Assembly: GCF_000260115.1 (NCBI RefSeq)
Contig: NZ_JH651380.1
Span: forward strand, 186,001-250,000
Direction: 5' to 3'
From: Galbibacter orientalis DSM 19592
Lineage (GTDB): Bacteria; Bacteroidota; Bacteroidia; Flavobacteriales; Flavobacteriaceae
Length of the DNA: 64,000 nt
Below the pieces are notes generated by a model. It had not been told where the DNA came from. It made no database searches and saw only the letters and a list, made by a program, of their open reading frames with translations. The translations under genes were made by a program, and so were the position numbers. This document shows positions 1 through 64,000 of this stretch, piece by piece (within the stretch, counting starts at the first letter, position 1; each line of letters opens with the position of its first letter).

Positions 1-990
1 TTTGTAATAAAACATTGAATAATCAGGATTGTTATTTATCCCTTGAGCTTCAGCTTGTGTTAAATTAAAGGATGTGGTTTTATCGGTAGAATTGTTATCG
101 AGATCGCATTGTACTAATGTGTTGTTGTTGAAAATTGGCTCTTTGTAAGCTGAAATTTTAAAATCTGTAATGTCAAAACATCCATTAGGGTTAGTAACTC
201 TACTGTAAATTGTTTTTTCTTCTTCTGAAATATTTTGAGTATTTGGAATAGGATTTATATTATCAGAAGCATCGTTTAATGAAGCAAAAAAATCTACAGT
301 ATTATTACTATCAGAATTAATTTGATTTTTATAGGTGTTTAAATCAAAATCAAACTTTCCGTCAATGGTACATTCTTTTTTATTTAAAATTTTATTAGCA
401 GTAGGAGCCGGAGGGAAGGGAGATTTTCCAGTGGTAGCACTTCCAGTCCATTGAAGATCGAATCCACCATCTCCGATGGGTCTATCTATAACAATAAAAT
501 AGGAGTCTCCAACAGCTACATTTAACCATTTAACAAATCCATTGCCACTTTCTCCAGGTCCTTCAGAAGCGTCGGACTCTGAGCCATTCATTCCTGTTGA
601 ATTACTTGTTTGCCCTGCTGCTAATGGATTTGTGGTAGAACAACGAATTGCTTGCCCAATATTTCCGCAAGTAGCACTTGGACCATATACAAAAAAATCA
701 TAATCAACTTCAAGTTTGCTACTAGAAGGTGTTAAAGTAAATCCTAATGTACCTGCTTGGATAATAGATATTTTTAACCAAACACTGTTGTGTTCTTCAC
801 TATTACATGAGTTTGTAGTATTTATTTCTTGTATTCCACTTCCATTAGCATTGGAAGTGAAAATACCTCCTCCGCAAACTGTTATTGCATTAACACAATC
901 GTTAGGGAGCTTATTTACTGTCTGTGCACTAATAAAGTCAATCAGAAAAAACAGAAAAAGTATAAATAGGTATTTTTTGGGGGCTAGCAT
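1..990 (-). CDS. Secreted cell-surface protein, probable type IX secretion substrate (3' end outside window)
   Basis: An open frame of 330 codons runs from an ATG at 990 down to base 1 without a stop, so the C-terminus is missing. The first 23 residues are a clear signal peptide (two basic residues, a long Leu/Phe/Ile core, then SAQ). The mature part begins with a Cys-containing block (DCVNAITVCGGG) and continues as a beta-rich domain with motifs of the type VWLKIS...GTLGFTL and DYDFFVYGP, as in large flavobacterial surface proteins that end in a type B T9SS sorting domain. That C-terminal domain cannot be seen here, so the secretion route is inference. It lies 11 bp downstream of the ABC permease on the same strand and could be cotranscribed. 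No enzymatic motif was seen. Confidence 0.75.
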   Translation of the reverse strand, partial: MLAPKKYLFILFLFFLIDFISAQTVNKLPNDCVNAITVCGGGIFTSNANGSGIQEINTTNSCNSEEHNSVWLKISIIQAGTLGFTLTPSSSKLEVDYDFFVYGPSATCGNIGQAIRCSTTNPLAAGQTSNSTGMNGSESDASEGPGESGNGFVKWLNVAVGDSYFIVIDRPIGDGGFDLQWTGSATTGKSPFPPAPTANKILNKKECTIDGKFDFDLNTYKNQINSDSNNTVDFFASLNDASDNINPIPNTQNISEEEKTIYSRVTNPNGCFDITDFKISAYKEPIFNNNTLVQCDLDNNSTDKTTSFNLTQAEAQGINNNPDYSMFYYK

Positions 991-1001
991 TTAGGGTTGG
1001 T

Positions 1002-1832
1002 TTATAAATCTCGCTTTTTTAACAGGGCATAAGATAAATAAATAAACAGATAAGTCCATAATAGCACAATAAGTATTTCATACCAATGCACACCATAGTC
1101 TTTAATGTATGATTCTCCAATTTGATTAGCTACAGATTGTACAGCATTTAGTCTGCTAAAAGGTTCTTTTATTAAGTTGCTCATAGCGCTTAATGGTAAA
1201 AATTGTGAAATGCTATTGGCAATATTTCCATCGGTTTGCCAGCGTACAAGTCCGTAAAAAATACCTTCAAATACTTGCCATAGAATTAAAAAACCAAGAG
1301 CAAAAGCAGATCTTTTTACAAAGATCCCTAAGAACAAACAAAAAGAGAAAAAACCTAAGAGTTTTACAAAAAAGGCGATTAGGTATTCCAAATCAGAAAA
1401 AATAATGCTGAATTCATTATAATCAGAATAAAACAATCCTAAAACTAAAGAAACTACAAAGATAAAAACCGTAGAGATTACTGAAAAAACTACAACTGTA
1501 AGAAATTTAGAAAGGATAAATTCTTTTTTACTAAGACCGTCAATTAGGTTTTGTTTAATAGTTTTATTACTGTATTCGTTGGACATCATCGATACAATTA
1601 CGATGGCTAGAAACAGTTTAAAAAATGCAGCTATGTAAGTATTGAAATGCCATATGTAAGGAAAGTTAAAAATTCCTTGATCGGCTAGTTGGAAATGAAC
1701 TTCTCCTATATCAAAATTTATAGTAGCAAAAAGCGCTATAAAGGTGAGAAGGATAAAATATGCGATGATTAAAATTCTGCTTGCGCGATTATTCCACAAT
1801 TTTATAAATTCTATTTGGAGTAGTCGTTTCAT
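1002..1832 (-). CDS. ABC transporter permease (ABC-2 type)
   Basis: A 276-residue protein with six hydrophobic segments (about residues 18-40, 67-85, 110-135, 148-168, 172-195 and 252-272) and a basic N-terminus (MKRLLQIEFIKLWNN), the usual layout of ABC-2 permeases that pair with bacitracin/lantibiotic-export-type ATPases. The ATPase gene lies about 100 bp upstream on the same strand, so the two form an exporter in the inner membrane. The substrate cannot be told from sequence. The start is an ATG followed directly by the basic N-terminus. Confidence 0.85.
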   Translation of the reverse strand: MKRLLQIEFIKLWNNRASRILIIAYFILLTFIALFATINFDIGEVHFQLADQGIFNFPYIWHFNTYIAAFFKLFLAIVIVSMMSNEYSNKTIKQNLIDGLSKKEFILSKFLTVVVFSVISTVFIFVVSLVLGLFYSDYNEFSIIFSDLEYLIAFFVKLLGFFSFCLFLGIFVKRSAFALGFLILWQVFEGIFYGLVRWQTDGNIANSISQFLPLSAMSNLIKEPFSRLNAVQSVANQIGESYIKDYGVHWYEILIVLLWTYLFIYLSYALLKKRDL

Positions 1833-1935
1833 TTTTTAGTTTTTTATATCCTAATTAGTAGTAGGTTTTTGGTTTATGTTTTAAAACTTCTGAGCTGTTC
1901 TGAGTATTTAGAAGAGCTTAGGCAGAGATGCTTTT

Positions 1936-2838
1936 TTAGTTGCTTTGGTTTTTTGTAAGCGCTAAAAATTGTTCTTCTAAACTTTCTTTTCTTTTAACCA
2001 AATGAGAAAGAATAATCCCATTTTTAAATAGAAATTCGTTAAAAGTGGTAGCATCCATCGGTTCATTTAAAAATGCGGTAATAAGTCCGTTTTCATTTTT
2101 TATAGAACCAAAAGCAGGATTATTATGGAGTAAATCTATTAGCGCCTTTTCATTCCCTGCTTTTAACTCAAAGAATCCGTGACTAGCAATCATTTCATCT
2201 ACACGGCCGCTATAAAGTTTAACCCCTTTTCTAAGAATGATTACATGGGAACATACTTTTTCTACTTCATCTAACAAATGCGAAGCTAAAAGGATGGTAG
2301 TTCCTGTAGAAGCAATTTTCTTTATAATTTCTCTAATTTGGTGAATCCCTTGCGGGTCAAGTCCGTTTGTTGGTTCGTCGAGAATTAAAATTTCAGGATC
2401 GTTTAACAAGGCAGAAGCAATAGCAAGACGTTGTTTCATCCCTAAAGAATAGGTTCTAAAGTTACTGTCCTTTCGATCCAAAAGACCAACCAATTCCAAC
2501 TTTTCTTCAATTTTAGAATCTGGAACATCTTTTATTTTGCAGACTAATTTTAAATTTTGGACAGCCGTCATATATGGATAAAAGTTTGGTCGCTCTATAA
2601 TGGCGCCTACTTTTTTCAATGCTTGGTGGGTTGAGGTATTACCATCAAACCAAAAGAAATCTCCATTTGTTTTGTTAACTACATTGAGCACAATCCCAAG
2701 TGTAGTAGACTTTCCGCTCCCATTAGGGCCTAAAATTCCGTATACATTTCCTTTTTCAATAGTAAAAGAAAGGTCGTTTACTGCAGTTAAAAAATTAAAC
2801 TTTTTAGTGAGATTTTTTACGGTGAGAATAGTTTCCAA
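1936..2838 (-). CDS. ABC transporter ATP-binding protein (BcrA-like)
   Basis: A 300-residue ABC ATPase. The Walker A motif GPNGSGKST is at residues 37-45, the signature YSLGMKQRLAIA at about 130-141 and Walker B LILDEP at 151-156, followed by the D-loop NGLDP and the switch histidine in ASHLLDE. The C-terminal 80 residues form the accessory domain seen in bacitracin-resistance-type exporters. It is the first gene of a minus-strand unit with the ABC-2 permease. The unit is divergent from the gene at 2939, and a 16-bp palindrome lies between them. Confidence 0.9.
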   Translation of the reverse strand: METILTVKNLTKKFNFLTAVNDLSFTIEKGNVYGILGPNGSGKSTTLGIVLNVVNKTNGDFFWFDGNTSTHQALKKVGAIIERPNFYPYMTAVQNLKLVCKIKDVPDSKIEEKLELVGLLDRKDSNFRTYSLGMKQRLAIASALLNDPEILILDEPTNGLDPQGIHQIREIIKKIASTGTTILLASHLLDEVEKVCSHVIILRKGVKLYSGRVDEMIASHGFFELKAGNEKALIDLLHNNPAFGSIKNENGLITAFLNEPMDATTFNEFLFKNGIILSHLVKRKESLEEQFLALTKNQSN

Positions 2839-2875
2839 ATTTTTCTTTTTTCGAGTTGATTCTATTAACTTGACG

Positions 2876-2891
2876 AATTCTATATAGAATT
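2876..2891. promoter_or_regulatory. 16-bp perfect palindrome, candidate operator
   Basis: AATTCTATATAGAATT is a perfect inverted repeat in the 100-bp space between the divergent ABC exporter (minus) and the kinase-like gene (plus). It lies 38 bp upstream of the ATPase start and 48 bp upstream of the other start. A repressor site is plausible but unproven; AT-rich DNA makes such palindromes fairly likely by chance. Confidence 0.3.
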
Positions 2892-2938
2892 GTTACAATA
2901 ATATAGATTAAATTTGATTAAATAATAAGAAAAAGTAT

Positions 2939-4009
2939 ATGAGCGAGAAATTAATGTCGAAAAAAAAACCGTCGTATCCCGTAAACGAGCGTTTTTTAAT
3001 GTATTTGGAAAGGTATAATAGAACTACCAAAATTCCAATATCTTATGATGATTTATTACGTTTTTCGGGTTCGGTAGTGGTTTATGATGAAGATGATAAC
3101 GACACCCTATGGATTCGTGTATATTATTCTGAATTTGAACGACCAGAAATAGATTATCATTTAAAGCAAGTGTACACTCTTATTTTTTCTGATGGAAATG
3201 AAGATACTTTTCAGTATTTAAATATAGACGCAATTGATTTTTGTACGTTTGGAAATTCGCAGCCTTTTCGTATAAAAGTGAGGAATGTTTTAAATGATAA
3301 CTATACATACATTTATGTTAAAAAAGCAGATGCTTCGCGTATTTATGGCTTAGAATTAGAGCATATATTGTCTCCTAATCGGATGAATTTTGCGGTGTAT
3401 CACGATACTTTAATTGAAGAACATATTTCTGGAATTCCTGGAGATGAGTTTATAAAAAGTGCTTTGCCTAGTTGTACCGATATTCAGAAAAGTCAGATTG
3501 CAAAAGAGTTTGTTAAGTTTAATGAGCGCTGTATGATTCGTTTATTAGGAGATATGCGTTCTTATAACTACGTAATTATTCCTGTACACGATTTTGACAA
3601 TGTAATTTTTAAAATTCGAGCTATTGATTTTGACCAACAATCTTATGAGGGGAATTTTAAGGTTTACAAACCTCAGTTTTTCAAAGAAAATAATAAAATG
3701 GTGCAAATGGTTCAGGAGAGGTTAAAGCCAGCGTCTATTGAGCAATATAAAAAAGAAGAACGCTCCCTGTTGGCTAAGCGAATTCTAACTTCAAAAAAGC
3801 GCTTAAAAGCCTTATTGAGATGTATGATAAACGACCATATTACAACTCCTGAAAATTTAGAAGAGCTAAAAGAAGAACTTTATAATTATACCCTGGATGT
3901 GAAGTTTAAACGCTGTCGTTCTATGGGGCAAGTTGTGAGAGTGGCTTTGGAATTTGTTAGAAGAAATTATGAAGATGTAAGTATGAAAAGATTATTGCAC
4001 GGGAGCTAA
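2939..4009 (+). CDS. Conserved protein with kinase-fold (APH/PKL-like) motifs
   Basis: A 356-residue soluble protein that I do not recognise as a named family. The middle reads like a kinase of the aminoglycoside-phosphotransferase/HipA superfamily. A possible beta-3 lysine lies in YIYVKKAD (K128/K129). A following helix holds E139/E141 (GLELEHIL), then a hinge-like LIEEHISGIPGDEF (159-171). A catalytic-loop-like LGDMRSYN (G204-N210) has the D-x4-N spacing, and IDFD (229-232) sits where the metal-binding aspartate would be. The last 100 residues are helical and basic. There is no signal peptide or membrane segment. A second ATG at codon 6 is an alternative start. The kinase reading is inference from motif order and spacing. 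Confidence 0.75.
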   Translation: MSEKLMSKKKPSYPVNERFLMYLERYNRTTKIPISYDDLLRFSGSVVVYDEDDNDTLWIRVYYSEFERPEIDYHLKQVYTLIFSDGNEDTFQYLNIDAIDFCTFGNSQPFRIKVRNVLNDNYTYIYVKKADASRIYGLELEHILSPNRMNFAVYHDTLIEEHISGIPGDEFIKSALPSCTDIQKSQIAKEFVKFNERCMIRLLGDMRSYNYVIIPVHDFDNVIFKIRAIDFDQQSYEGNFKVYKPQFFKENNKMVQMVQERLKPASIEQYKKEERSLLAKRILTSKKRLKALLRCMINDHITTPENLEELKEELYNYTLDVKFKRCRSMGQVVRVALEFVRRNYEDVSMKRLLHGS

Positions 4010-4033
4010 ACTAAATTTTTATGGGGTTATTTA

Positions 4034-4133
4034 ATCCCTCATTGAGGGTCTAATTCCCCAACGCTCTGCGTCGAAATGGATTAAAATATTTTTCCTTTGA
4101 ATACCTCGTAGGCTTGCCTCGAGGCAGTTGATT
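4034..4133. repeat. Dispersed intergenic repeat, copy A
   Basis: This shares a block with 42534-42656. Bases 4069-4133 match 42592-42656 with one difference in 65, and the preceding ATCCCTCATT...ATTCCCC part is also alike. The 3' part contains a partial hairpin with arms ACCTCG and CGAGG. The copy lies directly behind the stop of the kinase-like gene. Function unknown; it resembles the palindromic units scattered behind genes in flavobacterial genomes. Confidence 0.7.
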
Positions 4134-4142
4134 AGTTAATTA

Positions 4143-4175
4143 AAAAAAAGCCTGGCGGAGCCACCACCAGGCTTC
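4143..4175 (-). terminator. Rho-independent terminator of the ammonium operon
   Basis: AAGCCTGG (4149-4156) pairs with CCAGGCTT (4168-4175). Read on the minus strand the stem is followed by eight T residues. It lies about 155 bp beyond the porin stop codon, between convergent genes. Confidence 0.75.
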
Positions 4176-4329
4176 GTAACCCTAGGGTTACAACTTAGAA
4201 CGAGTAAACGGCTACTTTTAAATTTCTTTTATCCTCATTTTTGAGGTATTATTCTTTGTTTTCTGTGTATGTAATGACATTGTTTAGGGTTCATTTTATA
4301 TAGAATTCAAAGAATGGTTTGTTGGTTAA

Positions 4330-5388
4330 TTAAAAAGCATATACCGCCGCTACTAAAAAGGATGCTAGGCTTCCTGTAGGATTGTCATCTCCGTCTAAAA
4401 AGATGTCCTCAGAAGCGCTATCAAATCTTAATTCTGGTTTTATAGTTAAATCACTAATTTTATAGTTTCCTGTTAATGTAAATTCAAATACATCAGCATC
4501 ACTATCTGGTGCTAAGCCAAATACTCCAACACCACCATCAAATTCTTTAAAATATTCTCCACGAAGTCCGACAGAGAATTTTTCTGATGTTGCATATTGA
4601 GGGTATAGTGCAAAACCATAGAATCCAGAACCATCGGTAGTGTTGTAAGTAGTGTTTATTCCTAAGTAAAAAGCGTCAGATAAATCAAATCCACCTGTAT
4701 AATCTACTTGAAAAGTTTCTCCTGGTAAACCTGTTTGAGCCCCGTAAATAAAGTTTAAATACTGACCTTTATATCCTAATTGAGCTCCAGCTGTATAGCT
4801 TCCGTCAAGATTTATTTCTGTAAAGTCTGTACTGTTCATAACAGCCAACATTAAAGAAAAATCATCAGAAAGTGTAAAATCTGCTTTTATTCCAGTGTGA
4901 GAGAATGGTCCGTAAGAGAACATATAAGAAGTAGAGTAATTAAAGTTACCTACAGGAGAAATAACTTCATATCCTAAAAAGGTGTTGAAGTTCCCCATTG
5001 TCAATCTTACTTTTTCGCTTACATTCCAGTATACATATAATTGATTTACAATATTTGCAGAACCAGTAGATAAGAAAACAGCATCTTCTCCACGAGGTCC
5101 GAAAACTAAATCGGCTACAAAACCTACTTTTTCCCCTTCATAAGAAGCTATAAGGTTTGCCATACCTAGTGCAAATCCACTTCTATTAGCAAAAGAAGTA
5201 GGAGGGGTGTTAAACATTCCGTCTCCATCTGCCTCATTAGTTCCGGTTAAATTTGTTTTCCAGTAAACGTCTGCAGATCCACTAAAATTAAATTTTTTAT
5301 CTTCTTGAGCAAAAGTGCTTAAACTAGCTAATGAAACCGCTAGGAAAAATATATTTTTTACGACATTTGTAAGTGTAATCGCTTTCAT
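4330..5388 (-). CDS. Outer-membrane beta-barrel porin (OmpL/BBP2-like)
   Basis: A 352-residue protein with a signal peptide (hydrophobic core FFLAVSLASLSTFAQ, predicted cut near residue 28). The mature part alternates polar and aromatic residues, as in beta-strands, and ends in an aromatic residue (AAVYAF), the usual outer-membrane barrel end. It resembles the family of putative beta-barrel porins that accompany ammonium transporter genes in flavobacteria. It is the third gene behind glnK and amtB on the same strand, after a 148-bp spacer with a strong stem-loop. A role in letting ammonium or small nitrogen compounds through the outer membrane is inference from context. Confidence 0.8.
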   Translation of the reverse strand: MKAITLTNVVKNIFFLAVSLASLSTFAQEDKKFNFSGSADVYWKTNLTGTNEADGDGMFNTPPTSFANRSGFALGMANLIASYEGEKVGFVADLVFGPRGEDAVFLSTGSANIVNQLYVYWNVSEKVRLTMGNFNTFLGYEVISPVGNFNYSTSYMFSYGPFSHTGIKADFTLSDDFSLMLAVMNSTDFTEINLDGSYTAGAQLGYKGQYLNFIYGAQTGLPGETFQVDYTGGFDLSDAFYLGINTTYNTTDGSGFYGFALYPQYATSEKFSVGLRGEYFKEFDGGVGVFGLAPDSDADVFEFTLTGNYKISDLTIKPELRFDSASEDIFLDGDDNPTGSLASFLVAAVYAF

Positions 5389-5472
5389 AATATTAAAAGT
5401 TAATTTGTTGTTTGGTTTATTAATGAATTGGTCAGATAATTAGAATATTAATTTTTACAAAAGTGGGTTACC

Positions 5473-5505
5473 GAACGGAGCGTACCGCCAAATACCGCTC
5501 CGTTC
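5473..5505. other. Strong intercistronic stem-loop between amtB and porin
   Basis: GAACGGAGCG pairs with CGCTCCGTTC around a 13-nt loop. A T-run follows only on the plus strand; on the transcribed minus strand there is none. It is therefore more likely an mRNA processing or stability element between amtB and the porin gene than a classical terminator. Confidence 0.55.
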
Positions 5506-5536
5506 TTTTTTACCCTTTAAAATAAAAACTAACTAA

Positions 5537-6766
5537 CTAACGATCTATAGTGAAGTCTGGATAAGCTGCACCATCATGTTCGTGCATATCCAATCCTTCT
5601 ATTTCTTCTTCTTTTGTAACTCTTAATCCCAATGTTTTTTTCAGGATAAATAATACAATGAACGATGTAACTAATGCCCATACACCGATTCCTACAACTC
5701 CAATAGCTTGAATTCCAAGTTGACTAAATCCTCCTCCGTAAAGAAGTCCTCCATCAGTAGCAAAAACACCAACTAATAAAGTTCCTAAAGCTCCACAAAC
5801 TCCATGTACAGAAATTGCTCCAACAGGATCATCAATTTTTAGAGTTTTGTCGATAAATTCAATAGAGAATACCACTGTTAATCCAGAAAGGATTCCTATA
5901 ATGGCTGCACCTCCAGGGCTTACAGCAGCACATCCAGCAGTAATTCCAACTAAACCAGCCAAAGCACCGTTAAGAGTCATAGATACTTCTGGTTTTCCGT
6001 AGCGTATCCATGTAAGCGCTAAAGCAGTTACTGCACCAGCAGCTGCGGCAAGGTTTGTAGTAATAATAATACCAGCAGCGTTGAAAGAGCTTTCTCCGCT
6101 AATTGCTAGCTCAGATCCAGCATTAAAACCGAACCATCCTAACCAAAGGATAAATACTCCTAATGCTCCAAACATCATGTTGTGTCCTGGGATAGCATTC
6201 GATTTTCCTTCTGTGTATTTCCCTATTCTTGGACCTACTAAAATTGCTCCAACTAATGCAGCCCATCCTCCAACGGAGTGTACTACTGTAGAACCTGCAA
6301 AGTCTATAAATCCAAGTTTTGTTAACCATCCGTCACCTTGCCATACCCAGTGGCCAGATATTGGATAGATTAATGTTGTCATAATTAGCGAAAAAATAAC
6401 ATAGGTAGTAAACTTTGTTCTTTCTGCTACGGCTCCAGAAACTATGGTAGCTGCTGTTGCGCAAAATACTGTTTGAAAGAATAAGTTGTGCATGTCTTCT
6501 CGCACATTGTAAAATAATGAAGGAGTACCAATAAAACTACTGATAGATTCTCCATACATTAATGTGTAACCAATAAACCAAAAAGCTAAAGAACCTACAG
6601 CGAGATCCACAAAGTTTTTCATTACTATATTGATTACATTTTTAGATCTTGTGAAACCAGATTCTACAAGTGTAAAACCTGCTTGCATAAAAAACACGAG
6701 AATCCCCGCGATCATTATCCACATTATATCTAGAACTGCGTTCACTTCTATAACGTTTGTTTCCAT
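5537..6766 (-). CDS. amtB: Ammonium transporter AmtB
   Basis: A 409-residue inner-membrane protein with about eleven hydrophobic segments. The Amt/Rh signature is present: IDFAGSTVVHSVGG with the conserved Asp155 and the first pore histidine His163, and the second pore histidine His321 in GAISVHGVCGALG. It conducts ammonium/ammonia into the cell. The length is normal for bacterial Amt without a long tail, and there is no visible cleavable signal peptide. It lies 30 bp behind glnK, the usual pairing in which the PII protein blocks the channel when nitrogen is plentiful. Confidence 0.95.
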   Translation of the reverse strand: METNVIEVNAVLDIMWIMIAGILVFFMQAGFTLVESGFTRSKNVINIVMKNFVDLAVGSLAFWFIGYTLMYGESISSFIGTPSLFYNVREDMHNLFFQTVFCATAATIVSGAVAERTKFTTYVIFSLIMTTLIYPISGHWVWQGDGWLTKLGFIDFAGSTVVHSVGGWAALVGAILVGPRIGKYTEGKSNAIPGHNMMFGALGVFILWLGWFGFNAGSELAISGESSFNAAGIIITTNLAAAAGAVTALALTWIRYGKPEVSMTLNGALAGLVGITAGCAAVSPGGAAIIGILSGLTVVFSIEFIDKTLKIDDPVGAISVHGVCGALGTLLVGVFATDGGLLYGGGFSQLGIQAIGVVGIGVWALVTSFIVLFILKKTLGLRVTKEEEIEGLDMHEHDGAAYPDFTIDR

Positions 6767-6796
6767 AAAAAGTTTTTTTAAATTAGTTTAGTTGGT

Positions 6797-7135
6797 TTAC
6801 TTTAATGATTCTTTGCCTTTTTCCCTCGTTCTAATTCGGTAGGCTTCTTCTACAGGAGATACTATTATTTTACCGTCACCAACATTTCCTGAATATGCTG
6901 ATTTAAGGATGGCTTCAATCGTACGTTCAGCAAATTCATCTGAAACAATGATTGACAAATACCGTCTTTGGATATCGGCAGTACTGTAACTTACACCACG
7001 ATACACATGGCCTTTTTTCTCGTTACCTACTCCCGTAACATCCCAGTAACTAAAAAAGTTTACTTCTACTTGATGTAACGCATCTCGTACGTCATCAAAT
7101 TTTGATTTACGAATAATGGCTTCAATTTTCTTCAT
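6797..7135 (-). CDS. glnK: PII nitrogen regulatory protein (GlnK/GlnB)
   Basis: A 112-residue PII protein. It opens with MKKIEAIIRKSKFDDVRDAL, the typical first strand and helix. The T-loop region HVYRGVSYSTADIQ keeps the tyrosine that is uridylylated in proteobacteria, within a Bacteroidota-type loop, and GDGKIIVSPVEEAYRIRT is the C-terminal PII signature. It senses ATP/ADP and 2-oxoglutarate and would gate AmtB, encoded 30 bp downstream. It is first in the glnK-amtB-porin unit, with a long (384-bp) upstream region containing an inverted repeat. Confidence 0.93.
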   Translation of the reverse strand: MKKIEAIIRKSKFDDVRDALHQVEVNFFSYWDVTGVGNEKKGHVYRGVSYSTADIQRRYLSIIVSDEFAERTIEAILKSAYSGNVGDGKIIVSPVEEAYRIRTREKGKESLK

Positions 7136-7231
7136 ATTTAAATGATTTGTTTGCTTAAAACTATGTTAAATAATTGTTACCAGAAAAAAAATAGGGGGGT
7201 AGTTGGTAATTTTTATTAAATTATTAAAATA

Positions 7232-7252
7232 TACCCCTTTAAAATTAGGGGT
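7232..7252. promoter_or_regulatory. Inverted repeat upstream of glnK, candidate operator
   Basis: TACCCCT and AGGGGTA face each other across 7 bp, about 100 bp upstream of the glnK start, and a second G-run block (GGGGGGTAG) lies nearer the gene. GC blocks stand out in this AT-rich spacer. No sigma-54 -24/-12 motif was found. The rest of 7253-7519 shows no gene. Confidence 0.4.
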
Positions 7253-7519
7253 AAGTATTTAAAATGTATATTTTTTAAATATCAAAGGATGAAAATTATA
7301 ATGTAGGAAGAGATTTTTTATATAAGAATATCATGACAGGTTAATTCAAATTGAATAGTTTTTTATTTAAAGTTTTAAGCTGATGTGTATAGGTTGAGAA
7401 ATCCTTTTAAAAGCAAAAGCTGCCTAAAATGTTTTATAAGGAAGAATTAAGTAATAGAAAAGTGCTACACTTTTGTGTATGAACTATAAATTATAAAGAA
7501 AATCTCTGTAGGAGTTAAC

Positions 7520-7891
7520 TTATATGAATTTGACTAAGAAAATACCTATAAACACAGCTATTATTCCTGTAACAAATGTAATTGTAGTATATAAAAGAAA
7601 ATTAAGAAAATCTCCAGATTTTAAGAACACATGATTTTCATATGCAAATGTGGAGAAAGTGGTAAGACCTCCGCAAAATCCAGTAGTAATAAATAAAAGT
7701 TGATTGTTGTTAAGCGATTCATGTTTTACTGCAAATCCTAAAATAACTCCTATAAATAGGCTACCTATAATGTTTGCTGCAAAGGTATCATACGGAATTC
7801 CTGTTTCAGACGAATTTAGAAATTTACTAATTAAATAGCGGAGGGAACTCCCTAAGCCACCACCAATAAAAACTAAAATCAACTGTTTCAT
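7520..7891 (-). CDS. crcB: Fluoride ion channel CrcB/Fluc
   Basis: A 123-residue membrane protein with four hydrophobic segments and the family signatures GGGLGSSLRY near the N-terminus, NIIGSLFIG in the second helix and TGFCGGLTTFSTFAYE in the third, which lines the pore. Fluc proteins export fluoride as antiparallel dimers. The gene starts 13 bp after the stop of the SRPBCC gene on the same strand and is probably translated from the same mRNA. No fluoride riboswitch was recognised upstream. Confidence 0.93.
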   Translation of the reverse strand: MKQLILVFIGGGLGSSLRYLISKFLNSSETGIPYDTFAANIIGSLFIGVILGFAVKHESLNNNQLLFITTGFCGGLTTFSTFAYENHVFLKSGDFLNFLLYTTITFVTGIIAVFIGIFLVKFI

Positions 7892-7904
7892 TTCAAACTA
7901 TTTT

Positions 7905-8969
7905 TTAGTTCTCAATAGTATCAGGATAAATTTCTACTTTTTCTTTAATTGGGATGTATATTTCAGAAATTAACGCTGCTGGGTTTGCTGTTTCGTCTTC
8001 TGTAACAACGTAACTCTCAAAAGAATCCCTTTGAGGATCTACTTCGAAATTATTATTTTTAATAGCTTCTCTTGTTTTACTCCAAGCTTCATTCATATTA
8101 ATATAATCCCCTTTCATTACAGTTTTAAAATAACTTCCAGAGGGAATAAAACCGCAAAGAATTGTACTGCCAACTGGAGTAATTACTTTTTCTTTAATAG
8201 GAACACCTGCAGAAAAAATAACAGAATTGTTTAAAGTGTCCGTTTGTTGATATAGAGTAAACTCATCTCCAGAAGGGTGTAAATAGTTTTGTTCCATAAA
8301 GGCTTCAATTTCTTGAAACATCTTTTCAGAGGCTATATTCGTTTCATTTATTCTTGCACTTGTGGTTTGATATAAATAATAACCTCCTCCATATTCGGTT
8401 TTACCAATAGTAGAAATGGTGTATTTTTTCATATCGGCTGTAATAGCACTGTCTAGTTTAATAAGACCGTTGGCAAAGTCTGTTTCAAATTTGTGCTCCA
8501 TACTATTCTGAAACAAAATCATAAACTTATCAGTGAAGCTGAGTTTTCCTTCAATTCCAGAAGTTACTAATACTCCATTTTTACTAGAGGTCTCAACAAA
8601 CGACCAAAAACGATGCGCAATAGTCTCTTTTGGTTTGATAAAATCTAAACGTTGACGGATGGAATCTTTAGAAATATAGGTTGTAGTAATGGTGCCTTTA
8701 CCTAAAATATTGCTATTCCATTTAAAAGAAGCATTTTTTCCTTCCGTTGTAGCGCCATAATCAATTACCATCTGCGGATCATGGTCAAACCAAACAGACC
8801 ATTTATTCCATTCCTTCAAGTTATTTACATACTCGTAAATTACTGGTTTTGGAGCATTAATTATTCGGGTTTTAACTATTTTGTAATCATCGGGTTGGAT
8901 GGCTACATAGATAGATAAACCAATTGCTACAATTAAAAATAAGAATATAAGGTATTTTAAAATTCTCAT
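7905..8969 (-). CDS. Membrane-anchored SRPBCC / GyrI-like effector-binding protein
   Basis: A 354-residue protein. Residues 4-26 are one hydrophobic anchor. Residues about 32-180 look like an SRPBCC (polyketide-cyclase/START-like) ligand-binding domain (INAPKPVIYEYVNNLKEWNKW and WSFVE). Residues about 200-345 resemble the GyrI-like/AraC effector-binding fold (GVPIKEKV and IYIPIKEKVEIYP). This two-domain layout is common in Bacteroidota; ligand and function are unknown. It is the first gene of a unit with crcB. Confidence 0.75.
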   Translation of the reverse strand: MRILKYLIFLFLIVAIGLSIYVAIQPDDYKIVKTRIINAPKPVIYEYVNNLKEWNKWSVWFDHDPQMVIDYGATTEGKNASFKWNSNILGKGTITTTYISKDSIRQRLDFIKPKETIAHRFWSFVETSSKNGVLVTSGIEGKLSFTDKFMILFQNSMEHKFETDFANGLIKLDSAITADMKKYTISTIGKTEYGGGYYLYQTTSARINETNIASEKMFQEIEAFMEQNYLHPSGDEFTLYQQTDTLNNSVIFSAGVPIKEKVITPVGSTILCGFIPSGSYFKTVMKGDYINMNEAWSKTREAIKNNNFEVDPQRDSFESYVVTEDETANPAALISEIYIPIKEKVEIYPDTIEN

Positions 8970-9064
8970 AGGAATGCTTTATGTAAAATAAACCTAAGAT
9001 ACAAAAAATGTACATTCGTATTAAGAATATTTAAACACAATGAATGTAAATAATAGAAAATGGT

Positions 9065-9256
9065 TTATATGGCTTCTTTCAAAACTACGTCATATTCTTT
9101 GTTAGCAACTTCTTTTTTAGCAGTTACATCTTTATACTGCTGATTGTAAATAGCAGTTGTTTTTGTAGTTGCTTTTGGAAGTTTGTTAACGCTGAATAAT
9201 AATAACACCACATTAATTATTAACAGACTAAATAAGATTGTAAAGAAAATCATCAT
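9065..9256 (-). CDS. Small single-pass membrane protein
   Basis: 63 residues: an N-terminal hydrophobic segment (residues 2-24) followed by a polar, Lys-rich tail. Start ATG ATG gives two equivalent starts. It stands alone between other small genes and no family was recognised. A plausible real gene because the frame has a clean TM-plus-tail architecture and a good start, but it could be spurious. Confidence 0.5.
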   Translation of the reverse strand: MMIFFTILFSLLIINVVLLLFSVNKLPKATTKTTAIYNQQYKDVTAKKEVANKEYDVVLKEAI

Positions 9257-9369
9257 TGCTTAAGTTGATTGCTTTAGAGCAAATTTAAGAAAAATATAAG
9301 ATAAATTCTCATATTGTGTTGAAAAATTAACGTAATGTAGTCAAATATGAGGTTATTGTCTATTTAAGG

Positions 9370-9558
9370 TTAGTTTTTTGTTAAAAACTTAATAATTATT
9401 AGGCTAGTTAAGAAAATGATAAAGCCAATAAGAACCCAAATTGTACCTTTATATTGTTTTTTATGAGTTTTATTATCTTTTTTATAGCTAATAATCATTA
9501 TTATTATAAAAGCAATTGCAAATAAGCCTGCAAAAACTAATTGACCGTTACTGAACAT
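9370..9558 (-). CDS. Small two-pass membrane protein
   Basis: 62 residues from the ATG at 9558 (the frame extends to a TTG at 9579, which is less likely). Two hydrophobic segments (about 8-24 and 42-58) are separated by a Lys-rich loop (YKKDNKTHKKQYKG). No family recognised. It sits on the same strand as the 63-residue gene, 113 bp upstream of it. Confidence 0.5.
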   Translation of the reverse strand: MFSNGQLVFAGLFAIAFIIIMIISYKKDNKTHKKQYKGTIWVLIGFIIFLTSLIIIKFLTKN

Positions 9559-9749
9559 ATTATTTTTTATTTTTAGCAAAATTAGTCAAATTAGCTATTA
9601 ACTCATCATGACTTTTTGTGTTTGAACAAAAATTATAAAATTAGAGGATAAAAAGACTATTTCGTAGCAGATAAAAAAAGTTAAGATGGGTTCTATATCA
9701 AAAGCTATCTATAAATTACTTTCATAATATAAAAAACAAAATATTTTAG

Positions 9750-10136
9750 ATGAAAAATAAATTAAAATCCGTTGAAGAATTTCATAACGCATTTGGATTG
9801 GGAGTGGCTAACTTTCCAATAGCAAAATTAGAAGCCTCTAAAATTGTTTTAAGACACAATTTAATGGCTGAGGAAAATGATGAATACTTAGAAGCCGCAA
9901 CAAATAATGATATAGTGGAGGTTGCAGATGCACTAGGAGATATGCTTTATATACTATGTGGAACTATTCTGGAACATGGGATGCAACACATTATTGAAGA
10001 TGTTTTTAATGAAATACAGTTGAGTAATATGAGTAAATTAGGAGCAGATGGAAAACCAATTTATAGAGAAGATGGAAAGGTATTAAAAGGCCCTAATTAT
10101 TTTAAACCAGATATTAAAAAAATAATAAATAAATAA
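9750..10136 (+). CDS. MazG-like nucleotide pyrophosphohydrolase
   Basis: A 128-residue all-alpha protein with the MazG/PRA-PH-type metal site: the acidic helix LMAEENDEYLEA (residues 44-55) followed by DIVEVADALGDMLYILCG (63-80), matching the ExxE...ExxD pattern. Members hydrolyse nucleoside triphosphates or related nucleotides to monophosphate and pyrophosphate. Substrate unknown; a house-cleaning role is inference. It is monocistronic and convergent with ilvE. Confidence 0.75.
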   Translation: MKNKLKSVEEFHNAFGLGVANFPIAKLEASKIVLRHNLMAEENDEYLEAATNNDIVEVADALGDMLYILCGTILEHGMQHIIEDVFNEIQLSNMSKLGADGKPIYREDGKVLKGPNYFKPDIKKIINK

Positions 10137-10261
10137 GGGCTACTTCATAATCGAGATTTGATTATTCTATTGGCTGTTCTAAGTTTATAGCAGGTTTTGT
10201 AAAATAAATTTCTTTTTTATTTCTTTCGAGAGCTTGTTTTGGGCTGATGTACTATAAAAAA

Positions 10262-10297
10262 GGAGGCTGTTTAAAAATTAATTTTTAAACAGCCTCC
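10262..10297 (-). terminator. Rho-independent terminator of ilvE
   Basis: A perfect 36-bp inverted repeat (arms GGAGGCTGTTTAAAAATT and AATTTTTAAACAGCCTCC) followed on the minus strand by a run of T residues. It lies just beyond the ilvE stop and would also stop the convergent MazG-like transcript. Confidence 0.85.
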
Positions 10298-10320
10298 AAC
10301 TAAGTATGATAATTTTATGC

Positions 10321-11388
10321 TTATACTTTTACTCGCCAACCAAACTTATCTTCAGAAATATTATATTGAATATCCATGATAGCTTGTTTGATTTTAGAAG
10401 CAAAGGAATTTTCTATTTTTGGAAGTTCCCAAGTGTCTCCTTTAAATCCAAAACCAGCAATAGGGTTTATAACAGCAGCAGTTCCACTTCCAAAAATTTC
10501 TTTTAAAGAACCATTGTTTGCTGCTTCAATTACTTCGGTAACTTTTATAGGTCTTATATCTACATCTATATCCAAGTCTTTAGCCATTGCTATCACACTT
10601 TTTCTAGTCACTCCATCCAAAATTCGGTCGCTAATTGGGCAAGTAATTAATTTGTCTCCAATTCTAAAAAAGATGTTCATGGTTCCAGCTTCCTCTAAAT
10701 ACTCATGTGTATTAGCATCGGTCCATATAATTTGCTGAAAACCTTCTTTATTTGCAATACTTGTTGGGTAAAACTGACCAGCATAATTCCCAGCAGCTTT
10801 TGCAAATCCAAAACCTCCGCTAGCTGCTCTACTATAATGGTCTGCTATTTTAACACGAACTTCTCCACCATAATACGATTGTGCAGGCGAACAAATAATC
10901 ATGAATTTATATTTATTGGCAGGAGATGCTGAAACTCCAGATTCTGTAGCAATTACAAAAGGGCGGATATATAAGCTATTGCCAAACCCTTTTTTAATCC
11001 AATCTTTTTCAAGTTTTAATAAGGTATTAAGTCCTTCAAAGAAAAAATCTTCAGGAAACTCTGGCATTGCTAATCTAGCCGCAGATTTATTGATACGCTC
11101 AAAATTTTCTTTTGGTCTAAACAACCAAATATCATCTTGCTCATCTTTATATGCTTTCATCCCTTCAAAAACTGCTTGCCCGTAATGAAATACACGTGCA
11201 GAAGGATCTAGAGATATTTTTTGATATGGAGTAATTTGTGGCTCTTGCCATGCTCCATTTTCATAATCACAGACAAACATATGATCTGTAAAAACATTTC
11301 CAAACGCTAAGTTGCTAAAATCTACTTCGTTTATTTTTGAAGTACTAGCTTTTTCAATTTTGATATTCGTAATAGTTTCCTTGCTCAT
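10321..11388 (-). CDS. ilvE: Branched-chain amino acid aminotransferase
   Basis: A 355-residue fold-type IV PLP enzyme of the BCAT type. Key features: FHYGQAVFEGMKAY (67-80), the arginine of SLYIRPFV (138-145), the PLP-binding lysine K197 in GGFGFAKAAGNYAGQ, and YLEEAGTMNIFF. It interconverts Leu, Ile and Val with their 2-oxo acids using 2-oxoglutarate. It stands alone on the minus strand with a 280-bp upstream region containing a small inverted repeat (CTTAAGA...TCTTAAG at about 11430-11451). Length and start fit family members. Confidence 0.93.
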   Translation of the reverse strand: MSKETITNIKIEKASTSKINEVDFSNLAFGNVFTDHMFVCDYENGAWQEPQITPYQKISLDPSARVFHYGQAVFEGMKAYKDEQDDIWLFRPKENFERINKSAARLAMPEFPEDFFFEGLNTLLKLEKDWIKKGFGNSLYIRPFVIATESGVSASPANKYKFMIICSPAQSYYGGEVRVKIADHYSRAASGGFGFAKAAGNYAGQFYPTSIANKEGFQQIIWTDANTHEYLEEAGTMNIFFRIGDKLITCPISDRILDGVTRKSVIAMAKDLDIDVDIRPIKVTEVIEAANNGSLKEIFGSGTAAVINPIAGFGFKGDTWELPKIENSFASKIKQAIMDIQYNISEDKFGWRVKV

Positions 11389-11669
11389 AACTCAACTTTA
11401 ATCCCCTTTTTGGGTGAAACCCTTAAGATTTTTGCTTCTTAAGATTAATTTTATTGTTCTAAAAACCTTACAGGTTATTGCGTTTTGCTAAATTAGAAAA
11501 TATTCTAGCAAAAATCAGATTATTTAATACAAAAATAAGTTATTTTGTAGACAGTTTTTGCTCAATAATCTAGAATTAATGTTTCTATACTTAGTAGGAA
11601 TGTTATAATTTTTCTTTTTTTGAGACAATTTAATCTTACTCCAAGAGAGTGTATTAAATACTATAAGAT

Positions 11670-12161
11670 ATGAAAATTAAATTTTTAGCCATAGGAATTG
11701 GACTCATACTGTGTTCTTGTAATGCAAAAAGTGAGCATCAGAAAAAAGAAATAGCAGCTAATTATAATATATATGGAGATACAATTTCCGTAGAAAAAAT
11801 AATTTCTGCTGAGAAAACTCAAGCCGAATATCAGAACTTAAAAGTAGGAGATACATCTGTAATAACATTTAAGGCTAAAGTTACTGATGTATGTAAAGCC
11901 AAAGGATGTTGGATGAAACTAGATTTAGAAAATGGAGAAGAAGCAATGGTAAAATTTAAGGATTATAGTTTTTTTGTTCCTAAAGATATTACTGGAAAAG
12001 AAGTGGTTTTGAGCGGTAAGGCATATGTAGATATGATGTCTGTAGAAGATCAAAAACACTATGCAGAAGATGGAGGAGCTACCGAAAGTGAAATAGAAAA
12101 AATAACCACTCCTTCTAAAACGTATTCTTTTGAAGCTAATGGGGTATTGCTAAAAAAATAG
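11670..12161 (+). CDS. DUF4920 lipoprotein
   Basis: A 163-residue protein with a lipoprotein signal (LILCSC, Cys at about residue 17). The body is an OB-like beta domain with the conserved block KVTDVCKAKGCWMKLDLENG, in which two cysteines five residues apart sit beside a Trp-Met, as in the DUF4920 family of Bacteroidota envelope proteins. Function unknown; the Cys pair suggests a metal or disulfide. The mnmD start lies two bases behind its stop, so the two genes are translationally coupled. Confidence 0.75.
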   Translation: MKIKFLAIGIGLILCSCNAKSEHQKKEIAANYNIYGDTISVEKIISAEKTQAEYQNLKVGDTSVITFKAKVTDVCKAKGCWMKLDLENGEEAMVKFKDYSFFVPKDITGKEVVLSGKAYVDMMSVEDQKHYAEDGGATESEIEKITTPSKTYSFEANGVLLKK

Positions 12162-12163
12162 TT

Positions 12164-12841
12164 TTGAAGAGAGAAATAATACAAACTTCAGATGGTTCTT
12201 CTACAATTTATATTAAAGATTTAGATGAGCATTACCATTCTAAACATGGAGCTATTCAAGAGGCCTACCATGTGTTTCTTAAGAGTGGTTTTTTTCCTTT
12301 TCTGAAAAATAATAAAATAGAGGAGCTTTCTATTTTGGAAATTGGATTTGGAACTGGTTTGAATGCTTTTATAACCTTTATTGAAGCAGAGAATTTGGAG
12401 GTGAAAGTTAAGTATGATGGTGTAGAAGCCTATCCTGTTTCTATGGAAGAGGTAAAGTTGCTAAATTATGTAGAAGAGTTAAAAGTTTTAGATAAGCAAA
12501 GTATTTTCTTGAAGATGCATGAATCTGAGTGGGAGACTTATCAATTTATTTCTGAAAATTTTCAGCTTAAAAAAAGAAAACAGTTTTTTGATGAGATTGA
12601 AAATATAAACACTTTTAATCTGATTTATTTTGATGCTTTTGGGGCTAGAGTCCAACCAGAACTCTGGGAAGTTTCTATCTTTCAGAAAATGTACAATGCT
12701 TTAAAGGCTAATGGGGTGTTGGTAACTTATGCAGCTAAAGGCAGTGTAAGAAGAGCCATGCAAGAAGTGGGGTTTGAAGTAGAAAGATTGCCAGGACCTC
12801 CAGGAAAGCGAGAAATGTTAAGAGCTGTTAAAAAAGGATAG
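12164..12841 (+). CDS. mnmD: tRNA 5-methylaminomethyl-2-thiouridine methyltransferase MnmD-like
   Basis: A 225-residue SAM-dependent methyltransferase with motif I LEIGFGTGLNAF (about 54-65), the domain signature NLIYFDAFGARVQPELW, and the C-terminal PGPPGKREMLRA typical of the MnmD half of MnmC. It performs the last methylation in making mnm5s2U34 in tRNA; there is no FAD-dependent MnmC1 domain. It begins with TTG (no in-frame ATG nearby; homologues begin MKREII-like), two bases after the DUF4920 stop. mnmE, which acts earlier in the same modification pathway, is at the far end of this window. Confidence 0.88.
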   Translation: MKREIIQTSDGSSTIYIKDLDEHYHSKHGAIQEAYHVFLKSGFFPFLKNNKIEELSILEIGFGTGLNAFITFIEAENLEVKVKYDGVEAYPVSMEEVKLLNYVEELKVLDKQSIFLKMHESEWETYQFISENFQLKKRKQFFDEIENINTFNLIYFDAFGARVQPELWEVSIFQKMYNALKANGVLVTYAAKGSVRRAMQEVGFEVERLPGPPGKREMLRAVKKG

Positions 12842-12949
12842 GAATTTTCTTCAATAACGTTAAATACTTGTAATTAGATTGTTAAAGCTAAATTAATGCT
12901 TCTCATTAAGAGAAATTAAATCCCTATTTTTAGACAATAAAATTTAATT

Positions 12950-13885
12950 ATGAAGATTTTAATTGCAGGAGCTACTGGTTTGATTGGGGAGGAGATTGTG
13001 AGAATATGTCACAACAGGAATTATACTGTACATTATTTATCTACAAGTAAAGAAAAAATTGAAGATCAAAATAACTACAAAGGTTTTTATTGGAATCCAG
13101 CTAAAGGAAAAATAGACTTAGCATGTTTTAAAGATGTTGATGCTGTTATAAATTTATCTGGTGTAAGTATTTCCAAACGCTGGAATAAAATAAATAAGAA
13201 GAAAATTCTTAACAGTCGCGTAAAGTCTCTTCAATTACTAGATGATTCCATTTCAAAAGTAAACCATTCTATACAATCTTTTGTATCTGCTTCCGCAATT
13301 GGAATTTATCCTAATTCCTACACAAATTATTATTTGGAGGACAATACAGGGGTAGATAACTCTTTTCTTGGTCATGTTGTAGAAAAATGGGAAAGTGAAG
13401 CTGATAAATTAAAAAAGCATGAGTTTTCTGTAGCAAAAATAAGGACTGGTTTGGTATTATCTTCTCACGGAGGAGCGTTGCCTAAAATGGCAAAACCAAT
13501 TCGTTATTATGGCGGTACAGTTTTTGGCAATGGGGAGCAGTGGCAAAGTTGGGTACATATTACCGACATAGCAAAAATATACTTGCATGTAATAGAAAAT
13601 CAGTTAGAAGGAGTTTTTAATGGGGTAGCACCAAACCCTGTAACGAATAATAAATTAACACATGAAATAGCAGACGTTTATAGAAAACCTATTATTTTAC
13701 CAAATATCCCTATGGGGGTTATGAAATTTATTTTAGGTGATATGGCGTACCTTTTATATGCTAGTCAGCGTGTGAGTTCTAAAAAAATAGAGGCTTCTGG
13801 ATACAATTTTTCGTATTCTAACATCTCTTTAGCATTAAAAGATGTTTTAAACGAAAAAAGCCAATTCCATGAAGAATTGGCCTAA
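12950..13885 (+). CDS. TIGR01777-family NAD(P)-dependent epimerase
   Basis: A 311-residue short-chain dehydrogenase of the YfcH/SulA-like TIGR01777 type. The nucleotide-binding motif GATGLIGEEI is at 7-16; other family blocks are SASAIGIYP and WQSWVHITDIA. The C-terminal DUF1731-like part includes RVSSKKIEASGYNFSY. Substrate unknown. Its last codons overlap the stem of a terminator that serves the convergent yceI gene. Confidence 0.85.
   Translation: MKILIAGATGLIGEEIVRICHNRNYTVHYLSTSKEKIEDQNNYKGFYWNPAKGKIDLACFKDVDAVINLSGVSISKRWNKINKKKILNSRVKSLQLLDDSISKVNHSIQSFVSASAIGIYPNSYTNYYLEDNTGVDNSFLGHVVEKWESEADKLKKHEFSVAKIRTGLVLSSHGGALPKMAKPIRYYGGTVFGNGEQWQSWVHITDIAKIYLHVIENQLEGVFNGVAPNPVTNNKLTHEIADVYRKPIILPNIPMGVMKFILGDMAYLLYASQRVSSKKIEASGYNFSYSNISLALKDVLNEKSQFHEELA
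13854..13881 (-). terminator. Terminator of yceI overlapping the epimerase 3' end
   Basis: GCCAATTC and GAATTGGC pair around a 6-nt loop, and the minus strand continues with T residues (the A-run 13854-13859). It lies inside the last ten codons of the convergent epimerase gene, so coding and terminator functions share the same bases. Confidence 0.7.
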
Positions 13886-13909
13886 ATAATTATTAAAATT
13901 TGTAGTGAA

Positions 13910-14578
13910 TTAAGCTTTATTTGCTTTTACTGTTACAGTTAATTCAATCTCATCATTTACAAATTTGTCTCCTAAATTATCAAAAACAGATTTAGAACCG
14001 TAATTTACATTCCATTCTGTTCTGTCAATAGTAAACGTTTCACTAGTTACTGTTACAGAATCTCCATTTTCAGTAACACTTATAGGGAAAGAGATGTTCT
14101 TTTTAGTTCCTTTAATTGCTAAATTTCCTTGTAGGTAAGTTTTACCTTCTTTAGTTTCAGTTCCAGTTACTTCAAAATAAGCAGTTGGATGTTCTTTTGT
14201 GTTAAAGAAATGATCTTCTTTTCCTTCAACAGTTCCTTTTAAATGCGCTTCTAAATTTGCTTTTTGGTCGCCTTCAAGGTCTGTTACGGTAATAGAGTTC
14301 ATGTCGATTAAAAAGTTTCCACTGTCTACTTTTCCATCTTTTAAAGAAACAACTCCAGATTCAATTGCAATTGTACCAGTGTGCTCTCCTGTTGGTTTAG
14401 CACCTTTCCAGTTAATTGTACTTTCTGCAGGAACCGCTTTATACTTAACGGCAGCAGCAGTTACTTCTTTAGCAGCTTCTGCTTCTCCTGTAGTAGTTTC
14501 GTTCTTTTTTTCATTTTTACATGCAGTAAAAACTGTTAAACATGCAATCAATGAAAGCGATAAAATATTCTTTTTCAT
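13910..14578 (-). CDS. YceI-family lipoprotein
   Basis: 222 residues with a lipoprotein signal peptide (SLSLIACLTVFTACKN, lipid-modified Cys about residue 20) and an Ala/Glu-rich linker. A YceI lipocalin-like barrel starts at about residue 50 (ESTINWKGAKPTGEHTGTI) and includes VEGKEDHFFNTKEHPTAYFEV and FTIDRTEWNVNYGS. YceI proteins bind isoprenoid-type lipids in the periplasm; a role in isoprenoid handling here is inference from the family. Monocistronic, ended by the terminator at 13854-13881. Confidence 0.88.
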   Translation of the reverse strand: MKKNILSLSLIACLTVFTACKNEKKNETTTGEAEAAKEVTAAAVKYKAVPAESTINWKGAKPTGEHTGTIAIESGVVSLKDGKVDSGNFLIDMNSITVTDLEGDQKANLEAHLKGTVEGKEDHFFNTKEHPTAYFEVTGTETKEGKTYLQGNLAIKGTKKNISFPISVTENGDSVTVTSETFTIDRTEWNVNYGSKSVFDNLGDKFVNDEIELTVTVKANKA

Positions 14579-14665
14579 TTTGATTAATTTTTAGTGATTA
14601 GTGCTCAAAAATAGTAATAGCGATTTACATCTCTATTAAAATTATAATAATTTTTTTTGGTGACA

Positions 14666-14699
14666 TTTTGACATTTTAAAATAAATGGCAATACTTTTG
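14666..14699 (+). promoter_or_regulatory. Bacteroidota-type promoter for grpE-dnaJ
   Basis: TTTTG at 14666-14670 and TACTTTTG at 14692-14699 match the Bacteroidota -33 (TTTG) and -7 (TAnnTTTG) elements with a 21-bp spacer. It lies about 90 bp upstream of grpE. No CIRCE-like inverted repeat was seen, so heat control would have to be of another kind. Confidence 0.6.
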
Positions 14700-14787
14700 C
14701 CTCCCTATAGGAACTTAAAAGAAACAACGCAATACGATTCTTAATTGAACGTGCAAAATATAAATGACAGGTTTATTGTCATAAAAA

Positions 14788-15348
14788 ATGAAATTTATGT
14801 CAAAGAAAGAGGAAGAAATAAATAAAGAGTTTGCTGCTGAAGAGAATACAGCGGTTGAGCAAGAAGTAGAGCAAACCACGGAAGCGGTTGAAGAAATAAG
14901 TGAAGAGGAGAAGTTAAGAGAAGAATTAGCTTCTGAAAAAGATAAGTTTTTAAGACTTTTTGCTGAATTTGAAAATTATAAAAGAAGAACTTCCAAAGAG
15001 CGTGTGGAGCTTTTTAAAACGGCAGGGCAAGATATTATGGTTTCTATGCTTCCTGTTTTAGATGATTTTGATCGTGCTTTAAATGAAATTTCTAAAACCG
15101 AGGATAAAGAACTTCTAAAAGGAGTAGAACTTATTAGTAATAAGCTTAGAAATACTTTAAATGCTAAAGGTTTAGAGCAAGTAGAAACAAAAACTGGAGA
15201 TGTTTTTAATGCAGATTTGCATGAAGCTATTACACAAATTCCTGCACCTACAGACGACTTAAAAGGAAAATTGGTTGATGTAATAGAAAAAGGATACAAA
15301 CTTGGAGATAAAGTAATTCGTCATCCAAAAGTTATTGTAGGGCAATAG
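14788..15348 (+). CDS. grpE: Nucleotide exchange factor GrpE
   Basis: 186 residues: an acidic N-terminus, a long coiled-coil helix (about 38-80, with KDKFLRLFAEFENYKRRT), a four-helix part and the C-terminal beta domain ending EKGYKLGDKVIRHPKVIVG, the GrpE signature. It releases ADP from DnaK. An ATG three codons downstream (14797) would give the more usual MSK start. dnaJ follows 100 bp downstream on the same strand. Confidence 0.93.
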   Translation: MKFMSKKEEEINKEFAAEENTAVEQEVEQTTEAVEEISEEEKLREELASEKDKFLRLFAEFENYKRRTSKERVELFKTAGQDIMVSMLPVLDDFDRALNEISKTEDKELLKGVELISNKLRNTLNAKGLEQVETKTGDVFNADLHEAITQIPAPTDDLKGKLVDVIEKGYKLGDKVIRHPKVIVGQ

Positions 15349-15448
15349 AAAAGACGTTTTGTCATAAAATTTTTTGACTTTCAATTGAATAGAACTTTTA
15401 TAAAATATTTATATAAATCGAAAGGAAAAGCCTTTCTAAGATAGTTAC

Positions 15449-16582
15449 ATGAAGGAAGATTATTACGAAATATTAGGAATAGATAAAAGTGCATCGGCTG
15501 CAGAAATAAAAAAAGCATATCGTAAGAAAGCTATACAACATCACCCTGACAAAAATCCTGGGGATACGAAAGCTGAGGAGATGTTTAAAAAAGCTGCAGA
15601 AGCGTATGAAGTTTTAAGCGATCCAAATAAGAAACAGCGTTACGACCAATATGGGCATGCTGCTTTTGATGGAGCTGGAGGCTTTGGTGGCGGTAGCGGA
15701 CATATGAATATGGACGATATCTTTAGTCAGTTCGGAGATATATTCGGAGGAGCCTTTGGCGGTGGCGGCGGATTCAGCGGTTTTGGTGGATTTGGCGGCG
15801 GCGGACGAGCTAGAGTTAAAGGCTCTAATCTCCGTATTCGTGTAAAGCTTACATTGGAAGAAATTGCCAATGGAGTGGAGAAGAAAGTAAAAGTAAGAAG
15901 AAAAATACAAGCTGACGATGTAACCTATAAAACATGTCCTACCTGTAATGGTACTGGACAAATGATGCGAGTTACCAATACTATCTTAGGTAGAATGCAA
16001 ACTGCTACAACTTGTAATTCTTGTGGTGGAGCTGGGGAGGTTATAGACAAACGTTCTTCAGAAGCAGACGGACAAGGACTTGTAGTTAAAGAAGAAACGG
16101 TTTCTATTAAAATTCCTGCTGGAGTAGTGGAAGGAATGCAGCTTAAAGTTACTGGTAAAGGAAATGAAGCTCCAGGAAGTAATGGAATTTCAGGAGATTT
16201 ATTGGTGGCTATTGAGGAGCAAGAACACAATACATTAAAAAGAGAAGGAGATAATCTTCACTTTGATTTATATGTAAGTATTGCAGAAGCTGTTTTAGGA
16301 ACTTCAAAAGAAATAGATACCGTAACCGGAAAGGTTCGGATTAAATTGGAAGAAGGAATTCAATCTGGAAAAATTCTTCGCCTTAAAGGAAAAGGAATTC
16401 CAAGTATTAATGGGTACGGACAAGGAGACCTTTTAGTACATATTAATGTTTGGACTCCAAAAACATTGAATAAAGAACAACGCGATTTCTTCGAAAGAAT
16501 GGTAGGAGATGATAATTTTTCTCCAAATCCAGAGAAGAACGATAAATCGTTTTTTGAAAAAGTAAAAGATATGTTTTCATAA
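15449..16582 (+). CDS. dnaJ: Chaperone DnaJ with a reduced zinc domain
   Basis: 377 residues. J domain at 1-70 with the HPD motif (HHPDKNPG), Gly/Phe-rich linker at 72-117, then the substrate-binding domains. The central cysteine region has only two CxxCxGxG repeats (CPTCNGTG and CNSCGGAG) instead of the usual four, so only one zinc site can form. C-terminal domains carry [17 protein letters not shown] and the dimerisation tail. It stimulates DnaK ATPase. It forms an operon with grpE and is followed by a stem-loop with a T-run. Confidence 0.93.
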
Positions 16583-16590
16583 TTTAACTT

Positions 16591-16618
16591 TTGTGTTATA
16601 CAAAAAAATATATCTTTG
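16591..16618 (+). promoter_or_regulatory. Candidate promoter for the second ABC exporter
   Basis: TTG at 16591-16593 and TATCTTTG at 16611-16618 fit the Bacteroidota consensus with 17 bp between. The predicted start site falls in or just before the stem-loop at 16622-16646, so either the mRNA carries a 5' hairpin or only one of the two elements is used. Confidence 0.45.
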
Positions 16619-16621
16619 TAA

Positions 16622-16646
16622 TAACACTGGTTCTAACCTAGTGTTA
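16622..16646 (+). terminator. Terminator of grpE-dnaJ
   Basis: TAACACT pairs with AGTGTTA, extended inward by GTT/AAC, and is followed by a T-rich tract. It lies 40 bp beyond the dnaJ stop. Confidence 0.7.
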
Positions 16647-16779
16647 ATTTTTTCTTTTTCATAGCAATTTTTTCCCATCCTTGATTTTTTTTAAGGGTGG
16701 GTTTTTATTTTTTATAAATAGAGGTATTATCTTTTATAGTACTTTATTAACCAATATATTTGAAAAAATCAATTTGAAT

Positions 16780-17706
16780 ATGGCGAATTTGTTAGTCGCT
16801 CAGAATGTTTCCAAAAGTTTTGGAGATTATACGGCACTAAATAATGTTTCTTTGGAAATTCCAGAAGGAACTATTTTCGGACTCCTAGGGCCAAACGGAG
16901 CTGGTAAAACTACTTTTATACGTATTATTAATCAAATTACATATCCAGATACTGGAAAAGTAATCTTTAATGGTGAAGATTTAAAATCGGAACACGTTCA
17001 AATGATTGGTTACTTACCAGAAGAACGCGGACTTTACAAAAGTATGAAAGTGGGAGAGCAAGCTTTATATTTAGCTCAATTGAAAGGCATGAGTAAAAGT
17101 GAAGCTCAAAAGAAACTAAAATATTGGTTCGAACGTCTAGAAATTGGCGACTGGTGGAATAAAAAAGTGCAGGAGCTTTCTAAAGGAATGGCACAAAAAA
17201 TCCAATTTGTAGTTACCGTTCTTCATGAGCCTAAACTCTTAATTTTTGATGAGCCTTTTAGTGGATTTGATCCTATAAATGCTAATTTGATTAAAGATGA
17301 AATCCTTCGCCTAAAAGAAAATGGTTCTACAGTTATTTTTTCTACACACCGAATGGAGTCTGTAGAGGAGCTGTGCGATCATATTGCGTTGATTAATAAG
17401 TCCAATAAAATATTAGACGGGAAACTTATCGACATAAAAAGAGATTTTAGAAATGGTACGTACGAAGTGGGAATAGAAACAGCTAATCCAGATGTTTTAA
17501 AAAAGGAATTGGCGACTAAGTTTACTGTAACAAAAGCTCAATTTCGCTCTTTAGGAGACGAGTTAAAACTTAGAATTCAACTTCAAGAAGGTCATACTGC
17601 AAACGACCTCTTAATGTATCTTACTACTCAAGGATTGGTAACCCATTTTGTGGAGGTAATTCCTACAGCTAATGAAATTTTTATTGAAACGGTAAAACGT
17701 AATTAA
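16780..17706 (+). CDS. natA: ABC transporter ATP-binding protein (NatA-like)
   Basis: 308 residues from the ATG at 16780 (the frame stays open upstream but the homologous part begins MANLLVAQNVSKSFG). Walker A GPNGAGKTT, signature ELSKGMAQKIQF and Walker B LLIFDEPFSGFDP are all present, followed by a C-terminal accessory domain. The paired permease starts at the base after its stop. By similarity to NatAB the pair may export sodium or another substrate; the gene symbol is tentative. Confidence 0.85.
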   Translation: MANLLVAQNVSKSFGDYTALNNVSLEIPEGTIFGLLGPNGAGKTTFIRIINQITYPDTGKVIFNGEDLKSEHVQMIGYLPEERGLYKSMKVGEQALYLAQLKGMSKSEAQKKLKYWFERLEIGDWWNKKVQELSKGMAQKIQFVVTVLHEPKLLIFDEPFSGFDPINANLIKDEILRLKENGSTVIFSTHRMESVEELCDHIALINKSNKILDGKLIDIKRDFRNGTYEVGIETANPDVLKKELATKFTVTKAQFRSLGDELKLRIQLQEGHTANDLLMYLTTQGLVTHFVEVIPTANEIFIETVKRN

Positions 17707-19044
17707 ATGGACAAATTATTACTTATAATAAAGCGTGAATATATGGCCAAAGTTAGGAACAAATCTTTTATTGTTCTTACAGTTTTGAGTCCTATTATAA
17801 TTGTAGCCATGATTGCTTTGGTTGTTTATTTAGCTAAAGTTAATAGTGAAGAGAAAAGAATTGTAGCGGTTCTCGATGAAAGTCCGTTTTTTAGTCACCA
17901 ATTTACAGAAGGAACCGAAGCTTCTTATATAGATTTCTCCAATATCTCTTTAGAAAAAGCTATTGATTCTGTTCATGCTGCAGGATATTATGGATTGATA
18001 CATATTCCAGAGGGAGATAAAATTGATATAGTTGCTGATAAAATTCAGTTTTATACAAAAGAATCGCCAAGTATGGATATTCTAGGGAGTATAGAAGGAA
18101 AAATAGAACATAAAGTTAGAGAGTTTAAATTACAAGCATTGCATATTTCTCCTGAAGTGATGAATGAATTGGAGAGTAATTACGAAATGAGAATTGTAAA
18201 CTTTAGTGGAGAGAAAAATGTAAAGGGTATTAGTGAATTAAAAGCCTTTATTGGTGGAGGATTTGGGTATTTAATAATGATGTTTATTATTATTTACGGA
18301 GCTTTTGTAATGCGAAGCGTTATTGAAGAAAAAACCACTAGAATTATAGAAGTTATTATCTCCTCTGTACGTCCGTTTCAATTAATGTTGGGTAAAATAT
18401 TAGGAACTTCTTTAGCTGGAATTACTCAATTTGTTATATGGATAATTTCTGCGGGACTATTAACATACGGAGTTTTGTCGGTTATGGGGATTGAAGTAGA
18501 TGCCTTTCATAATCAAGCAAATATTTCTCCCGAAGCTATGGAGACTTTTAATACAACTGCTTCTCAAGATACAATTCAATTATATGTAAATGAATTGGTT
18601 AAAATTCCATGGGGAACATTAATTATATGTTTTTTGCTATATTTCTCTTTAGGCTATTTAATTTACAGTTCTATTTATGCAGCTATTGGAGCAGCAGTAG
18701 ATAATGAAACAGATACACAGCAGTTTATGTTTCCTGTAATTACACCACTAATGTTAGGTATTTATGTTGGATTTTTCTCTGTATTTGAGAATCCACATGG
18801 GCCAATTGCAGTGGCATTTTCCTTATTTCCGCTTACCTCACCAATTGTTATGATGATGCGTTTACCAAGTGGAGTAGGAGGTGCTGGAGTTCCTTGGTGG
18901 CAACTTATAACATCGATTATATTTTTGATTATGACTTTTTTATTCATAGTGTGGATAGCAGCAAAAATATATAGAGTAGGGATTTTAATGTACGGAAAGA
19001 AGCCTAGCTATAAAGAAATTTACAAATGGTTAAAATATAAATAG
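17707..19044 (+). CDS. natB: ABC transporter permease (NatB-like, ABC-2)
   Basis: 445 residues. The first TM is at about 23-44, then a large extracytoplasmic domain to about residue 180, then five or six TM segments in the C-terminal half, the NatB/ABC-2 layout. The EEKTTRIIEVIISSVRPFQLMLGKILG block after the second TM is the family signature. ATG follows directly after the ATPase stop (TAA ATG), indicating coupled translation. Substrate not determinable; the natB symbol is by family resemblance only. Confidence 0.85.
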   Translation: MDKLLLIIKREYMAKVRNKSFIVLTVLSPIIIVAMIALVVYLAKVNSEEKRIVAVLDESPFFSHQFTEGTEASYIDFSNISLEKAIDSVHAAGYYGLIHIPEGDKIDIVADKIQFYTKESPSMDILGSIEGKIEHKVREFKLQALHISPEVMNELESNYEMRIVNFSGEKNVKGISELKAFIGGGFGYLIMMFIIIYGAFVMRSVIEEKTTRIIEVIISSVRPFQLMLGKILGTSLAGITQFVIWIISAGLLTYGVLSVMGIEVDAFHNQANISPEAMETFNTTASQDTIQLYVNELVKIPWGTLIICFLLYFSLGYLIYSSIYAAIGAAVDNETDTQQFMFPVITPLMLGIYVGFFSVFENPHGPIAVAFSLFPLTSPIVMMMRLPSGVGGAGVPWWQLITSIIFLIMTFLFIVWIAAKIYRVGILMYGKKPSYKEIYKWLKYK

Positions 19045-19087
19045 ATAATATTCTATATTGCAATTTATTATTTAAAACAAATTGCAA

Positions 19088-19936
19088 ATGAGAGAATTTA
19101 TTGAAAATTTAATAAATGGTTTAAAGTCTTTTTTTACTTATCCCTTATACAAAGGAGAGAAAGCTTTTATAACCATAGGGACATTATTAGTTATTATTTT
19201 TAGCTGTGTTTTAGCATATTATATTCTAAAACTTATTAGAAGGTTTGTTACCGCAAAACTTCCTTTGGAAGATAAACGAAAGTTTGTAAGTGTTTTTAAG
19301 TTTGCTAATTATATAGTTTACATTTTAGTTATTATAGCAGTAATGAGTACTTCTGGTATTGATTTAACTGTTTTATTAACGGCCTCTGCAGCTTTATTTG
19401 TAGGTTTAGGGTTTGCCCTTCAGTATTTATTTCAGGATATAATTTCTGGGATTCTTATTATTTTAGACCAATCACTTCATATAGGCGATGTTATAGAAAT
19501 TAATGGAAAAGTAGGAAAGGTAATAGATATCAGACTCCGAACCACTAGAGCTATAACTCGCGATGATAAAATTGTTATTATTCCAAACCATATTTTTTTA
19601 GTTCAAGTGGTTTATAACTATACTCAAAATCATAAAATAACAAGAGAGACTGTTACGGTTGGGGTAGCTTATGGAAGCGATACAAAACTTGTAGAAAAGT
19701 TGCTTTTAAAAAGCGCTGATGAACAAAAAGGAGTTTTAAAAAATCCAAAACCAAATGTTATTTTTAAAGACTTTGGAGATTCTTCTTTAGTTTTTGACCT
19801 TAACCTCTTTTTAAACGATAGTTTTTCTGAACCACGTATTAAAAGTGAAGTACGTTTTAGAATTGATAGTTTATTTAGAGAAAATAGTATTAGTATTCCA
19901 TTCCCACAAAGAGATATCCATATTATTAATAAATAA
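19088..19936 (+). CDS. MscS-family mechanosensitive channel
   Basis: 282 residues from the ATG at 19088 (a TTG two codons upstream is less likely). Three TM segments (about 23-45, 63-83, 88-110); the pore helix reads ASAALFVGLGFALQYLFQDIISG, followed by the MscS beta domain with IGDVIEINGKVGKV. It releases solutes on hypo-osmotic shock. It stands 40 bp behind the NatB-like gene. Its stop codon directly touches a dispersed repeat, which may have replaced the original 3' region. Confidence 0.9.
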   Translation: MREFIENLINGLKSFFTYPLYKGEKAFITIGTLLVIIFSCVLAYYILKLIRRFVTAKLPLEDKRKFVSVFKFANYIVYILVIIAVMSTSGIDLTVLLTASAALFVGLGFALQYLFQDIISGILIILDQSLHIGDVIEINGKVGKVIDIRLRTTRAITRDDKIVIIPNHIFLVQVVYNYTQNHKITRETVTVGVAYGSDTKLVEKLLLKSADEQKGVLKNPKPNVIFKDFGDSSLVFDLNLFLNDSFSEPRIKSEVRFRIDSLFRENSISIPFPQRDIHIINK

Positions 19937-20122
19937 TGTCCGAGTAAAAATATAAGACCGCTTCGCTAAAAAAAGAGTAAAGATTAAATTTTAACTACCA
20001 TAAAATAAGTAGTTTAAAGAAAAAACATTACTAAAACCCTCTTTTTATTTATTTTTATTAATAGCAAGGGGTCTATTTTTGAAAACATCATTTGAATCTT
20101 AATATAAGTGGAGTTCAATAAT
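19937..20122. repeat. MITE-like dispersed repeat, copy 1 (right end lost)
   Basis: It begins TGTCCGAGTAAAAATA directly after the mscS stop and is similar along about 185 bp to 28869-29056, with shared islands GCTTCGCT, AGTAGTTTAAA, CTCTTTTTATT and TTAATAGCAAGGGG. The right terminal inverted repeat seen in copy 2 is absent here. The remaining stretch to 20292 shows no gene. Confidence 0.65.
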
Positions 20123-20292
20123 TATTAATAAATAAACAATATTATAATGCTTACATTTTTTTAATGCGCATTTATTGTTTTATTTTTATTCTGTAAGGTG
20201 TTGTATTTAAATGAATCTTTATTTAGTGTATAAATACCTTTTGAGTAAAAATATAAATGTTCTTCTTTGCTGAAGGATAAAAAAAACATAAA

Positions 20293-21456
20293 ATGGCAAA
20301 AATTCTTGTTATTGAAGACGAAGCGGCTATCCGCCGAGTGCTTATAAAAATACTTTCTGAAGAAAATAAAGCATATGAACTTGAAGAAGCTAGCGATGGG
20401 TTAGAAGGTATTGAGTTGATTAAAAAAAATGAGTACGATTTAGTGCTTTGCGATATAAAAATGCCAAAAATGGATGGTGTTGAAGTATTGCAGGCGGGAA
20501 AAAAAATAAAACCAGAATTACCTTTTGTTATGATTTCTGGACATGGAGATATAGATACCGCTGTAAATACAATGAGAATGGGGGCTTATGATTATATCTC
20601 AAAACCACCAGATTTAAATCGCTTACTAAATACCGTTAGAAATGCCTTTGATAAGCAGCAATTGGTAGTAGAAAATAAATTGCTTAAAAAGAAAGTAGGA
20701 AAAAATTATGAAATGATTGGCGAGAGTAAGAACATCTCAATGATTAAAGAAATGATAGAGAAAGTGGCTCCTACAGATGCCCGTGTAATGATTACAGGTC
20801 CCAATGGAACAGGAAAAGAATTGGTTGCGCACTGGCTTCATCAAAAAAGCGAGCGTTCTAAAGGACCTATGGTAGAGGTAAATTGTGCTGCAATCCCTTC
20901 TGAACTTATAGAAAGTGAATTATTTGGACATATAAAGGGAGCGTTTACTTCTGCAGTTAAAGATAGAGCAGGAAAGTTTGAAGCAGCAAATGGAGGAACT
21001 ATTTTTTTAGATGAAATAGGAGATATGAGTCTCTCAGCTCAAGCTAAAGTATTACGTGCTTTGCAAGAAAATAAGATATCTAGAGTAGGAAGCGATAAAG
21101 ATATAAAAGTAGATGTAAGGGTAGTAGCAGCTACTAATAAAGATTTGAAAAAGGAGATTGAAGACGGAAAGTTTAGAGAAGATCTTTACCATCGTTTGGC
21201 AGTTATTTTAATAGATGTTCCGCCACTCAACGACCGTCGTGAGGATATCCCACTACTAATAGAACATTTTGCTAATAAAATAGCAACAGAGCAAGGAAAT
21301 GCTCAAAAAGCATTTTCTAAAGACGCCATTAAACTACTCCAGGAGTATGATTGGACTGGAAATATTAGAGAGTTAAGAAATGTGGTAGAACGCTTAATTA
21401 TTTTAGGAGGAAAAGAAGTTACAAAAGGAGATGTAGAACTTTTTGCAAGTAAATAA
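20293..21456 (+). CDS. NtrC-like response regulator lacking a DNA-binding domain
   Basis: 387 residues. Receiver domain at 1-120 with acidic pair E9/D10 and phospho-acceptor D54 (VLCDIKMPKMDG). AAA+ domain at about 140-375 with Walker A GPNGTGKE (169-176), GAFTSA (216-221) where sigma-54 activators have GAFTGA, and Walker B GGTIFLDEIGD. The chain ends at the helical lid (WTGNIRELRNVVERL...VELFASK); the Fis-type HTH domain that normally follows is absent, and a terminator comes directly after. I recall this architecture from other flavobacteria, so it is probably not a truncation. No cognate histidine kinase is nearby. Whether it activates sigma-54 is open. Confidence 0.9.
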   Translation: MAKILVIEDEAAIRRVLIKILSEENKAYELEEASDGLEGIELIKKNEYDLVLCDIKMPKMDGVEVLQAGKKIKPELPFVMISGHGDIDTAVNTMRMGAYDYISKPPDLNRLLNTVRNAFDKQQLVVENKLLKKKVGKNYEMIGESKNISMIKEMIEKVAPTDARVMITGPNGTGKELVAHWLHQKSERSKGPMVEVNCAAIPSELIESELFGHIKGAFTSAVKDRAGKFEAANGGTIFLDEIGDMSLSAQAKVLRALQENKISRVGSDKDIKVDVRVVAATNKDLKKEIEDGKFREDLYHRLAVILIDVPPLNDRREDIPLLIEHFANKIATEQGNAQKAFSKDAIKLLQEYDWTGNIRELRNVVERLIILGGKEVTKGDVELFASK

Positions 21457-21474
21457 TCTGCAAATAAAAATTTT

Positions 21475-21512
21475 AAAAAAGTCCAGTTACAATTTGTAGC
21501 TGGACTTTTTTT
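21475..21512. terminator. Bidirectional terminator between convergent genes
   Basis: GTCCAG and CTGGAC form the stem (extended by TAC/GTA), with an A-run on the left and a T-run on the right, so it can end both the response-regulator transcript and the efflux-adaptor transcript. Confidence 0.85.
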
Positions 21513-21535
21513 ATGCTCAATAAAGTTATTAAAAC

Positions 21536-22765
21536 TTATGGTTTCATCATGGAAGGTTTCCCTTGTAATTGTGCCGCTGCATCAACTGTAAAAGTTCCAT
21601 TAGTAACAATTTCTTCTCCATTTTTTAGACCGCTTATAACGGTATAAGAGGTTCCATTATTTGCTCCAATTTCAATTTCTCGCATTTCAAAAATTGGAGT
21701 TTCTCCAGCTTGTTTTACATATACTACAGATCGTTTTCCTGTCCACATTACCGAAGTAGTAGGGATATTTAATTGGGAGCCGATAGTTTTGTCTGTATTT
21801 GCTATCTCGCCTTCTACAAACATTCCTGGTTTAAGTAGATTATCTTTATTATTTAATACAGTTCGAATTTCAACAGTACGAGTTTCTGTATTTAATATAG
21901 GATCTATATATGTTATGTTTTCTGTAAGGATTTTATTTGGATAAGAATTGGAGGTAATATTAATTTCTTGCCCTACTTTTAGTATCGGAATTTGTTTTTC
22001 ATAAGCATCAAATACAGCCCAAACAGTTTGTAGATCGGCAGTTTGGAATATAGGTTTTCCATCCATCATATGTCCGCCTTCAGAAACATCTAAACTTGTT
22101 ACAACCCCAGATATATGCGCATAGATTGTAAATCTTGATTTAGCTTTTCCAGAATTTATAATATCGTTGATTTCTTTTTCTGGAATCATCCAATTCATAA
22201 ACTTATTCTTTACAGCTTCATATAACTTTGGTTGCGAGTTTTGCATTTTAGAAGCAGTAATTAGTTCTTGTTGAGCACTTACCAATTCTGGAGAATATAC
22301 CACAGCAATAGGCTGCCCTTTTTGTACAGTTTCTCCTAACGACTTTATATAAAGTTTTTCAATCCTTCCGTTAAAGTGCGCCGATTGCGTATAAGTTTTA
22401 TCTTCGTTAGGTTTGATTTTTCCTGAAAGTTTTACTACTGAATTCCCTACAGTTGAATTCCCTACAATACTTGTTTGAATGTTTGCCAATGCCATGGCAT
22501 TTTCAGTCATTTTAAACTGATTAGTGTCTGTAGAATCATTCTCTCCTGATGCTGGAATTAGTTCCATCCCGCAAATGGGACAGTCGCCCGGTTCGTTTTT
22601 AAGTATCTGCGGATGCATGGAGCATGTCCATAACTCATCTGCAGTTGCGTGGGTATGTTTATTATCATCCTCAGAAGTTGATGTTGTTGAGCTTCCGAAG
22701 AAAAGATATCCTAATCCTAAGCCAACCAGCGCTGCAATTATGACGTATATATTATTTTTTTTCAT
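21536..22765 (-). CDS. cusB: Heavy-metal efflux RND adaptor (CusB-like) with metal-binding domain
   Basis: 409 residues. An N-terminal hydrophobic anchor (7-25), then a heavy-metal-binding domain with WTCSMHP and PGDCPICGMELIP (47-72) of the type fused to CusB/CopA proteins, then the adaptor body: barrel-sandwich (GRIEKLYIKSLGETVQKGQPIAVVYSPEL), a helical hairpin of about 60 residues and beta-barrel/membrane-proximal domains. It bridges inner-membrane RND pump and outer-membrane channel. It is last in the minus-strand metal operon, separated from copA by 355 bp of tandem repeats. Confidence 0.88.
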   Translation of the reverse strand: MKKNNIYVIIAALVGLGLGYLFFGSSTTSTSEDDNKHTHATADELWTCSMHPQILKNEPGDCPICGMELIPASGENDSTDTNQFKMTENAMALANIQTSIVGNSTVGNSVVKLSGKIKPNEDKTYTQSAHFNGRIEKLYIKSLGETVQKGQPIAVVYSPELVSAQQELITASKMQNSQPKLYEAVKNKFMNWMIPEKEINDIINSGKAKSRFTIYAHISGVVTSLDVSEGGHMMDGKPIFQTADLQTVWAVFDAYEKQIPILKVGQEINITSNSYPNKILTENITYIDPILNTETRTVEIRTVLNNKDNLLKPGMFVEGEIANTDKTIGSQLNIPTTSVMWTGKRSVVYVKQAGETPIFEMREIEIGANNGTSYTVISGLKNGEEIVTNGTFTVDAAAQLQGKPSMMKP

Positions 22766-22793
22766 ATTAGTATAGATTCATTTTTTACTTTAA

Positions 22794-22849
22794 GGGTCAA
22801 AGGGTCAAAGGGTCAAAGGGTCAAAGGGTCAAAGGGTCAAAGGGTCAAA
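22794..22849. repeat. Octamer tandem repeat, 7 perfect copies
   Basis: Seven consecutive copies of GGGTCAAA in the spacer between copA and cusB, 28 bp upstream of the cusB start on the minus strand. Perfect copies suggest recent slippage. Confidence 0.95.
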
Positions 22850-22892
22850 GTTATAAATTTGCTAATTTGAAAATGAGTAAATTAAAGTACAT

Positions 22893-23112
22893 ATTTCAAA
22901 TCTTCAAATCTTTCAATCATTCAATCTTTTAATCTTCTAACTTCTTTCCTTTAACTCATTAACTTTTTACTTTTTCACTTTACAAACTTTACAAACTTTA
23001 CAAACTTTACAATCATTCAATCATTCAATCATTCAATCTTTCAATCTTTCAATCTTTCAATCATTCAATCTTTACAATCTTCCAATCTTCCAATCTTCCA
23101 ATCTTCCAATCT
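22893..23112. repeat. Patchwork of octamer and nonamer tandem repeats
   Basis: Consecutive short arrays follow one another: TTTACAAAC (9-mer, three to four copies), ATTCAATC (three), TTTCAATC (three) and TTCCAATC (four or more). One plus-strand pyrimidine-rich tract fills the rest of the copA-cusB spacer. No open reading frame or promoter was recognised in it. Confidence 0.9.
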
Positions 23113-23120
23113 TCAGGCTC

Positions 23121-25625
23121 TCAACTAACATCAGCACTTCTTAGCCTTAAAGCATTTGCTATAACCGACACAGAACTAAAACTCACTGCTAAAGCGGCAA
23201 TCATTGGAGATAACAATAAACCGAATACTGGAAATAAAACCCCAGCAGCAATTGGAATTCCAATGGTGTTGTAAATAAGAGCAAAAAATAAATTCTGACG
23301 TATGTTTTTCATGACTTTGTGGCTCAATATTCTTGCCTTTACAATTCCATGTAAATCGCCTTTTACAAGTGTTATGGAGGCACTCTCTATGGCAACATCG
23401 GTACCTGTTCCCATAGCAATTCCTACATTACTTTGTGCTAAGGCAGGGGCATCGTTTATACCATCTCCAGCCATCGCAACAATTTTTCCTTTGCTTTGTA
23501 AATGTTTTACCTCTTCCTGTTTGTTTTCTGGAAGCATTTGTGCTTTATAATCGGTTAAATTGAGTTCTTCTGCTACAGCTTTTGCGGTATTATTATTATC
23601 GCCAGTAAGCATAATTACTGCAATTCCACTTTTTTGAAGCTCTTGAATTGCTTTTTTACTAGTTTCTTTAATCTTATCGGCAATTACCACAAAACCAATT
23701 ACTTTTTTATCAATGGCTAAATAAGAAACTGTTTTTCCTTGCTTTTGGTAGGTAGTTGCTTCATTTTTAACTTCTTCCGTTAGGGAGGTGTCAATACTTT
23801 CCATAAGTTTATTGTTTCCTAAACTTATTTTTTTACCATCTATAGTTGCTTCAACACCTTTTCCAGTAACAGCATTAAAATTATGAGCATTTTCAGGTTT
23901 TATACCTTTTTCTTTTCCGTATTTTAGGGTTGCTTCTGCTAATGTATGTTCACTATTATTGTTTACCGAGATGATATATTTTAAAGCCTCATCCTCTGTA
24001 GTTCCATCATCTAAAACAACTATTTTTTCTACTGTAGGTTTTCCTTCGGTAATAGTTCCAGTTTTATCAATAATTAAGGTGTCAACTTTTGCCATAGTCT
24101 CTAAGGCTTCAGCACTTTTAATCAATACCCCAGATTGCGCACCTTTACCTACTCCTACCATAACAGACATTGGAGTTGCTAAACCTAATGCACACGGACA
24201 AGCAATAATTAATACTGCAATAGCATTTATTAAAGCATAAACATACGCTGGTGCAGGTCCCAAAATGGCCCAAACAATGAAAGTAATGACAGCAATTCCA
24301 ACTACAATGGGAACAAAATAAGAGGATATTTTGTCGGCTAATTTCTGAATAGGAGCTTTACTACGACTCGCATTATTAACCATGGTTATGATTTGAGAAA
24401 GCAAGGTTTCATTGCCAACTTTCTCGGCTTTCATCAAAAAGGATTGATTTCCATTAATGGTTCCGCTGTTAACCAAATCGCCTTCTGTTTTTGAAACAGG
24501 AATAGGTTCTCCTGTAATCATGGATTCATCAATACTTGTTTCTCCTTCTGTAATTATTCCATCAACTGGAATTTTATCTCCTGGTTTTACCCGTAAAACA
24601 TCGTCTAAAACAATTTTATCAATAGCAATTTCCTCTTCCTTTCCATCTTTTACTCGAATTGCTTTATTGGGAGCTAACTTTAATAATTCTTTCACTGCAG
24701 AATTTGTTTTACTGTGCGCGCGAGCCTCCAATAATTGTCCGAATAATACTAAAGTTAAAATAACGGTGGCCGATTCAAAATAGACATGGACAATTCCACT
24801 TTCAGTTTTAAATTGTGGAGGAAAAAAATCTGGAAATAACAATCCAATAATACTAAACAACCAAGCTACTCCCGCTCCAATACCAATGAGTGTAAACATG
24901 TTTAAGTTCCATGTTTTTACAGATTTATAAGCGCGTTCAAAGAACATCCAAGTAGCCCAAAATACTACAGGAATAGAAAGTGCAAATTGGACCCAATTCC
25001 AATATTTAAGAGACATCATATTATATAGCGGATTGTTGGAGAGCATTTCCGACATTGCAATTAGAAAAATGGGAAGTGTAAATCCGAGTGCTATCCAAAA
25101 TTTTCGTTTTAGAGATAGGTAGTTTTTCTCTTCTGAAGATAAATCGGGAGTTTTAGGAACTAAATCCATGCCACAAATAGGGCAGTCTCCTGGCTCATCT
25201 TTTTCAACCTCAGGATGCATAGGGCAGGTATAAGTAGTATTTTGTGAAGTATTTATACTTTGCTCTTCTACTAAATCCATCCCGCAAACAGGGCAGTCTC
25301 CTGGTTTATTGTAAGTTTTATCCCCTTCGCAATGCATCGGACAATAAAAAATACCCGTCCCTTGTCCTTTTTCTACCTTTTTTTGAGAATGAGAACTACA
25401 GCAGGATCTTTTTTCTTCTGTAGTAATGCTATAACTTCCACCATCTTTTTTAAGTGCCTCCTGAAACTCTTCAATAGGAATATGAGATTGCATTTCTATT
25501 TCTGCAGTTGCATTTTCTAAATCCACATATGCTCCATCAACTCCTTTTACAGAAGCTAATGTTTTTTCAACGTGGTTTTTACAACCATTGCAACTCATTC
25601 CTTGTATGTTATATGTATGTTTCAT
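23121..25625 (-). CDS. copA: Copper-type P1B ATPase with HMA and two metal-binding modules
   Basis: 834 residues. An HMA domain with GMSCNGC (C12, C15) is followed by two small heavy-metal-binding domains (about 94-119 and 133-157, each with CPMH...PGDCPxCGMDLV). Then comes a full P1B ATPase: TGEPIPV actuator loop, IACPCALGLATP with the CPC metal site in TM6, phosphorylation motif DKTGT, and GDGINDAPAL. CPC plus HMA points to Cu(I)/Ag(I) export from the cytoplasm. Between the HMA and first module lies a CC/His patch (SCCSSHS). It lies 70 bp behind the AraC-HMA regulator gene. Confidence 0.93.
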   Translation of the reverse strand: MKHTYNIQGMSCNGCKNHVEKTLASVKGVDGAYVDLENATAEIEMQSHIPIEEFQEALKKDGGSYSITTEEKRSCCSSHSQKKVEKGQGTGIFYCPMHCEGDKTYNKPGDCPVCGMDLVEEQSINTSQNTTYTCPMHPEVEKDEPGDCPICGMDLVPKTPDLSSEEKNYLSLKRKFWIALGFTLPIFLIAMSEMLSNNPLYNMMSLKYWNWVQFALSIPVVFWATWMFFERAYKSVKTWNLNMFTLIGIGAGVAWLFSIIGLLFPDFFPPQFKTESGIVHVYFESATVILTLVLFGQLLEARAHSKTNSAVKELLKLAPNKAIRVKDGKEEEIAIDKIVLDDVLRVKPGDKIPVDGIITEGETSIDESMITGEPIPVSKTEGDLVNSGTINGNQSFLMKAEKVGNETLLSQIITMVNNASRSKAPIQKLADKISSYFVPIVVGIAVITFIVWAILGPAPAYVYALINAIAVLIIACPCALGLATPMSVMVGVGKGAQSGVLIKSAEALETMAKVDTLIIDKTGTITEGKPTVEKIVVLDDGTTEDEALKYIISVNNNSEHTLAEATLKYGKEKGIKPENAHNFNAVTGKGVEATIDGKKISLGNNKLMESIDTSLTEEVKNEATTYQKQGKTVSYLAIDKKVIGFVVIADKIKETSKKAIQELQKSGIAVIMLTGDNNNTAKAVAEELNLTDYKAQMLPENKQEEVKHLQSKGKIVAMAGDGINDAPALAQSNVGIAMGTGTDVAIESASITLVKGDLHGIVKARILSHKVMKNIRQNLFFALIYNTIGIPIAAGVLFPVFGLLLSPMIAALAVSFSSVSVIANALRLRSADVS

Positions 25626-25695
25626 TTTAAACCATTTTTATGATATAAAATTAAGCTTAACTTAAAAAAGCACTTATTATAATTATGGGAGATAT

Positions 25696-26253
25696 TTATA
25701 TTATTTGGTCAAAAGGCTTTCTTTCCCAGTTTTTTATATTTTTATAGTCGCTCATAGACATTCCAGTTATTGTTTTAAATTGCTGTGCTAAATGGCTACT
25801 GTTTTTATAACCTAAACTGTAAGCAATTTCCGAGAAGTTAAGGTTTCCCATTTGTATGAATTCCTTGGCTTTTTCAACTTTTAGATTGATAAAATATTTT
25901 TCAATAGTAATACCTTCTTTTTTACTGAATAATTTACTCAAACTAGAATATTCCCTTCCAATTTTTTGGGTTAAATAAGAAGATAAACTTTCATCATTAG
26001 ATTTATCTAAGAGTAAGATCAATGCTATTTTTATCTCTTCAAGAATGAGTTCATTATCGTCTAAAATAACTTCAAATCCATTGGTATCTACAATTTTTTT
26101 AATGGTAGAAAGACTTATTTCTGAGTTTATTTTGAAGGTTACTTTCCCCAATTCTACATTGATAATTTCAACACCAATAGCTTCCAGCTCTTGTTTAAGA
26201 ACGGTTTTGCATCGGTTACATACCATGTTTTTTATGTGAATGGTTTTTGTCAT
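25696..26253 (-). CDS. AraC-family regulator with N-terminal HMA-like metal domain
   Basis: 185 residues. Residues 1-65 read as an HMA fold (MTKTIHIKNMVCNRCKTVL with C12 and C15 in MxCxxC). Residues about 95-178 are an AraC-type double HTH (EKAKEFIQMGNLNFSEIAYSLGYKNSSHLAQQFKTITGMSMSDYKN). The obvious reading is a one-protein copper sensor-regulator for the adjacent copA and efflux genes. Known HMA domains bind Cu(I) through the two cysteines; the regulatory role is inference. Confidence 0.85.
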   Translation of the reverse strand: MTKTIHIKNMVCNRCKTVLKQELEAIGVEIINVELGKVTFKINSEISLSTIKKIVDTNGFEVILDDNELILEEIKIALILLLDKSNDESLSSYLTQKIGREYSSLSKLFSKKEGITIEKYFINLKVEKAKEFIQMGNLNFSEIAYSLGYKNSSHLAQQFKTITGMSMSDYKNIKNWERKPFDQII

Positions 26254-26273
26254 TTCAAAATATTATAGATTTT

Positions 26274-26365
26274 TAATCCTTCATAGAGGGTTTAATTATT
26301 CATTTAGACTCACGACTATGGCAAGTGCGGGATTTTAAAAATACTTTCCTTTTCGTATAGCAATT
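26274..26365. repeat. Possible degenerate copy of the dispersed intergenic repeat
   Basis: ATCCTTCATAGAGGGT...TTAATT followed by GGATTTTAAAAATACTTTCCTTT parallels the order ATCCCTCATTGAGGGT...CTAATT...GGATTAAAATATTTTTCCTTT of the copy at 4034-4133, but with many differences and no Y-hairpin. It lies in the 204-bp spacer behind the amidohydrolase. Confidence 0.35.
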
Positions 26366-26457
26366 AGTTTATTTTTATGTAATTACTATTTTTTAGCACG
26401 GTAGTTTGTATTTGATATAGTTGATGTTTGCATAGTTTTTTCACTTCAAATTACATC

Positions 26458-27759
26458 TTAATCAGTTGTATTTTCATAAATCTTCCCATCTTTCATTATA
26501 AATTCAACATTTTCTATTGTAGAAATAAAATCATTAATAATGTCTCCTTTTACAGCTATAATATCCGCATTAGCTTGAGGATTTATATAGCCAATGTCAT
26601 TCTCTTTATTTAAATGAAAAGCAGAAATGTATGTACTAGATTGTAATATATCTAATGGTTTCATTCCAGCTTCGAAATAATACCGAAACATATCAGTAGA
26701 CGATTCTCCTCTAGATACTTTTATATCTGTATAATTATCAGACCCTGCTACTATTGGGACTCCCTTATCAATAGCCTTTTTTAGCCTATCCTTCATTTTG
26801 TTTAGATACGTATCAATCCACTCAGTTTCATTCGCATTATAACCAGCAAGTTTAACATAAGTATTCATATAATCTTTACTGTTTTCTGTTGGCACCATAT
26901 AAACTTGTTTTTCTGCCATTTTAGTTAATGTGCTATCAGCTAGATTGAACCCATGCTCAATACCATCAACACCCGCCTCGACTGCATTCCACGCAGATTG
27001 GTTTGTAACACAATGAGCTGTTACCTTTAAATTATATGAGTGTGCTGTTTGAACAATAGCTTTTATTTCATCTGTTGTTAAAAATGTTTTATTTGGAAGA
27101 TTATCGGCACATATTTTAATTAAATCAACATTTTGATTCACATGTTCACGGACAGCATTTCTTGCATCTACAGGACTAGATATTATTCGATATTCTAAAT
27201 CGATTATATTTTGGTGTTCAGGTAGTACATTATAAATTTGTCCACCATTTGCGGCCAAAATAGGTCCAGTAGCAAAAATACGTGGGCCTTCAACTGTTCC
27301 TTCGTTAATGGCATCACGAAGGGCTACGTCAAGATATAATCCTGAATTTCCTAAATCTTTAATACTCGTTATTCCTTGGTCTAAATAGCTTCTAGCTCTT
27401 TTAGAACCCCGAAGTACTCTTAACGCATCACTTTCCATAGTTAGAGATTGTATGCTATGTTCTGAAAAATCTTCGTTGGCATCTTGAGAAAAAAGGACAT
27501 GTGTATGTGCATCAATTAACCCCGGAAGAACAGTATACCCAGTTAAATCAATGGCTTGGCTATTTTTAGGTAAAGATTCAAATTCACTGACTGATATAAT
27601 TTTTGTTCCTCGAATATGTATAAGCTTGTTCTTTACCAACTTATTTTCTTTACTATCATATAATAAGCCAGCCTTGATGTAAATACTATTTTCCTGCCCT
27701 ATTAATTGCTCTTCTGAGGAAATAAGAATTATAATTAATAAAATAAGATTTCTAAACAT
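26458..27759 (-). CDS. Secreted amidohydrolase (imidazolonepropionase-like)
   Basis: 433 residues from the ATG at 27759; the upstream codons only offer TTG starts. Signal peptide MFRNLILLIIILISSEEQLIGQ, then a metal-dependent hydrolase of the amidohydrolase superfamily: LIDAHTHVLFS (HxH metal site), a Lys in DLIKICAD, KVTAHCV, GIEHGF and VAGSDN (the final metal Asp). Substrate unknown; relatives include prolidase- and imidazolonepropionase-like enzymes. An IS982 copy ends 40 bp upstream of the start and has cut it off from its original promoter region. Confidence 0.85.
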   Translation of the reverse strand: MFRNLILLIIILISSEEQLIGQENSIYIKAGLLYDSKENKLVKNKLIHIRGTKIISVSEFESLPKNSQAIDLTGYTVLPGLIDAHTHVLFSQDANEDFSEHSIQSLTMESDALRVLRGSKRARSYLDQGITSIKDLGNSGLYLDVALRDAINEGTVEGPRIFATGPILAANGGQIYNVLPEHQNIIDLEYRIISSPVDARNAVREHVNQNVDLIKICADNLPNKTFLTTDEIKAIVQTAHSYNLKVTAHCVTNQSAWNAVEAGVDGIEHGFNLADSTLTKMAEKQVYMVPTENSKDYMNTYVKLAGYNANETEWIDTYLNKMKDRLKKAIDKGVPIVAGSDNYTDIKVSRGESSTDMFRYYFEAGMKPLDILQSSTYISAFHLNKENDIGYINPQANADIIAVKGDIINDFISTIENVEFIMKDGKIYENTTD

Positions 27760-27799
27760 GCGTTTGTATTTTTTGAATGTATGCAACAAGAAAGTTAAG

Positions 27800-28766
27800 A
27801 CCCGTTGTGCATTTAGGCAATATTGATTTTTAGGTTATTGATATTTCTGTTGAATTCAAATATGTTTATATATTGAATGACCGTCATAGCCGTAATCTTA
27901 GATAATATTCTGTTTTTGAATCCCTCAAAAGATTTAGCATAATTCCTTCGAATCATAAATTGGTCGCAAAGTTGAGAAAACAATGTTTCAATACGCTTTC
28001 TGGATTTCTTAAAAACGTACGGCTGCTCCCTATAGTTATGCTGGTTTGTTCTCATAGGGGTTTCAAGTCTAATATTATGATATTCAAATAAATTCAATTG
28101 ATATTCAGCCGACAAATACCCTTTATCACCAAGTAATATGCAATCACTTAATTGATGCTTTATATCCTTTAAATAATTAATATCGTGCACAGAGGCTGGA
28201 CTAATATCCATACTTTCGATAACACCCTGAGCAGAACAGACAGCATGTAATTTATATCCATAATAATGGCTTGATTGACTTGCACAATATCCTTTTTCGG
28301 GCAGACTGTAGTTTTGTTCTTTACATATCTTACTTCTAGCGCTTCTTGATAATTTACAGACCTCTAACGGCATACTGTCAACAATATAACAATGCTCAGA
28401 TTTATTCAACTTTCTCACTAATGCCTTGCGAAGTGATTCTCTAAAAGAAAACAACTTACGCTTTCTTCTATTGTAGACACTGCGCTCTATTTTGCTGGAT
28501 AGACCAGCAGGTAACATTCGAAAAAGCTGGCATTCACTATCAACACTCATATATTCTGATGTTAAATCAATAGCTATAAGCTCTTTATCTCTTAATTTAG
28601 GTTTACGGATTTGATGTAAATAATCCATTTTACAATCCAATTCTTTTAAAACCTTGAGGATTTTGTCGTAATTTGCTTGAAAGTTGTGCATATAAATTAT
28701 AGTGTGGTTACTACAATTTACTGCATTTTAGCAGTTTGCACAACTTTTTCTAAATGCACAACGGGT
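27800..28766 (-). mobile_element. IS982-family insertion sequence, copy 1
   Basis: 967 bp bounded by inverted repeats ACCCGTTGTGCATTTAG (17 bp, left) and its complement (right). It is flanked by the 9-bp duplication AAAGTTAAG at 27791-27799 and 28767-28775. One transposase gene fills it. It appears identical to the copy at 35894-36860. Intact ends, intact gene and target duplication indicate a recent insertion. Confidence 0.95.
27813..28691 (-). CDS. IS982-family transposase
   Basis: A 292-residue DDE transposase of the IS982 type. Catalytic aspartates lie in CYIVDSMPLEVC and LLGDKGYLSAEY, and the glutamate in KKSRKRIETLFSQL. The N-terminal 60 residues are the DNA-binding part. The translated product is identical to that at 35907-36785, and the frame is undisturbed, so it should be active. 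Confidence 0.93.
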   Translation of the reverse strand: MHNFQANYDKILKVLKELDCKMDYLHQIRKPKLRDKELIAIDLTSEYMSVDSECQLFRMLPAGLSSKIERSVYNRRKRKLFSFRESLRKALVRKLNKSEHCYIVDSMPLEVCKLSRSARSKICKEQNYSLPEKGYCASQSSHYYGYKLHAVCSAQGVIESMDISPASVHDINYLKDIKHQLSDCILLGDKGYLSAEYQLNLFEYHNIRLETPMRTNQHNYREQPYVFKKSRKRIETLFSQLCDQFMIRRNYAKSFEGFKNRILSKITAMTVIQYINIFEFNRNINNLKINIA

Positions 28767-28784
28767 AAAGTTAAGTTATTTTTT

Positions 28785-28817
28785 TAACTACCTCGTGTGT
28801 TTATTCCGAGGTAGTTA
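28785..28817. other. Stem-loop with TAACTACCTCG arms
   Basis: TAACTACCTCG and CGAGGTAGTTA pair around an 11-nt loop, just right of IS982 copy 1. The arms resemble the hairpin inside the dispersed repeats at 4034 and 42534. A T-run lies only on the 5' side on the plus strand, so terminator function is uncertain. Confidence 0.5.
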
Positions 28818-28868
28818 ATTGTATTTTAAAAAAAGCTTACGCTCTAAATAAATTATTTTATCATTAAT

Positions 28869-29077
28869 GTCCGATTAAAAATACAAGACTGCTTCGCTGT
28901 AAGAGAAAAGAACAAAGACTAAATCTTAACTATTACAAAGTGAGTAGTTTAAAAAAATAATATTAATAAACTCCTCTTTTTATTCATTTTTCTTAATAGC
29001 AAGGGGGCTATTTTAAAACCTCTATTAACCCTTGATATATGTGGAATGCAATAAACGCTGTCTGCTTTTATCGGACA
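28869..29077. repeat. MITE-like element with terminal inverted repeats, copy 2
   Basis: 209 bp starting TGTCCGATTAAAA and ending TTTTATCGGACA, i.e. inverted ends that differ by one inserted T. No open frame. It is related over about 188 bp to 19937-20122. It ends seven bases from the stop of the DUF3347 gene. No target duplication is evident. Most likely the non-autonomous remnant of an insertion sequence. Confidence 0.65.
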
Positions 29078-29083
29078 ACAATA

Positions 29084-29590
29084 TTATTTAATCACTTCTT
29101 TAACAGTACCACATTTCAGCATTTTTTCTCCAAAATATGGATTGCTAACAGCTTCTTCTTTTGAAAACCAATAGCCCCCTGCATTATTAAAAGCCATTGG
29201 GCAGTATTGTTTATATATTTCTCCATTTTCAAGATTCGATTCTATAAACGGTTGAATGGCATTAGTAAGCTCAGAAAATGCTTGACGTTGCTCTTCAAGA
29301 TTTTCACTTACAGCAATTTTTTTACTGAGATTTGAAATATCTATATAATTATTGCTGATGGTTTCCGAGAGCATTTTACCTCCTTTTTTAGCCTCACTTA
29401 CATTGCCATTAGTAAGTGCCGTTTTGATGTGGGTATAATGTTGAAAAGCTTTGTCTGCTAAATCATTTTTAAAAGCAATAGCAACTGTCTTTGTTTCAGA
29501 CGATTTAGAATTGGAATCTTTACATGAAATAACAAATATTCCAATAGCTACTAAAATTCCGATTTGTGGTATAATTCTCATTTTTTTCAT
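29084..29590 (-). CDS. DUF3347 copper-associated lipoprotein
   Basis: 168 residues with a lipoprotein signal (IGIFVISCKD, Cys about 23). The body is helical (HYTHIKTALTNGNVSEAKKG) and ends in the family signature YCPMAFNNAGGYWFS...NPYFGEKMLKCG, whose Cys/Met/His residues could bind Cu(I). DUF3347 proteins sit in copper-efflux clusters of Bacteroidota; a periplasmic copper-carrier role is inference. It follows the TolC gene by 10 bp. Confidence 0.85.
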   Translation of the reverse strand: MKKMRIIPQIGILVAIGIFVISCKDSNSKSSETKTVAIAFKNDLADKAFQHYTHIKTALTNGNVSEAKKGGKMLSETISNNYIDISNLSKKIAVSENLEEQRQAFSELTNAIQPFIESNLENGEIYKQYCPMAFNNAGGYWFSKEEAVSNPYFGEKMLKCGTVKEVIK

Positions 29591-29600
29591 GATATAATAT

Positions 29601-30827
29601 TTAATTGTTTGTAATATAATTAATTAGTGCGCTTTGCAAATAGTAGTTTTTAATGGCTTCTATTTCATTGAGTTGAATGTTAAGTTGTAATTCTAAAATA
29701 TCTAATAAATCATTAAAATTTATGGTTTCAGTTTCATAATTCTTTATCAGAATTTCTTCAGCATTTACTGCTTGTTCCATATTTTTTTGCTGTGTTTCAT
29801 AGCTAATTCTAGCATTAGTTCTGTTTTTTGAAGCTATTTCTAAATACGTAGTAAGCTGGTTTATTTTTAATGCTTTTTGCATTTCAATTTCTTCTTGTTG
29901 TAATTTGTTCTGAAGGGTTTTAGAACGAATACTCTTATTAAAGATAGGAACAGAAATGGAAACCATAGGCATAAAAATATCTTTTCCATTATCGAGAACA
30001 TCCATATCTGTACGTTCAGAAACATTAATGTAATCCAGTCCAATTCCTAAATTAGGACCATTACTTTTTTGGTTGAGTAGCTCTGCTTGGGTGACCGAAT
30101 TATACAAAGCGTCATATTTTAAGAGCTCTGGATGAAGTTGTAGATTATCTATTTCTATTTCTTCTGTCTGCGTTGGAATTTCCAAGGCGGAGATTACCGC
30201 CACATTATTTTCTTTATCCTGATTTAGAAGTAAGTTGAAGGCTACTAATTCCCCTAAATATTCCTGCTCAAAAACTCTTCTCTTTTCATCTAATTCATTT
30301 TCCCGAATTTGTAGCTGCAATACTTTTACTGCAGAAGTTTTTCCTACTTCAACTCCTGTTAAAGCAATTTGTTCGTAATGTTTTAATAAGTCTATTTGTT
30401 CTTTTAAAACCTCTTGCTTGGCTTGTAATGCATATAATTTATAATAAGATTCTGTTACAGTTAGCATTAATTTTCGTTTAGCAATAGTAATTTCAGTATA
30501 CGAAGCATCTGCTAGAGAACTACTATAATTTTCTCGAGCAGTAATTGTTCCAAACCAAGGGAGCATTTGCTTTACCGATAATTTAAAGCGTTGAGGGCCT
30601 GTTCTTGTTTCTGGTTCACTTACAAAATAGCCTGCGCCAAATTCTGTATTTGCAAGTGTAACCGATTCATTAGTTTTTTCCTCAGCAATCTGATGTTTTA
30701 ACTCAAAAGATTGAATTTCAGGATTGTTTTTTAAAGCCACTTCGATATAATCGTTTAGACTTTGCGCATAACTTACACTTGTTATAACAAGCAATCCAAT
30801 TGTTATGATGTATTTTATATGTATCAT
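29601..30827 (-). CDS. cusC: TolC-family outer-membrane efflux channel (CusC-like)
   Basis: 408 residues with a signal peptide ending SVSYAQ, then the two-repeat TolC layout of long helices (LLKHYEQIALTGVEVGKTSAVKVLQLQIRENEL and its C-terminal counterpart with NYETETINFNDLLDILELQL). It forms the outer-membrane duct of the CusABC pump. It lies between the frameshifted RND gene (upstream, past a 24-unit heptamer array) and the DUF3347 gene. Confidence 0.88.
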   Translation of the reverse strand: MIHIKYIITIGLLVITSVSYAQSLNDYIEVALKNNPEIQSFELKHQIAEEKTNESVTLANTEFGAGYFVSEPETRTGPQRFKLSVKQMLPWFGTITARENYSSSLADASYTEITIAKRKLMLTVTESYYKLYALQAKQEVLKEQIDLLKHYEQIALTGVEVGKTSAVKVLQLQIRENELDEKRRVFEQEYLGELVAFNLLLNQDKENNVAVISALEIPTQTEEIEIDNLQLHPELLKYDALYNSVTQAELLNQKSNGPNLGIGLDYINVSERTDMDVLDNGKDIFMPMVSISVPIFNKSIRSKTLQNKLQQEEIEMQKALKINQLTTYLEIASKNRTNARISYETQQKNMEQAVNAEEILIKNYETETINFNDLLDILELQLNIQLNEIEAIKNYYLQSALINYITNN

Positions 30828-30918
30828 TAGTAACTTGTTGTAGTTAAAAAAGTTAAAAGTGAAATAGTTAAAAACGTTAAACTGTTTTGTATGTTTTTCA
30901 TGCTCAATAACTTTTAAA

Positions 30919-31086
30919 ATTCTTAATTCTTAATTCTTAATTCTTAATTCTTAATTCTTAATTCTTAATTCTTAATTCTTAATTCTTAATTCTTAATTCT
31001 TAATTCTTAATTCTTAATTCTTAATTCTTAATTCTTAATTCTTAATTCTTAATTCTTAATTCTTGATTCTTAATTCTTGATTCTTG
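30919..31086. repeat. Heptamer tandem repeat, 24 units
   Basis: Twenty perfect copies of ATTCTTA (30919-31058) followed by four units alternating ATTCTTG and ATTCTTA. It fills the spacer between the RND pump stop (31103) and the TolC start (30827). There are no spacers between units, so it is not a CRISPR array. Confidence 0.95.
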
Positions 31087-31102
31087 ATTCAAAATTCATA
31101 GT

Positions 31103-34100
31103 TTATAATTCTTTTTCCTTTTTCCATCCAAATAAAACAGGCACAACAAATAGCGTAATTAATGCAATGAGCATGCCTCCAAAACTAGGAATAGCCATAG
31201 GAATCATAATATCGCTTCCTCTTCCAGACGAAGTTAAAACAGGTAGCAATGCCAAAAGGGTAGTAGCGGTAGTCATTAAACAAGGTCGAATACGTTTTTC
31301 TCCTGCTTGAATAACAGCACTTCTAACTTCTTTTACTGTTGTTGGTTGTTCTCGTTTAAAAGTTTGTGTTAAATAGGTGGCCATAACTACCCCATCGTCG
31401 GTTGCAATGCCAAACAGCGCTATGAATCCAACCCAAACGGCTACGCTTAAATTTATAGGATGCATTTGAAAGAGCTCTCTAAGGTTTTCTCCAAAGAAAG
31501 AAAAGTTCATAAACCACGACTGCCCATAGAGCCAAATTAGTATGAAACCACCGCCAAAAGCTACTGCAATTCCGCTAAAAACCATAAAAGATGTAGTAGC
31601 CGATTTAAACTGAAAATATAAAATTAAAAAGATGATGATTAAAACTAATGGAACAACAAAAGATAAAGTTTTCTCAGCTCTAAGCTGGTTTTCATAAGTT
31701 CCTGTAAATTTATAGCTAATCCCTTCTGGTACTTTTAACTCGCCCGATTCAATATGTTTTAAAATGCTTTGTTGCGCATTTTCAACTACATTAACTTCAG
31801 CAAAATTTTCCATTTTATCAAATAAAACATAGCCAACTAAAAAGGAATCTTCGCTTTTAATTACTTGCGGTCCTCTTTCAAATCTAATGCTTGCCAATTC
31901 GTTTAATGGAACAGGGTTTTCATTTGCTACTGGAACATATATTTTTTCTAAATCGGCTGTACTAGCTCGCAATTCTCTTGGGTAACGTACGCGGATATTA
32001 TACCGCGCTCTACCTTCCACGGTTTTACTTAACACTTTTCCACCAATAGCTACCTCAAGAATTTCTTGTACTTTTTCAATAGAAATACCATATCTGACCA
32101 GCTTTTCTCTATCAATATCTATTAATAAATATGGTTTTCCAATAATTCTATCTGCAAATACAGCTTCTTTTTTAACACCTTTAGTATTTTTTAAAATCTC
32201 TTCTAGCTGTACTCCAAATGCTTCTATGGTTTTTAAATCATTTCCTTTTACTTTTATCCCCATTGGTGCTCGCATTCCTGTTTGTAACATAACTAAACGC
32301 GTTTCTATGGGTTGTAATTTTGGTGCAGAAGTAATCCCTGGAAGCTTTGTAGCTTCTACAATTTCAGTCCAAATATCGTCTGGAGAATTGATATGGTGAC
32401 GCCAATTTCTAAAATATGCTCCTTCATCATCAACAATTAAATTGTCTGAAGTTATATTTAATTTTTCTGATGAATGGTTTCCATCTTTTGTAAATTTTCC
32501 ATTTTTAAGCTCAAATAAACCTTCACTATTTACTTTAAAACGTTGAGGCTTTCCGCTCTCGTTCAATATATATTCTGATTTATACTGAATAATATTTTCG
32601 TACATGGAAAGTGGAGCAGGATCAATAGCAGAGTTTGTTCGTCCTGCCTTTCCAACTACTGTTTCGATTTCTGGAATATTTGCAACAGCCATATCGAGCT
32701 GTTGTAACACTCGTTTATTTTCTTCAACGCCAGCATGAGGAAGGGAAGTTGGCATTAGTAAGAAGGTTCCTTCATTTAAGGAAGGCATAAACTCTTTTCC
32801 AGTATTCAGCATGATACTAACTCCTAATACAATTATTAAGGTAGGAAGGGAAAGAAAAAGAATTCTATTTTCCATTGCCCAAGTAAGAATTCGAGTATAA
32901 TAGTTACTGAAAATTTTGAAAACTCCTAGTAGTCCAAAACAAATTAAGGCTACAAAAACAAAGTTTAAAATCCAATTTTCTTGAAACCCTAAGGGTCGCC
33001 AATAAGAGGCCAAAAGAGCTGTGATAGTGAATATGATAATTCCCAGTTGCCACCATTTGGTATGTTCTTTTTTAACTTTTTCTTTGATGGTTAGAATAGA
33101 TAGGATACCAAAAGCAACAAGTGCTAGTCCAATAAAATATCCATAGAAAATAGCAACCCCTCCTATTAAAATACTGAAGATATGAATTAGGAAAGAACTC
33201 TTCTTTTTCCAAGCTCTTTTTTTGAATAAAATAGCAGCAAAAGGTGGAATTAAAAACAGCGCTACAACAATAGAAGCGGCTAATGCCATAGTCTTTGTAA
33301 ACGCTAGTGGGCGAAATAATTTTCCTTCAGCGCCTACCATAGTAAACACAGGGATAAAACTAATTATAGTAGTAAGAACTGCTGTTATAATAGCGCCAGA
33401 GACTTCTGTAGTTGCATTGTAAACAATGGTGTTTATGGATTTTTTTCCTTCGGAAGTTTCCAAATGTTGAATAATATTTTCAGATAAAATAACCCCTACA
33501 TCGACCATCGTTCCAATGGCAATGGCAATTCCAGAAAGCGCTACAATATTAGCATCTACATGAAAGAGTTTCATTGCAACAAAAACCATAAGTACGGCAA
33601 CTGGAAGCAATCCAGAAATTAGGATAGAAGCTCGTAAATTAAACACCATCATAACAATAACCAGTACGGTAACCAATATTTCTAGTGTTAGCGCTTCGTC
33701 TAGTGTGTTTAGCGTTTCTTTTATAAGTGTACTCCGGTCGTAAAACGGAACAATTGTAAGTTTTGAGACAGTACCATCTTTAAGGGTTTTTGTGGGAAGC
33801 CCTACACTTATTTCTTTTATTTTTTCTTTGACATTTGTTATAACTTCCATTGGGTTAGCTCCATGTCGAGCTACTACAACACCCCCAACAACTTCAGCGC
33901 CTTCTTTATCTAGAATACCTCTTCGAGCTTCAGGTCCGAGAAAGACTTTGGCTACATCTTTTACCTTTATAGAAGTGTAATCTTTTGCGGTAATAACAGC
34001 ATTTTCAATATCTGAAATAGATTTTACATACCCCAATCCACGTACCAAATACTCAGCTTTATTAATTTCTAAAGTCTGTGCGCCAATTTCTCGATTGCTA

Positions 34101-34790
34101 TTTTTTACTGCATTTACAATTTGTGATAAATTAATATTGTATTGTCGCATCAATTCTGGATTGATGTCGATTTGATATTCTTGTACAAATCCACCGATAG
34201 AAGCTACCTCAGAAACCCCACTAGCGCTAGAAAGTCCGAATTTGATATAATAATCTTGGATACTTCGGAGTTCATTTAAGTCCCAGCCTCCAGTAACATT
34301 TCCGTTCTCATCTCTTCCTTCTAAGGTATACCAAAAAAACCTGCCCTAGCCCTGTAGCATCTGGTCCTAATGATGGATTGACATCACTCGGGAGTAAATT
34401 ATTGGGGAGAGAATTGAGTTTTTCTATAATCCTACTACGACTCCAATAGAAATCTACATTCTCTTCAAAAATGATGTAAATATTAGAGAGTCCAAACATA
34501 GAGGAACTTCTAATGGTTTTTACTCCTGGAACTCCTAAAAGGGCAGAAGTAAGCGGATACGTAATTTGGTCTTCAATATCTTGTGGAGACCTTCCATTCC
34601 ATTCGGTGGATACAATTTGCTGATTTTCACCAATATCTGGAATGGCATCTACTGCCACAGGATCATTCGGGATAAAACCAGTATTCCAACTAAAAGGTGC
34701 ATTTATAACGCCCCATCCTACAATAAAGGCAAGTAATAAAACTGCAACTAGCTTGTTTTCGATTAAAAATTTGATGCTTTTATGTAGCAT
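31103..34790 (-). pseudogene. cusA: CusA-type RND pump gene split by a one-base frameshift
   Basis: The first part (34790-34308) encodes the N-terminal 160 residues of a CusA/CzcA pump (MLHKSIKFLIENKLVAVLLL...PDIGENQ...GLGQVF). After a run of seven A at 34333-34339 (T on the coding strand) translation leaves the frame and meets TGA at 34308. Dropping one T gives QVFWYTLEGRDENGNVTGGW and continues without a break into the second part (to 31103), which holds all remaining RND domains, including MRQYNINLSQ, the TM blocks and ATDDGVVMATYL. The pump would be about 1,230 residues. The shift may be a real mutation, reversible slippage or a sequencing error. Confidence 0.9.
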
Positions 34791-34891
34791 TATAAACAGA
34801 ATTTAAACAATTAATGAGTTTGAGATATAATAAAACAGCAGCTTACAAGCATTTGCTTATAGCCGTTTCTACAACACAATTGTTTAAAAAA

Positions 34892-35305
34892 TCAAATTAA
34901 GAAAGTACTGTTCTCCAGTTGTATTTCGGAGACCAGCAGGGGAGAGGTATAGTTTTTAAAAGGAACAATGTTTTCTTCTAAACCTTCAAAAACATTGAAA
35001 AAAGTATACACATACGAAACCAATAATGCCTGTTGATGGAAAGAGATTTTTTCAAATGAAGATTTAAGTTCTTTTTGTCCTTCAATCACAATATGCTCAT
35101 CGGTACAACAGTGGCTTTTCATTATATCTTCCGAAGAAGAAGTGCTTTTTTGCATTTCCATCCCACAATCTTTAGCGGGCTTTATTAATGCAATATCAAC
35201 AAGTTCACTTCCGCAGTAATGCATATCTATAGTGAACGACATGGTTGATAAAAGCACAACCATAGCCATTAAAAAAGTAGCAATATTTTGTAATACGGAT
35301 TTCAT
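34892..35305 (-). CDS. HYC_CC_PP-family envelope protein
   Basis: 137 residues with an N-terminal hydrophobic segment (10-27) directly followed by HYCG (H29, Y30, C31), then C47, and the CC pair at 66-67, as in the HYC_CC_PP family found beside copper-efflux genes in flavobacteria. The tail has YTSPLL where others have YxPP. A copper ligand role through the His/Cys residues is inference. It is first in the minus-strand cluster and lies divergently from the Cys-rich lipoprotein at 35426. Confidence 0.8.
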   Translation of the reverse strand: MKSVLQNIATFLMAMVVLLSTMSFTIDMHYCGSELVDIALIKPAKDCGMEMQKSTSSSEDIMKSHCCTDEHIVIEGQKELKSSFEKISFHQQALLVSYVYTFFNVFEGLEENIVPFKNYTSPLLVSEIQLENSTFLI

Positions 35306-35340
35306 ACAAGCGCAAAATTAAGAAAAAAATAGATATGATA

Positions 35341-35373
35341 TTTTGAGTTAACTTAATTTTAATGCTATTTTTG
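35341..35373 (+). promoter_or_regulatory. Bacteroidota-type promoter for the Cys-rich lipoprotein
   Basis: TTTTG at 35341-35345 and TATTTTTG at 35366-35373 are separated by 20 bp, fitting the -33/-7 consensus. The predicted start site is about 45 bp before the TTG start codon at 35426. Confidence 0.55.
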
Positions 35374-35425
35374 TATCAAACCTTGTTATTATTCTAATAA
35401 ACTGAATACTAGTATAACATACATT

Positions 35426-35734
35426 TTGAAGATATTTTTAACCATATTGTCTGTTTATTTTCTCTCACTAAATTTAGTGAGTTGCAGTGATGATGCGGTA
35501 AATACAAACGATGTGTCTGTTACAGAAGTAGCTACATCACATACAGATGGTGGATTGGAAATTGATTTTTGCTCTCCGTTTTGCCAATGTAATTGTTGTC
35601 ATGTTCATGTTACTCCTTCCTCTTTAGTAGGTTATACTATTATTTCACCGGAAATATCTTCAGAAGTAAATCTTCATACAAAACATATTGAAGATCAGTT
35701 TCAAAACTCCATTTTGCAACCCCCTCGGGTATAG
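35426..35734 (+). CDS. Small Cys/His-rich lipoprotein (DUF6660-like)
   Basis: 102 residues starting with TTG (no ATG in reach). Lipobox LVSC with Cys20, then an acidic stretch and the dense metal-site-like block FCSPFCQCNCCHVHV (C49, C53, C55, C57, C58, H59, H61). It resembles a flavobacterial family I know as DUF6660. Given its place, divergent from HYC_CC_PP and upstream of cusA2, a periplasmic copper-binding role is likely but inferred. It probably led the plus-strand metal operon before IS982 inserted. Confidence 0.72.
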   Translation: MKIFLTILSVYFLSLNLVSCSDDAVNTNDVSVTEVATSHTDGGLEIDFCSPFCQCNCCHVHVTPSSLVGYTIISPEISSEVNLHTKHIEDQFQNSILQPPRV

Positions 35735-35893
35735 TATACTTTTTTTATTGGTATTGATTTTTTTTCAGAAGTATTATAAAAGTATTTCTTCTAAAATTTC
35801 AATGGCAATACCTCTTATGCTTTATGATTGAAGCATAAAATTTTCATTTCAATATTCAAAAATCATTATTAAAGAAGTATACGATTATGATTA

Positions 35894-36860
35894 ACCCGTT
35901 GTGCATTTAGGCAATATTGATTTTTAGGTTATTGATATTTCTGTTGAATTCAAATATGTTTATATATTGAATGACCGTCATAGCCGTAATCTTAGATAAT
36001 ATTCTGTTTTTGAATCCCTCAAAAGATTTAGCATAATTCCTTCGAATCATAAATTGGTCGCAAAGTTGAGAAAACAATGTTTCAATACGCTTTCTGGATT
36101 TCTTAAAAACGTACGGCTGCTCCCTATAGTTATGCTGGTTTGTTCTCATAGGGGTTTCAAGTCTAATATTATGATATTCAAATAAATTCAATTGATATTC
36201 AGCCGACAAATACCCTTTATCACCAAGTAATATGCAATCACTTAATTGATGCTTTATATCCTTTAAATAATTAATATCGTGCACAGAGGCTGGACTAATA
36301 TCCATACTTTCGATAACACCCTGAGCAGAACAGACAGCATGTAATTTATATCCATAATAATGGCTTGATTGACTTGCACAATATCCTTTTTCGGGCAGAC
36401 TGTAGTTTTGTTCTTTACATATCTTACTTCTAGCGCTTCTTGATAATTTACAGACCTCTAACGGCATACTGTCAACAATATAACAATGCTCAGATTTATT
36501 CAACTTTCTCACTAATGCCTTGCGAAGTGATTCTCTAAAAGAAAACAACTTACGCTTTCTTCTATTGTAGACACTGCGCTCTATTTTGCTGGATAGACCA
36601 GCAGGTAACATTCGAAAAAGCTGGCATTCACTATCAACACTCATATATTCTGATGTTAAATCAATAGCTATAAGCTCTTTATCTCTTAATTTAGGTTTAC
36701 GGATTTGATGTAAATAATCCATTTTACAATCCAATTCTTTTAAAACCTTGAGGATTTTGTCGTAATTTGCTTGAAAGTTGTGCATATAAATTATAGTGTG
36801 GTTACTACAATTTACTGCATTTTAGCAGTTTGCACAACTTTTTCTAAATGCACAACGGGT
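35894..36860 (-). mobile_element. IS982-family insertion sequence, copy 2, at the cusA2 start codon
   Basis: 967 bp with the same ends as copy 1 and an 8-bp duplication TATGATTA on both sides (35886-35893 and 36861-36868). The right-hand duplication contains the ATG of the RND-TolC fusion gene, so the element sits between that gene's start codon and its original ribosome-binding region. Confidence 0.95.
35907..36785 (-). CDS. IS982-family transposase (second copy)
   Basis: Identical in translated sequence to the 292-residue transposase at 27813-28691. It runs opposite to the interrupted cusA2 operon, so its own promoter points away from cusA2. Confidence 0.93.
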   Translation of the reverse strand: MHNFQANYDKILKVLKELDCKMDYLHQIRKPKLRDKELIAIDLTSEYMSVDSECQLFRMLPAGLSSKIERSVYNRRKRKLFSFRESLRKALVRKLNKSEHCYIVDSMPLEVCKLSRSARSKICKEQNYSLPEKGYCASQSSHYYGYKLHAVCSAQGVIESMDISPASVHDINYLKDIKHQLSDCILLGDKGYLSAEYQLNLFEYHNIRLETPMRTNQHNYREQPYVFKKSRKRIETLFSQLCDQFMIRRNYAKSFEGFKNRILSKITAMTVIQYINIFEFNRNINNLKINIA

Positions 36861-36861
36861 T

Positions 36862-39800
36862 ATGATTAATAAAATCATTGCTTTTTCTATAAAGCAAAAG
36901 TTTATAATCGGACTATTAATGTTGGCACTTATAGGCGTAGGAATTTGGTCTATGAGTACTATTAATTTAGGTTCGGTTCCCGATATAACCAATAACCAAG
37001 TACAAGTAATTACGGTTTCTCAAAATTTGGCTACCGAAGATATTGAGCAGTTTGTAACCTATCCTGTAGAGCTGGCAATGGCTAATTTACCTGGAGTAGA
37101 AGAAATTCGTTCGATTTCTCGATTCGGACTTTCGGTGGTGACAATTGTTTTTAAAGACGAAAAAGGAACCTATCTGCCTAGGCAATTAGTCCAAGAAAAG
37201 CTGAATGAAGTAAAAGCTGAAATTCCAGAAAAATTTGGAAGCCCAACCATGGGACCTATTACTACAGGACTTGGAGAAATATACCAATATACTATTAGTC
37301 CGAAAGAAGGATTTGAAGATAAGTATTCTCCTACCGATTTACGAACTATTCAAGATTGGATTGTAAAACGCCAATTAGCACTCACCGAGGGTGTTGTAGA
37401 AGTAAATGCCTTTGGAGGAAATGTAAAGCAATATGAGATATCTATCAACCCTAATAAATTAAATGCAGCAAATGTTTCTATTGCTGAAGTTTTTGAAGCC
37501 CTTGAGAAAAACAATGTAAATACGGGTGGCGCTTATATAGAAAAGAATAAAATGGCAAATTTTATTCGTGGAGAGGGATTGATTCGATCTCTAGAAGATA
37601 TTGAACAAATTGTTATAAAAACTGAAAATGGAATTCCAGTTTTGATAAAAAATGTAGCCGAAAAAGTTCAATATGGAAGTCAGACACGTTATGGAGCCTT
37701 TACTCAAGATGGAAGAGAAGCTGTAGGAGGAATGGTAATGATGTTGCGAGGAGCAAATCCTAATATGGTAATAAAAAATGTTCAGGAACGTATAAAAGAA
37801 GTACAGAAGTCGCTTCCTGAGGGCCTAGAAATCAAACCTTTTTTAGACCGAAGTTCCTTGATAGAGCGTACCACCAGTACGGTAAAACAAAACCTACTAG
37901 AAGGGGCACTTATCGTAATTTTTGCATTGGTTATTTTATTAGGAAGTCTTCGAGGGGGGATTATTACTGCAACCACAATTCCGCTATCCTTATTATTTGC
38001 TTTTATTTTGATGAAGCAATTCAATGTGTGGGCAAATTTAATGAGTCTAGGAGCCATTGATTTTGGAATAATTATCGATGGAGCAGTTATTATTATTGAA
38101 GGAACTGTGCATGAAATTCAGAAGCGACTACGAGCCAAGAAAAGTATGATTACAGCAGGAGAAATGGATACGCTTGCTTATAACGCAGGAAGTACGATGA
38201 TGAATTCCGCTTTTTTCGGACAAATAATTATTCTGATTGTATTTACCCCTATTTTATTTTTAACAGGAGTAGAAGGAAAAATGTTTAAACCAATGGCATA
38301 TACCTTTGGTTTTGCAATGATTGGAGCTATTTTTCTTTGCTTAACCTATGTCCCGATGATGGCTTCATTGTTTATGAAACCCATTCAAAATAAAAAAAGT
38401 GCTTTCGGAAGATTTGAAGTTAAGTTAGAAAATTTCAGCAGTAAAATTATTAACGCTATCCATACCGCATACCTTCCGTTACTTCAATTAGCTTTAAAAT
38501 TTAAAATAGCAGTTTTAAGCATCGGATTTGTAGTATTAATTATTAGCGGATTTGTTTTTTCTCGAATGGGAGGTGAGTTTATTCCGCAGTTAGATGAAGG
38601 AGATATCGCCATGCAAGCACTTATTCGTCCCGGAAGTGGTTTAAGTGAATCTGTTGCTGTTTCTAAAAAGATTGAAAACATTCTTTTAGATAATTTCCCA
38701 GAAATAGAAACCGTTGTGGCTAGAATAGGAGTTGCCGATATTCCTACGGACCCGATGCCAATGGATATTGCAGATATGTATATTATTCTTGATAAGGATA
38801 AAAGTAATTGGGTTTCAGCGGAAAGTAAAGATGTACTTATAGAAAAAATGAAGGAGAAGCTGGATATTTTAGCGGGAGTTAATTTAGTTTTTAGTCAGCC
38901 TGTAGAATTACGTTTTAATGAGTTAATTACTGGAGTTCGAGAAGATGTAGCTGTGAAACTTTATGGAGAAGATCTCGATGTTCTTTCAAAAAAAGTACAG
39001 CAAATGGCAGAGATTATTCAAACAGTTCCTGGTGTGGGCGATGTTAATGCGGAGCGAATTTCTGGCTTACCACAAATGACTGTACGATACAATCGTCAAA
39101 AAGTGGCACAATATGGATTGGATATTGAAAAATTAAACATGTATGTAAGCACTGCTTTTGCTGGGGGAGTAGCAGGGCAGATTTTTGAAGGAGAAAAAAG
39201 GTTTGAACTTGTGGTTCGTTTGGATTCATCAAATAGAAAGAGTATAACCGATCTACAAAATTTGTTTATCGATTTACCCAACGGAACACAAATTCCAATA
39301 AAAGAAGTAGCAGATATTAGTTATCAGCCAGGGCCGATGCAGATTTCGCGTGATAATACGTACCGAAGAACTTATGTAGGAGTAAACACACGTGGTCGTG
39401 ATGTAGAATCTGTAGTAAAGGATATTCAACAGCAATTAGATGAACAACTTTCGTTGCCTCCAGGTTATTATATTACGTATGGAGGGGAATTTGAGAATCT
39501 GCAAAATGCCAAATCTCGATTAGCCATTGTGGTTCCAATAGCGTTGTTTTTAATTTTTGTGTTATTGTACTTCGCATTGAAATCATTCTCACAATCTGTT
39601 ATGATTTATATGGCAATCCCACTAGCAGCAATTGGTGGAATACTAGCACTTTGGTTGCGAGATATGCCTTTTAGTATTTCGGCTGGAGTTGGTTTTATTG
39701 TGCTTTTTGGAGTAGCCGTTTTAAACGGACTCGTATTGATAAATCGTTTTAATTCTTTAAAAGAAGAAGGGGTTACAGATATTAATGAGCAAATTTTTAA

Positions 39801-41268
39801 AGGAACAAAAGAGCGTATTCGACCGATTATGCTTACTGCTACCACCGATATTTTTGGCTTTCTTCCGATGGCATTTTCGAGTTCTGCAGGTGCCGAAGTA
39901 CAACAACCACTTGCAACTGTAGTAATTGGCGGAATGTTAACAGCAACCTTATTGACTTTGGTAGTGCTTCCAGTTTTATATGCGTTGATTGAAGGAAGAA
40001 ATAAAAATAAAAAGAAGATGAAATTGAATTTTAATAAAACTACGTTGCTTATTGTCGGCTTTTTAACGATTGGTTTTAGTGGTGTAGCCCAAAATGATAC
40101 AAATGAGAATGCTCCATTACAGGAAATTAGTTTAGAAGAAGCCCAAGCGATGGCTCTAAAGAATTATCCGAAGTTAAAAGTAGCTAAACTCGCTATTAGA
40201 AGTGAAGAAGTAATGCGTAAATCTGCTTGGAATTTTGGGAGAACTCAAGTTTTTACAGGAAAAGAAGAAGTGGGAAATAGTTCGGATGGAGTATTTAATA
40301 AAATTGGAATTCAGCAGCAAGGAATAGACGTTTTTGGGATCCCATCTAAGCTAAAACTTCAAAAGGAACGAGTTATCTTGGCTGAAGATATGCTCGGACT
40401 GAGTAAAATAGAAGTGGAGCGAGACGTAAGTAAAGCTTGGATTGATGTGTATGTAGCAAAAAAAATATTTGATGTTTATAAGAGGTTAGATTCTTTATTT
40501 ACAAGTATAGAAAGTGCATCAAAGTTGAGATATGAAATTGAAGAAACTTCCAAATTAGAATATTTGGCAACTTCAAATCAAGCAAGTCAAGTTAAAATTC
40601 AGCAAGAAAAAGCATACCGTAATTACTTGAGTTCTCTTCAATATTTGAATATGTGGTTGGTAAGTGATACGTTGTACACTATTCCCGAGATTTCTGTAAA
40701 TACACTGGATAAACCGTTTGATTATAAGGTAGATTCTTTAACAGATCATCCAATTTTAAGTGTATCAAAACAGCAAATAGAAGTTGCCAATGCAATGAAT
40801 GGGAATGCTAAAGCTTCTTTTCTTCCTAAGTTACAAGGGCAATACGCTCAGCAAGAAATAGCGGGGCAATCTGGGTTTTATCAATTTCAAGTAGGCTTAG
40901 AAATTCCATTGTTTTTTGGTCCACAATTAGGAGAGAGTCAGCAAACTAAAATTAAACAGCAAATAGCGCAGGAAAATTTTATTCAGAAAAAAATAGAATT
41001 AAAAACTCAGTATCAGCAGCAATTACAAGATTATTTAAAATGGCAAAATGCATGGTTTTATTATAAAGAAACAGCCTTGCCATTGGCCGACGAGCAAATA
41101 AATGGAGCTATAATAGCGTATAAAGAAGGTGCGTTGGACTATGTTTCTTTCTTACAAAATACACGAGATGCAATTAAGATTGAAGTAGATTCTTGGACTG
41201 CCTTTAAGGATTATTTTACAAGTAGATATCAATTGGCATATTATTTAAAATCCACTACAATTAACTAA
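36862..41268 (+). CDS. cusA: CusA/CzcA-type RND pump fused to a TolC domain
   Basis: 1468 residues in one open frame. Residues 1 to about 1045 are a complete heavy-metal RND pump (SVPDITNNQVQV, GAIDFGIIIDGAVIIIEG in TM4 with the proton-relay acids, MGGEFIPQLDEGDIAM, GVAVLNGLVLINRFN). After a Lys/Asn-rich linker comes a second hydrophobic stretch that looks like a signal peptide (TTLLIVGFLTIGFSGVAQ, about 1060-1077), then a TolC-like protein with two long-helix repeats to the end. An ATG at codon 1053 (40018) could also start the TolC part alone. RND-TolC fusions of this length occur in flavobacterial genomes. The adaptor gene follows by 50 bp. Confidence 0.9.
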   Translation: MINKIIAFSIKQKFIIGLLMLALIGVGIWSMSTINLGSVPDITNNQVQVITVSQNLATEDIEQFVTYPVELAMANLPGVEEIRSISRFGLSVVTIVFKDEKGTYLPRQLVQEKLNEVKAEIPEKFGSPTMGPITTGLGEIYQYTISPKEGFEDKYSPTDLRTIQDWIVKRQLALTEGVVEVNAFGGNVKQYEISINPNKLNAANVSIAEVFEALEKNNVNTGGAYIEKNKMANFIRGEGLIRSLEDIEQIVIKTENGIPVLIKNVAEKVQYGSQTRYGAFTQDGREAVGGMVMMLRGANPNMVIKNVQERIKEVQKSLPEGLEIKPFLDRSSLIERTTSTVKQNLLEGALIVIFALVILLGSLRGGIITATTIPLSLLFAFILMKQFNVWANLMSLGAIDFGIIIDGAVIIIEGTVHEIQKRLRAKKSMITAGEMDTLAYNAGSTMMNSAFFGQIIILIVFTPILFLTGVEGKMFKPMAYTFGFAMIGAIFLCLTYVPMMASLFMKPIQNKKSAFGRFEVKLENFSSKIINAIHTAYLPLLQLALKFKIAVLSIGFVVLIISGFVFSRMGGEFIPQLDEGDIAMQALIRPGSGLSESVAVSKKIENILLDNFPEIETVVARIGVADIPTDPMPMDIADMYIILDKDKSNWVSAESKDVLIEKMKEKLDILAGVNLVFSQPVELRFNELITGVREDVAVKLYGEDLDVLSKKVQQMAEIIQTVPGVGDVNAERISGLPQMTVRYNRQKVAQYGLDIEKLNMYVSTAFAGGVAGQIFEGEKRFELVVRLDSSNRKSITDLQNLFIDLPNGTQIPIKEVADISYQPGPMQISRDNTYRRTYVGVNTRGRDVESVVKDIQQQLDEQLSLPPGYYITYGGEFENLQNAKSRLAIVVPIALFLIFVLLYFALKSFSQSVMIYMAIPLAAIGGILALWLRDMPFSISAGVGFIVLFGVAVLNGLVLINRFNSLKEEGVTDINEQIFKGTKERIRPIMLTATTDIFGFLPMAFSSSAGAEVQQPLATVVIGGMLTATLLTLVVLPVLYALIEGRNKNKKKMKLNFNKTTLLIVGFLTIGFSGVAQNDTNENAPLQEISLEEAQAMALKNYPKLKVAKLAIRSEEVMRKSAWNFGRTQVFTGKEEVGNSSDGVFNKIGIQQQGIDVFGIPSKLKLQKERVILAEDMLGLSKIEVERDVSKAWIDVYVAKKIFDVYKRLDSLFTSIESASKLRYEIEETSKLEYLATSNQASQVKIQQEKAYRNYLSSLQYLNMWLVSDTLYTIPEISVNTLDKPFDYKVDSLTDHPILSVSKQQIEVANAMNGNAKASFLPKLQGQYAQQEIAGQSGFYQFQVGLEIPLFFGPQLGESQQTKIKQQIAQENFIQKKIELKTQYQQQLQDYLKWQNAWFYYKETALPLADEQINGAIIAYKEGALDYVSFLQNTRDAIKIEVDSWTAFKDYFTSRYQLAYYLKSTTIN

Positions 41269-41318
41269 TCTTCAGAATATAATAAAGAGGAGTTTATAAA
41301 AAAAATAAAAATAAATAC

Positions 41319-42533
41319 ATGAAAAATCAATTATTAAAAACAATGTTTTTTGCAACGCTAATAGTAGGAATATTAGCGTCTTGTTCAGGCAAAACAAAAG
41401 AGACTTCAGACGGAGATAAAAAAGCTAATGAAGTAGCAGAAGCAGGGGAGGAAAAGCATGAAAATGGGACTTTAGAGCTTTCAGAATTAAAGTTTAAGAG
41501 TATAGGAATTCAGGTAGATACTTTATCCAAAAAGGCCTTATCTGGAATTATAGAGGCTAATGGCCAGTTAGAAGTTCCGCCACAATACGAGGCAACGGTA
41601 ACCGCAATTATTGGTGCCAATGTAATGGATATTAAAGTTATAGAAGGAGATGAAGTTAAAAAGGGACAAGTATTAGGGACTATTTCGCATCCAGATTTAA
41701 TTACTTTACAGACAAATTATATAAAAGCGTATAGCGATATGGTCTTTTTGGAACAAGAAAATGAGCGGCAGAAAAGATTATACGAAGCCAAAGTAGGTTC
41801 TGGGAAGGCGTATCAAAAATCAAATTCGGAAGTTACTTCTATAAAAGGACTTGTTAAAGGGTACGAGTCTCAATTGAGACATTTAAATATTAGTCCAGCT
41901 AAAATTCGCAACGGAAACATAGTGGAAGAAGTAGCCGTTGTGAGTCCCATAAAAGGTTTTGTAGAAAAGGTAACCGTTAATATTGGTCAGTATGTAAATC
42001 CGCAGGATAAAATGTTTATGATAGTAGATAACGATCATGTTCATGCAGATTTAATGGTTTTTGAAAAAGATGTTTTTAAACTGAAAGAAGGACAGGAAAT
42101 TGATGTACAAGTACAATCTATTCTGAATAAAACATTAAAGGCAAAAATTTATTCTATAGGAAAGCAATTTGAAACTGCTCCAAAAGCTATTCATGTACAT
42201 GCAGAGATTGATTATACAGATGAAAATTTGATTCCAGGAATGTATGTAAATGGAAAAATTCATACGGAAGAAACCATGGTATATGCACTTCCAGAGGAAG
42301 CTGTTGTAGAAGAAAATGGGAAAAAATATACCTTTTCTTCTGAAGAAGTAGTAGAAAATGGTAAAAACATATGGAAATTCACTCCGATAGAGATTAAAAC
42401 AGGGATTTCTCACGATGGATGGGTAGAAGTAAAGTTTTTAGAAGAATACCCTAAAAGCACACAATTTATTAGCAACCAAGCTTATTATTTAATGGCAGAA
42501 ATGAGTAAAGGAGAAACAGGGCACAGTCACTAA
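41319..42533 (+). CDS. RND efflux adaptor lipoprotein (CzcB/CusB-like)
   Basis: 404 residues with a lipoprotein signal (LIVGILASCSGK, Cys about 22) and an acidic linker. The adaptor domains follow: barrel-sandwich half (MDIKVIEGDEVKKGQVLGTISHPDL), a long helical hairpin (about 130-190), the second half (VVSPIKGFVEKVTVNIGQYV) and the C-terminal barrel. Unlike the adaptor at 21536 it has no small heavy-metal-binding domain. It ends with GHSH. It serves the RND-TolC fusion pump encoded just upstream. Confidence 0.88.
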   Translation: MKNQLLKTMFFATLIVGILASCSGKTKETSDGDKKANEVAEAGEEKHENGTLELSELKFKSIGIQVDTLSKKALSGIIEANGQLEVPPQYEATVTAIIGANVMDIKVIEGDEVKKGQVLGTISHPDLITLQTNYIKAYSDMVFLEQENERQKRLYEAKVGSGKAYQKSNSEVTSIKGLVKGYESQLRHLNISPAKIRNGNIVEEVAVVSPIKGFVEKVTVNIGQYVNPQDKMFMIVDNDHVHADLMVFEKDVFKLKEGQEIDVQVQSILNKTLKAKIYSIGKQFETAPKAIHVHAEIDYTDENLIPGMYVNGKIHTEETMVYALPEEAVVEENGKKYTFSSEEVVENGKNIWKFTPIEIKTGISHDGWVEVKFLEEYPKSTQFISNQAYYLMAEMSKGETGHSH

Positions 42534-42656
42534 ATCCCTCATTTGGGGTTTTATTCCCCAGAGCCTGTCCTGAATATTTTGGAGGATTCTACGTCGAAAT
42601 GGATTAAAATATTTTTCCTTTGAATACCTCGTAGGCTTGCCTCGAGGTAGTTGATT
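42534..42656. repeat. Dispersed intergenic repeat, copy B
   Basis: Starts one base after the adaptor stop. Bases 42592-42656 match 4069-4133 with a single change. A hairpin with arms TACCTCG and CGAGGTA lies in the 3' half, and here the arms are perfect, unlike in copy A. Confidence 0.75.
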
Positions 42657-42677
42657 TAATTTCATGAAAAATTCAAT

Positions 42678-42718
42678 AATAAAACTTCAGTTATATGTTA
42701 TATGGCTGGAGTTTTATT
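42678..42718 (+). terminator. Terminator behind the plus-strand metal operon
   Basis: AATAAAACTTCAG pairs with CTGGAGTTTTATT (one mismatch) around a 15-nt loop, about 145 bp beyond the adaptor stop. The T-rich right arm makes it workable on the plus strand; the A-rich left arm serves the convergent PepSY gene. Confidence 0.6.
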
Positions 42719-42814
42719 AATTAATACTGAGTTTTAATGAGTATAGTTATGTTGTAAAGAGAAGGGCAGAAGACTAATAATTATATCATGTAGCTTCCTG
42801 CATTTGCACAAAAA

Positions 42815-43978
42815 TTACTTCCTTTTATTCCACCAAACTAAGAAGCCAGTAATAGGTAAACTAGCACATATTAAACTGATCAAAAATGCTATTATTTTTC
42901 CTGTTAAACCTAATACTGCACCAATATGGATATCGTAATTAAGCATATAAAGTTGATCAGCAAAATTGGCTTCTTCATATCTATCGGCTTTATTTCGATA
43001 TAATTCAAGGGTGTATTGATCAAAATAATATTCATTTCGGTTGTAGTAAGTTTTATCACTTTGATATGCTATTATTTCGTAGGAATCGTCCTCTTCATAT
43101 AAAGTAGGTGTAATATACATTCCTTGAAAGTCAGGTTCCTTTGTAACTACCTTATACCAAGCTTTATCAATTGCAGGAATGCTATCGTTTGGTTTGAATT
43201 CTATATTTTTTAAATTAGAGTGCGGGTGACTATGGGCAGCCATGAGATCTCCTCCAGAAGTAAGATAATACACCGTATTTGCAAACCATTGAAAACTCCA
43301 CACCAGTCCAGTTACAGCAATTATAAAAGCAAGAATAAGGCTATAAAATCCTAAAACATTATGTAAATCGTAGTTAACGCGTTTAAAACTAGCTTTCCAT
43401 TTTATTTTAAAACTTTTATTAAGATTGGCTTTATTCCATCTTTTTGGCCACCACATTACAATCCCCGAAATGAGTAAAACAATAAATAGTAAAGTACCTA
43501 TTCCTACAATAGGGCGACCAATTTTTTCTGGTAACCATAACGATTTATGTCCGTTAATAATAAAAGTAAAAAAATCGAATTCATTAGCTCCCATTGTATG
43601 CTGTTTTTTTATGAATTTTCCAGAATATGGATTCATAAAAACAACAGAAAAATTAGGTTTATTATCCACCATATAGCTGTATCCTACAGCTGCAGCTCCA
43701 TTTTTATTGGCATAGGTAAGACCTGTTGGTGTATAATTGGGCATATAAACAGCGGCAGTATCTATTAAAACACTAGGAGGAACAAACAACTTGTTTTCTT
43801 GCTCAACAAACCTCCATGGTTCTATAGCGTCTTTTATTTCTCTTTCGAAGGCATAAAAACAGCCAGTTATACTTACAATAAAAACGATAATTCCAGAAAT
43901 TAAACCTAACCATAAATGAATTTCATCATTTATAATTCGGAAGATACTTTTCGTTTTTTTCTTTTTTACAGATTTCAT
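42815..43978 (-). CDS. PepSY-associated membrane protein
   Basis: 387 residues with four hydrophobic segments (about 18-42, 152-178, 204-232, 358-382). Blocks include IHLWLGLISGIIVFIVSITGCFYAFEREI, GHKSLWLPEKIGRPIVGIG, LHNVLGFYSLILAFIIAVTGLVWSF and LNYDIHIGAVLGLTGKIIAFL. These are the signature of the PepSY_TM family (PiuB-like), often linked to siderophore or iron uptake and ferric reduction. The periplasmic loops carry a Met/His patch (LMAAHSHPHSN). Substrate unknown. It stands alone, opposite in direction to katG. Confidence 0.85.
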   Translation of the reverse strand: MKSVKKKKTKSIFRIINDEIHLWLGLISGIIVFIVSITGCFYAFEREIKDAIEPWRFVEQENKLFVPPSVLIDTAAVYMPNYTPTGLTYANKNGAAAVGYSYMVDNKPNFSVVFMNPYSGKFIKKQHTMGANEFDFFTFIINGHKSLWLPEKIGRPIVGIGTLLFIVLLISGIVMWWPKRWNKANLNKSFKIKWKASFKRVNYDLHNVLGFYSLILAFIIAVTGLVWSFQWFANTVYYLTSGGDLMAAHSHPHSNLKNIEFKPNDSIPAIDKAWYKVVTKEPDFQGMYITPTLYEEDDSYEIIAYQSDKTYYNRNEYYFDQYTLELYRNKADRYEEANFADQLYMLNYDIHIGAVLGLTGKIIAFLISLICASLPITGFLVWWNKRK

Positions 43979-44200
43979 TTAAAATAGCAAGCAATTAAAG
44001 CGGCAAATATAACTATTCGAGGGAATCCAGATTATTATTATTTATATTAAATTAAAATATAGATAATTAGCTTTTAAAAGTTTAAAATATTGAGTAAATT
44101 AACATCTATACTTGTATAAGTAAATTCGATAACATATAAGCGTATCATAGTTTAATGTTATGTATTTTTGAAGAAAGGATAATAGAATACTAATTTATAA

Positions 44201-46420
<2,220 letters not shown>

Positions 46421-46440
46421 TCTTGTACTAGATAAAAATG

Positions 46441-46480
46441 AAAAATCCAGTGAAGCTTATTTCACTGGATTTTTTTTATT
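46441..46480 (+). terminator. Terminator of katG
   Basis: ATCCAGTGAA (46445-46454) pairs with TTCACTGGAT (46461-46470), followed by eight T residues; an A-run precedes it, so it may act in both directions. Confidence 0.9.
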
Positions 46481-46583
46481 GGTTTTATCTTTCATACTTT
46501 TAAAAGTAAGTATTTTGTCGGAGATAAAACCTCCTTCTTTTATTGATAAAATGATATGAAAAAATGAAATTTAAAATATGGTT

Positions 46584-48490
46584 CTATTGATTAAGATTCT
46601 CAGGAATTAAAATTGTTTCTACATAATTATCATTATTAAAATATGTGTTGGCTGCTTTTTTAAAGTAATTAGAGTCTACTTTTTCTAAATTCTTCTTATA
46701 ATCCAAAATATCTTCAGGATTCCAATTGTATATCTCTGCACTTTTAAGCTTTGAACTCCAATATTGATTATATTTTAATCCATCTTTAGCGCGATTAATC
46801 CTTGTTTCTATAATTTTTTTTACGTCCTTTTCAGAAGCCCCCTTTTTTTTAATATCAGCTATTACTTCATGTACCTTATTTATTAAGACATCTCTGTTTT
46901 CAGGAGCACAGGTAAAGCGTATATGCATTCGATACCAATTATACGGAGTATCAGTAGAATACCCAGAAGCTTGAACACCATAAACTCCAGACATACTTTC
47001 TCTTAATTCTTCAGTAAGTTTTATTTTTAATAAATCTCCTAAAAGACTAATGGAGAGTTCTTTTTCTAATGTATAGTCAAGGGTTCCAGTATATCTTATA
47101 TCTACCTTTGATTTATTTTCGTTTCCTTTTAGAATAGTATTTTTATGTACCCCTGTAATTCTGCGTAATCCAATATCCTTCCAATCACTTTTTTCAGTTT
47201 GATTTGAAGGAAGTGTTCCTAAATATTTTTTACTCAATTCTTTAAGCTTTTGAAGGTCAAAACTTCCTACAAAAATAAAAGTGAAACCATTGGCAGATGA
47301 AAAACGGTTTTTATAAAAATCAAAAGCAGTATCTAAATTTAATTCATTTTCTATCTGTTTTTCGGTAATAGGAATACCTCTTAGGTGATTATTCGTCATA
47401 ATTCGACTAATCTCATTATCAAATACAGTATCAGGATTTAGTGAGTCATTTTTAGTGCCAGCAATCATACGTTGCTTGTCCGCTTCAAATTGTAATATAT
47501 CCTTATTAGGGTTTGTAAAATATAAATGTAACATTGTAAGCATACGTTCTAGCTCTTCAGCAGTGCTACTTCCTGAAAATAACTCTTCATAAAAATTTAT
47601 AAAAGGAGTTAAGGAAATGGTTTTTCCCATATTAAGTTTCTCTAATTCTAACCCAGATATATTTAGTATTCCGCTTGAACCTATAATACTTCCTGCATTT
47701 CTTGCTGAAACATATATGGAATCTGCAGCTAACGAACTCCCTCCTGGGCGAAATCCGCTAAGAGAAATTAAGTCATTTTGAAGTGTAGTAGGTTTTGCAA
47801 TAATTGTAATGCCATTTTCTAATTTCCATTTAGAAACGTTTATTTTCTTATTATAAGAACTATCAATAATTTCCCCTTCTTTATCAATTGTAATGGCGAT
47901 TTCTTTTTTTGCTAAAGAGTCTATATAAGGCTCTATACTCTCCGTTTCAATTTTACTCAACAGTTGTTTTATTGTTCCTTCTGAAGGAATATCAAGCCCT
48001 TCTTTTTCAGGTGCTTTTAAAATAATACTCAATCCTTTACTTACAACCCATTCCTTTCCAAGTTTATTAATATCTGCAAGCGTAATAGAAGGAAGTATCT
48101 CTTTATAGAAGTTGTATCTAAAGCTTTCTCCAGGGAAAGGATCGCTATAAGTAAAATTATCTATTAATTCTTCTACGTAATATTTAGAAGGAATTTTTCC
48201 TTTTTCCTTTTCAAATAATAATGCATTATTTAAAAGAAATGCTTTGTACCTCTTTAATTCAGTCTCAGTAAAACCATGTTTTTTAATTCTTATATTTTCT
48301 CTTAGTAAAACAGAAACACCTTCTTCTATTTGATTCTCCTTCAAGATTCCTCTTACATAGAATGACTCTTTATCTGCTAAAAAACTTCCTAAGCCTGCAG
48401 TGGAAGACAAAATAGGCGTGTTTTTTTCTAACTCAATTTCAGCAAGACGCTCCTTAAGCATTCCAGAAAATAAAGATCTAATGCAAAAAA
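46584..48490 (-). pseudogene. M16 metallopeptidase, N-terminal half removed at IS21 edge
   Basis: About 634 codons remain of an insulinase-family peptidase that is normally around 930-950 residues. The fragment starts at SLFSGMLKERLAEIELEK, the end of the first catalytic half, and continues through the inactive C-terminal half (WKLENGITIIAKPT, FIFVGSFDLQKLKEL). The HxxEH zinc-binding part is missing. The open frame runs on for 14 codons into the IS21 terminal repeat, where an ATG at 48530 lies by chance. Probably non-functional as a protease. Confidence 0.85.
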
Positions 48491-48635
48491 CGGGCATAGT
48501 ATACCACCCACAGCGGATTAAATTGAGCATAGTGCGGCGGGTGAAAGTGAACCACCTACAGCGGACGAAAGTGAACCACTAAAAAATCGATTCTATTTGT
48601 AAAGCTTTAAATATCTTTTTTTATAAAAAGATATT

Positions 48636-50180
48636 ATGGCCAACAAACAAATAGATATGCGAAAAATAAAACAGATTTTCAAACTCTTCAGTGAAGGAAT
48701 CAGTAAGCGCCAAATAAGCCTAATCACAGGGCTGTCGCGTAATACCATCACTAAGTACATTGACTTTTTTAAGCGCTATCGGCTTACCGATTACGAAGTG
48801 TCCGCCATGACGCTCGAGGAGCTGAACAGACTTTTTAAAACCAACCAAAAAGGTAAGAGCCAGCAACTATTGACCCTAGAGACGTATTTTCCCTATTTTG
48901 ACAAAGAACTGCGCAAAACAGGGGTAACCAAAGAGTTGCTTTGGCAAGAGTACCTTTCCAAACATCCAGATGGCTACAAACTTTCCCAGTTTAGGTATTG
49001 GTATCGTGAGTGGGTTAAAGAAGTGTCTCCAGTGATGCATTTTACACACAAAGCGGGCGATAAACTTTTCATTGATTTTACGGGCAAGAAGCTTTCCATA
49101 GTAGATCGTTACACAGGTGAAATACAAGATCTAGAGGTCTTTGTCTGTGTATTGGGCAGTAGCCAATATACTTATGTTGAGGCCTGTGAGAGTCAAAAGA
49201 AAGAAGATTTTATAGCTTGTATAGAAAACGCACTTTGGTTTTATGGCGGTGTACCACAGGCTTTAGTGCCCGATAACTTGAGGGCAGCAGTCACTAAAAG
49301 CAGTCGTTACGAACCAAAAGTAAATGAAACTTTTATTGATTTTTCTGAGTATTATGAAACCTCGGTACTTCCAACCAGGGCCTACAGGCCTAGGGACAAG
49401 GCCATCGTCGAAAATGCCGTGCGTATTATATATACACGGGTCTTTGCGCCACTGCGCAACCAAACTTTTCATACTAAAACTGCACTGAATAAGGCTATAT
49501 TAGAACTTCTTAAAACCCATAACAACACATCTTTTAGGGGGCGTGAATATTCTCGCTATTCGTTATTTGAAGAGATTGAAAAACATCAGCTTAAACCATT
49601 GCCAGCAAAACGCTATGAGATTAAACGTTACGCTAATGCAACGGTTCATAAAAACAGCCACATTTATTTTAGCAAAGACAAACACTATTATAGTTTGCCC
49701 TATCAGCATATAGGCAAACGTATTAAAGTGGTTTACTCAGATAGCACCATAGAGATGTTCTACCAACAGGAACTACTTACAGTCCATCCAAGAAACAAAC
49801 AAAAATATGGGTATAGCACGATAAAGGAACACATGCCTTCCCATCACCGCTTTATCAGCGAGTGGAGCAGTGAAAAATTCATTGCCTGGGCAGAGCAGGT
49901 TGGTGAACATTGCAAGGTGCTAATCATTAACATATTAGAAAAGAAACAACACCCAGAGCAATCCTATAAATCATGTCTGGGCATATTGCACCTCACTAAG
50001 AAGGTAGGCAATACGAGGTTGGACAATGCCTGCAAGCGTGCCTTGGACTATGGTGCTCATAACTATAATATCATAGAACGTATCCTTAAAAACGGCTGGG
50101 ACACTTTAGATGAAAATATCGAAGACCAACCAGATATCCCAAACCATAGCAATATTAGGGGAAGTCATTATTACAAATAA
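48636..50180 (+). CDS. istA: IS21 transposase IstA
   Basis: 514 residues. N-terminal HTH (FKLFSEGISKRQISLITGLSRNTITKYI), then an integrase-core DDE domain with Asp in LFIDFTGKKLSI, Asp in VPDNLRAAVT and Glu in KAIVENAVRIIYTR. The C-terminal beta domain is present. istB begins 16 bp downstream, the standard IS21 arrangement. Confidence 0.95.
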   Translation: MANKQIDMRKIKQIFKLFSEGISKRQISLITGLSRNTITKYIDFFKRYRLTDYEVSAMTLEELNRLFKTNQKGKSQQLLTLETYFPYFDKELRKTGVTKELLWQEYLSKHPDGYKLSQFRYWYREWVKEVSPVMHFTHKAGDKLFIDFTGKKLSIVDRYTGEIQDLEVFVCVLGSSQYTYVEACESQKKEDFIACIENALWFYGGVPQALVPDNLRAAVTKSSRYEPKVNETFIDFSEYYETSVLPTRAYRPRDKAIVENAVRIIYTRVFAPLRNQTFHTKTALNKAILELLKTHNNTSFRGREYSRYSLFEEIEKHQLKPLPAKRYEIKRYANATVHKNSHIYFSKDKHYYSLPYQHIGKRIKVVYSDSTIEMFYQQELLTVHPRNKQKYGYSTIKEHMPSHHRFISEWSSEKFIAWAEQVGEHCKVLIINILEKKQHPEQSYKSCLGILHLTKKVGNTRLDNACKRALDYGAHNYNIIERILKNGWDTLDENIEDQPDIPNHSNIRGSHYYK

Positions 50181-50196
50181 ATTTAAGCCAAAAACA

Positions 50197-50928
50197 ATGA
50201 ATAAACAGACATTGGAACACATGAAACAACTAAGGCTATACGGTATGTACAGAGCCTTTGACAGCAGTTTATCGCCACAAAGTATAAACTACACCAATGA
50301 TGAACTCATCGCATATCTGCTCCAAAGCGAATGGGATGATCGTCAAAACAGAAAAATAGAACGGTTAACAAAAGCGGCGCGTTTTAGGTACAGTGCCGTT
50401 ATGGAAGCTATCGATTTTGATGCTTCAAGACATCTGGATAAAAATCAAATACAACGCTTTGCTAGCTGTGAGTTTATAAAGCAAAAACAGAATATCCTTA
50501 TCACGGGAAGTACAGGTGCTGGAAAAAGCTATATGGCATCAGCTATCGGTCATCAGGCGTGTTCATTGGGATATAAGGTCATGTATTATAACACGAATAA
50601 ACTTTTTACCATGCTTAAAACATCAAAAGCAGATGGCTCTTATCTAAAACAAATCAATAAACTAGAAAAACAAGACCTACTGATTATTGATGATTTTGGA
50701 CTTAAAGCTTTAGATGCCATAAATAGGCATTCCTTTATGGAAATTATCGAAGATAGGCACGGAGAACACAGTATTATTATCGCTTCACAATTACCAGTGG
50801 AAGCATGGCATGAAATTATAGGAGAACAAACCATCGCAGATGCCATTTTAGACCGTCTTGTACATAATGCACACAGAATAGATATTAAAGGAGAATCTAT
50901 GCGTAAAAAAATGAAAAATAAAGACTAA
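50197..50928 (+). CDS. istB: IS21 helper ATPase IstB
   Basis: 243 residues from the ATG at 50197 (the frame is open upstream into istA, but homologues begin MNKQTLEHMKQLRLYGM). Walker A ITGSTGAGKSYMA, Walker B LLIIDDFGL, and an Arg-rich C-terminus. A DnaA/DnaC-like AAA+ ATPase that selects targets for IstA. Confidence 0.95.
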   Translation: MNKQTLEHMKQLRLYGMYRAFDSSLSPQSINYTNDELIAYLLQSEWDDRQNRKIERLTKAARFRYSAVMEAIDFDASRHLDKNQIQRFASCEFIKQKQNILITGSTGAGKSYMASAIGHQACSLGYKVMYYNTNKLFTMLKTSKADGSYLKQINKLEKQDLLIIDDFGLKALDAINRHSFMEIIEDRHGEHSIIIASQLPVEAWHEIIGEQTIADAILDRLVHNAHRIDIKGESMRKKMKNKD

Positions 50929-51011
50929 ATTTAACCACAAATGAATCGATTTTGAGCACTTACTTTGCTATGCTCACTTTCATCCGCTGTAGGTGGTTCA
51001 CTTTGCCCGCT

Positions 51012-51110
51012 CTATCCAGTTACCGTATGATACCAAAAGTTTAAAGGGTTTTCACTGTCTGCGTGCAATACTATAAACTCCTTTATTCTTTTGTAGGTAA
51101 CTATTCGCAT
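51012..51110 (-). pseudogene. higB: higB toxin gene, only the first 32 codons left
   Basis: From ATG at 51110 the frame reads MRIVTYKRIKEFIVLHADSE and continues NPLNFWYHTVTG, matching the start of HigB/RelE-type toxins of Bacteroidota, then ends in a stop at the IS21 right end. The remaining two thirds of the toxin and the higA antitoxin, which normally follows, are gone. It marks the far side of the IS21-associated deletion. Confidence 0.75.
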
Positions 51111-51718
51111 CGTTTAAACTTCAATTACTGATAAGCAAAGATAAAACCATATTTTGAATAACGAAATAATATTACAAAAAACAGGATATAATGAATTAAC
51201 AGAAAAAGCTTAAAATTTGCATATGATACTTAATAATAATGCCTGCGTTTATATTTGTGATAGTTGAGTTATAGATAACATTTATTATTTTTTTAGTTTT
51301 AATTAATTTCTATTTCCCGATACAATATGTAACTTTCCTTATTTTACAGGAGTTAACAGGGTATGAGGTACAAATGAGAAACAAAAAATTAATACTGTTT
51401 TTTTAAGCCGGTAATATCTTTTTCATTTTTTGGCTAAAATTTATACTCAAGTTGAAATTTATAAAATCGCCTTCAAAATCATTTAATCTGTTTTCCTTTT
51501 TCCGTTAACCTATATTTTTGTTTACTACTTTTTGGCTAGTCCGGGATTGTCATTTTCAAAGGTTATCAATAGTTCTATTTGGTTGTTGAACTGCTTTTAG
51601 TTCAAAACGTAAGGTTTTATCCTGACAAACTTCCGTTAAAAGTAAAATTATAACCTGACAAAAATATCTTAATATTAAGATTATAGGCTTACAAATTTTT
51701 ATGATGGACTTTATCTTT
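51111..51718. other. 608-bp region without an intact gene
   Basis: No credible open frame. The minus strand around 51500-51550 contains traces of a winged-helix end (KYRLTEKGKQ) between stops, suggesting an eroded regulator gene. The candidate left attachment site at 51310-51325 lies here. Confidence 0.5.
51310..51325 (-). other. Candidate distal attachment site of the island
   Basis: On the minus strand TTGTATCGGGAAATAG matches the mnmE 3' end CTGTATTGGCAAATAG at 13 of 16 positions in the same orientation. It would still encode C-I-G-K-stop, because two of the three differences fall in codon third positions. A 13/16 match is expected about once in a window this size by chance, so only the location beside the island supports it. 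Confidence 0.4.
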
Positions 51719-51943
51719 TTAAAACTTCCCAATACCTTCTAGTACCTCCAATTTTTTGATGATGCCTTTTTCCTTTAGAGTGTTGAAATGTGCTTGTACA
51801 GCAGAATTGTTTATTTCTAATCGTTGGGCGACGTCCAGGTAAGCTATTTTGTTGTTTTCCTTTATTAATTCTAAGATTTCTACCTGTCTTTCGGTTAAAC
51901 TTTCCATTGCGCCTCCTATTGCATTACATATTGCACCACTTAC
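51711..51943 (-). pseudogene. C-terminal fragment of an AlbA_2/ATP-binding regulator
   Basis: The minus strand encodes GAICNAIGGAMESLTERQ and then a winged HTH (VEILELIKENNKIAYLDVAQRLEINNSAV in part). This is the Gly-Ala-Ile repeat plus HTH that closes the AlbA_2-domain (RecG-like) transcriptional regulators. In a six-base homopolymer at about 51755 the frame shifts; the neighbouring frame gives the expected end IGGTRRYWEVLKR. The N-terminal part is absent. A 62-codon open frame (51719-51907) is all that remains intact. Confidence 0.6.
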
Positions 51944-51966
51944 TTATCTTCATTAAATAGGATAAT

Positions 51967-52950
51967 TTAAATTTTAATATCCCATGGTATTGAACTCAAT
52001 CTTTCCTTAATTTTCATCAATGCTTCTTCAACTTCACTTTCATTAGGAAACCTGCCATTGGTATAAACCAACTTTCTAAAATTGCCACTATAAATATTTT
52101 TTAATTGACTCCACACATTTTTCAAATTGGAAAAAATCAAGGCTTCATTTGGATGGTAGGCCAACCAGGCATTATTATTTTTAAAGCTTTCTACGTCGTC
52201 GTTAGCGACTTTAAGCAACATAGATTCAAAAGCTCTTGAATAAAAGAATTTTGAAAGCCCTTCATTTTGAAGCATTAGGCATAAATCATAAGTATGGCGT
52301 ATTTTCTTTTTTAAGTCCTCTATTGCATTTTCTTCATAGGAAAACCGAACCAAACTCATTATTTTCTCACATAAGGTTCTTTTGGGATCGAGTACTTTTA
52401 CCTCAAAAGGTTCCAATCCATATTCCGAAATCATTTGTAACTGGCCAGTATTTTTCATCATATCATAAACATAGGAGTTTACCATTTTCTCGGTATAGGG
52501 TTCAAAATATCCCAACCAGGTAGCTTCTACAATTATCACATCTCGAACCTGACCGTAATCTCCTTTAAACTCTTTGTTATAGGAGTGAGCTGTTTTTCGG
52601 TTCATGCCCATTTTTTGAGTAACATTTTCTAACTCTACCTCATTCAGTACAGAAGATACTACCTTACTGATTTTCTTAATTTTATTAGTGAGTTTATTAC
52701 CAGAATCTCCTTCATTCCTTAGAACAACTAGATCAATATCTTCACTAAACCGGTCAATTAAACCAAAACATTTGGACAATGCTGTTCCACCTTTAAAAAC
52801 AGCTTCTTTTCCAATTTCATGGGTAAAAATAGTATATAAAGCATAAGTAATCCAGTAATCTTTTTCTATATAAACGTCTCGGATGTCCATTTCCTGGGCT
52901 GTAAACCTGACAGCCTGTGTAAAGAGCTTTTTATTTTCGTGTAGTTTCAT
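51967..52950 (-). CDS. AbiEii-type nucleotidyltransferase toxin
   Basis: 327 residues with the DNA-polymerase-beta-like motif of AbiEii toxins: AVFKGGTALSKCFGLIDRFSEDIDLVV (about 48-74; GG-S plus DxD). C-terminal helical domain with KVLDPKRTLCEKIMSLVRFSYE, also a family mark. Such toxins transfer nucleotides and work in type IV toxin-antitoxin pairs that can abort phage infection. The start overlaps the antitoxin-like gene by four bases (ATGA), so both are translated together. Confidence 0.85.
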   Translation of the reverse strand: MKLHENKKLFTQAVRFTAQEMDIRDVYIEKDYWITYALYTIFTHEIGKEAVFKGGTALSKCFGLIDRFSEDIDLVVLRNEGDSGNKLTNKIKKISKVVSSVLNEVELENVTQKMGMNRKTAHSYNKEFKGDYGQVRDVIIVEATWLGYFEPYTEKMVNSYVYDMMKNTGQLQMISEYGLEPFEVKVLDPKRTLCEKIMSLVRFSYEENAIEDLKKKIRHTYDLCLMLQNEGLSKFFYSRAFESMLLKVANDDVESFKNNNAWLAYHPNEALIFSNLKNVWSQLKNIYSGNFRKLVYTNGRFPNESEVEEALMKIKERLSSIPWDIKI

Positions 52951-53672
52951 TTAATATTCCAGTTTTCGGTGTTCGATAATACTGTATTTATTCCCGGAAA
53001 CTTATATGATGTAATTGAATTTAACGTCTTTTGCAGTATTTCTGTTATTTCAACTTGTCCAAGTTCATCTAGTATAGCCCCAAGAAGCGCCCGGGTAGAT
53101 GGAGGGTATTTTTTAGATAAACGAACCATTGTATATAAATCTTCCTTGGGCAAATCTTTTATTATGGCAAATAACCTTCTACATGCAGACACCATTGTAG
53201 TATCAGGAATTTTTTTGATGTATCGAATGGCATCCAATAACTGTAATAAAGGAATGTTTTCTTTAGTAATCGTATTTTTTTGCTTAATAAAAGCAATAGT
53301 ATAGCGCCCACGGCTAAAGGTTGGACGGATTTCATTTTTCCCTATTTGAATAGTATTACTTACCTGAGTCGTCAACCCCAATTTATTGTAAATACTTAAT
53401 CCTGTGAGATACCCTATTATCTTTCCATCATCTTCCAAGATGTCTTTTACAATTTGATATTGCTCCGGAACCAATTCACCAAATACGGTTTTTTCCGGTT
53501 TGTAATATTTTCCTTTTGAGAGTTTTGTAATACGCCCTGAAGCTGCCATACGATTAAGAGCCTTAATCACGGCTTCCTTTTTATTCACCTCGACTGAAAA
53601 ATCTTCATAGGTGAATACATAGCCTTTTGGGAATCTATTTATAATATCTACTATATAATCAGTAACTTTCAA
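52947..53672 (-). CDS. AbiEi-like antitoxin / DUF6088 regulator
   Basis: 241 residues. N-terminal winged HTH (FPKGYVFTYEDFSVEVNKKEAVIKALNRMAASGRITKLSKGKYY), then the AbiEi-like core (IIGYLTGLSIYNKLGLTTQVSNTIQIG and ALLGAILDELG). It is of the kind annotated DUF6088, which I regard as the partner and autorepressor of AbiEii toxins. First gene of the pair; an adjoining terminator (53702-53731) isolates it from the pseudogene upstream. Confidence 0.8.
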   Translation of the reverse strand: MKVTDYIVDIINRFPKGYVFTYEDFSVEVNKKEAVIKALNRMAASGRITKLSKGKYYKPEKTVFGELVPEQYQIVKDILEDDGKIIGYLTGLSIYNKLGLTTQVSNTIQIGKNEIRPTFSRGRYTIAFIKQKNTITKENIPLLQLLDAIRYIKKIPDTTMVSACRRLFAIIKDLPKEDLYTMVRLSKKYPPSTRALLGAILDELGQVEITEILQKTLNSITSYKFPGINTVLSNTENWNIK

Positions 53673-53701
53673 TGGATTTAACTTTTTGTAAATATAAAAA
53701 A

Positions 53702-53731
53702 TGTCCAGTTAATTTCATAAAAAACTGGACA
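53702..53731 (-). terminator. Terminator between the pseudogene and the AbiE pair
   Basis: TGTCCAGTT and AACTGGACA pair around a 12-nt loop, and the minus strand continues with six T residues. It would stop transcripts coming from the broken regulator gene before the AbiE genes. Confidence 0.75.
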
Positions 53732-53760
53732 AATTATTTTTTATTGCCTAAAATGTAGGT

Positions 53761-54260
53761 TTATTCCCTTATAGTATTCCAAGTCCCTTCTTTATAAGAC
53801 CCTTGTCGTTCTATTAATTGTGATTCTTTCAATTTAGCAATATATGTTTCTATGGTTCTTGAAGAAACCCCAAGTATTTTACTTGCTCTTTCTGCTGTTA
53901 TGGTGCTATCAGCTTCCATAAGCATTAATAATTTCACTGTGTTAAAGCTGCTACCCTTTAAAAGCTTCTCCGAAGTTTCTCCGAAGTTTTTGGAAAATCT
54001 GAAGTTAATGCATTTATATATTTTTCAGCATCCGTATTTAAAATACTTAATATCAACCCCTTATCAACGGTGTCGCTTTTAAGTGCTTCCTGAAGCTTCT
54101 CCGAAGCTTCCCCGAAGTTTTGACTCCAGCTTCCTCTTTTTGGGTATAAAATTTTAAAATGGTAGCATCAAAACTAATATCATACTCGGGTGCTGTATGG
54201 TTGTATTGTTCCCAGTTGGTTTCGATCTTGTCGAAGCCATAGCCGGCATTTTCGGCCAAG
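53761..54260 (-). pseudogene. Second AlbA_2/ATP-binding regulator remnant, frameshifted and cut by IS3
   Basis: Just left of the IS3 end the minus strand encodes LAENAGYGFDKIETNWEQYN and then DISFDATILKFY, the conserved C-terminal part of AlbA_2-domain regulators. After two frameshifts it continues as SEKLQEALKSDTVDKG, then a winged HTH (MLMEADSTITAERASKILGVSS) ending QGSYKEGTWNTIRE-stop. Reading frame breaks and loss of the N-terminus show it is dead. It is the second such remnant in the island. Confidence 0.7.
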
Positions 54261-54558
54261 TGTAGACTCCCCCCAATTAGAACTGCTAGATTGTCAAAGA
54301 TACTTGTTTTTAACAGTTCTGTCGATATCGACAGAACTGTTAAGTTTTGCATAGGCTACTGGGGATAGATTATCTAAAGCATTGTGTGGACGATAATGGT
54401 TATAATCATCCATCCAAATTTGTGTTTGCTCTCGTACTTGATCTAAGTTATCAAAAATATATTTATTAAGGACGCCTCTTCTATAGGATCCATTAAACCG
54501 TTCTATAAATGCATTTTGTGTTGGTTTTGCTGGCTGTATATATTTAAGGGATATGATG
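54261..54558 (-). mobile_element. IS3-family remnant (3' end of orfB)
   Basis: The minus strand encodes [34 protein letters not shown] and [20 protein letters not shown], the C-terminal end of an IS3-group transposase with its catalytic Glu, ending at a stop at 54294. The terminal sequence TGTAGACTCCCCCCAATT at 54261 is a plausible IS end. The rest of the element is missing; the right edge near 54558 is approximate. A perfect palindrome lies within the coding part (AACAGTTCTGTCGATATCGA...). Confidence 0.85.
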
Positions 54559-54783
54559 CTATTACCATTGGACAGCTATAAGGAAGCCATGGATCTTATT
54601 TTGTATTTGCTTAAGACATGTATTATGGCTTTACATGCAGATTATGTTACTAATGAGTTTATAGGGGAGCCGGAATTCAATACGAGTGAAGTTCTGAAAT
54701 TGATTACCCAGCTTATGCCATATGAAGAAATGGAGTTTTTGGACGAGGGGAACATTATGATGAAACAATTAGAATTAAAATAA
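54553..54783 (+). CDS. Small protein of unknown function, probably 5'-truncated paralogue
   Basis: 76 residues, not recognised. It resembles the protein encoded just downstream: [19 protein letters not shown] here against LLPFEEGEFLDESYKLLKK there, with similar hydrophobic helices before it. It lacks about the first 35 residues of the downstream copy and begins right at the IS3 remnant, so it may be the surviving tail of a full-length paralogue. Acidic and helical. Confidence 0.5.
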
Positions 54784-54791
54784 TAAACGCT

Positions 54792-55109
54792 ATGAAAAAG
54801 AAACAAATCAAGGAATTACGAGTATTGGCCAAAAATAAATTAAACACATTGGAGCCTTCCAATTTGCGGAAAGAAAAATATAAACCCTCCTTTTTGGAAT
54901 TTGATGGATACACCGATTTGTTTATTACCATTGAAGCATTGATCGATGTAAGTATCTTGGCGGCACAAGGCGATACATTTTCACCGCCCAGGATTAAAGA
55001 TCATGGTATAGATATTCGTAGGACTTTAGAACTGGCAAACAATCTTTTGCCCTTTGAAGAAGGGGAATTTTTGGATGAGTCATACAAGCTTTTGAAAAAA
55101 GAAAACTAG
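54792..55109 (+). CDS. Small acidic protein of unknown function, island paralogue
   Basis: 105 residues, not recognised. Basic N-terminus (MKKKQIKELRVLAKNKLNTLEP), then a helical part (DLFITIEALIDVSILAAQGD) and the C-terminal motif LLPFEEGEFLDE shared with the preceding gene. The start lies 8 bp after the stop of that gene. Both are on the plus strand, opposite to the rest of the island, and convergent with the mobilisation genes. No signal peptide or TM segment. Confidence 0.65.
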   Translation: MKKKQIKELRVLAKNKLNTLEPSNLRKEKYKPSFLEFDGYTDLFITIEALIDVSILAAQGDTFSPPRIKDHGIDIRRTLELANNLLPFEEGEFLDESYKLLKKEN

Positions 55110-55157
55110 GCTTTCTTTACTGGGAAAATGAATCCCCAAATCTTACCATAACTAATA

Positions 55158-55604
55158 CTATTTCGCTTGGTTTTCAGGAGGTTTCATCCAATTCAAATAG
55201 TGTGCTTCAACTTCAGGAGATGCCTTTATAAAACTTTGATAATGTCTTTTTATACGTTCGTTTTTATCTTTTAATTGCTGATTCGTATGTCGGTAACTTA
55301 GCGTGCTAAAACCCAATACTAATAAAATTACGATGTATATAATACTACATACCACTATCCATTTCGGAAATAGCATGGACTTATCCATACTATGAATTAA
55401 GTCTTTTGTGTTTGTAGCCTGAGCTTCTTCAAATTGCGCTTGCCTTTTTAGATGTGTTTCCAACAGATCTTCAATCTGTGAAGTATCAGCTTTCACTTTT
55501 ACTTCACGAAGCTTTCTTGACAGCCCTTCTAATTTAGCTACCGATACATTAAATTCTTCAATTTCCTCCGTCAACAAAGCTGCTATTTCTTCTAATTTTG
55601 CCAT
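55158..55604 (-). CDS. Coiled-coil membrane protein of the mobilisation operon
   Basis: 148 residues: a long helix with heptads (1-75), one TM segment (about 86-106) and a charged tail. It lies 11 bp behind the relaxase, as do proteins I know as DUF6730 in Bacteroidota mobilisable elements. It may link the relaxosome to the membrane or the helper's coupling protein; that role is inference. Confidence 0.65.
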   Translation of the reverse strand: MAKLEEIAALLTEEIEEFNVSVAKLEGLSRKLREVKVKADTSQIEDLLETHLKRQAQFEEAQATNTKDLIHSMDKSMLFPKWIVVCSIIYIVILLVLGFSTLSYRHTNQQLKDKNERIKRHYQSFIKASPEVEAHYLNWMKPPENQAK

Positions 55605-55615
55605 TGCTTTCTATT

Positions 55616-56488
55616 TTAATAACCAATCCCAATCCCCGTGTCAATAGCTTTTTTAATAACATGTTTTGCTACTTTTTTAGCGATGGATGCTGCTAGATTA
55701 GCATTAAGAGTTACTGTTTGATTTACTATTTTAAGGGTGTTCTCTTTTGATAGTTTTAATCCTTTTGCATTGTTATAAGAAATAGCTTGTAGTATTTTAC
55801 CGCCTGACATTTCTCTGTGCACAGCACTTCCTTTTAGGTTATGCGATTTATAGGCAAACCGAAACCCCTGCAATTGCTTGGATTTATTAATCACAGGAAT
55901 CACTTTAACTCCTTGTTTTTGCATGCGTTTTATATACTGATCTACGGTTTTGGGCCTGGTTTGTAAAGTTTTTAAGTGTTGTTGTTTGATAAGTGCCCGA
56001 ATGTGTAATAGCGATTGTTGTTTTACTTGTTGCACCTCTCTAGTGGTGGTTAAATGCATTTCTTTAGCCACTTTCTCTGCTGCCAATTGACTGTGCTTTC
56101 CTATATAACTGTCATTATAAGCCTTTCCATCAAATCCAATGCGATTTACATACAAATGAACATGAAGGTGTTGTTTATCTCGGTGTACAAAAGCCATGGC
56201 TTGATGCTGTTGTAGTTTCATTTGTTTTACAAACCTATTGGTAAGCTCCTCCAGCTTTTTTACACTCAATTTCTTTCCATCTTCCACAGTTGGACTGAGT
56301 ACAAAACTCAAGGTGTTTTTCTGGCAACGGGAATTGGTATCTTGTATAATCTTAAATTCCTGAGTTACCGCTGATGGAGTCTCTCCCGCTAAGTGTGCTT
56401 TATAGACCACTTCTGACATTTTTTCCTGATTCATTCCGTAACGCATGGAAGCCCCTGTATGTGCTATAGCCATTCCTTTTCCTATCAT
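55616..56488 (-). CDS. mobA: Relaxase / mobilisation nuclease (MobA type)
   Basis: 290 residues. The relaxase core includes the metal-binding histidine triad in MAFVHRDKQHLHVHLYVNRIGFDGKAY. A catalytic tyrosine is probably in the N-terminal MRYGMNQEKM region. The C-terminal third is basic and helical. It nicks oriT and leads the strand into the recipient. It overlaps mobC by four bases. Confidence 0.88.
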   Translation of the reverse strand: MIGKGMAIAHTGASMRYGMNQEKMSEVVYKAHLAGETPSAVTQEFKIIQDTNSRCQKNTLSFVLSPTVEDGKKLSVKKLEELTNRFVKQMKLQQHQAMAFVHRDKQHLHVHLYVNRIGFDGKAYNDSYIGKHSQLAAEKVAKEMHLTTTREVQQVKQQSLLHIRALIKQQHLKTLQTRPKTVDQYIKRMQKQGVKVIPVINKSKQLQGFRFAYKSHNLKGSAVHREMSGGKILQAISYNNAKGLKLSKENTLKIVNQTVTLNANLAASIAKKVAKHVIKKAIDTGIGIGY

Positions 56489-56802
56489 TTTTTAAAATTT
56501 TGCAAATGGTTTTTGATTTCTTCAGCGAGTTGGTAAACTTCATCGGTTAGCTTGGGATTCCTTTTTTTAAACATGTTCCCAATGCGTTTAAAATGATGAT
56601 GGTACTGAATAAGGGTTTTATAAACCTCTATTTGTTCTTCGGTAAACCGCTCAATGATCTTGTCATCCAAAGCCGTCATCCGACAATAAGAACTCAAACT
56701 GAGGTTCGCTCTTTTTGCTTTGACCTGTAACAATCTCTTTTCAAATCGGGTACACCGAAATTTGACATAGGTTGCTTTTATTTTTACTTTGGCTTTTGCC
56801 AT
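56485..56802 (-). CDS. mobC: Relaxosome accessory protein MobC
   Basis: 105 residues with a ribbon-helix-helix N-terminus (YVKFRCTRFEKRLLQVKAKRANLSLSSYCRMTAL) and a helical C-terminus with RIGNMFKKRN, the MobC layout. It binds near oriT and helps the relaxase melt the DNA. Its start faces a 120-bp spacer that holds the candidate oriT. Confidence 0.85.
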   Translation of the reverse strand: MAKAKVKIKATYVKFRCTRFEKRLLQVKAKRANLSLSSYCRMTALDDKIIERFTEEQIEVYKTLIQYHHHFKRIGNMFKKRNPKLTDEVYQLAEEIKNHLQNFKK

Positions 56803-56872
56803 GATTTAATTATTTATATGAGGAAGTATTTCACTTTTAATGCTGCACCCTTTGCGACCTTCGGGAGTAAAG

Positions 56873-56923
56873 CAAGATGGTTTTTGTGGCAACAAAAACA
56901 CATCTTGAAATTGCTTCGCAATT
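56873..56923. other. Candidate oriT: two adjacent hairpins
   Basis: CAAGATGGTTTTTGTGGCAA and its extension fold into a hairpin (56873-56907, arms AAGATG/CATCTT and GTTTTTGT/ACAAAAAC). It is immediately followed by AATTGCTTCGCAATT (56909-56923). They lie in the mobC-primase spacer, where Bacteroidota mobilisable elements carry oriT. A GC-richer block (TTTGCGACCTTCGGGAG, 56851-56867) is beside them and could hold the nick site. Confidence 0.45.
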
Positions 56924-57776
56924 ACCCATCCGCTTTAGTTATCCACCACTGGTTTACATCTTCATAGCCTTTATATAATTCAGATTTATCTACAGCCCTT
57001 GAATGTACACCCAATAAAAATTCGGTCGCTTTTTTACCTGCCTTATCCCGATCCAAATAGAGGGCTACTTGCTTGTAATCTTTCAAGTAATCAGCAGCTC
57101 TTTTAACAAATGCCACCGAGTTTAAAACAAGGAGGTCTGCTTTTTTAGAAAGGGTAGGGTCATAACAAGTCAGGGAAAGCAAATCAAACATGCCTTCACA
57201 TATGAGGAGCTTGGACTGTTGATTTTTAATAAGGGTGATGTCCTTGGGAGAAACGCTGCTTTTATATAATTTGTTTCGAAGCTCATAACCCCCAGAAACA
57301 TTTTTGAGTCCAATGGCAAAATGCTTTTTATCCTCCATCTTATAATGAACTTCTTTACAATAACACCGTGCTGCCGATAGTTTAATTCTTCGTGATTTAA
57401 GATAATCGAGTAGGGCAGGGTGGTGGATGGGCTTCACTTGAACAACTTCAATTCCAGACTCTTTTTCTAGACGAGGCGGCTGATGAAAAGAAAAATTAAA
57501 AGCTTCATGATCCAATAACTCCAAAGCCTCTTTAACCGAACATTGTTTTATCAGACAGATAAGGTCAATAACATTGCCTCCAATACCAGCTCCATGATCA
57601 TACCATCGGTTTAAACGTAAAGACACTTTAAAAGAGGCTTTTGATTCAGACCGAAAAGGACTTAAAAACCAAGCTTCTTTCTCCGATTTTCGAGTAGGAA
57701 AATGCCCTAGTTTTGCAAGTGTTTGAACAATGCAAATATTGCGGGCTGTTTCACAATTCAATAGTTCTTTTTTCAT
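56922..57776 (-). CDS. TOPRIM-domain primase
   Basis: 284 residues from the ATG at 57776; the longer frame to 57821 adds a stretch not typical of the family. The N-terminal zinc-ribbon-like region has FLSPFRSESKASFKV and WYDHGAGIGGNVIDL, as in CHC2-type primases of Bacteroidota mobile elements. TOPRIM motifs follow: LLICEGMFDLLSL (Glu) and VALYLDRDKAGKKATE (DxD). It likely primes replication of the transferred or excised circle. Confidence 0.85.
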   Translation of the reverse strand: MKKELLNCETARNICIVQTLAKLGHFPTRKSEKEAWFLSPFRSESKASFKVSLRLNRWYDHGAGIGGNVIDLICLIKQCSVKEALELLDHEAFNFSFHQPPRLEKESGIEVVQVKPIHHPALLDYLKSRRIKLSAARCYCKEVHYKMEDKKHFAIGLKNVSGGYELRNKLYKSSVSPKDITLIKNQQSKLLICEGMFDLLSLTCYDPTLSKKADLLVLNSVAFVKRAADYLKDYKQVALYLDRDKAGKKATEFLLGVHSRAVDKSELYKGYEDVNQWWITKADG

Positions 57777-57799
57777 ATGCTTTATTTTGTAAGTTTTTT

Positions 57800-58003
57800 T
57801 GATGATTTGATGAAAAAACACGTTTATCCCTTTAATAGATTGACCTCACAGCTTCATCAATTTTTCATCATTTCATCATTTTTGATTGTAATACCTAAAT
57901 TCCTGTCATCACTTTTTATTTTGATGAAAGAATGATGACAATTTGATGACAGCCGTAGCCCTTATGAAACCTGACATTCACTTATTCTGTCATCAATTCA
58001 TCA
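57800..58003. repeat. Cluster of eleven TGATGA/TCATCA hexamers, possible iteron region
   Basis: Between primase and helicase genes (and just into the helicase 3' end), TGATGA occurs at 57800, 57808, 57922, 57933 and 57944, and TCATCA at 57854, 57865, 57873, 57906, 57990 and 57998. Many sit in longer units such as TTTTGATGAAA. Eleven in about 204 bp is far above expectation for a hexamer. Confidence 0.55.
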
Positions 58004-59187
58004 AAATTTTTAATTAAAAATTCTTTTTCCACCGTGAAGTACCTTCCTTTTGCATCTTCCATATTGATATCGCCATTGCTCCAAATGGTAATTCTTTGAT
58101 AGCTATTGGAATTTTTCTGATTCTCCAGTTTCCACTCTTTTTTGAGCAACCTCCTTAATTGTGTAAGATCTGTTCTTACTCTTGTCTTGTTTAACATGTG
58201 CAAGGCATCAATAGGACATATAGCAATGGAATCGAGTTCATACTTATCCATGGCACTTAAAAGGATACTCGCCAATTCCTTTTCTACTCTGTTTCTGTTA
58301 TGCTTAATCAACTTATGAAGCGCAGAGGTGTAAATATCCTTTGGTGTAAACCACATCCGAGTTGTTTGACTATTTTGAAGTTTACGGTTCTTTAAAAAAT
58401 AAAGAAAAGCAGGGATCTCTTCTATAAGTGCCTCCAAAAAATTAGTATCCTCCTTTTTTAAGGAAGGTATTTTCCGAATCCAAAATCGGGTTTCATTGGC
58501 ATCTATTTTAATGAAATTATCTTCATTATTACTACAAAGAATAAACTTGCCGAAAAACTCAACTTCTCTTTTGTCTTTGCCTTTGGATTCCAATTTATTT
58601 CTGTTGGTGGTACTGAGATATTTAATACGCTCGGTCAGTTCTTCTTTATTGAAAAGCACTTCATCTATGCAGATAAGAAGCTTGTTTGTCCAATCTGAAT
58701 TGAACTGGCTGCCAAAACTATCATTGGTTAGATAAGTAAGGTTGTTCTCAAATATCTCTTTTAACCATTTTAAAAAAGTACTTTTTCCCGTAATTCTTTC
58801 CTTGGAAACCAAACAAAGTATAGGGAGAATTTGCGTTGGTTTTTGATACAATAATTGTAAATAATCCAAACCAAGTTCTTTTTGTTTTCCGAAAATATGA
58901 TGTATAAAGGATAAGGTCTTTTCTATATTTCCTTCTTTAGGAGTATTTCTAAGCGGTGAATAGATATTATAAAAGTTGTGATATTCTTTTTTAAAATCTA
59001 AATGACTTGGAATACATGTGAAACCATCATATTTAGATACCTTACTTAAAAAATCCTTCCCGTGATCCTGCTTAATAATATGCTCATTCCAGGGGACAAG
59101 TAATTCATCAAAATGTCCTGCTATTGTGGGTGCTTTCACCAATTTGTAAAATGTAGTACCTACCCTTATGTATGGTATTGTTTTCAT
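57982..59187 (-). CDS. Primase-helicase family protein (SF3-like)
   Basis: 401 residues from the ATG at 59187; an ATG eight codons upstream (59211) is possible. The Walker A-like motif is SKERITGKSTFLKWL, Walker B LLICIDEVLF, and sensor motif KFILCSNNEDNF with the following Arg (ETRFWIRKIP). This is the helicase used by phage-like and mobilisable elements of Bacteroidota for their own replication. It lies between the excisionase-like gene and the hexamer cluster that precedes the primase. Confidence 0.82.
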   Translation of the reverse strand: MKTIPYIRVGTTFYKLVKAPTIAGHFDELLVPWNEHIIKQDHGKDFLSKVSKYDGFTCIPSHLDFKKEYHNFYNIYSPLRNTPKEGNIEKTLSFIHHIFGKQKELGLDYLQLLYQKPTQILPILCLVSKERITGKSTFLKWLKEIFENNLTYLTNDSFGSQFNSDWTNKLLICIDEVLFNKEELTERIKYLSTTNRNKLESKGKDKREVEFFGKFILCSNNEDNFIKIDANETRFWIRKIPSLKKEDTNFLEALIEEIPAFLYFLKNRKLQNSQTTRMWFTPKDIYTSALHKLIKHNRNRVEKELASILLSAMDKYELDSIAICPIDALHMLNKTRVRTDLTQLRRLLKKEWKLENQKNSNSYQRITIWSNGDINMEDAKGRYFTVEKEFLIKNFDELMTE

Positions 59188-59261
59188 ATAACTATGATTT
59201 ATAACCTGCATGTGAAATACAGGCTAATGAGGTAAATGTAAATAGCGATTAGAGCTAAAAA

Positions 59262-59543
59262 CTATCGTTTCTTCAGGACATAATCCAATGCCTCATTTTT
59301 GATCTCACATGCAGATTTGCGATCATTTCTTAAAAGCCACCCATTAAGGCGATCGATATCGAAGAATATCATTTTTCCATTCGGTTTGCTATGCGGGATA
59401 TTACCAGCAGCCGTTAGCTTATAAAGATAACTTCTTGATATGCCTGTATAATCACAAGCCTCTTCCAAGGTGAGTACCTTTTTAGAACCTAGCAAGAGGT
59501 TTTCAATTCTATCGAGTCTTTCTTCTAATTTAATGTTGTCCAT
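59262..59543 (-). CDS. Excisionase-like HTH protein
   Basis: 93 residues: a short coil, then a MerR/Xis-type winged HTH (LTLEEACDYTGISRSYLYKLTAAGNIPHSKPNGKMIFFDIDRLNGWL). Such proteins in this position are commonly the excisionase or the activator of replication genes. It begins 27 bp from a perfect 16-bp palindrome. Confidence 0.8.
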   Translation of the reverse strand: MDNIKLEERLDRIENLLLGSKKVLTLEEACDYTGISRSYLYKLTAAGNIPHSKPNGKMIFFDIDRLNGWLLRNDRKSACEIKNEALDYVLKKR

Positions 59544-59880
59544 TGTATCTGATTTAAAGATTAGTAATGAACAAAGCGCTTTGTTTCTTTTCGTAGAATT
59601 CTTGGAATAAAAGTAGAAAAAAAGATAAAGTAAACTTTGTAGAGTAGAAGTTTTTTATCCACAAGCTATTGAATATTAATCGATTGTTTTTATTTCGTTG
59701 CAAATGAATTTAGAATTTATGGTGCTAATTAAATCGAATACGAAAGGATATGAATTGCTGGTAAGCAGAATCACCTCAAAACACTAAAATCAAAGTTATT
59801 AACAATCAAAATCAAGGAAATGTGTTTTTGTGGCTATAAGAATACTCACTTTAAGTCAGTTTAGGTATTTTAGTACATGT
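59544..59880. promoter_or_regulatory. 337-bp control region between integrase and excisionase genes
   Basis: No gene is seen. It contains the 16-bp perfect palindrome AACAAAGCGCTTTGTT (59570-59585) and a match to the DnaA box consensus, TTATCCACA (59655-59663). It may hold the promoter of the helicase operon and perhaps a replication origin. Confidence 0.45.
59570..59585. promoter_or_regulatory. Perfect 16-bp palindrome upstream of the excisionase gene
   Basis: AACAAAGCGCTTTGTT, 27 bp upstream of the HTH-protein start. Its GC core and perfect symmetry fit an operator for a dimeric repressor, possibly the HTH protein itself. Confidence 0.5.
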
Positions 59881-61041
59881 TTAACCGATGCCATCCAATT
59901 CCAGTTTCGGAACCAAGTTAGCAGCCTCTTTCATCTTCTTATCTATAATTTTGGCATAAATCTCGGTAGTCCTTATTTCTTTATGTCCTAATCGTTTTGA
60001 AACCGTATAGATATCCGCACCATTCTCTAACAACAATACCGCATTGGTATGTCTCGCTGAATGGAACGTGATGTGCTTTGTAATACCGGCAAACATACAC
60101 CAACGAAGTAATTGAAGGTTCATATGTGCACTGTAGCGAAGTCCTTTGAACACACGTTCCTTAGAATCTTTTCTTTTACCCAAAAGCTCTTTGGCCTGTT
60201 GGGAGATATACAAATATTCGACCCCTTCGGTTTTCTTTTGTTGGAAAACAATTCTGAAAATAGCATTTCCCGAGCCATCTATGCCTTCATCACGTACCTC
60301 AGACCATTTTAATTTATTGATATCGGACCACCGGATTCCGGTCAATGCTGAAAAGAGAAAGGCACGTTTTAGTAAAGGGAACTTACAAGGTGTTTGCGAT
60401 AATCTTTGAAGTTCGCCATGAGTGAGATATTCTCTCGTCGATTCTCCCATAGAAAACCCTTTGACTTTTTTAATGAGGTTTTCTTTCAGATATCCTTCAT
60501 CAAAAGCGGCATTCAAGCAAGCCTTGAATTTATTGAAATAGGTATGCTTGGTATTCTGTGAAAGCTTTTTTTTGCTCTTGGTAACAGCAACTGTATCAAG
60601 GTGTTTTCTAAATCCTTTAATGAATTCCACATCAACATCATTGAAAGTGATATGAGCGGGACAATATCGTTCCAAATGCTTTTGAGCAGCATCCCAATTA
60701 TCATAATTTCCTTTGGTTTGGTAACGTTCTTCTTTTTTTTGCTCATAAAAGGATAGAAGAGTGGTTTTGCCTTTATGGTTGTTTTGAATTTTAAACTTAC
60801 CCTGATAGATTTCAGCTTGACGAATAGCTAAGATTTGTTTAGCTAACTCTAGTTGTTCTTTATTTTTTTTCTTTTCGTCAGCTGATTTTGGGTTTTGTAT
60901 TAAATAGAGTTGAAGGTATTCGTATTCTCTAAGGTGCTTGATTTTTCCATTAGCCAGTGTTTGGGTACCTTTATAATACTCGATATACAAACTCTGCTTT
61001 CCTGTTTTTAACTTTTTCTTTCTTAAATGAGCTTTTATCAT
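59881..61041 (-). CDS. int: Tyrosine integrase of the island
   Basis: 386 residues. SAM-like arm/core-binding domain to about 200; catalytic domain with Arg237 (TGIRWSD), His327 and Arg330 (HSARH), His353 (LGHKEI) and the nucleophile Tyr362 (TTEIYAKI). All five catalytic residues present. It belongs to the Bacteroidota transposon/ICE type (phage-integrase SAM-like). It starts 162 bp from the mnmE stop, as expected if attP lies beside int. Confidence 0.93.
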   Translation of the reverse strand: MIKAHLRKKKLKTGKQSLYIEYYKGTQTLANGKIKHLREYEYLQLYLIQNPKSADEKKKNKEQLELAKQILAIRQAEIYQGKFKIQNNHKGKTTLLSFYEQKKEERYQTKGNYDNWDAAQKHLERYCPAHITFNDVDVEFIKGFRKHLDTVAVTKSKKKLSQNTKHTYFNKFKACLNAAFDEGYLKENLIKKVKGFSMGESTREYLTHGELQRLSQTPCKFPLLKRAFLFSALTGIRWSDINKLKWSEVRDEGIDGSGNAIFRIVFQQKKTEGVEYLYISQQAKELLGKRKDSKERVFKGLRYSAHMNLQLLRWCMFAGITKHITFHSARHTNAVLLLENGADIYTVSKRLGHKEIRTTEIYAKIIDKKMKEAANLVPKLELDGIG

Positions 61042-61044
61042 TGC

Positions 61045-61093
61045 GACACAAATTTTTGTGTCTCACCATTTTTGAGACACACATGAGACACAA
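61045..61093. promoter_or_regulatory. Palindrome and direct repeats at the integrase start
   Basis: GACACAAATTTTTGTGTC (61045-61062) is a perfect palindrome four bases upstream of the integrase start codon. It is followed by GAGACACA twice (61074 and 61085), the complement of TGTGTCTC in its right arm. Candidate integrase arm sites or a repressor site. The rest of the 161-bp spacer to mnmE contains a DnaA-box-like TTATCAACA at about 61140. Confidence 0.5.
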
Positions 61094-61202
61094 TAAAAGT
61101 ATAAAAATGGCTATATTAAGAGAAAATAAGATTTAATAAGTTATCAACAATTATTTGATTTACAGTCATTTAATCACAATTGATATCGAAAAAAAGTCCT
61201 GT

Positions 61203-61218
61203 CTATTTGCCAATACAG
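61203..61218 (-). other. Candidate attachment core at the mnmE 3' end
   Basis: CTGTATTGGCAAATAG encodes the last codons C-I-G-K-stop of MnmE. The same end of trmE is the known integration site of SGI1-type islands (core TTCTGTATTGG...), and here an integrase gene abuts it. Recognition is by analogy; the partner at 51310-51325 is imperfect. Confidence 0.5.
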
Positions 61219-62627
61219 AAATTAGCAAAAATATTTCCTAATAAATCGTCTGTGGTTATTTCTCCAGTTATTTCTCCAAAATGGTATAGTGCTTGGCGGA
61301 TATCAATGGCTAATAAATCGCTAGAAATACCATTTGCCATTCCATCTTGTACATGATTAATTTCTTCTAAAGCTTTTAATAAAGAGTCATAATGACGAGA
61401 ATTGGTAATAATGGTTTCATTATTTCTTAGTGCCCCTGTATTTACAAATTCTAAAAGTATATTTTTTAACTCCTCAACTCCAGAGTTTCCTTTGGCAGCT
61501 ATTAATAAAGCTTTAGTTTTAGCATTTGTATGGGCTATATCTGCTATTTCGGTGAGTATAAAATCCTGTAAATCTTCTGAGATTTGGTCTTTTTTATTGG
61601 CAATAATTACCAAGGGCTTTTGTGGGAATTTATTCTTGATTTTCTCTAATTCAAGGCGGATATTTTTTATAAAATCTTTGTTTCCTATAAGTTTGGTGCT
61701 GTCTATTAAATAAACAACTACTTGTGCTTGTTCTATTTTCTCAAAGGTTTTTTTAATACCAATGCTTTCTACTACATCTTTGGTGTCTCGTATTCCAGCG
61801 GTATCTATAAAACGGAATCCTATGCCTCCAATGCTTATTTCGTCTTCAATAGTATCTCTGGTAGTTCCAGCAATATCACTTACAATTGCTCTTTCTTCAT
61901 TTAAAAGAGCATTTAAAAGCGTGGATTTTCCTACATTAGGCTCTCCAACAATGGCTACTGGAATTCCATTTTTTATAACATTTCCTACAGCAAAGGAGTC
62001 GATTAACCTTTTTAATACAAGCTGAATTTTATTAAGTAATTCAATAAACTGAGTTCTGTCTGCAAATTCAACATCTTCTTCAGCAAAGTCAAGTTCTAAT
62101 TCAATTAAAGAGGCAAAGTTTAAGAGCTCCTCCCGAAGCTTTTTAATTTCACTACTAAATCCACCACGCATTTGTTGCATGGCTATTTGGTGACTCGCTT
62201 CGTTGTCGGATGCAATTAAATCGGCTACAGCTTCGGCTTGACTCAAATCTAATTTTCCGTTTAAAAAAGCTCTCATGGTAAATTCTCCAGCATCTGCCAT
62301 TCTACAGCCATTCCTTAAAAAAAGTTGTAAAATTTCTTGCTGAATAAATGGAGAACCATGGCAGGATATTTCTATAACATTTTCCCCAGTGTAAGAATTA
62401 GGTCCCTTAAAAATGGAAACCAAAACTTCATCAAGTATTTTCTGCCCATCTATTATATGTCCTAAGTGTATGGTGTGCGATTTCTGTTCTGATAGTTTCT
62501 TTTTTCTGATGGATTTAAAATGAGCATCAGCAATAGAAATAGCTTCTTTTCCAGAAATACGTAGTACAGAAATTGCTCCAGCTCCCGATGGGGTTGCCAA
62601 GGCAATAATATTGTCTTGAATATTCAT
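61203..62627 (-). CDS. mnmE: tRNA modification GTPase MnmE
   Basis: 474 residues from the ATG at 62627 (two codons upstream only TTG/TGT). N-terminal tetrahydrofolate-binding domain (IIALATPSGAGAISVLRISG), helical domain, inserted G domain with GEPNVGKSTLLNALL, DTAGIRDT and NKKD, and the C-terminal FCIGK whose Cys is typical. With MnmG it makes the (carboxy)methylaminomethyl group on U34 of tRNA, upstream of MnmD. The protein is complete although the island sits at its 3' end. Confidence 0.95.
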   Translation of the reverse strand: MNIQDNIIALATPSGAGAISVLRISGKEAISIADAHFKSIRKKKLSEQKSHTIHLGHIIDGQKILDEVLVSIFKGPNSYTGENVIEISCHGSPFIQQEILQLFLRNGCRMADAGEFTMRAFLNGKLDLSQAEAVADLIASDNEASHQIAMQQMRGGFSSEIKKLREELLNFASLIELELDFAEEDVEFADRTQFIELLNKIQLVLKRLIDSFAVGNVIKNGIPVAIVGEPNVGKSTLLNALLNEERAIVSDIAGTTRDTIEDEISIGGIGFRFIDTAGIRDTKDVVESIGIKKTFEKIEQAQVVVYLIDSTKLIGNKDFIKNIRLELEKIKNKFPQKPLVIIANKKDQISEDLQDFILTEIADIAHTNAKTKALLIAAKGNSGVEELKNILLEFVNTGALRNNETIITNSRHYDSLLKALEEINHVQDGMANGISSDLLAIDIRQALYHFGEITGEITTDDLLGNIFANFCIGK

Positions 62628-62644
62628 ACACAAAAATTTGTGTA
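62627..62644. promoter_or_regulatory. 18-bp palindrome at the mnmE start codon
   Basis: TACACAAAAATTTGTGTA abuts the ATG. Its 16-bp core is the exact reverse complement of ACACAAATTTTTGTGT in the palindrome at the integrase start (61046-61061). Confidence 0.45.
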
Positions 62645-62789
62645 AAAATACAAATACTATATGAAGTAATATTGTAAAAAATAACTTATTAATTTGGTTA
62701 ACATTGCAAGTTAAATCTTGTTAAAATGGAAGTTTTTGTAGGTGTAATTTGTATCTTTAGGATATAATTTTAAAACCAAAAAAAATACA

Positions 62790-63278
62790 ATGAAAAATTA
62801 TTTGAATTTAGATAAAGATAAAACACAAGATACAGTTAAAGAGTTAAATGTTCTATTAGCAGATTATCATTTATACTATCAAAAGCTTAGAAATTTCCAT
62901 TGGAATATCTTTGGGAAAAACTTTTTTGACTTACATGAAAAGTTTGAAGAACTCTATGATGATGCAAAATTGAAAGTAGATGAGATTGCTGAGCGAATTT
63001 TAACTTTAAGACATCAACCAGTAAGTAATTTCTCTGATTATTTAAAGACTTCTAGTATTAAAGAATCTGATAGTGATAAAACTGATATCGAGATGATTGA
63101 AATTTTATTAGAAGACCATGGAATTATTCTAAAACAGATGCGTAAAGTGGTTGAAACAGCAGATAAAGGTGGAGATGAGGGTACTATTGATTTAATTGGC
63201 GCATACATTAGAGAATTGGAGAAAACTTCTTGGATGCTAGACGCTTGGAGAATGAAAACAAACCAAGGATTAAAATAA
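62790..63278 (+). CDS. dps: Dps-family DNA-protection ferritin
   Basis: 162 residues, four-helix ferritin-like. The ferroxidase site shared between subunits is visible in LRNFHWNIFGKNFFDLHEKFEELYDDAKLKVDEIAERIL. It stores iron and protects DNA from peroxide. A near-consensus -7 (TATCTTTA, 62752-62759) lies upstream. Followed 25 bp later by an MscS channel gene. Confidence 0.93.
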   Translation: MKNYLNLDKDKTQDTVKELNVLLADYHLYYQKLRNFHWNIFGKNFFDLHEKFEELYDDAKLKVDEIAERILTLRHQPVSNFSDYLKTSSIKESDSDKTDIEMIEILLEDHGIILKQMRKVVETADKGGDEGTIDLIGAYIRELEKTSWMLDAWRMKTNQGLK

Positions 63279-63303
63279 TTAACACTAATTTTCACGTTAT
63301 TCT

Positions 63304-64000
63304 ATGGAAGAAAGATTAGAAAGTGCGTGGGATAAAATGATAGAACAGTTAGGCTCATGGCTAGATGTAATAGTTGTGAGCCTTCCTAATGTTATACTAG
63401 CAATTATTGTATTTGCAGGTTCGTTTTTTCTCTCACGTTATGTAAACTCTTTAATGTTAAGGCTCCTTGCTAAATCTTCAATGCAAGGAACCGTTAAAAA
63501 AGTTTCTGCTAGATTAATTTCTGTTACCGTTATTTTAGCTGGACTTTTCTTGGCTCTTGGGATACTTAATCTTAATAAAGTGCTTACTTCGCTTTTAGCG
63601 GGAGCAGGGGTAGCTGGTTTGGCAATTGGTTTAGCACTACAAGGAACTATTGCGAATACTTTTTCTGGGATTGTACTTTCGTTTGTTGATTATATTAAAA
63701 TGGGCGATTGGATAGAATGTAATGATTATTCAGGGGAAGTTGTAGATATTGACTTACGTACAGTAACTATCCGTGAAAAGGATAATAATATGGTTTCTAT
63801 ACCTAATAAAATGGTGATTGAAAATCCTCTAAAAAATTATTCAATAACTTCTAAAACTAGAATTTCCGTTTCATGTGGTGTTGCGTATGATTCTGATTTG
63901 GAATTTGTTCAAGAATTAGTGATTAAAACAATATCAGAAAAATTCGATTCTGTTAAGAATAAAGAGGAAGTTATCTTTTTTTATACGGAGTTTGATAATA
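63304..64000 (+). CDS. MscS-family mechanosensitive channel (3' end outside window)
   Basis: 232 codons from ATG at 63304 to the window end. Three TM segments; the pore helix reads SLLAGAGVAGLAIGLALQGTIANTFSG, followed by the beta domain (MGDWIECNDYSGEVVDIDLRTVTIREKDNNMVSIPNKMV). Its pore Gly/Ala pattern is closer to classical MscS than that of the channel at 19088. The C-terminus is missing. Confidence 0.9.
   Translation, partial: MEERLESAWDKMIEQLGSWLDVIVVSLPNVILAIIVFAGSFFLSRYVNSLMLRLLAKSSMQGTVKKVSARLISVTVILAGLFLALGILNLNKVLTSLLAGAGVAGLAIGLALQGTIANTFSGIVLSFVDYIKMGDWIECNDYSGEVVDIDLRTVTIREKDNNMVSIPNKMVIENPLKNYSITSKTRISVSCGVAYDSDLEFVQELVIKTISEKFDSVKNKEEVIFFYTEFDN

Follow-up and report, generated by a model that had tools for sequence, protein, structure and literature searches.

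A widespread Bacteroidota protein is a probable ATP-dependent kinase with a predicted fold nearest to PI3/PI4-kinase-family catalytic domains

The PI3-type kinase fold is best known from eukaryotic lipid signaling and, in bacteria, from secreted effectors. In the sections of PMC7298712 and PMC9758233 on which we draw, the bacterial phosphoinositide-kinase effectors LepB, LegA5, OpiA, Risk1, MavQ and AnkK are described as kinases of bacterial origin with PI3/PI4-type sites. They are secreted, target the lipids of a host and vary in their presence. The section on Risk1, a bacterial PI3 kinase, reports that its H297A mutant is kinase-dead (PMC7298712), and we infer that H297 is the histidine of the Asp-Arg-His (DRH) motif. 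The broader protein-kinase-like superfamily was surveyed by Kannan et al. (2007; PMC1821047), and the portions of that survey used here join PI3 kinases, alpha-kinases and IDH kinase to the superfamily only through structure or key motifs. The key residues of its 20 families (Lys, Glu, Asp, Asn, Asp) are common to the protein family described here, and those portions name no family of this kind.

The protein is encoded within the window, the whole 64,000-nucleotide stretch of Galbibacter orientalis DSM 19592 DNA that we analyzed, by an open reading frame for 356 amino acids that runs from an ATG at position 2939 to a TAA stop codon ending at position 4009 on the plus strand. The gene is present in single copy in its 4.5 Mb genome, its product matches no Pfam and no NCBIfam family, and its closest named relative, from Galbibacter mesophilus, is 94% identical. 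Unlike the secreted effectors, it is chromosomal, is carried mostly by free-living hosts and is found in most members of its bacterial family. We consider it probable that the protein belongs to the protein-kinase-like superfamily and acts as an ATP-dependent kinase; the fold predicted for it lies nearest to the catalytic domains of the PI3/PI4-kinase family. Its features are as follows.

2939..4009, plus strand: open reading frame for the predicted kinase-fold protein (P0001), 356 amino acids, stop codon included; homologs in 118 of 149 family genomes.
2939..3217, plus strand: residues 1-93, the N-terminal part, helical with two short strands, preceding the N-lobe (DSSP, both models; pLDDT below 50 at residues 1-7).
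3245..3271, plus strand: residues 103-111, TFGNSQPFR, loop joining strand 94-102 to strand 110-116; may bind phosphate.
3320..3340, plus strand: residues 128-134, K128-x2-D131-x2-R134, where the putative beta-3 lysine leads into helix C; all 187 distinct proteins share the three named residues.
3332..3370, plus strand: residues 132-144, helix C (DSSP, both models), which carries E139 and E141; only Glu or Asp at both positions.
3407..3448, plus strand: residues 157-170, strand 5 and hinge-like TLIEEHISGIPGDE; H162 and G165 invariant.
3545..3568, plus strand: residues 203-210, putative catalytic loop LGDMRSYN with D205 and N210; L203, G204, D205, M206 and N210 invariant.
3623..3640, plus strand: residues 229-234, IDFDQQ, candidate metal-binding Asp motif around D230, occupying the DFG position; conservation scored in 187 proteins.
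3683..3970, plus strand: residues 249-344, helical C-lobe (DSSP, both models), inside the range aligned to PI3/PI4-kinase domains.

Conservation was scored in sets of 81 flavobacterial, 27 diverse and 156 distinct sequences, and finally in 187 distinct proteins from 198 loci. In this last set K128, D131, R134, H162, G165, G204, D205, M206, N210, D230, F231, D232 and Q233 are invariant, the two acidic residues of helix C exchange only with aspartate (E139, 180 Glu and 7 Asp; E141, 186 Glu and 1 Asp), Q234 is replaced once, by serine, in 187 proteins, and K129 is variable, with lysine in 133. The original prediction had picked out a hidden set of kinase motifs in this protein, and E139, E141, EEHISGIPGDE (160-170), G204-D205-M-R-S-Y-N210 and I229-D230-F231-D232 all lie at the residues it named; the VKK it placed at 128-129 is also present, as V127-K128-K129, with that label covering the two lysines only. 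It had further named free variation of D205, N210 or D230 among homologs as grounds for abandoning a kinase site, and none of the three varies in the 187 distinct proteins. When the positions it nominated were counted among 156 distinct homologs, 8 of 11 were invariant as compared with 37 of 356 overall (hypergeometric P = 8.6e-7), and against a background of Asp, Glu, Asn and Lys alone the figures were 5 of 8 and 10 of 102 (P = 1.5e-4); both P values assume independent positions, which motif residues are not, and are to be read as guides. On these comparisons, the nominated residues appear to be conserved more than chance would give.

Two AlphaFold2 models, of the window protein (mean pLDDT 82.2, pTM 0.82) and of a Flavobacterium homolog 65% identical to it (mean pLDDT 83.2, pTM 0.82), were built by one method from one common set of 81 sequences and are thus not independent of each other. 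In both, a predicted N-lobe comprises strands at 94-102, 110-116 and 121-129, the last ending near K128, and a helix at 132-144 that carries E139 and E141; strands at 151-154 and 157-161, the hinge and a helix at 181-205 with D205 at its end come next, followed by strands at 209-218, which begins in the region of N210, and 221-230, which ends on D230, and by a helical C-terminal part. As modeled, this is the secondary-structure order of a kinase, with the motif residues at kinase positions. Confidence is low in the catalytic loop (201-210, mean pLDDT 60 in the window protein and 57 in the homolog) and falls below 50 over most of 232-247 in the first model and most of 234-242 in the second.

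The original prediction had proposed structure prediction followed by a structure search as its check, and the outcome agrees with a kinase, weakly with Foldseek and at the level of the PI3/PI4 kinases with VIA-align 2. Against the PDB, Foldseek returned 1836 and 1865 matches for the two models at E <= 10 but only 2 and 1 at E <= 0.001; among the best 50 of each, nearly all are titled as a kinase or a kinase complex (one title in the homolog's list, that of 3gok, does not specify), and the top rows include the pseudokinase domains of JAK2 and TYK2, Wee1 and a plant-type 'kinase'. These matches are weak, with TM-scores mostly of 0.2-0.35 and rmsd mostly of 13-20 A. In BFVD, viral serine/threonine kinases lead, with four rows at E <= 0.001. 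VIA-align 2, which re-scores only the top 1000 chains from Foldseek, placed PI3/PI4-kinase-family domains in all 50 of the best 50 rows for each model, drawn from Vps34, p110 gamma, p110 delta, PI4K III beta and mTOR, with Z of 9.5-11.8 for the window protein and 9.7-11.8 for the homolog, rmsd of 4.4-5.3 A and aligned lengths mostly of 250-279 residues over a model range of about 16-349. The best match (Z 11.8, 4.7 A, 268 residues) stands above the 7 to 8 at which unrelated models typically peak according to the tool's own guide, without being overwhelming. Taken with the conserved residues, these matches make a kinase-like fold highly probable, and activity in phosphotransfer likely. Within the chains compared, the closest known structures appear to be PI3/PI4 kinases rather than APH or HipA.

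The PI3/PI4 kinases also offer the closest residue-level comparison. In PDB entries of Vps34 and p110 gamma, K-H-G-D-D-L-R spans strand 3 and helix C, G-D-R-H-x-x-N forms the catalytic loop and I-D-F-G lies at the metal site. The family shares K-x2-D-x2-R and D-x4-N with both enzymes at identical spacing, so that Lys, Asp, Arg, Gly, Asp, Asn and Ile-Asp-Phe all agree; it also has a hinge-like LIE, and its highest VIA scores span most of the protein. It departs from them in having GDM[R/H] rather than GDRH, with M206 in place of the arginine in 187 of 187 proteins and Arg (161) or His (26) at the histidine position, in having IDFD rather than IDFG, with D232 invariant in 187, and in separating the two aspartates by 25 residues instead of 18. 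No match to the PI3/PI4-kinase profile PF00454 was found in 81 and 27 members of the family. Since the protein fails the PF00454 profile and lacks the exact D-R-H-x2-N and Asp-Phe-Gly features, we do not file it as a PI3/PI4-kinase member, even though its fold, as predicted and compared by VIA, is of that kind. The wider protein-kinase-like superfamily accommodates it: the lysine, helix-C glutamate, catalytic aspartate and asparagine, and metal-site aspartate all occur in order, within a two-lobed kinase fold that is itself predicted, with weak Foldseek scores and a low-confidence catalytic loop. Our preferred description is of an unnamed family that probably works like a kinase and, in the models, is built most like a PI3/PI4 kinase.

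Searches at the level of sequence gave no significant link to a kinase family among PDB sequences (phmmer and hmmsearch), and none was found in NCBIfam, PADLOC or PHROGs, the last queried with three proteins; the best chance-level Pfam rows are non-kinases, for example CFAP300 at E 0.0006 in 1 of 27 members. The PI3/PI4 placement therefore rests on predicted structure. For a family of this kind, sequence methods can be expected to fail, because PI3 kinases, alpha-kinases and IDH kinase were themselves tied to the superfamily by structure or key motifs only, according to the portions of Kannan et al. cited above (PMC1821047). With hhalign, probabilities against HipA, APH, UbiB and a small HipA-like group were 0.1-0.2%, as compared with 0.1-1.1% for 22 unrelated control families, in a test that is insensitive, given that HipA against APH also scored 0.1% (APH against UbiB, 36.8%); a length filter kept 14 of 20 fetched loci for HipA and 14 of 20 for APH, and the UbiB and HipA-like profiles held two each. 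Several APH rows lack the catalytic motif, so wrong frames were possibly taken and the APH profile is weak. With three PI3-kinase sequences as the target, hhalign aligned the GD and IDF motifs at a local score that 3 of 40 column shuffles also reached (12 of 40 for HipA, 9 of 40 for APH), which is suggestive and statistically not significant. The Galbibacter genome itself has no PF00454 match, and it has a HipA_C match at another locus. Across Bacteroidota, PF00454 gave weak sub-cut-off matches in 5 of 148 genomes, and we rejected these five loci as relatives: on reading, two are UbiB-like and two HipA-like, and no open frame carrying the match came to light for the fifth. A HipA-like group of 268-301 amino acids (L160, L161) combines the loop NxDRTxRNTN with LIDHG and a weak PF00454 match. 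Among the papers retrieved by searches of the open-licence PMC literature, no title or abstract start describes the family, a weak indication of absence given that orthologue locus tags were unavailable as queries.

The original prediction had assigned the protein to the APH/choline-kinase or HipA branch, as a kinase acting on a small molecule or a protein. Its kinase reading is upheld by the invariant residues and by the kinase structures listed for the two models, and its choice of branch fares poorly. The shared order of Lys, Glu, Asp-x4-Asn and Asp, together with the resemblance of GD-x-[RH]-x2-N followed by IDFD to APH-type loops, speaks for that branch, as does the preference of Foldseek for ordinary protein kinases over PI3 kinases; against this, no member of the 81 or 27 matched PF01636 (APH) or PF07804 (HipA_C), and where the APH-type HGD has its histidine, the family has an invariant leucine, L203. 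The background-level hhalign probabilities point the same way, though HipA against APH fails as well and some APH rows lack the motif. No APH or HipA chain is among the rows listed by Foldseek or VIA for either model, and the VIA rows are PI3/PI4 kinases, although APH and HipA chains may lie outside the 1000 that VIA re-scores. We regard an APH or HipA placement as unlikely.

If the protein is a kinase of the predicted fold, its mechanism can be outlined by analogy with known kinases. ATP-Mg would bind between the two lobes; K128, on strand 3 and held by E141 or E139 of helix C, would bind the ATP phosphates; D205 would act as the catalytic base, and N210 and D230 would hold the metal ions. 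Residue 207 (R/H), at the place of the PI3-kinase DRH histidine, may contact the transferred phosphate. The TFGNSQPFR loop, in which N106, P109 and R111 are invariant and position 107 is Ser or Thr across the 187 distinct proteins, has a possible phosphate-binding role by its likeness to the KKPLW loop of p110 gamma.

Kinase folds are also re-used for other chemistry, as in SelO and SidJ, and the protein could instead be an AMP-transferase, an atypical ATPase like UbiB or a pseudokinase scaffold. Its IDFD in place of DFG, its DM[R/H] in place of DRH and its occasional aspartate for the helix-C glutamate would suit such a use, but the lysine, aspartate, asparagine and aspartate are invariant in all 187 proteins, unlike a decayed site, and we judge this a shade less likely even than an APH or HipA placement. 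That the protein has no kinase fold at all, and that the motif arose by coincidence in a conserved enzyme of another kind, is very improbable: significant sequence evidence is lacking, Foldseek scores are weak and the catalytic loop is modeled at low confidence, but the motif, the secondary-structure order and the structural matches concur, and kinases were matched in all three libraries.

The distribution of the gene is that of a chromosomal, nearly always single-copy component of many Bacteroidota, with a large set of lineages lacking it. A protein search detected the gene in 118 of the 149 genomes sampled from the same family (99 of 125 when restricted to good quality) and in 80 of the 296 sampled across the phylum, and a profile of 27 sequences found it in 99 of 395 genomes; positive genomes belong to the same family, order and class and to other classes of the phylum. 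Apart from two decayed fragments in a single genome (G391), every match is better than 1e-135, so that the family is sharply bounded, with no twilight relatives within the sample. Those fragments (C1:3158145-3158416) and a copy broken into two overlapping frames in another genome (G061, C1:298724-299759) are recent losses. One genome (G237) carries two diverged copies, at C31:94192 and C3:105221 (L148, L157), with 48% and 42% identity to the window protein. No match was found in 72,556 plasmid records, and none of 68 pattern matches on viral contigs encoded a relative. We considered and rejected a mobile element or a toxin-antitoxin system, on the grounds that plasmid and viral relatives were not found and that no partner gene recurs across lineages apart from the bshA arrangement described below.

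Invariance extends beyond the catalytic residues to C102, N106, P109, R111, H162, G165, K189, Y243, N251 and Q269 in the 187 proteins. Because the active-site surface is so constant, we infer that the enzyme probably has a single conserved substrate, protein or small molecule; an invariant surface of this kind argues for one ancient substrate rather than for a role in an arms race. PI3/PI4 kinases act on phosphoinositides or, in the PIKK branch, on proteins. We also considered a phosphoinositide kinase, whose hosts would be expected to synthesize phosphatidylinositol, and think it unlikely. The departures from true PI3 kinases, together with the presence of inositol-phosphate synthase (PF01658) in only 1 of 149 family genomes, itself 82% complete with 6% contamination, suggest that the substrate is probably not phosphatidylinositol, though phosphatidylinositol could be taken up from outside. 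PF01658 is absent from the Galbibacter genome.

Gene neighborhoods differ between lineages. In the Flavobacteriaceae, the gene stands by itself across the 81 loci compared (the window plus 80 more); an ATPase gene of an ABC-2 transporter is present in 61 and is adjoining and divergent in 55, so shared regulation may exist. In the window, an ABC-2 transporter permease and ATPase pair (1002-2838, minus strand) is divergently oriented to the kinase-like gene, and about 100 bp separate the two. On its other side, an inverted repeat, aagcctgg...ccaggctt (4148-4174), lies where the kinase-like gene and the following minus-strand gene converge, between their ends, and looks like a two-way terminator; beyond it, genes for an outer-membrane porin-like protein, an ammonium transporter and a PII-like regulator stand in a row (4330-7135, minus strand). 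Across the 64 kb window, ARAGORN found neither a tRNA nor a tmRNA gene.

In loci from the phylum's other classes, bshA, which encodes the bacillithiol glycosyltransferase, lies directly upstream on the same strand, with a gap of about 0-132 bp, in 15 of 20 loci from 7 of 9 sampled families; it is absent from this position in two loci of one family (f18) and three of another (f37). The whole neighborhood is syntenic there and other genes recur as well, so the bshA pair may be one inherited arrangement. An MBL-fold hydrolase gene, identified by its HAHLDH-type motif, is convergent and just downstream in several other-class loci (including L230 and L220), some of which lack bshA upstream. The 19 loci from the same class or order have no bshA within about 6 kb, and in one Flavobacteriaceae genome (G143) bshA lies about 540 bp downstream on the same strand. 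As bshA is near-universal (288 of 296 phylum genomes, and 149 of 149 family genomes at E <= 0.001, 142 of them over the cut-off), its co-occurrence with the kinase is uninformative; none of the eight bshA-less phylum genomes is among the 80 that carry the kinase. A link to bacillithiol or thiol metabolism is a lead and a weak hint, and we think it doubtful.

Our more far-reaching suggestion is a tentative one: that the family represents a bacterial branch of the PI3/PI4-kinase fold, native and established long ago, which serves many Bacteroidota as a core chromosomal enzyme and works in the manner of a PI3-type kinase on a substrate other than phosphatidylinositol, for example a sugar-containing metabolite of the bacillithiol pathway or a protein. 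If the kinase reading is correct, a highly conserved 'hypothetical protein' that 118 of the 149 genomes sampled from its family encode would be an enzyme with a PI3-type kinase fold, open to a clear biochemical test based on ATP, metal and D205, and its presence would indicate a missing phosphorylation step in Bacteroidota. It would also supply a divergent relative for studying the origin of PI3/PI4 kinases, and could inform how the eukaryotic PI3/PI4/PIKK kinases arose.
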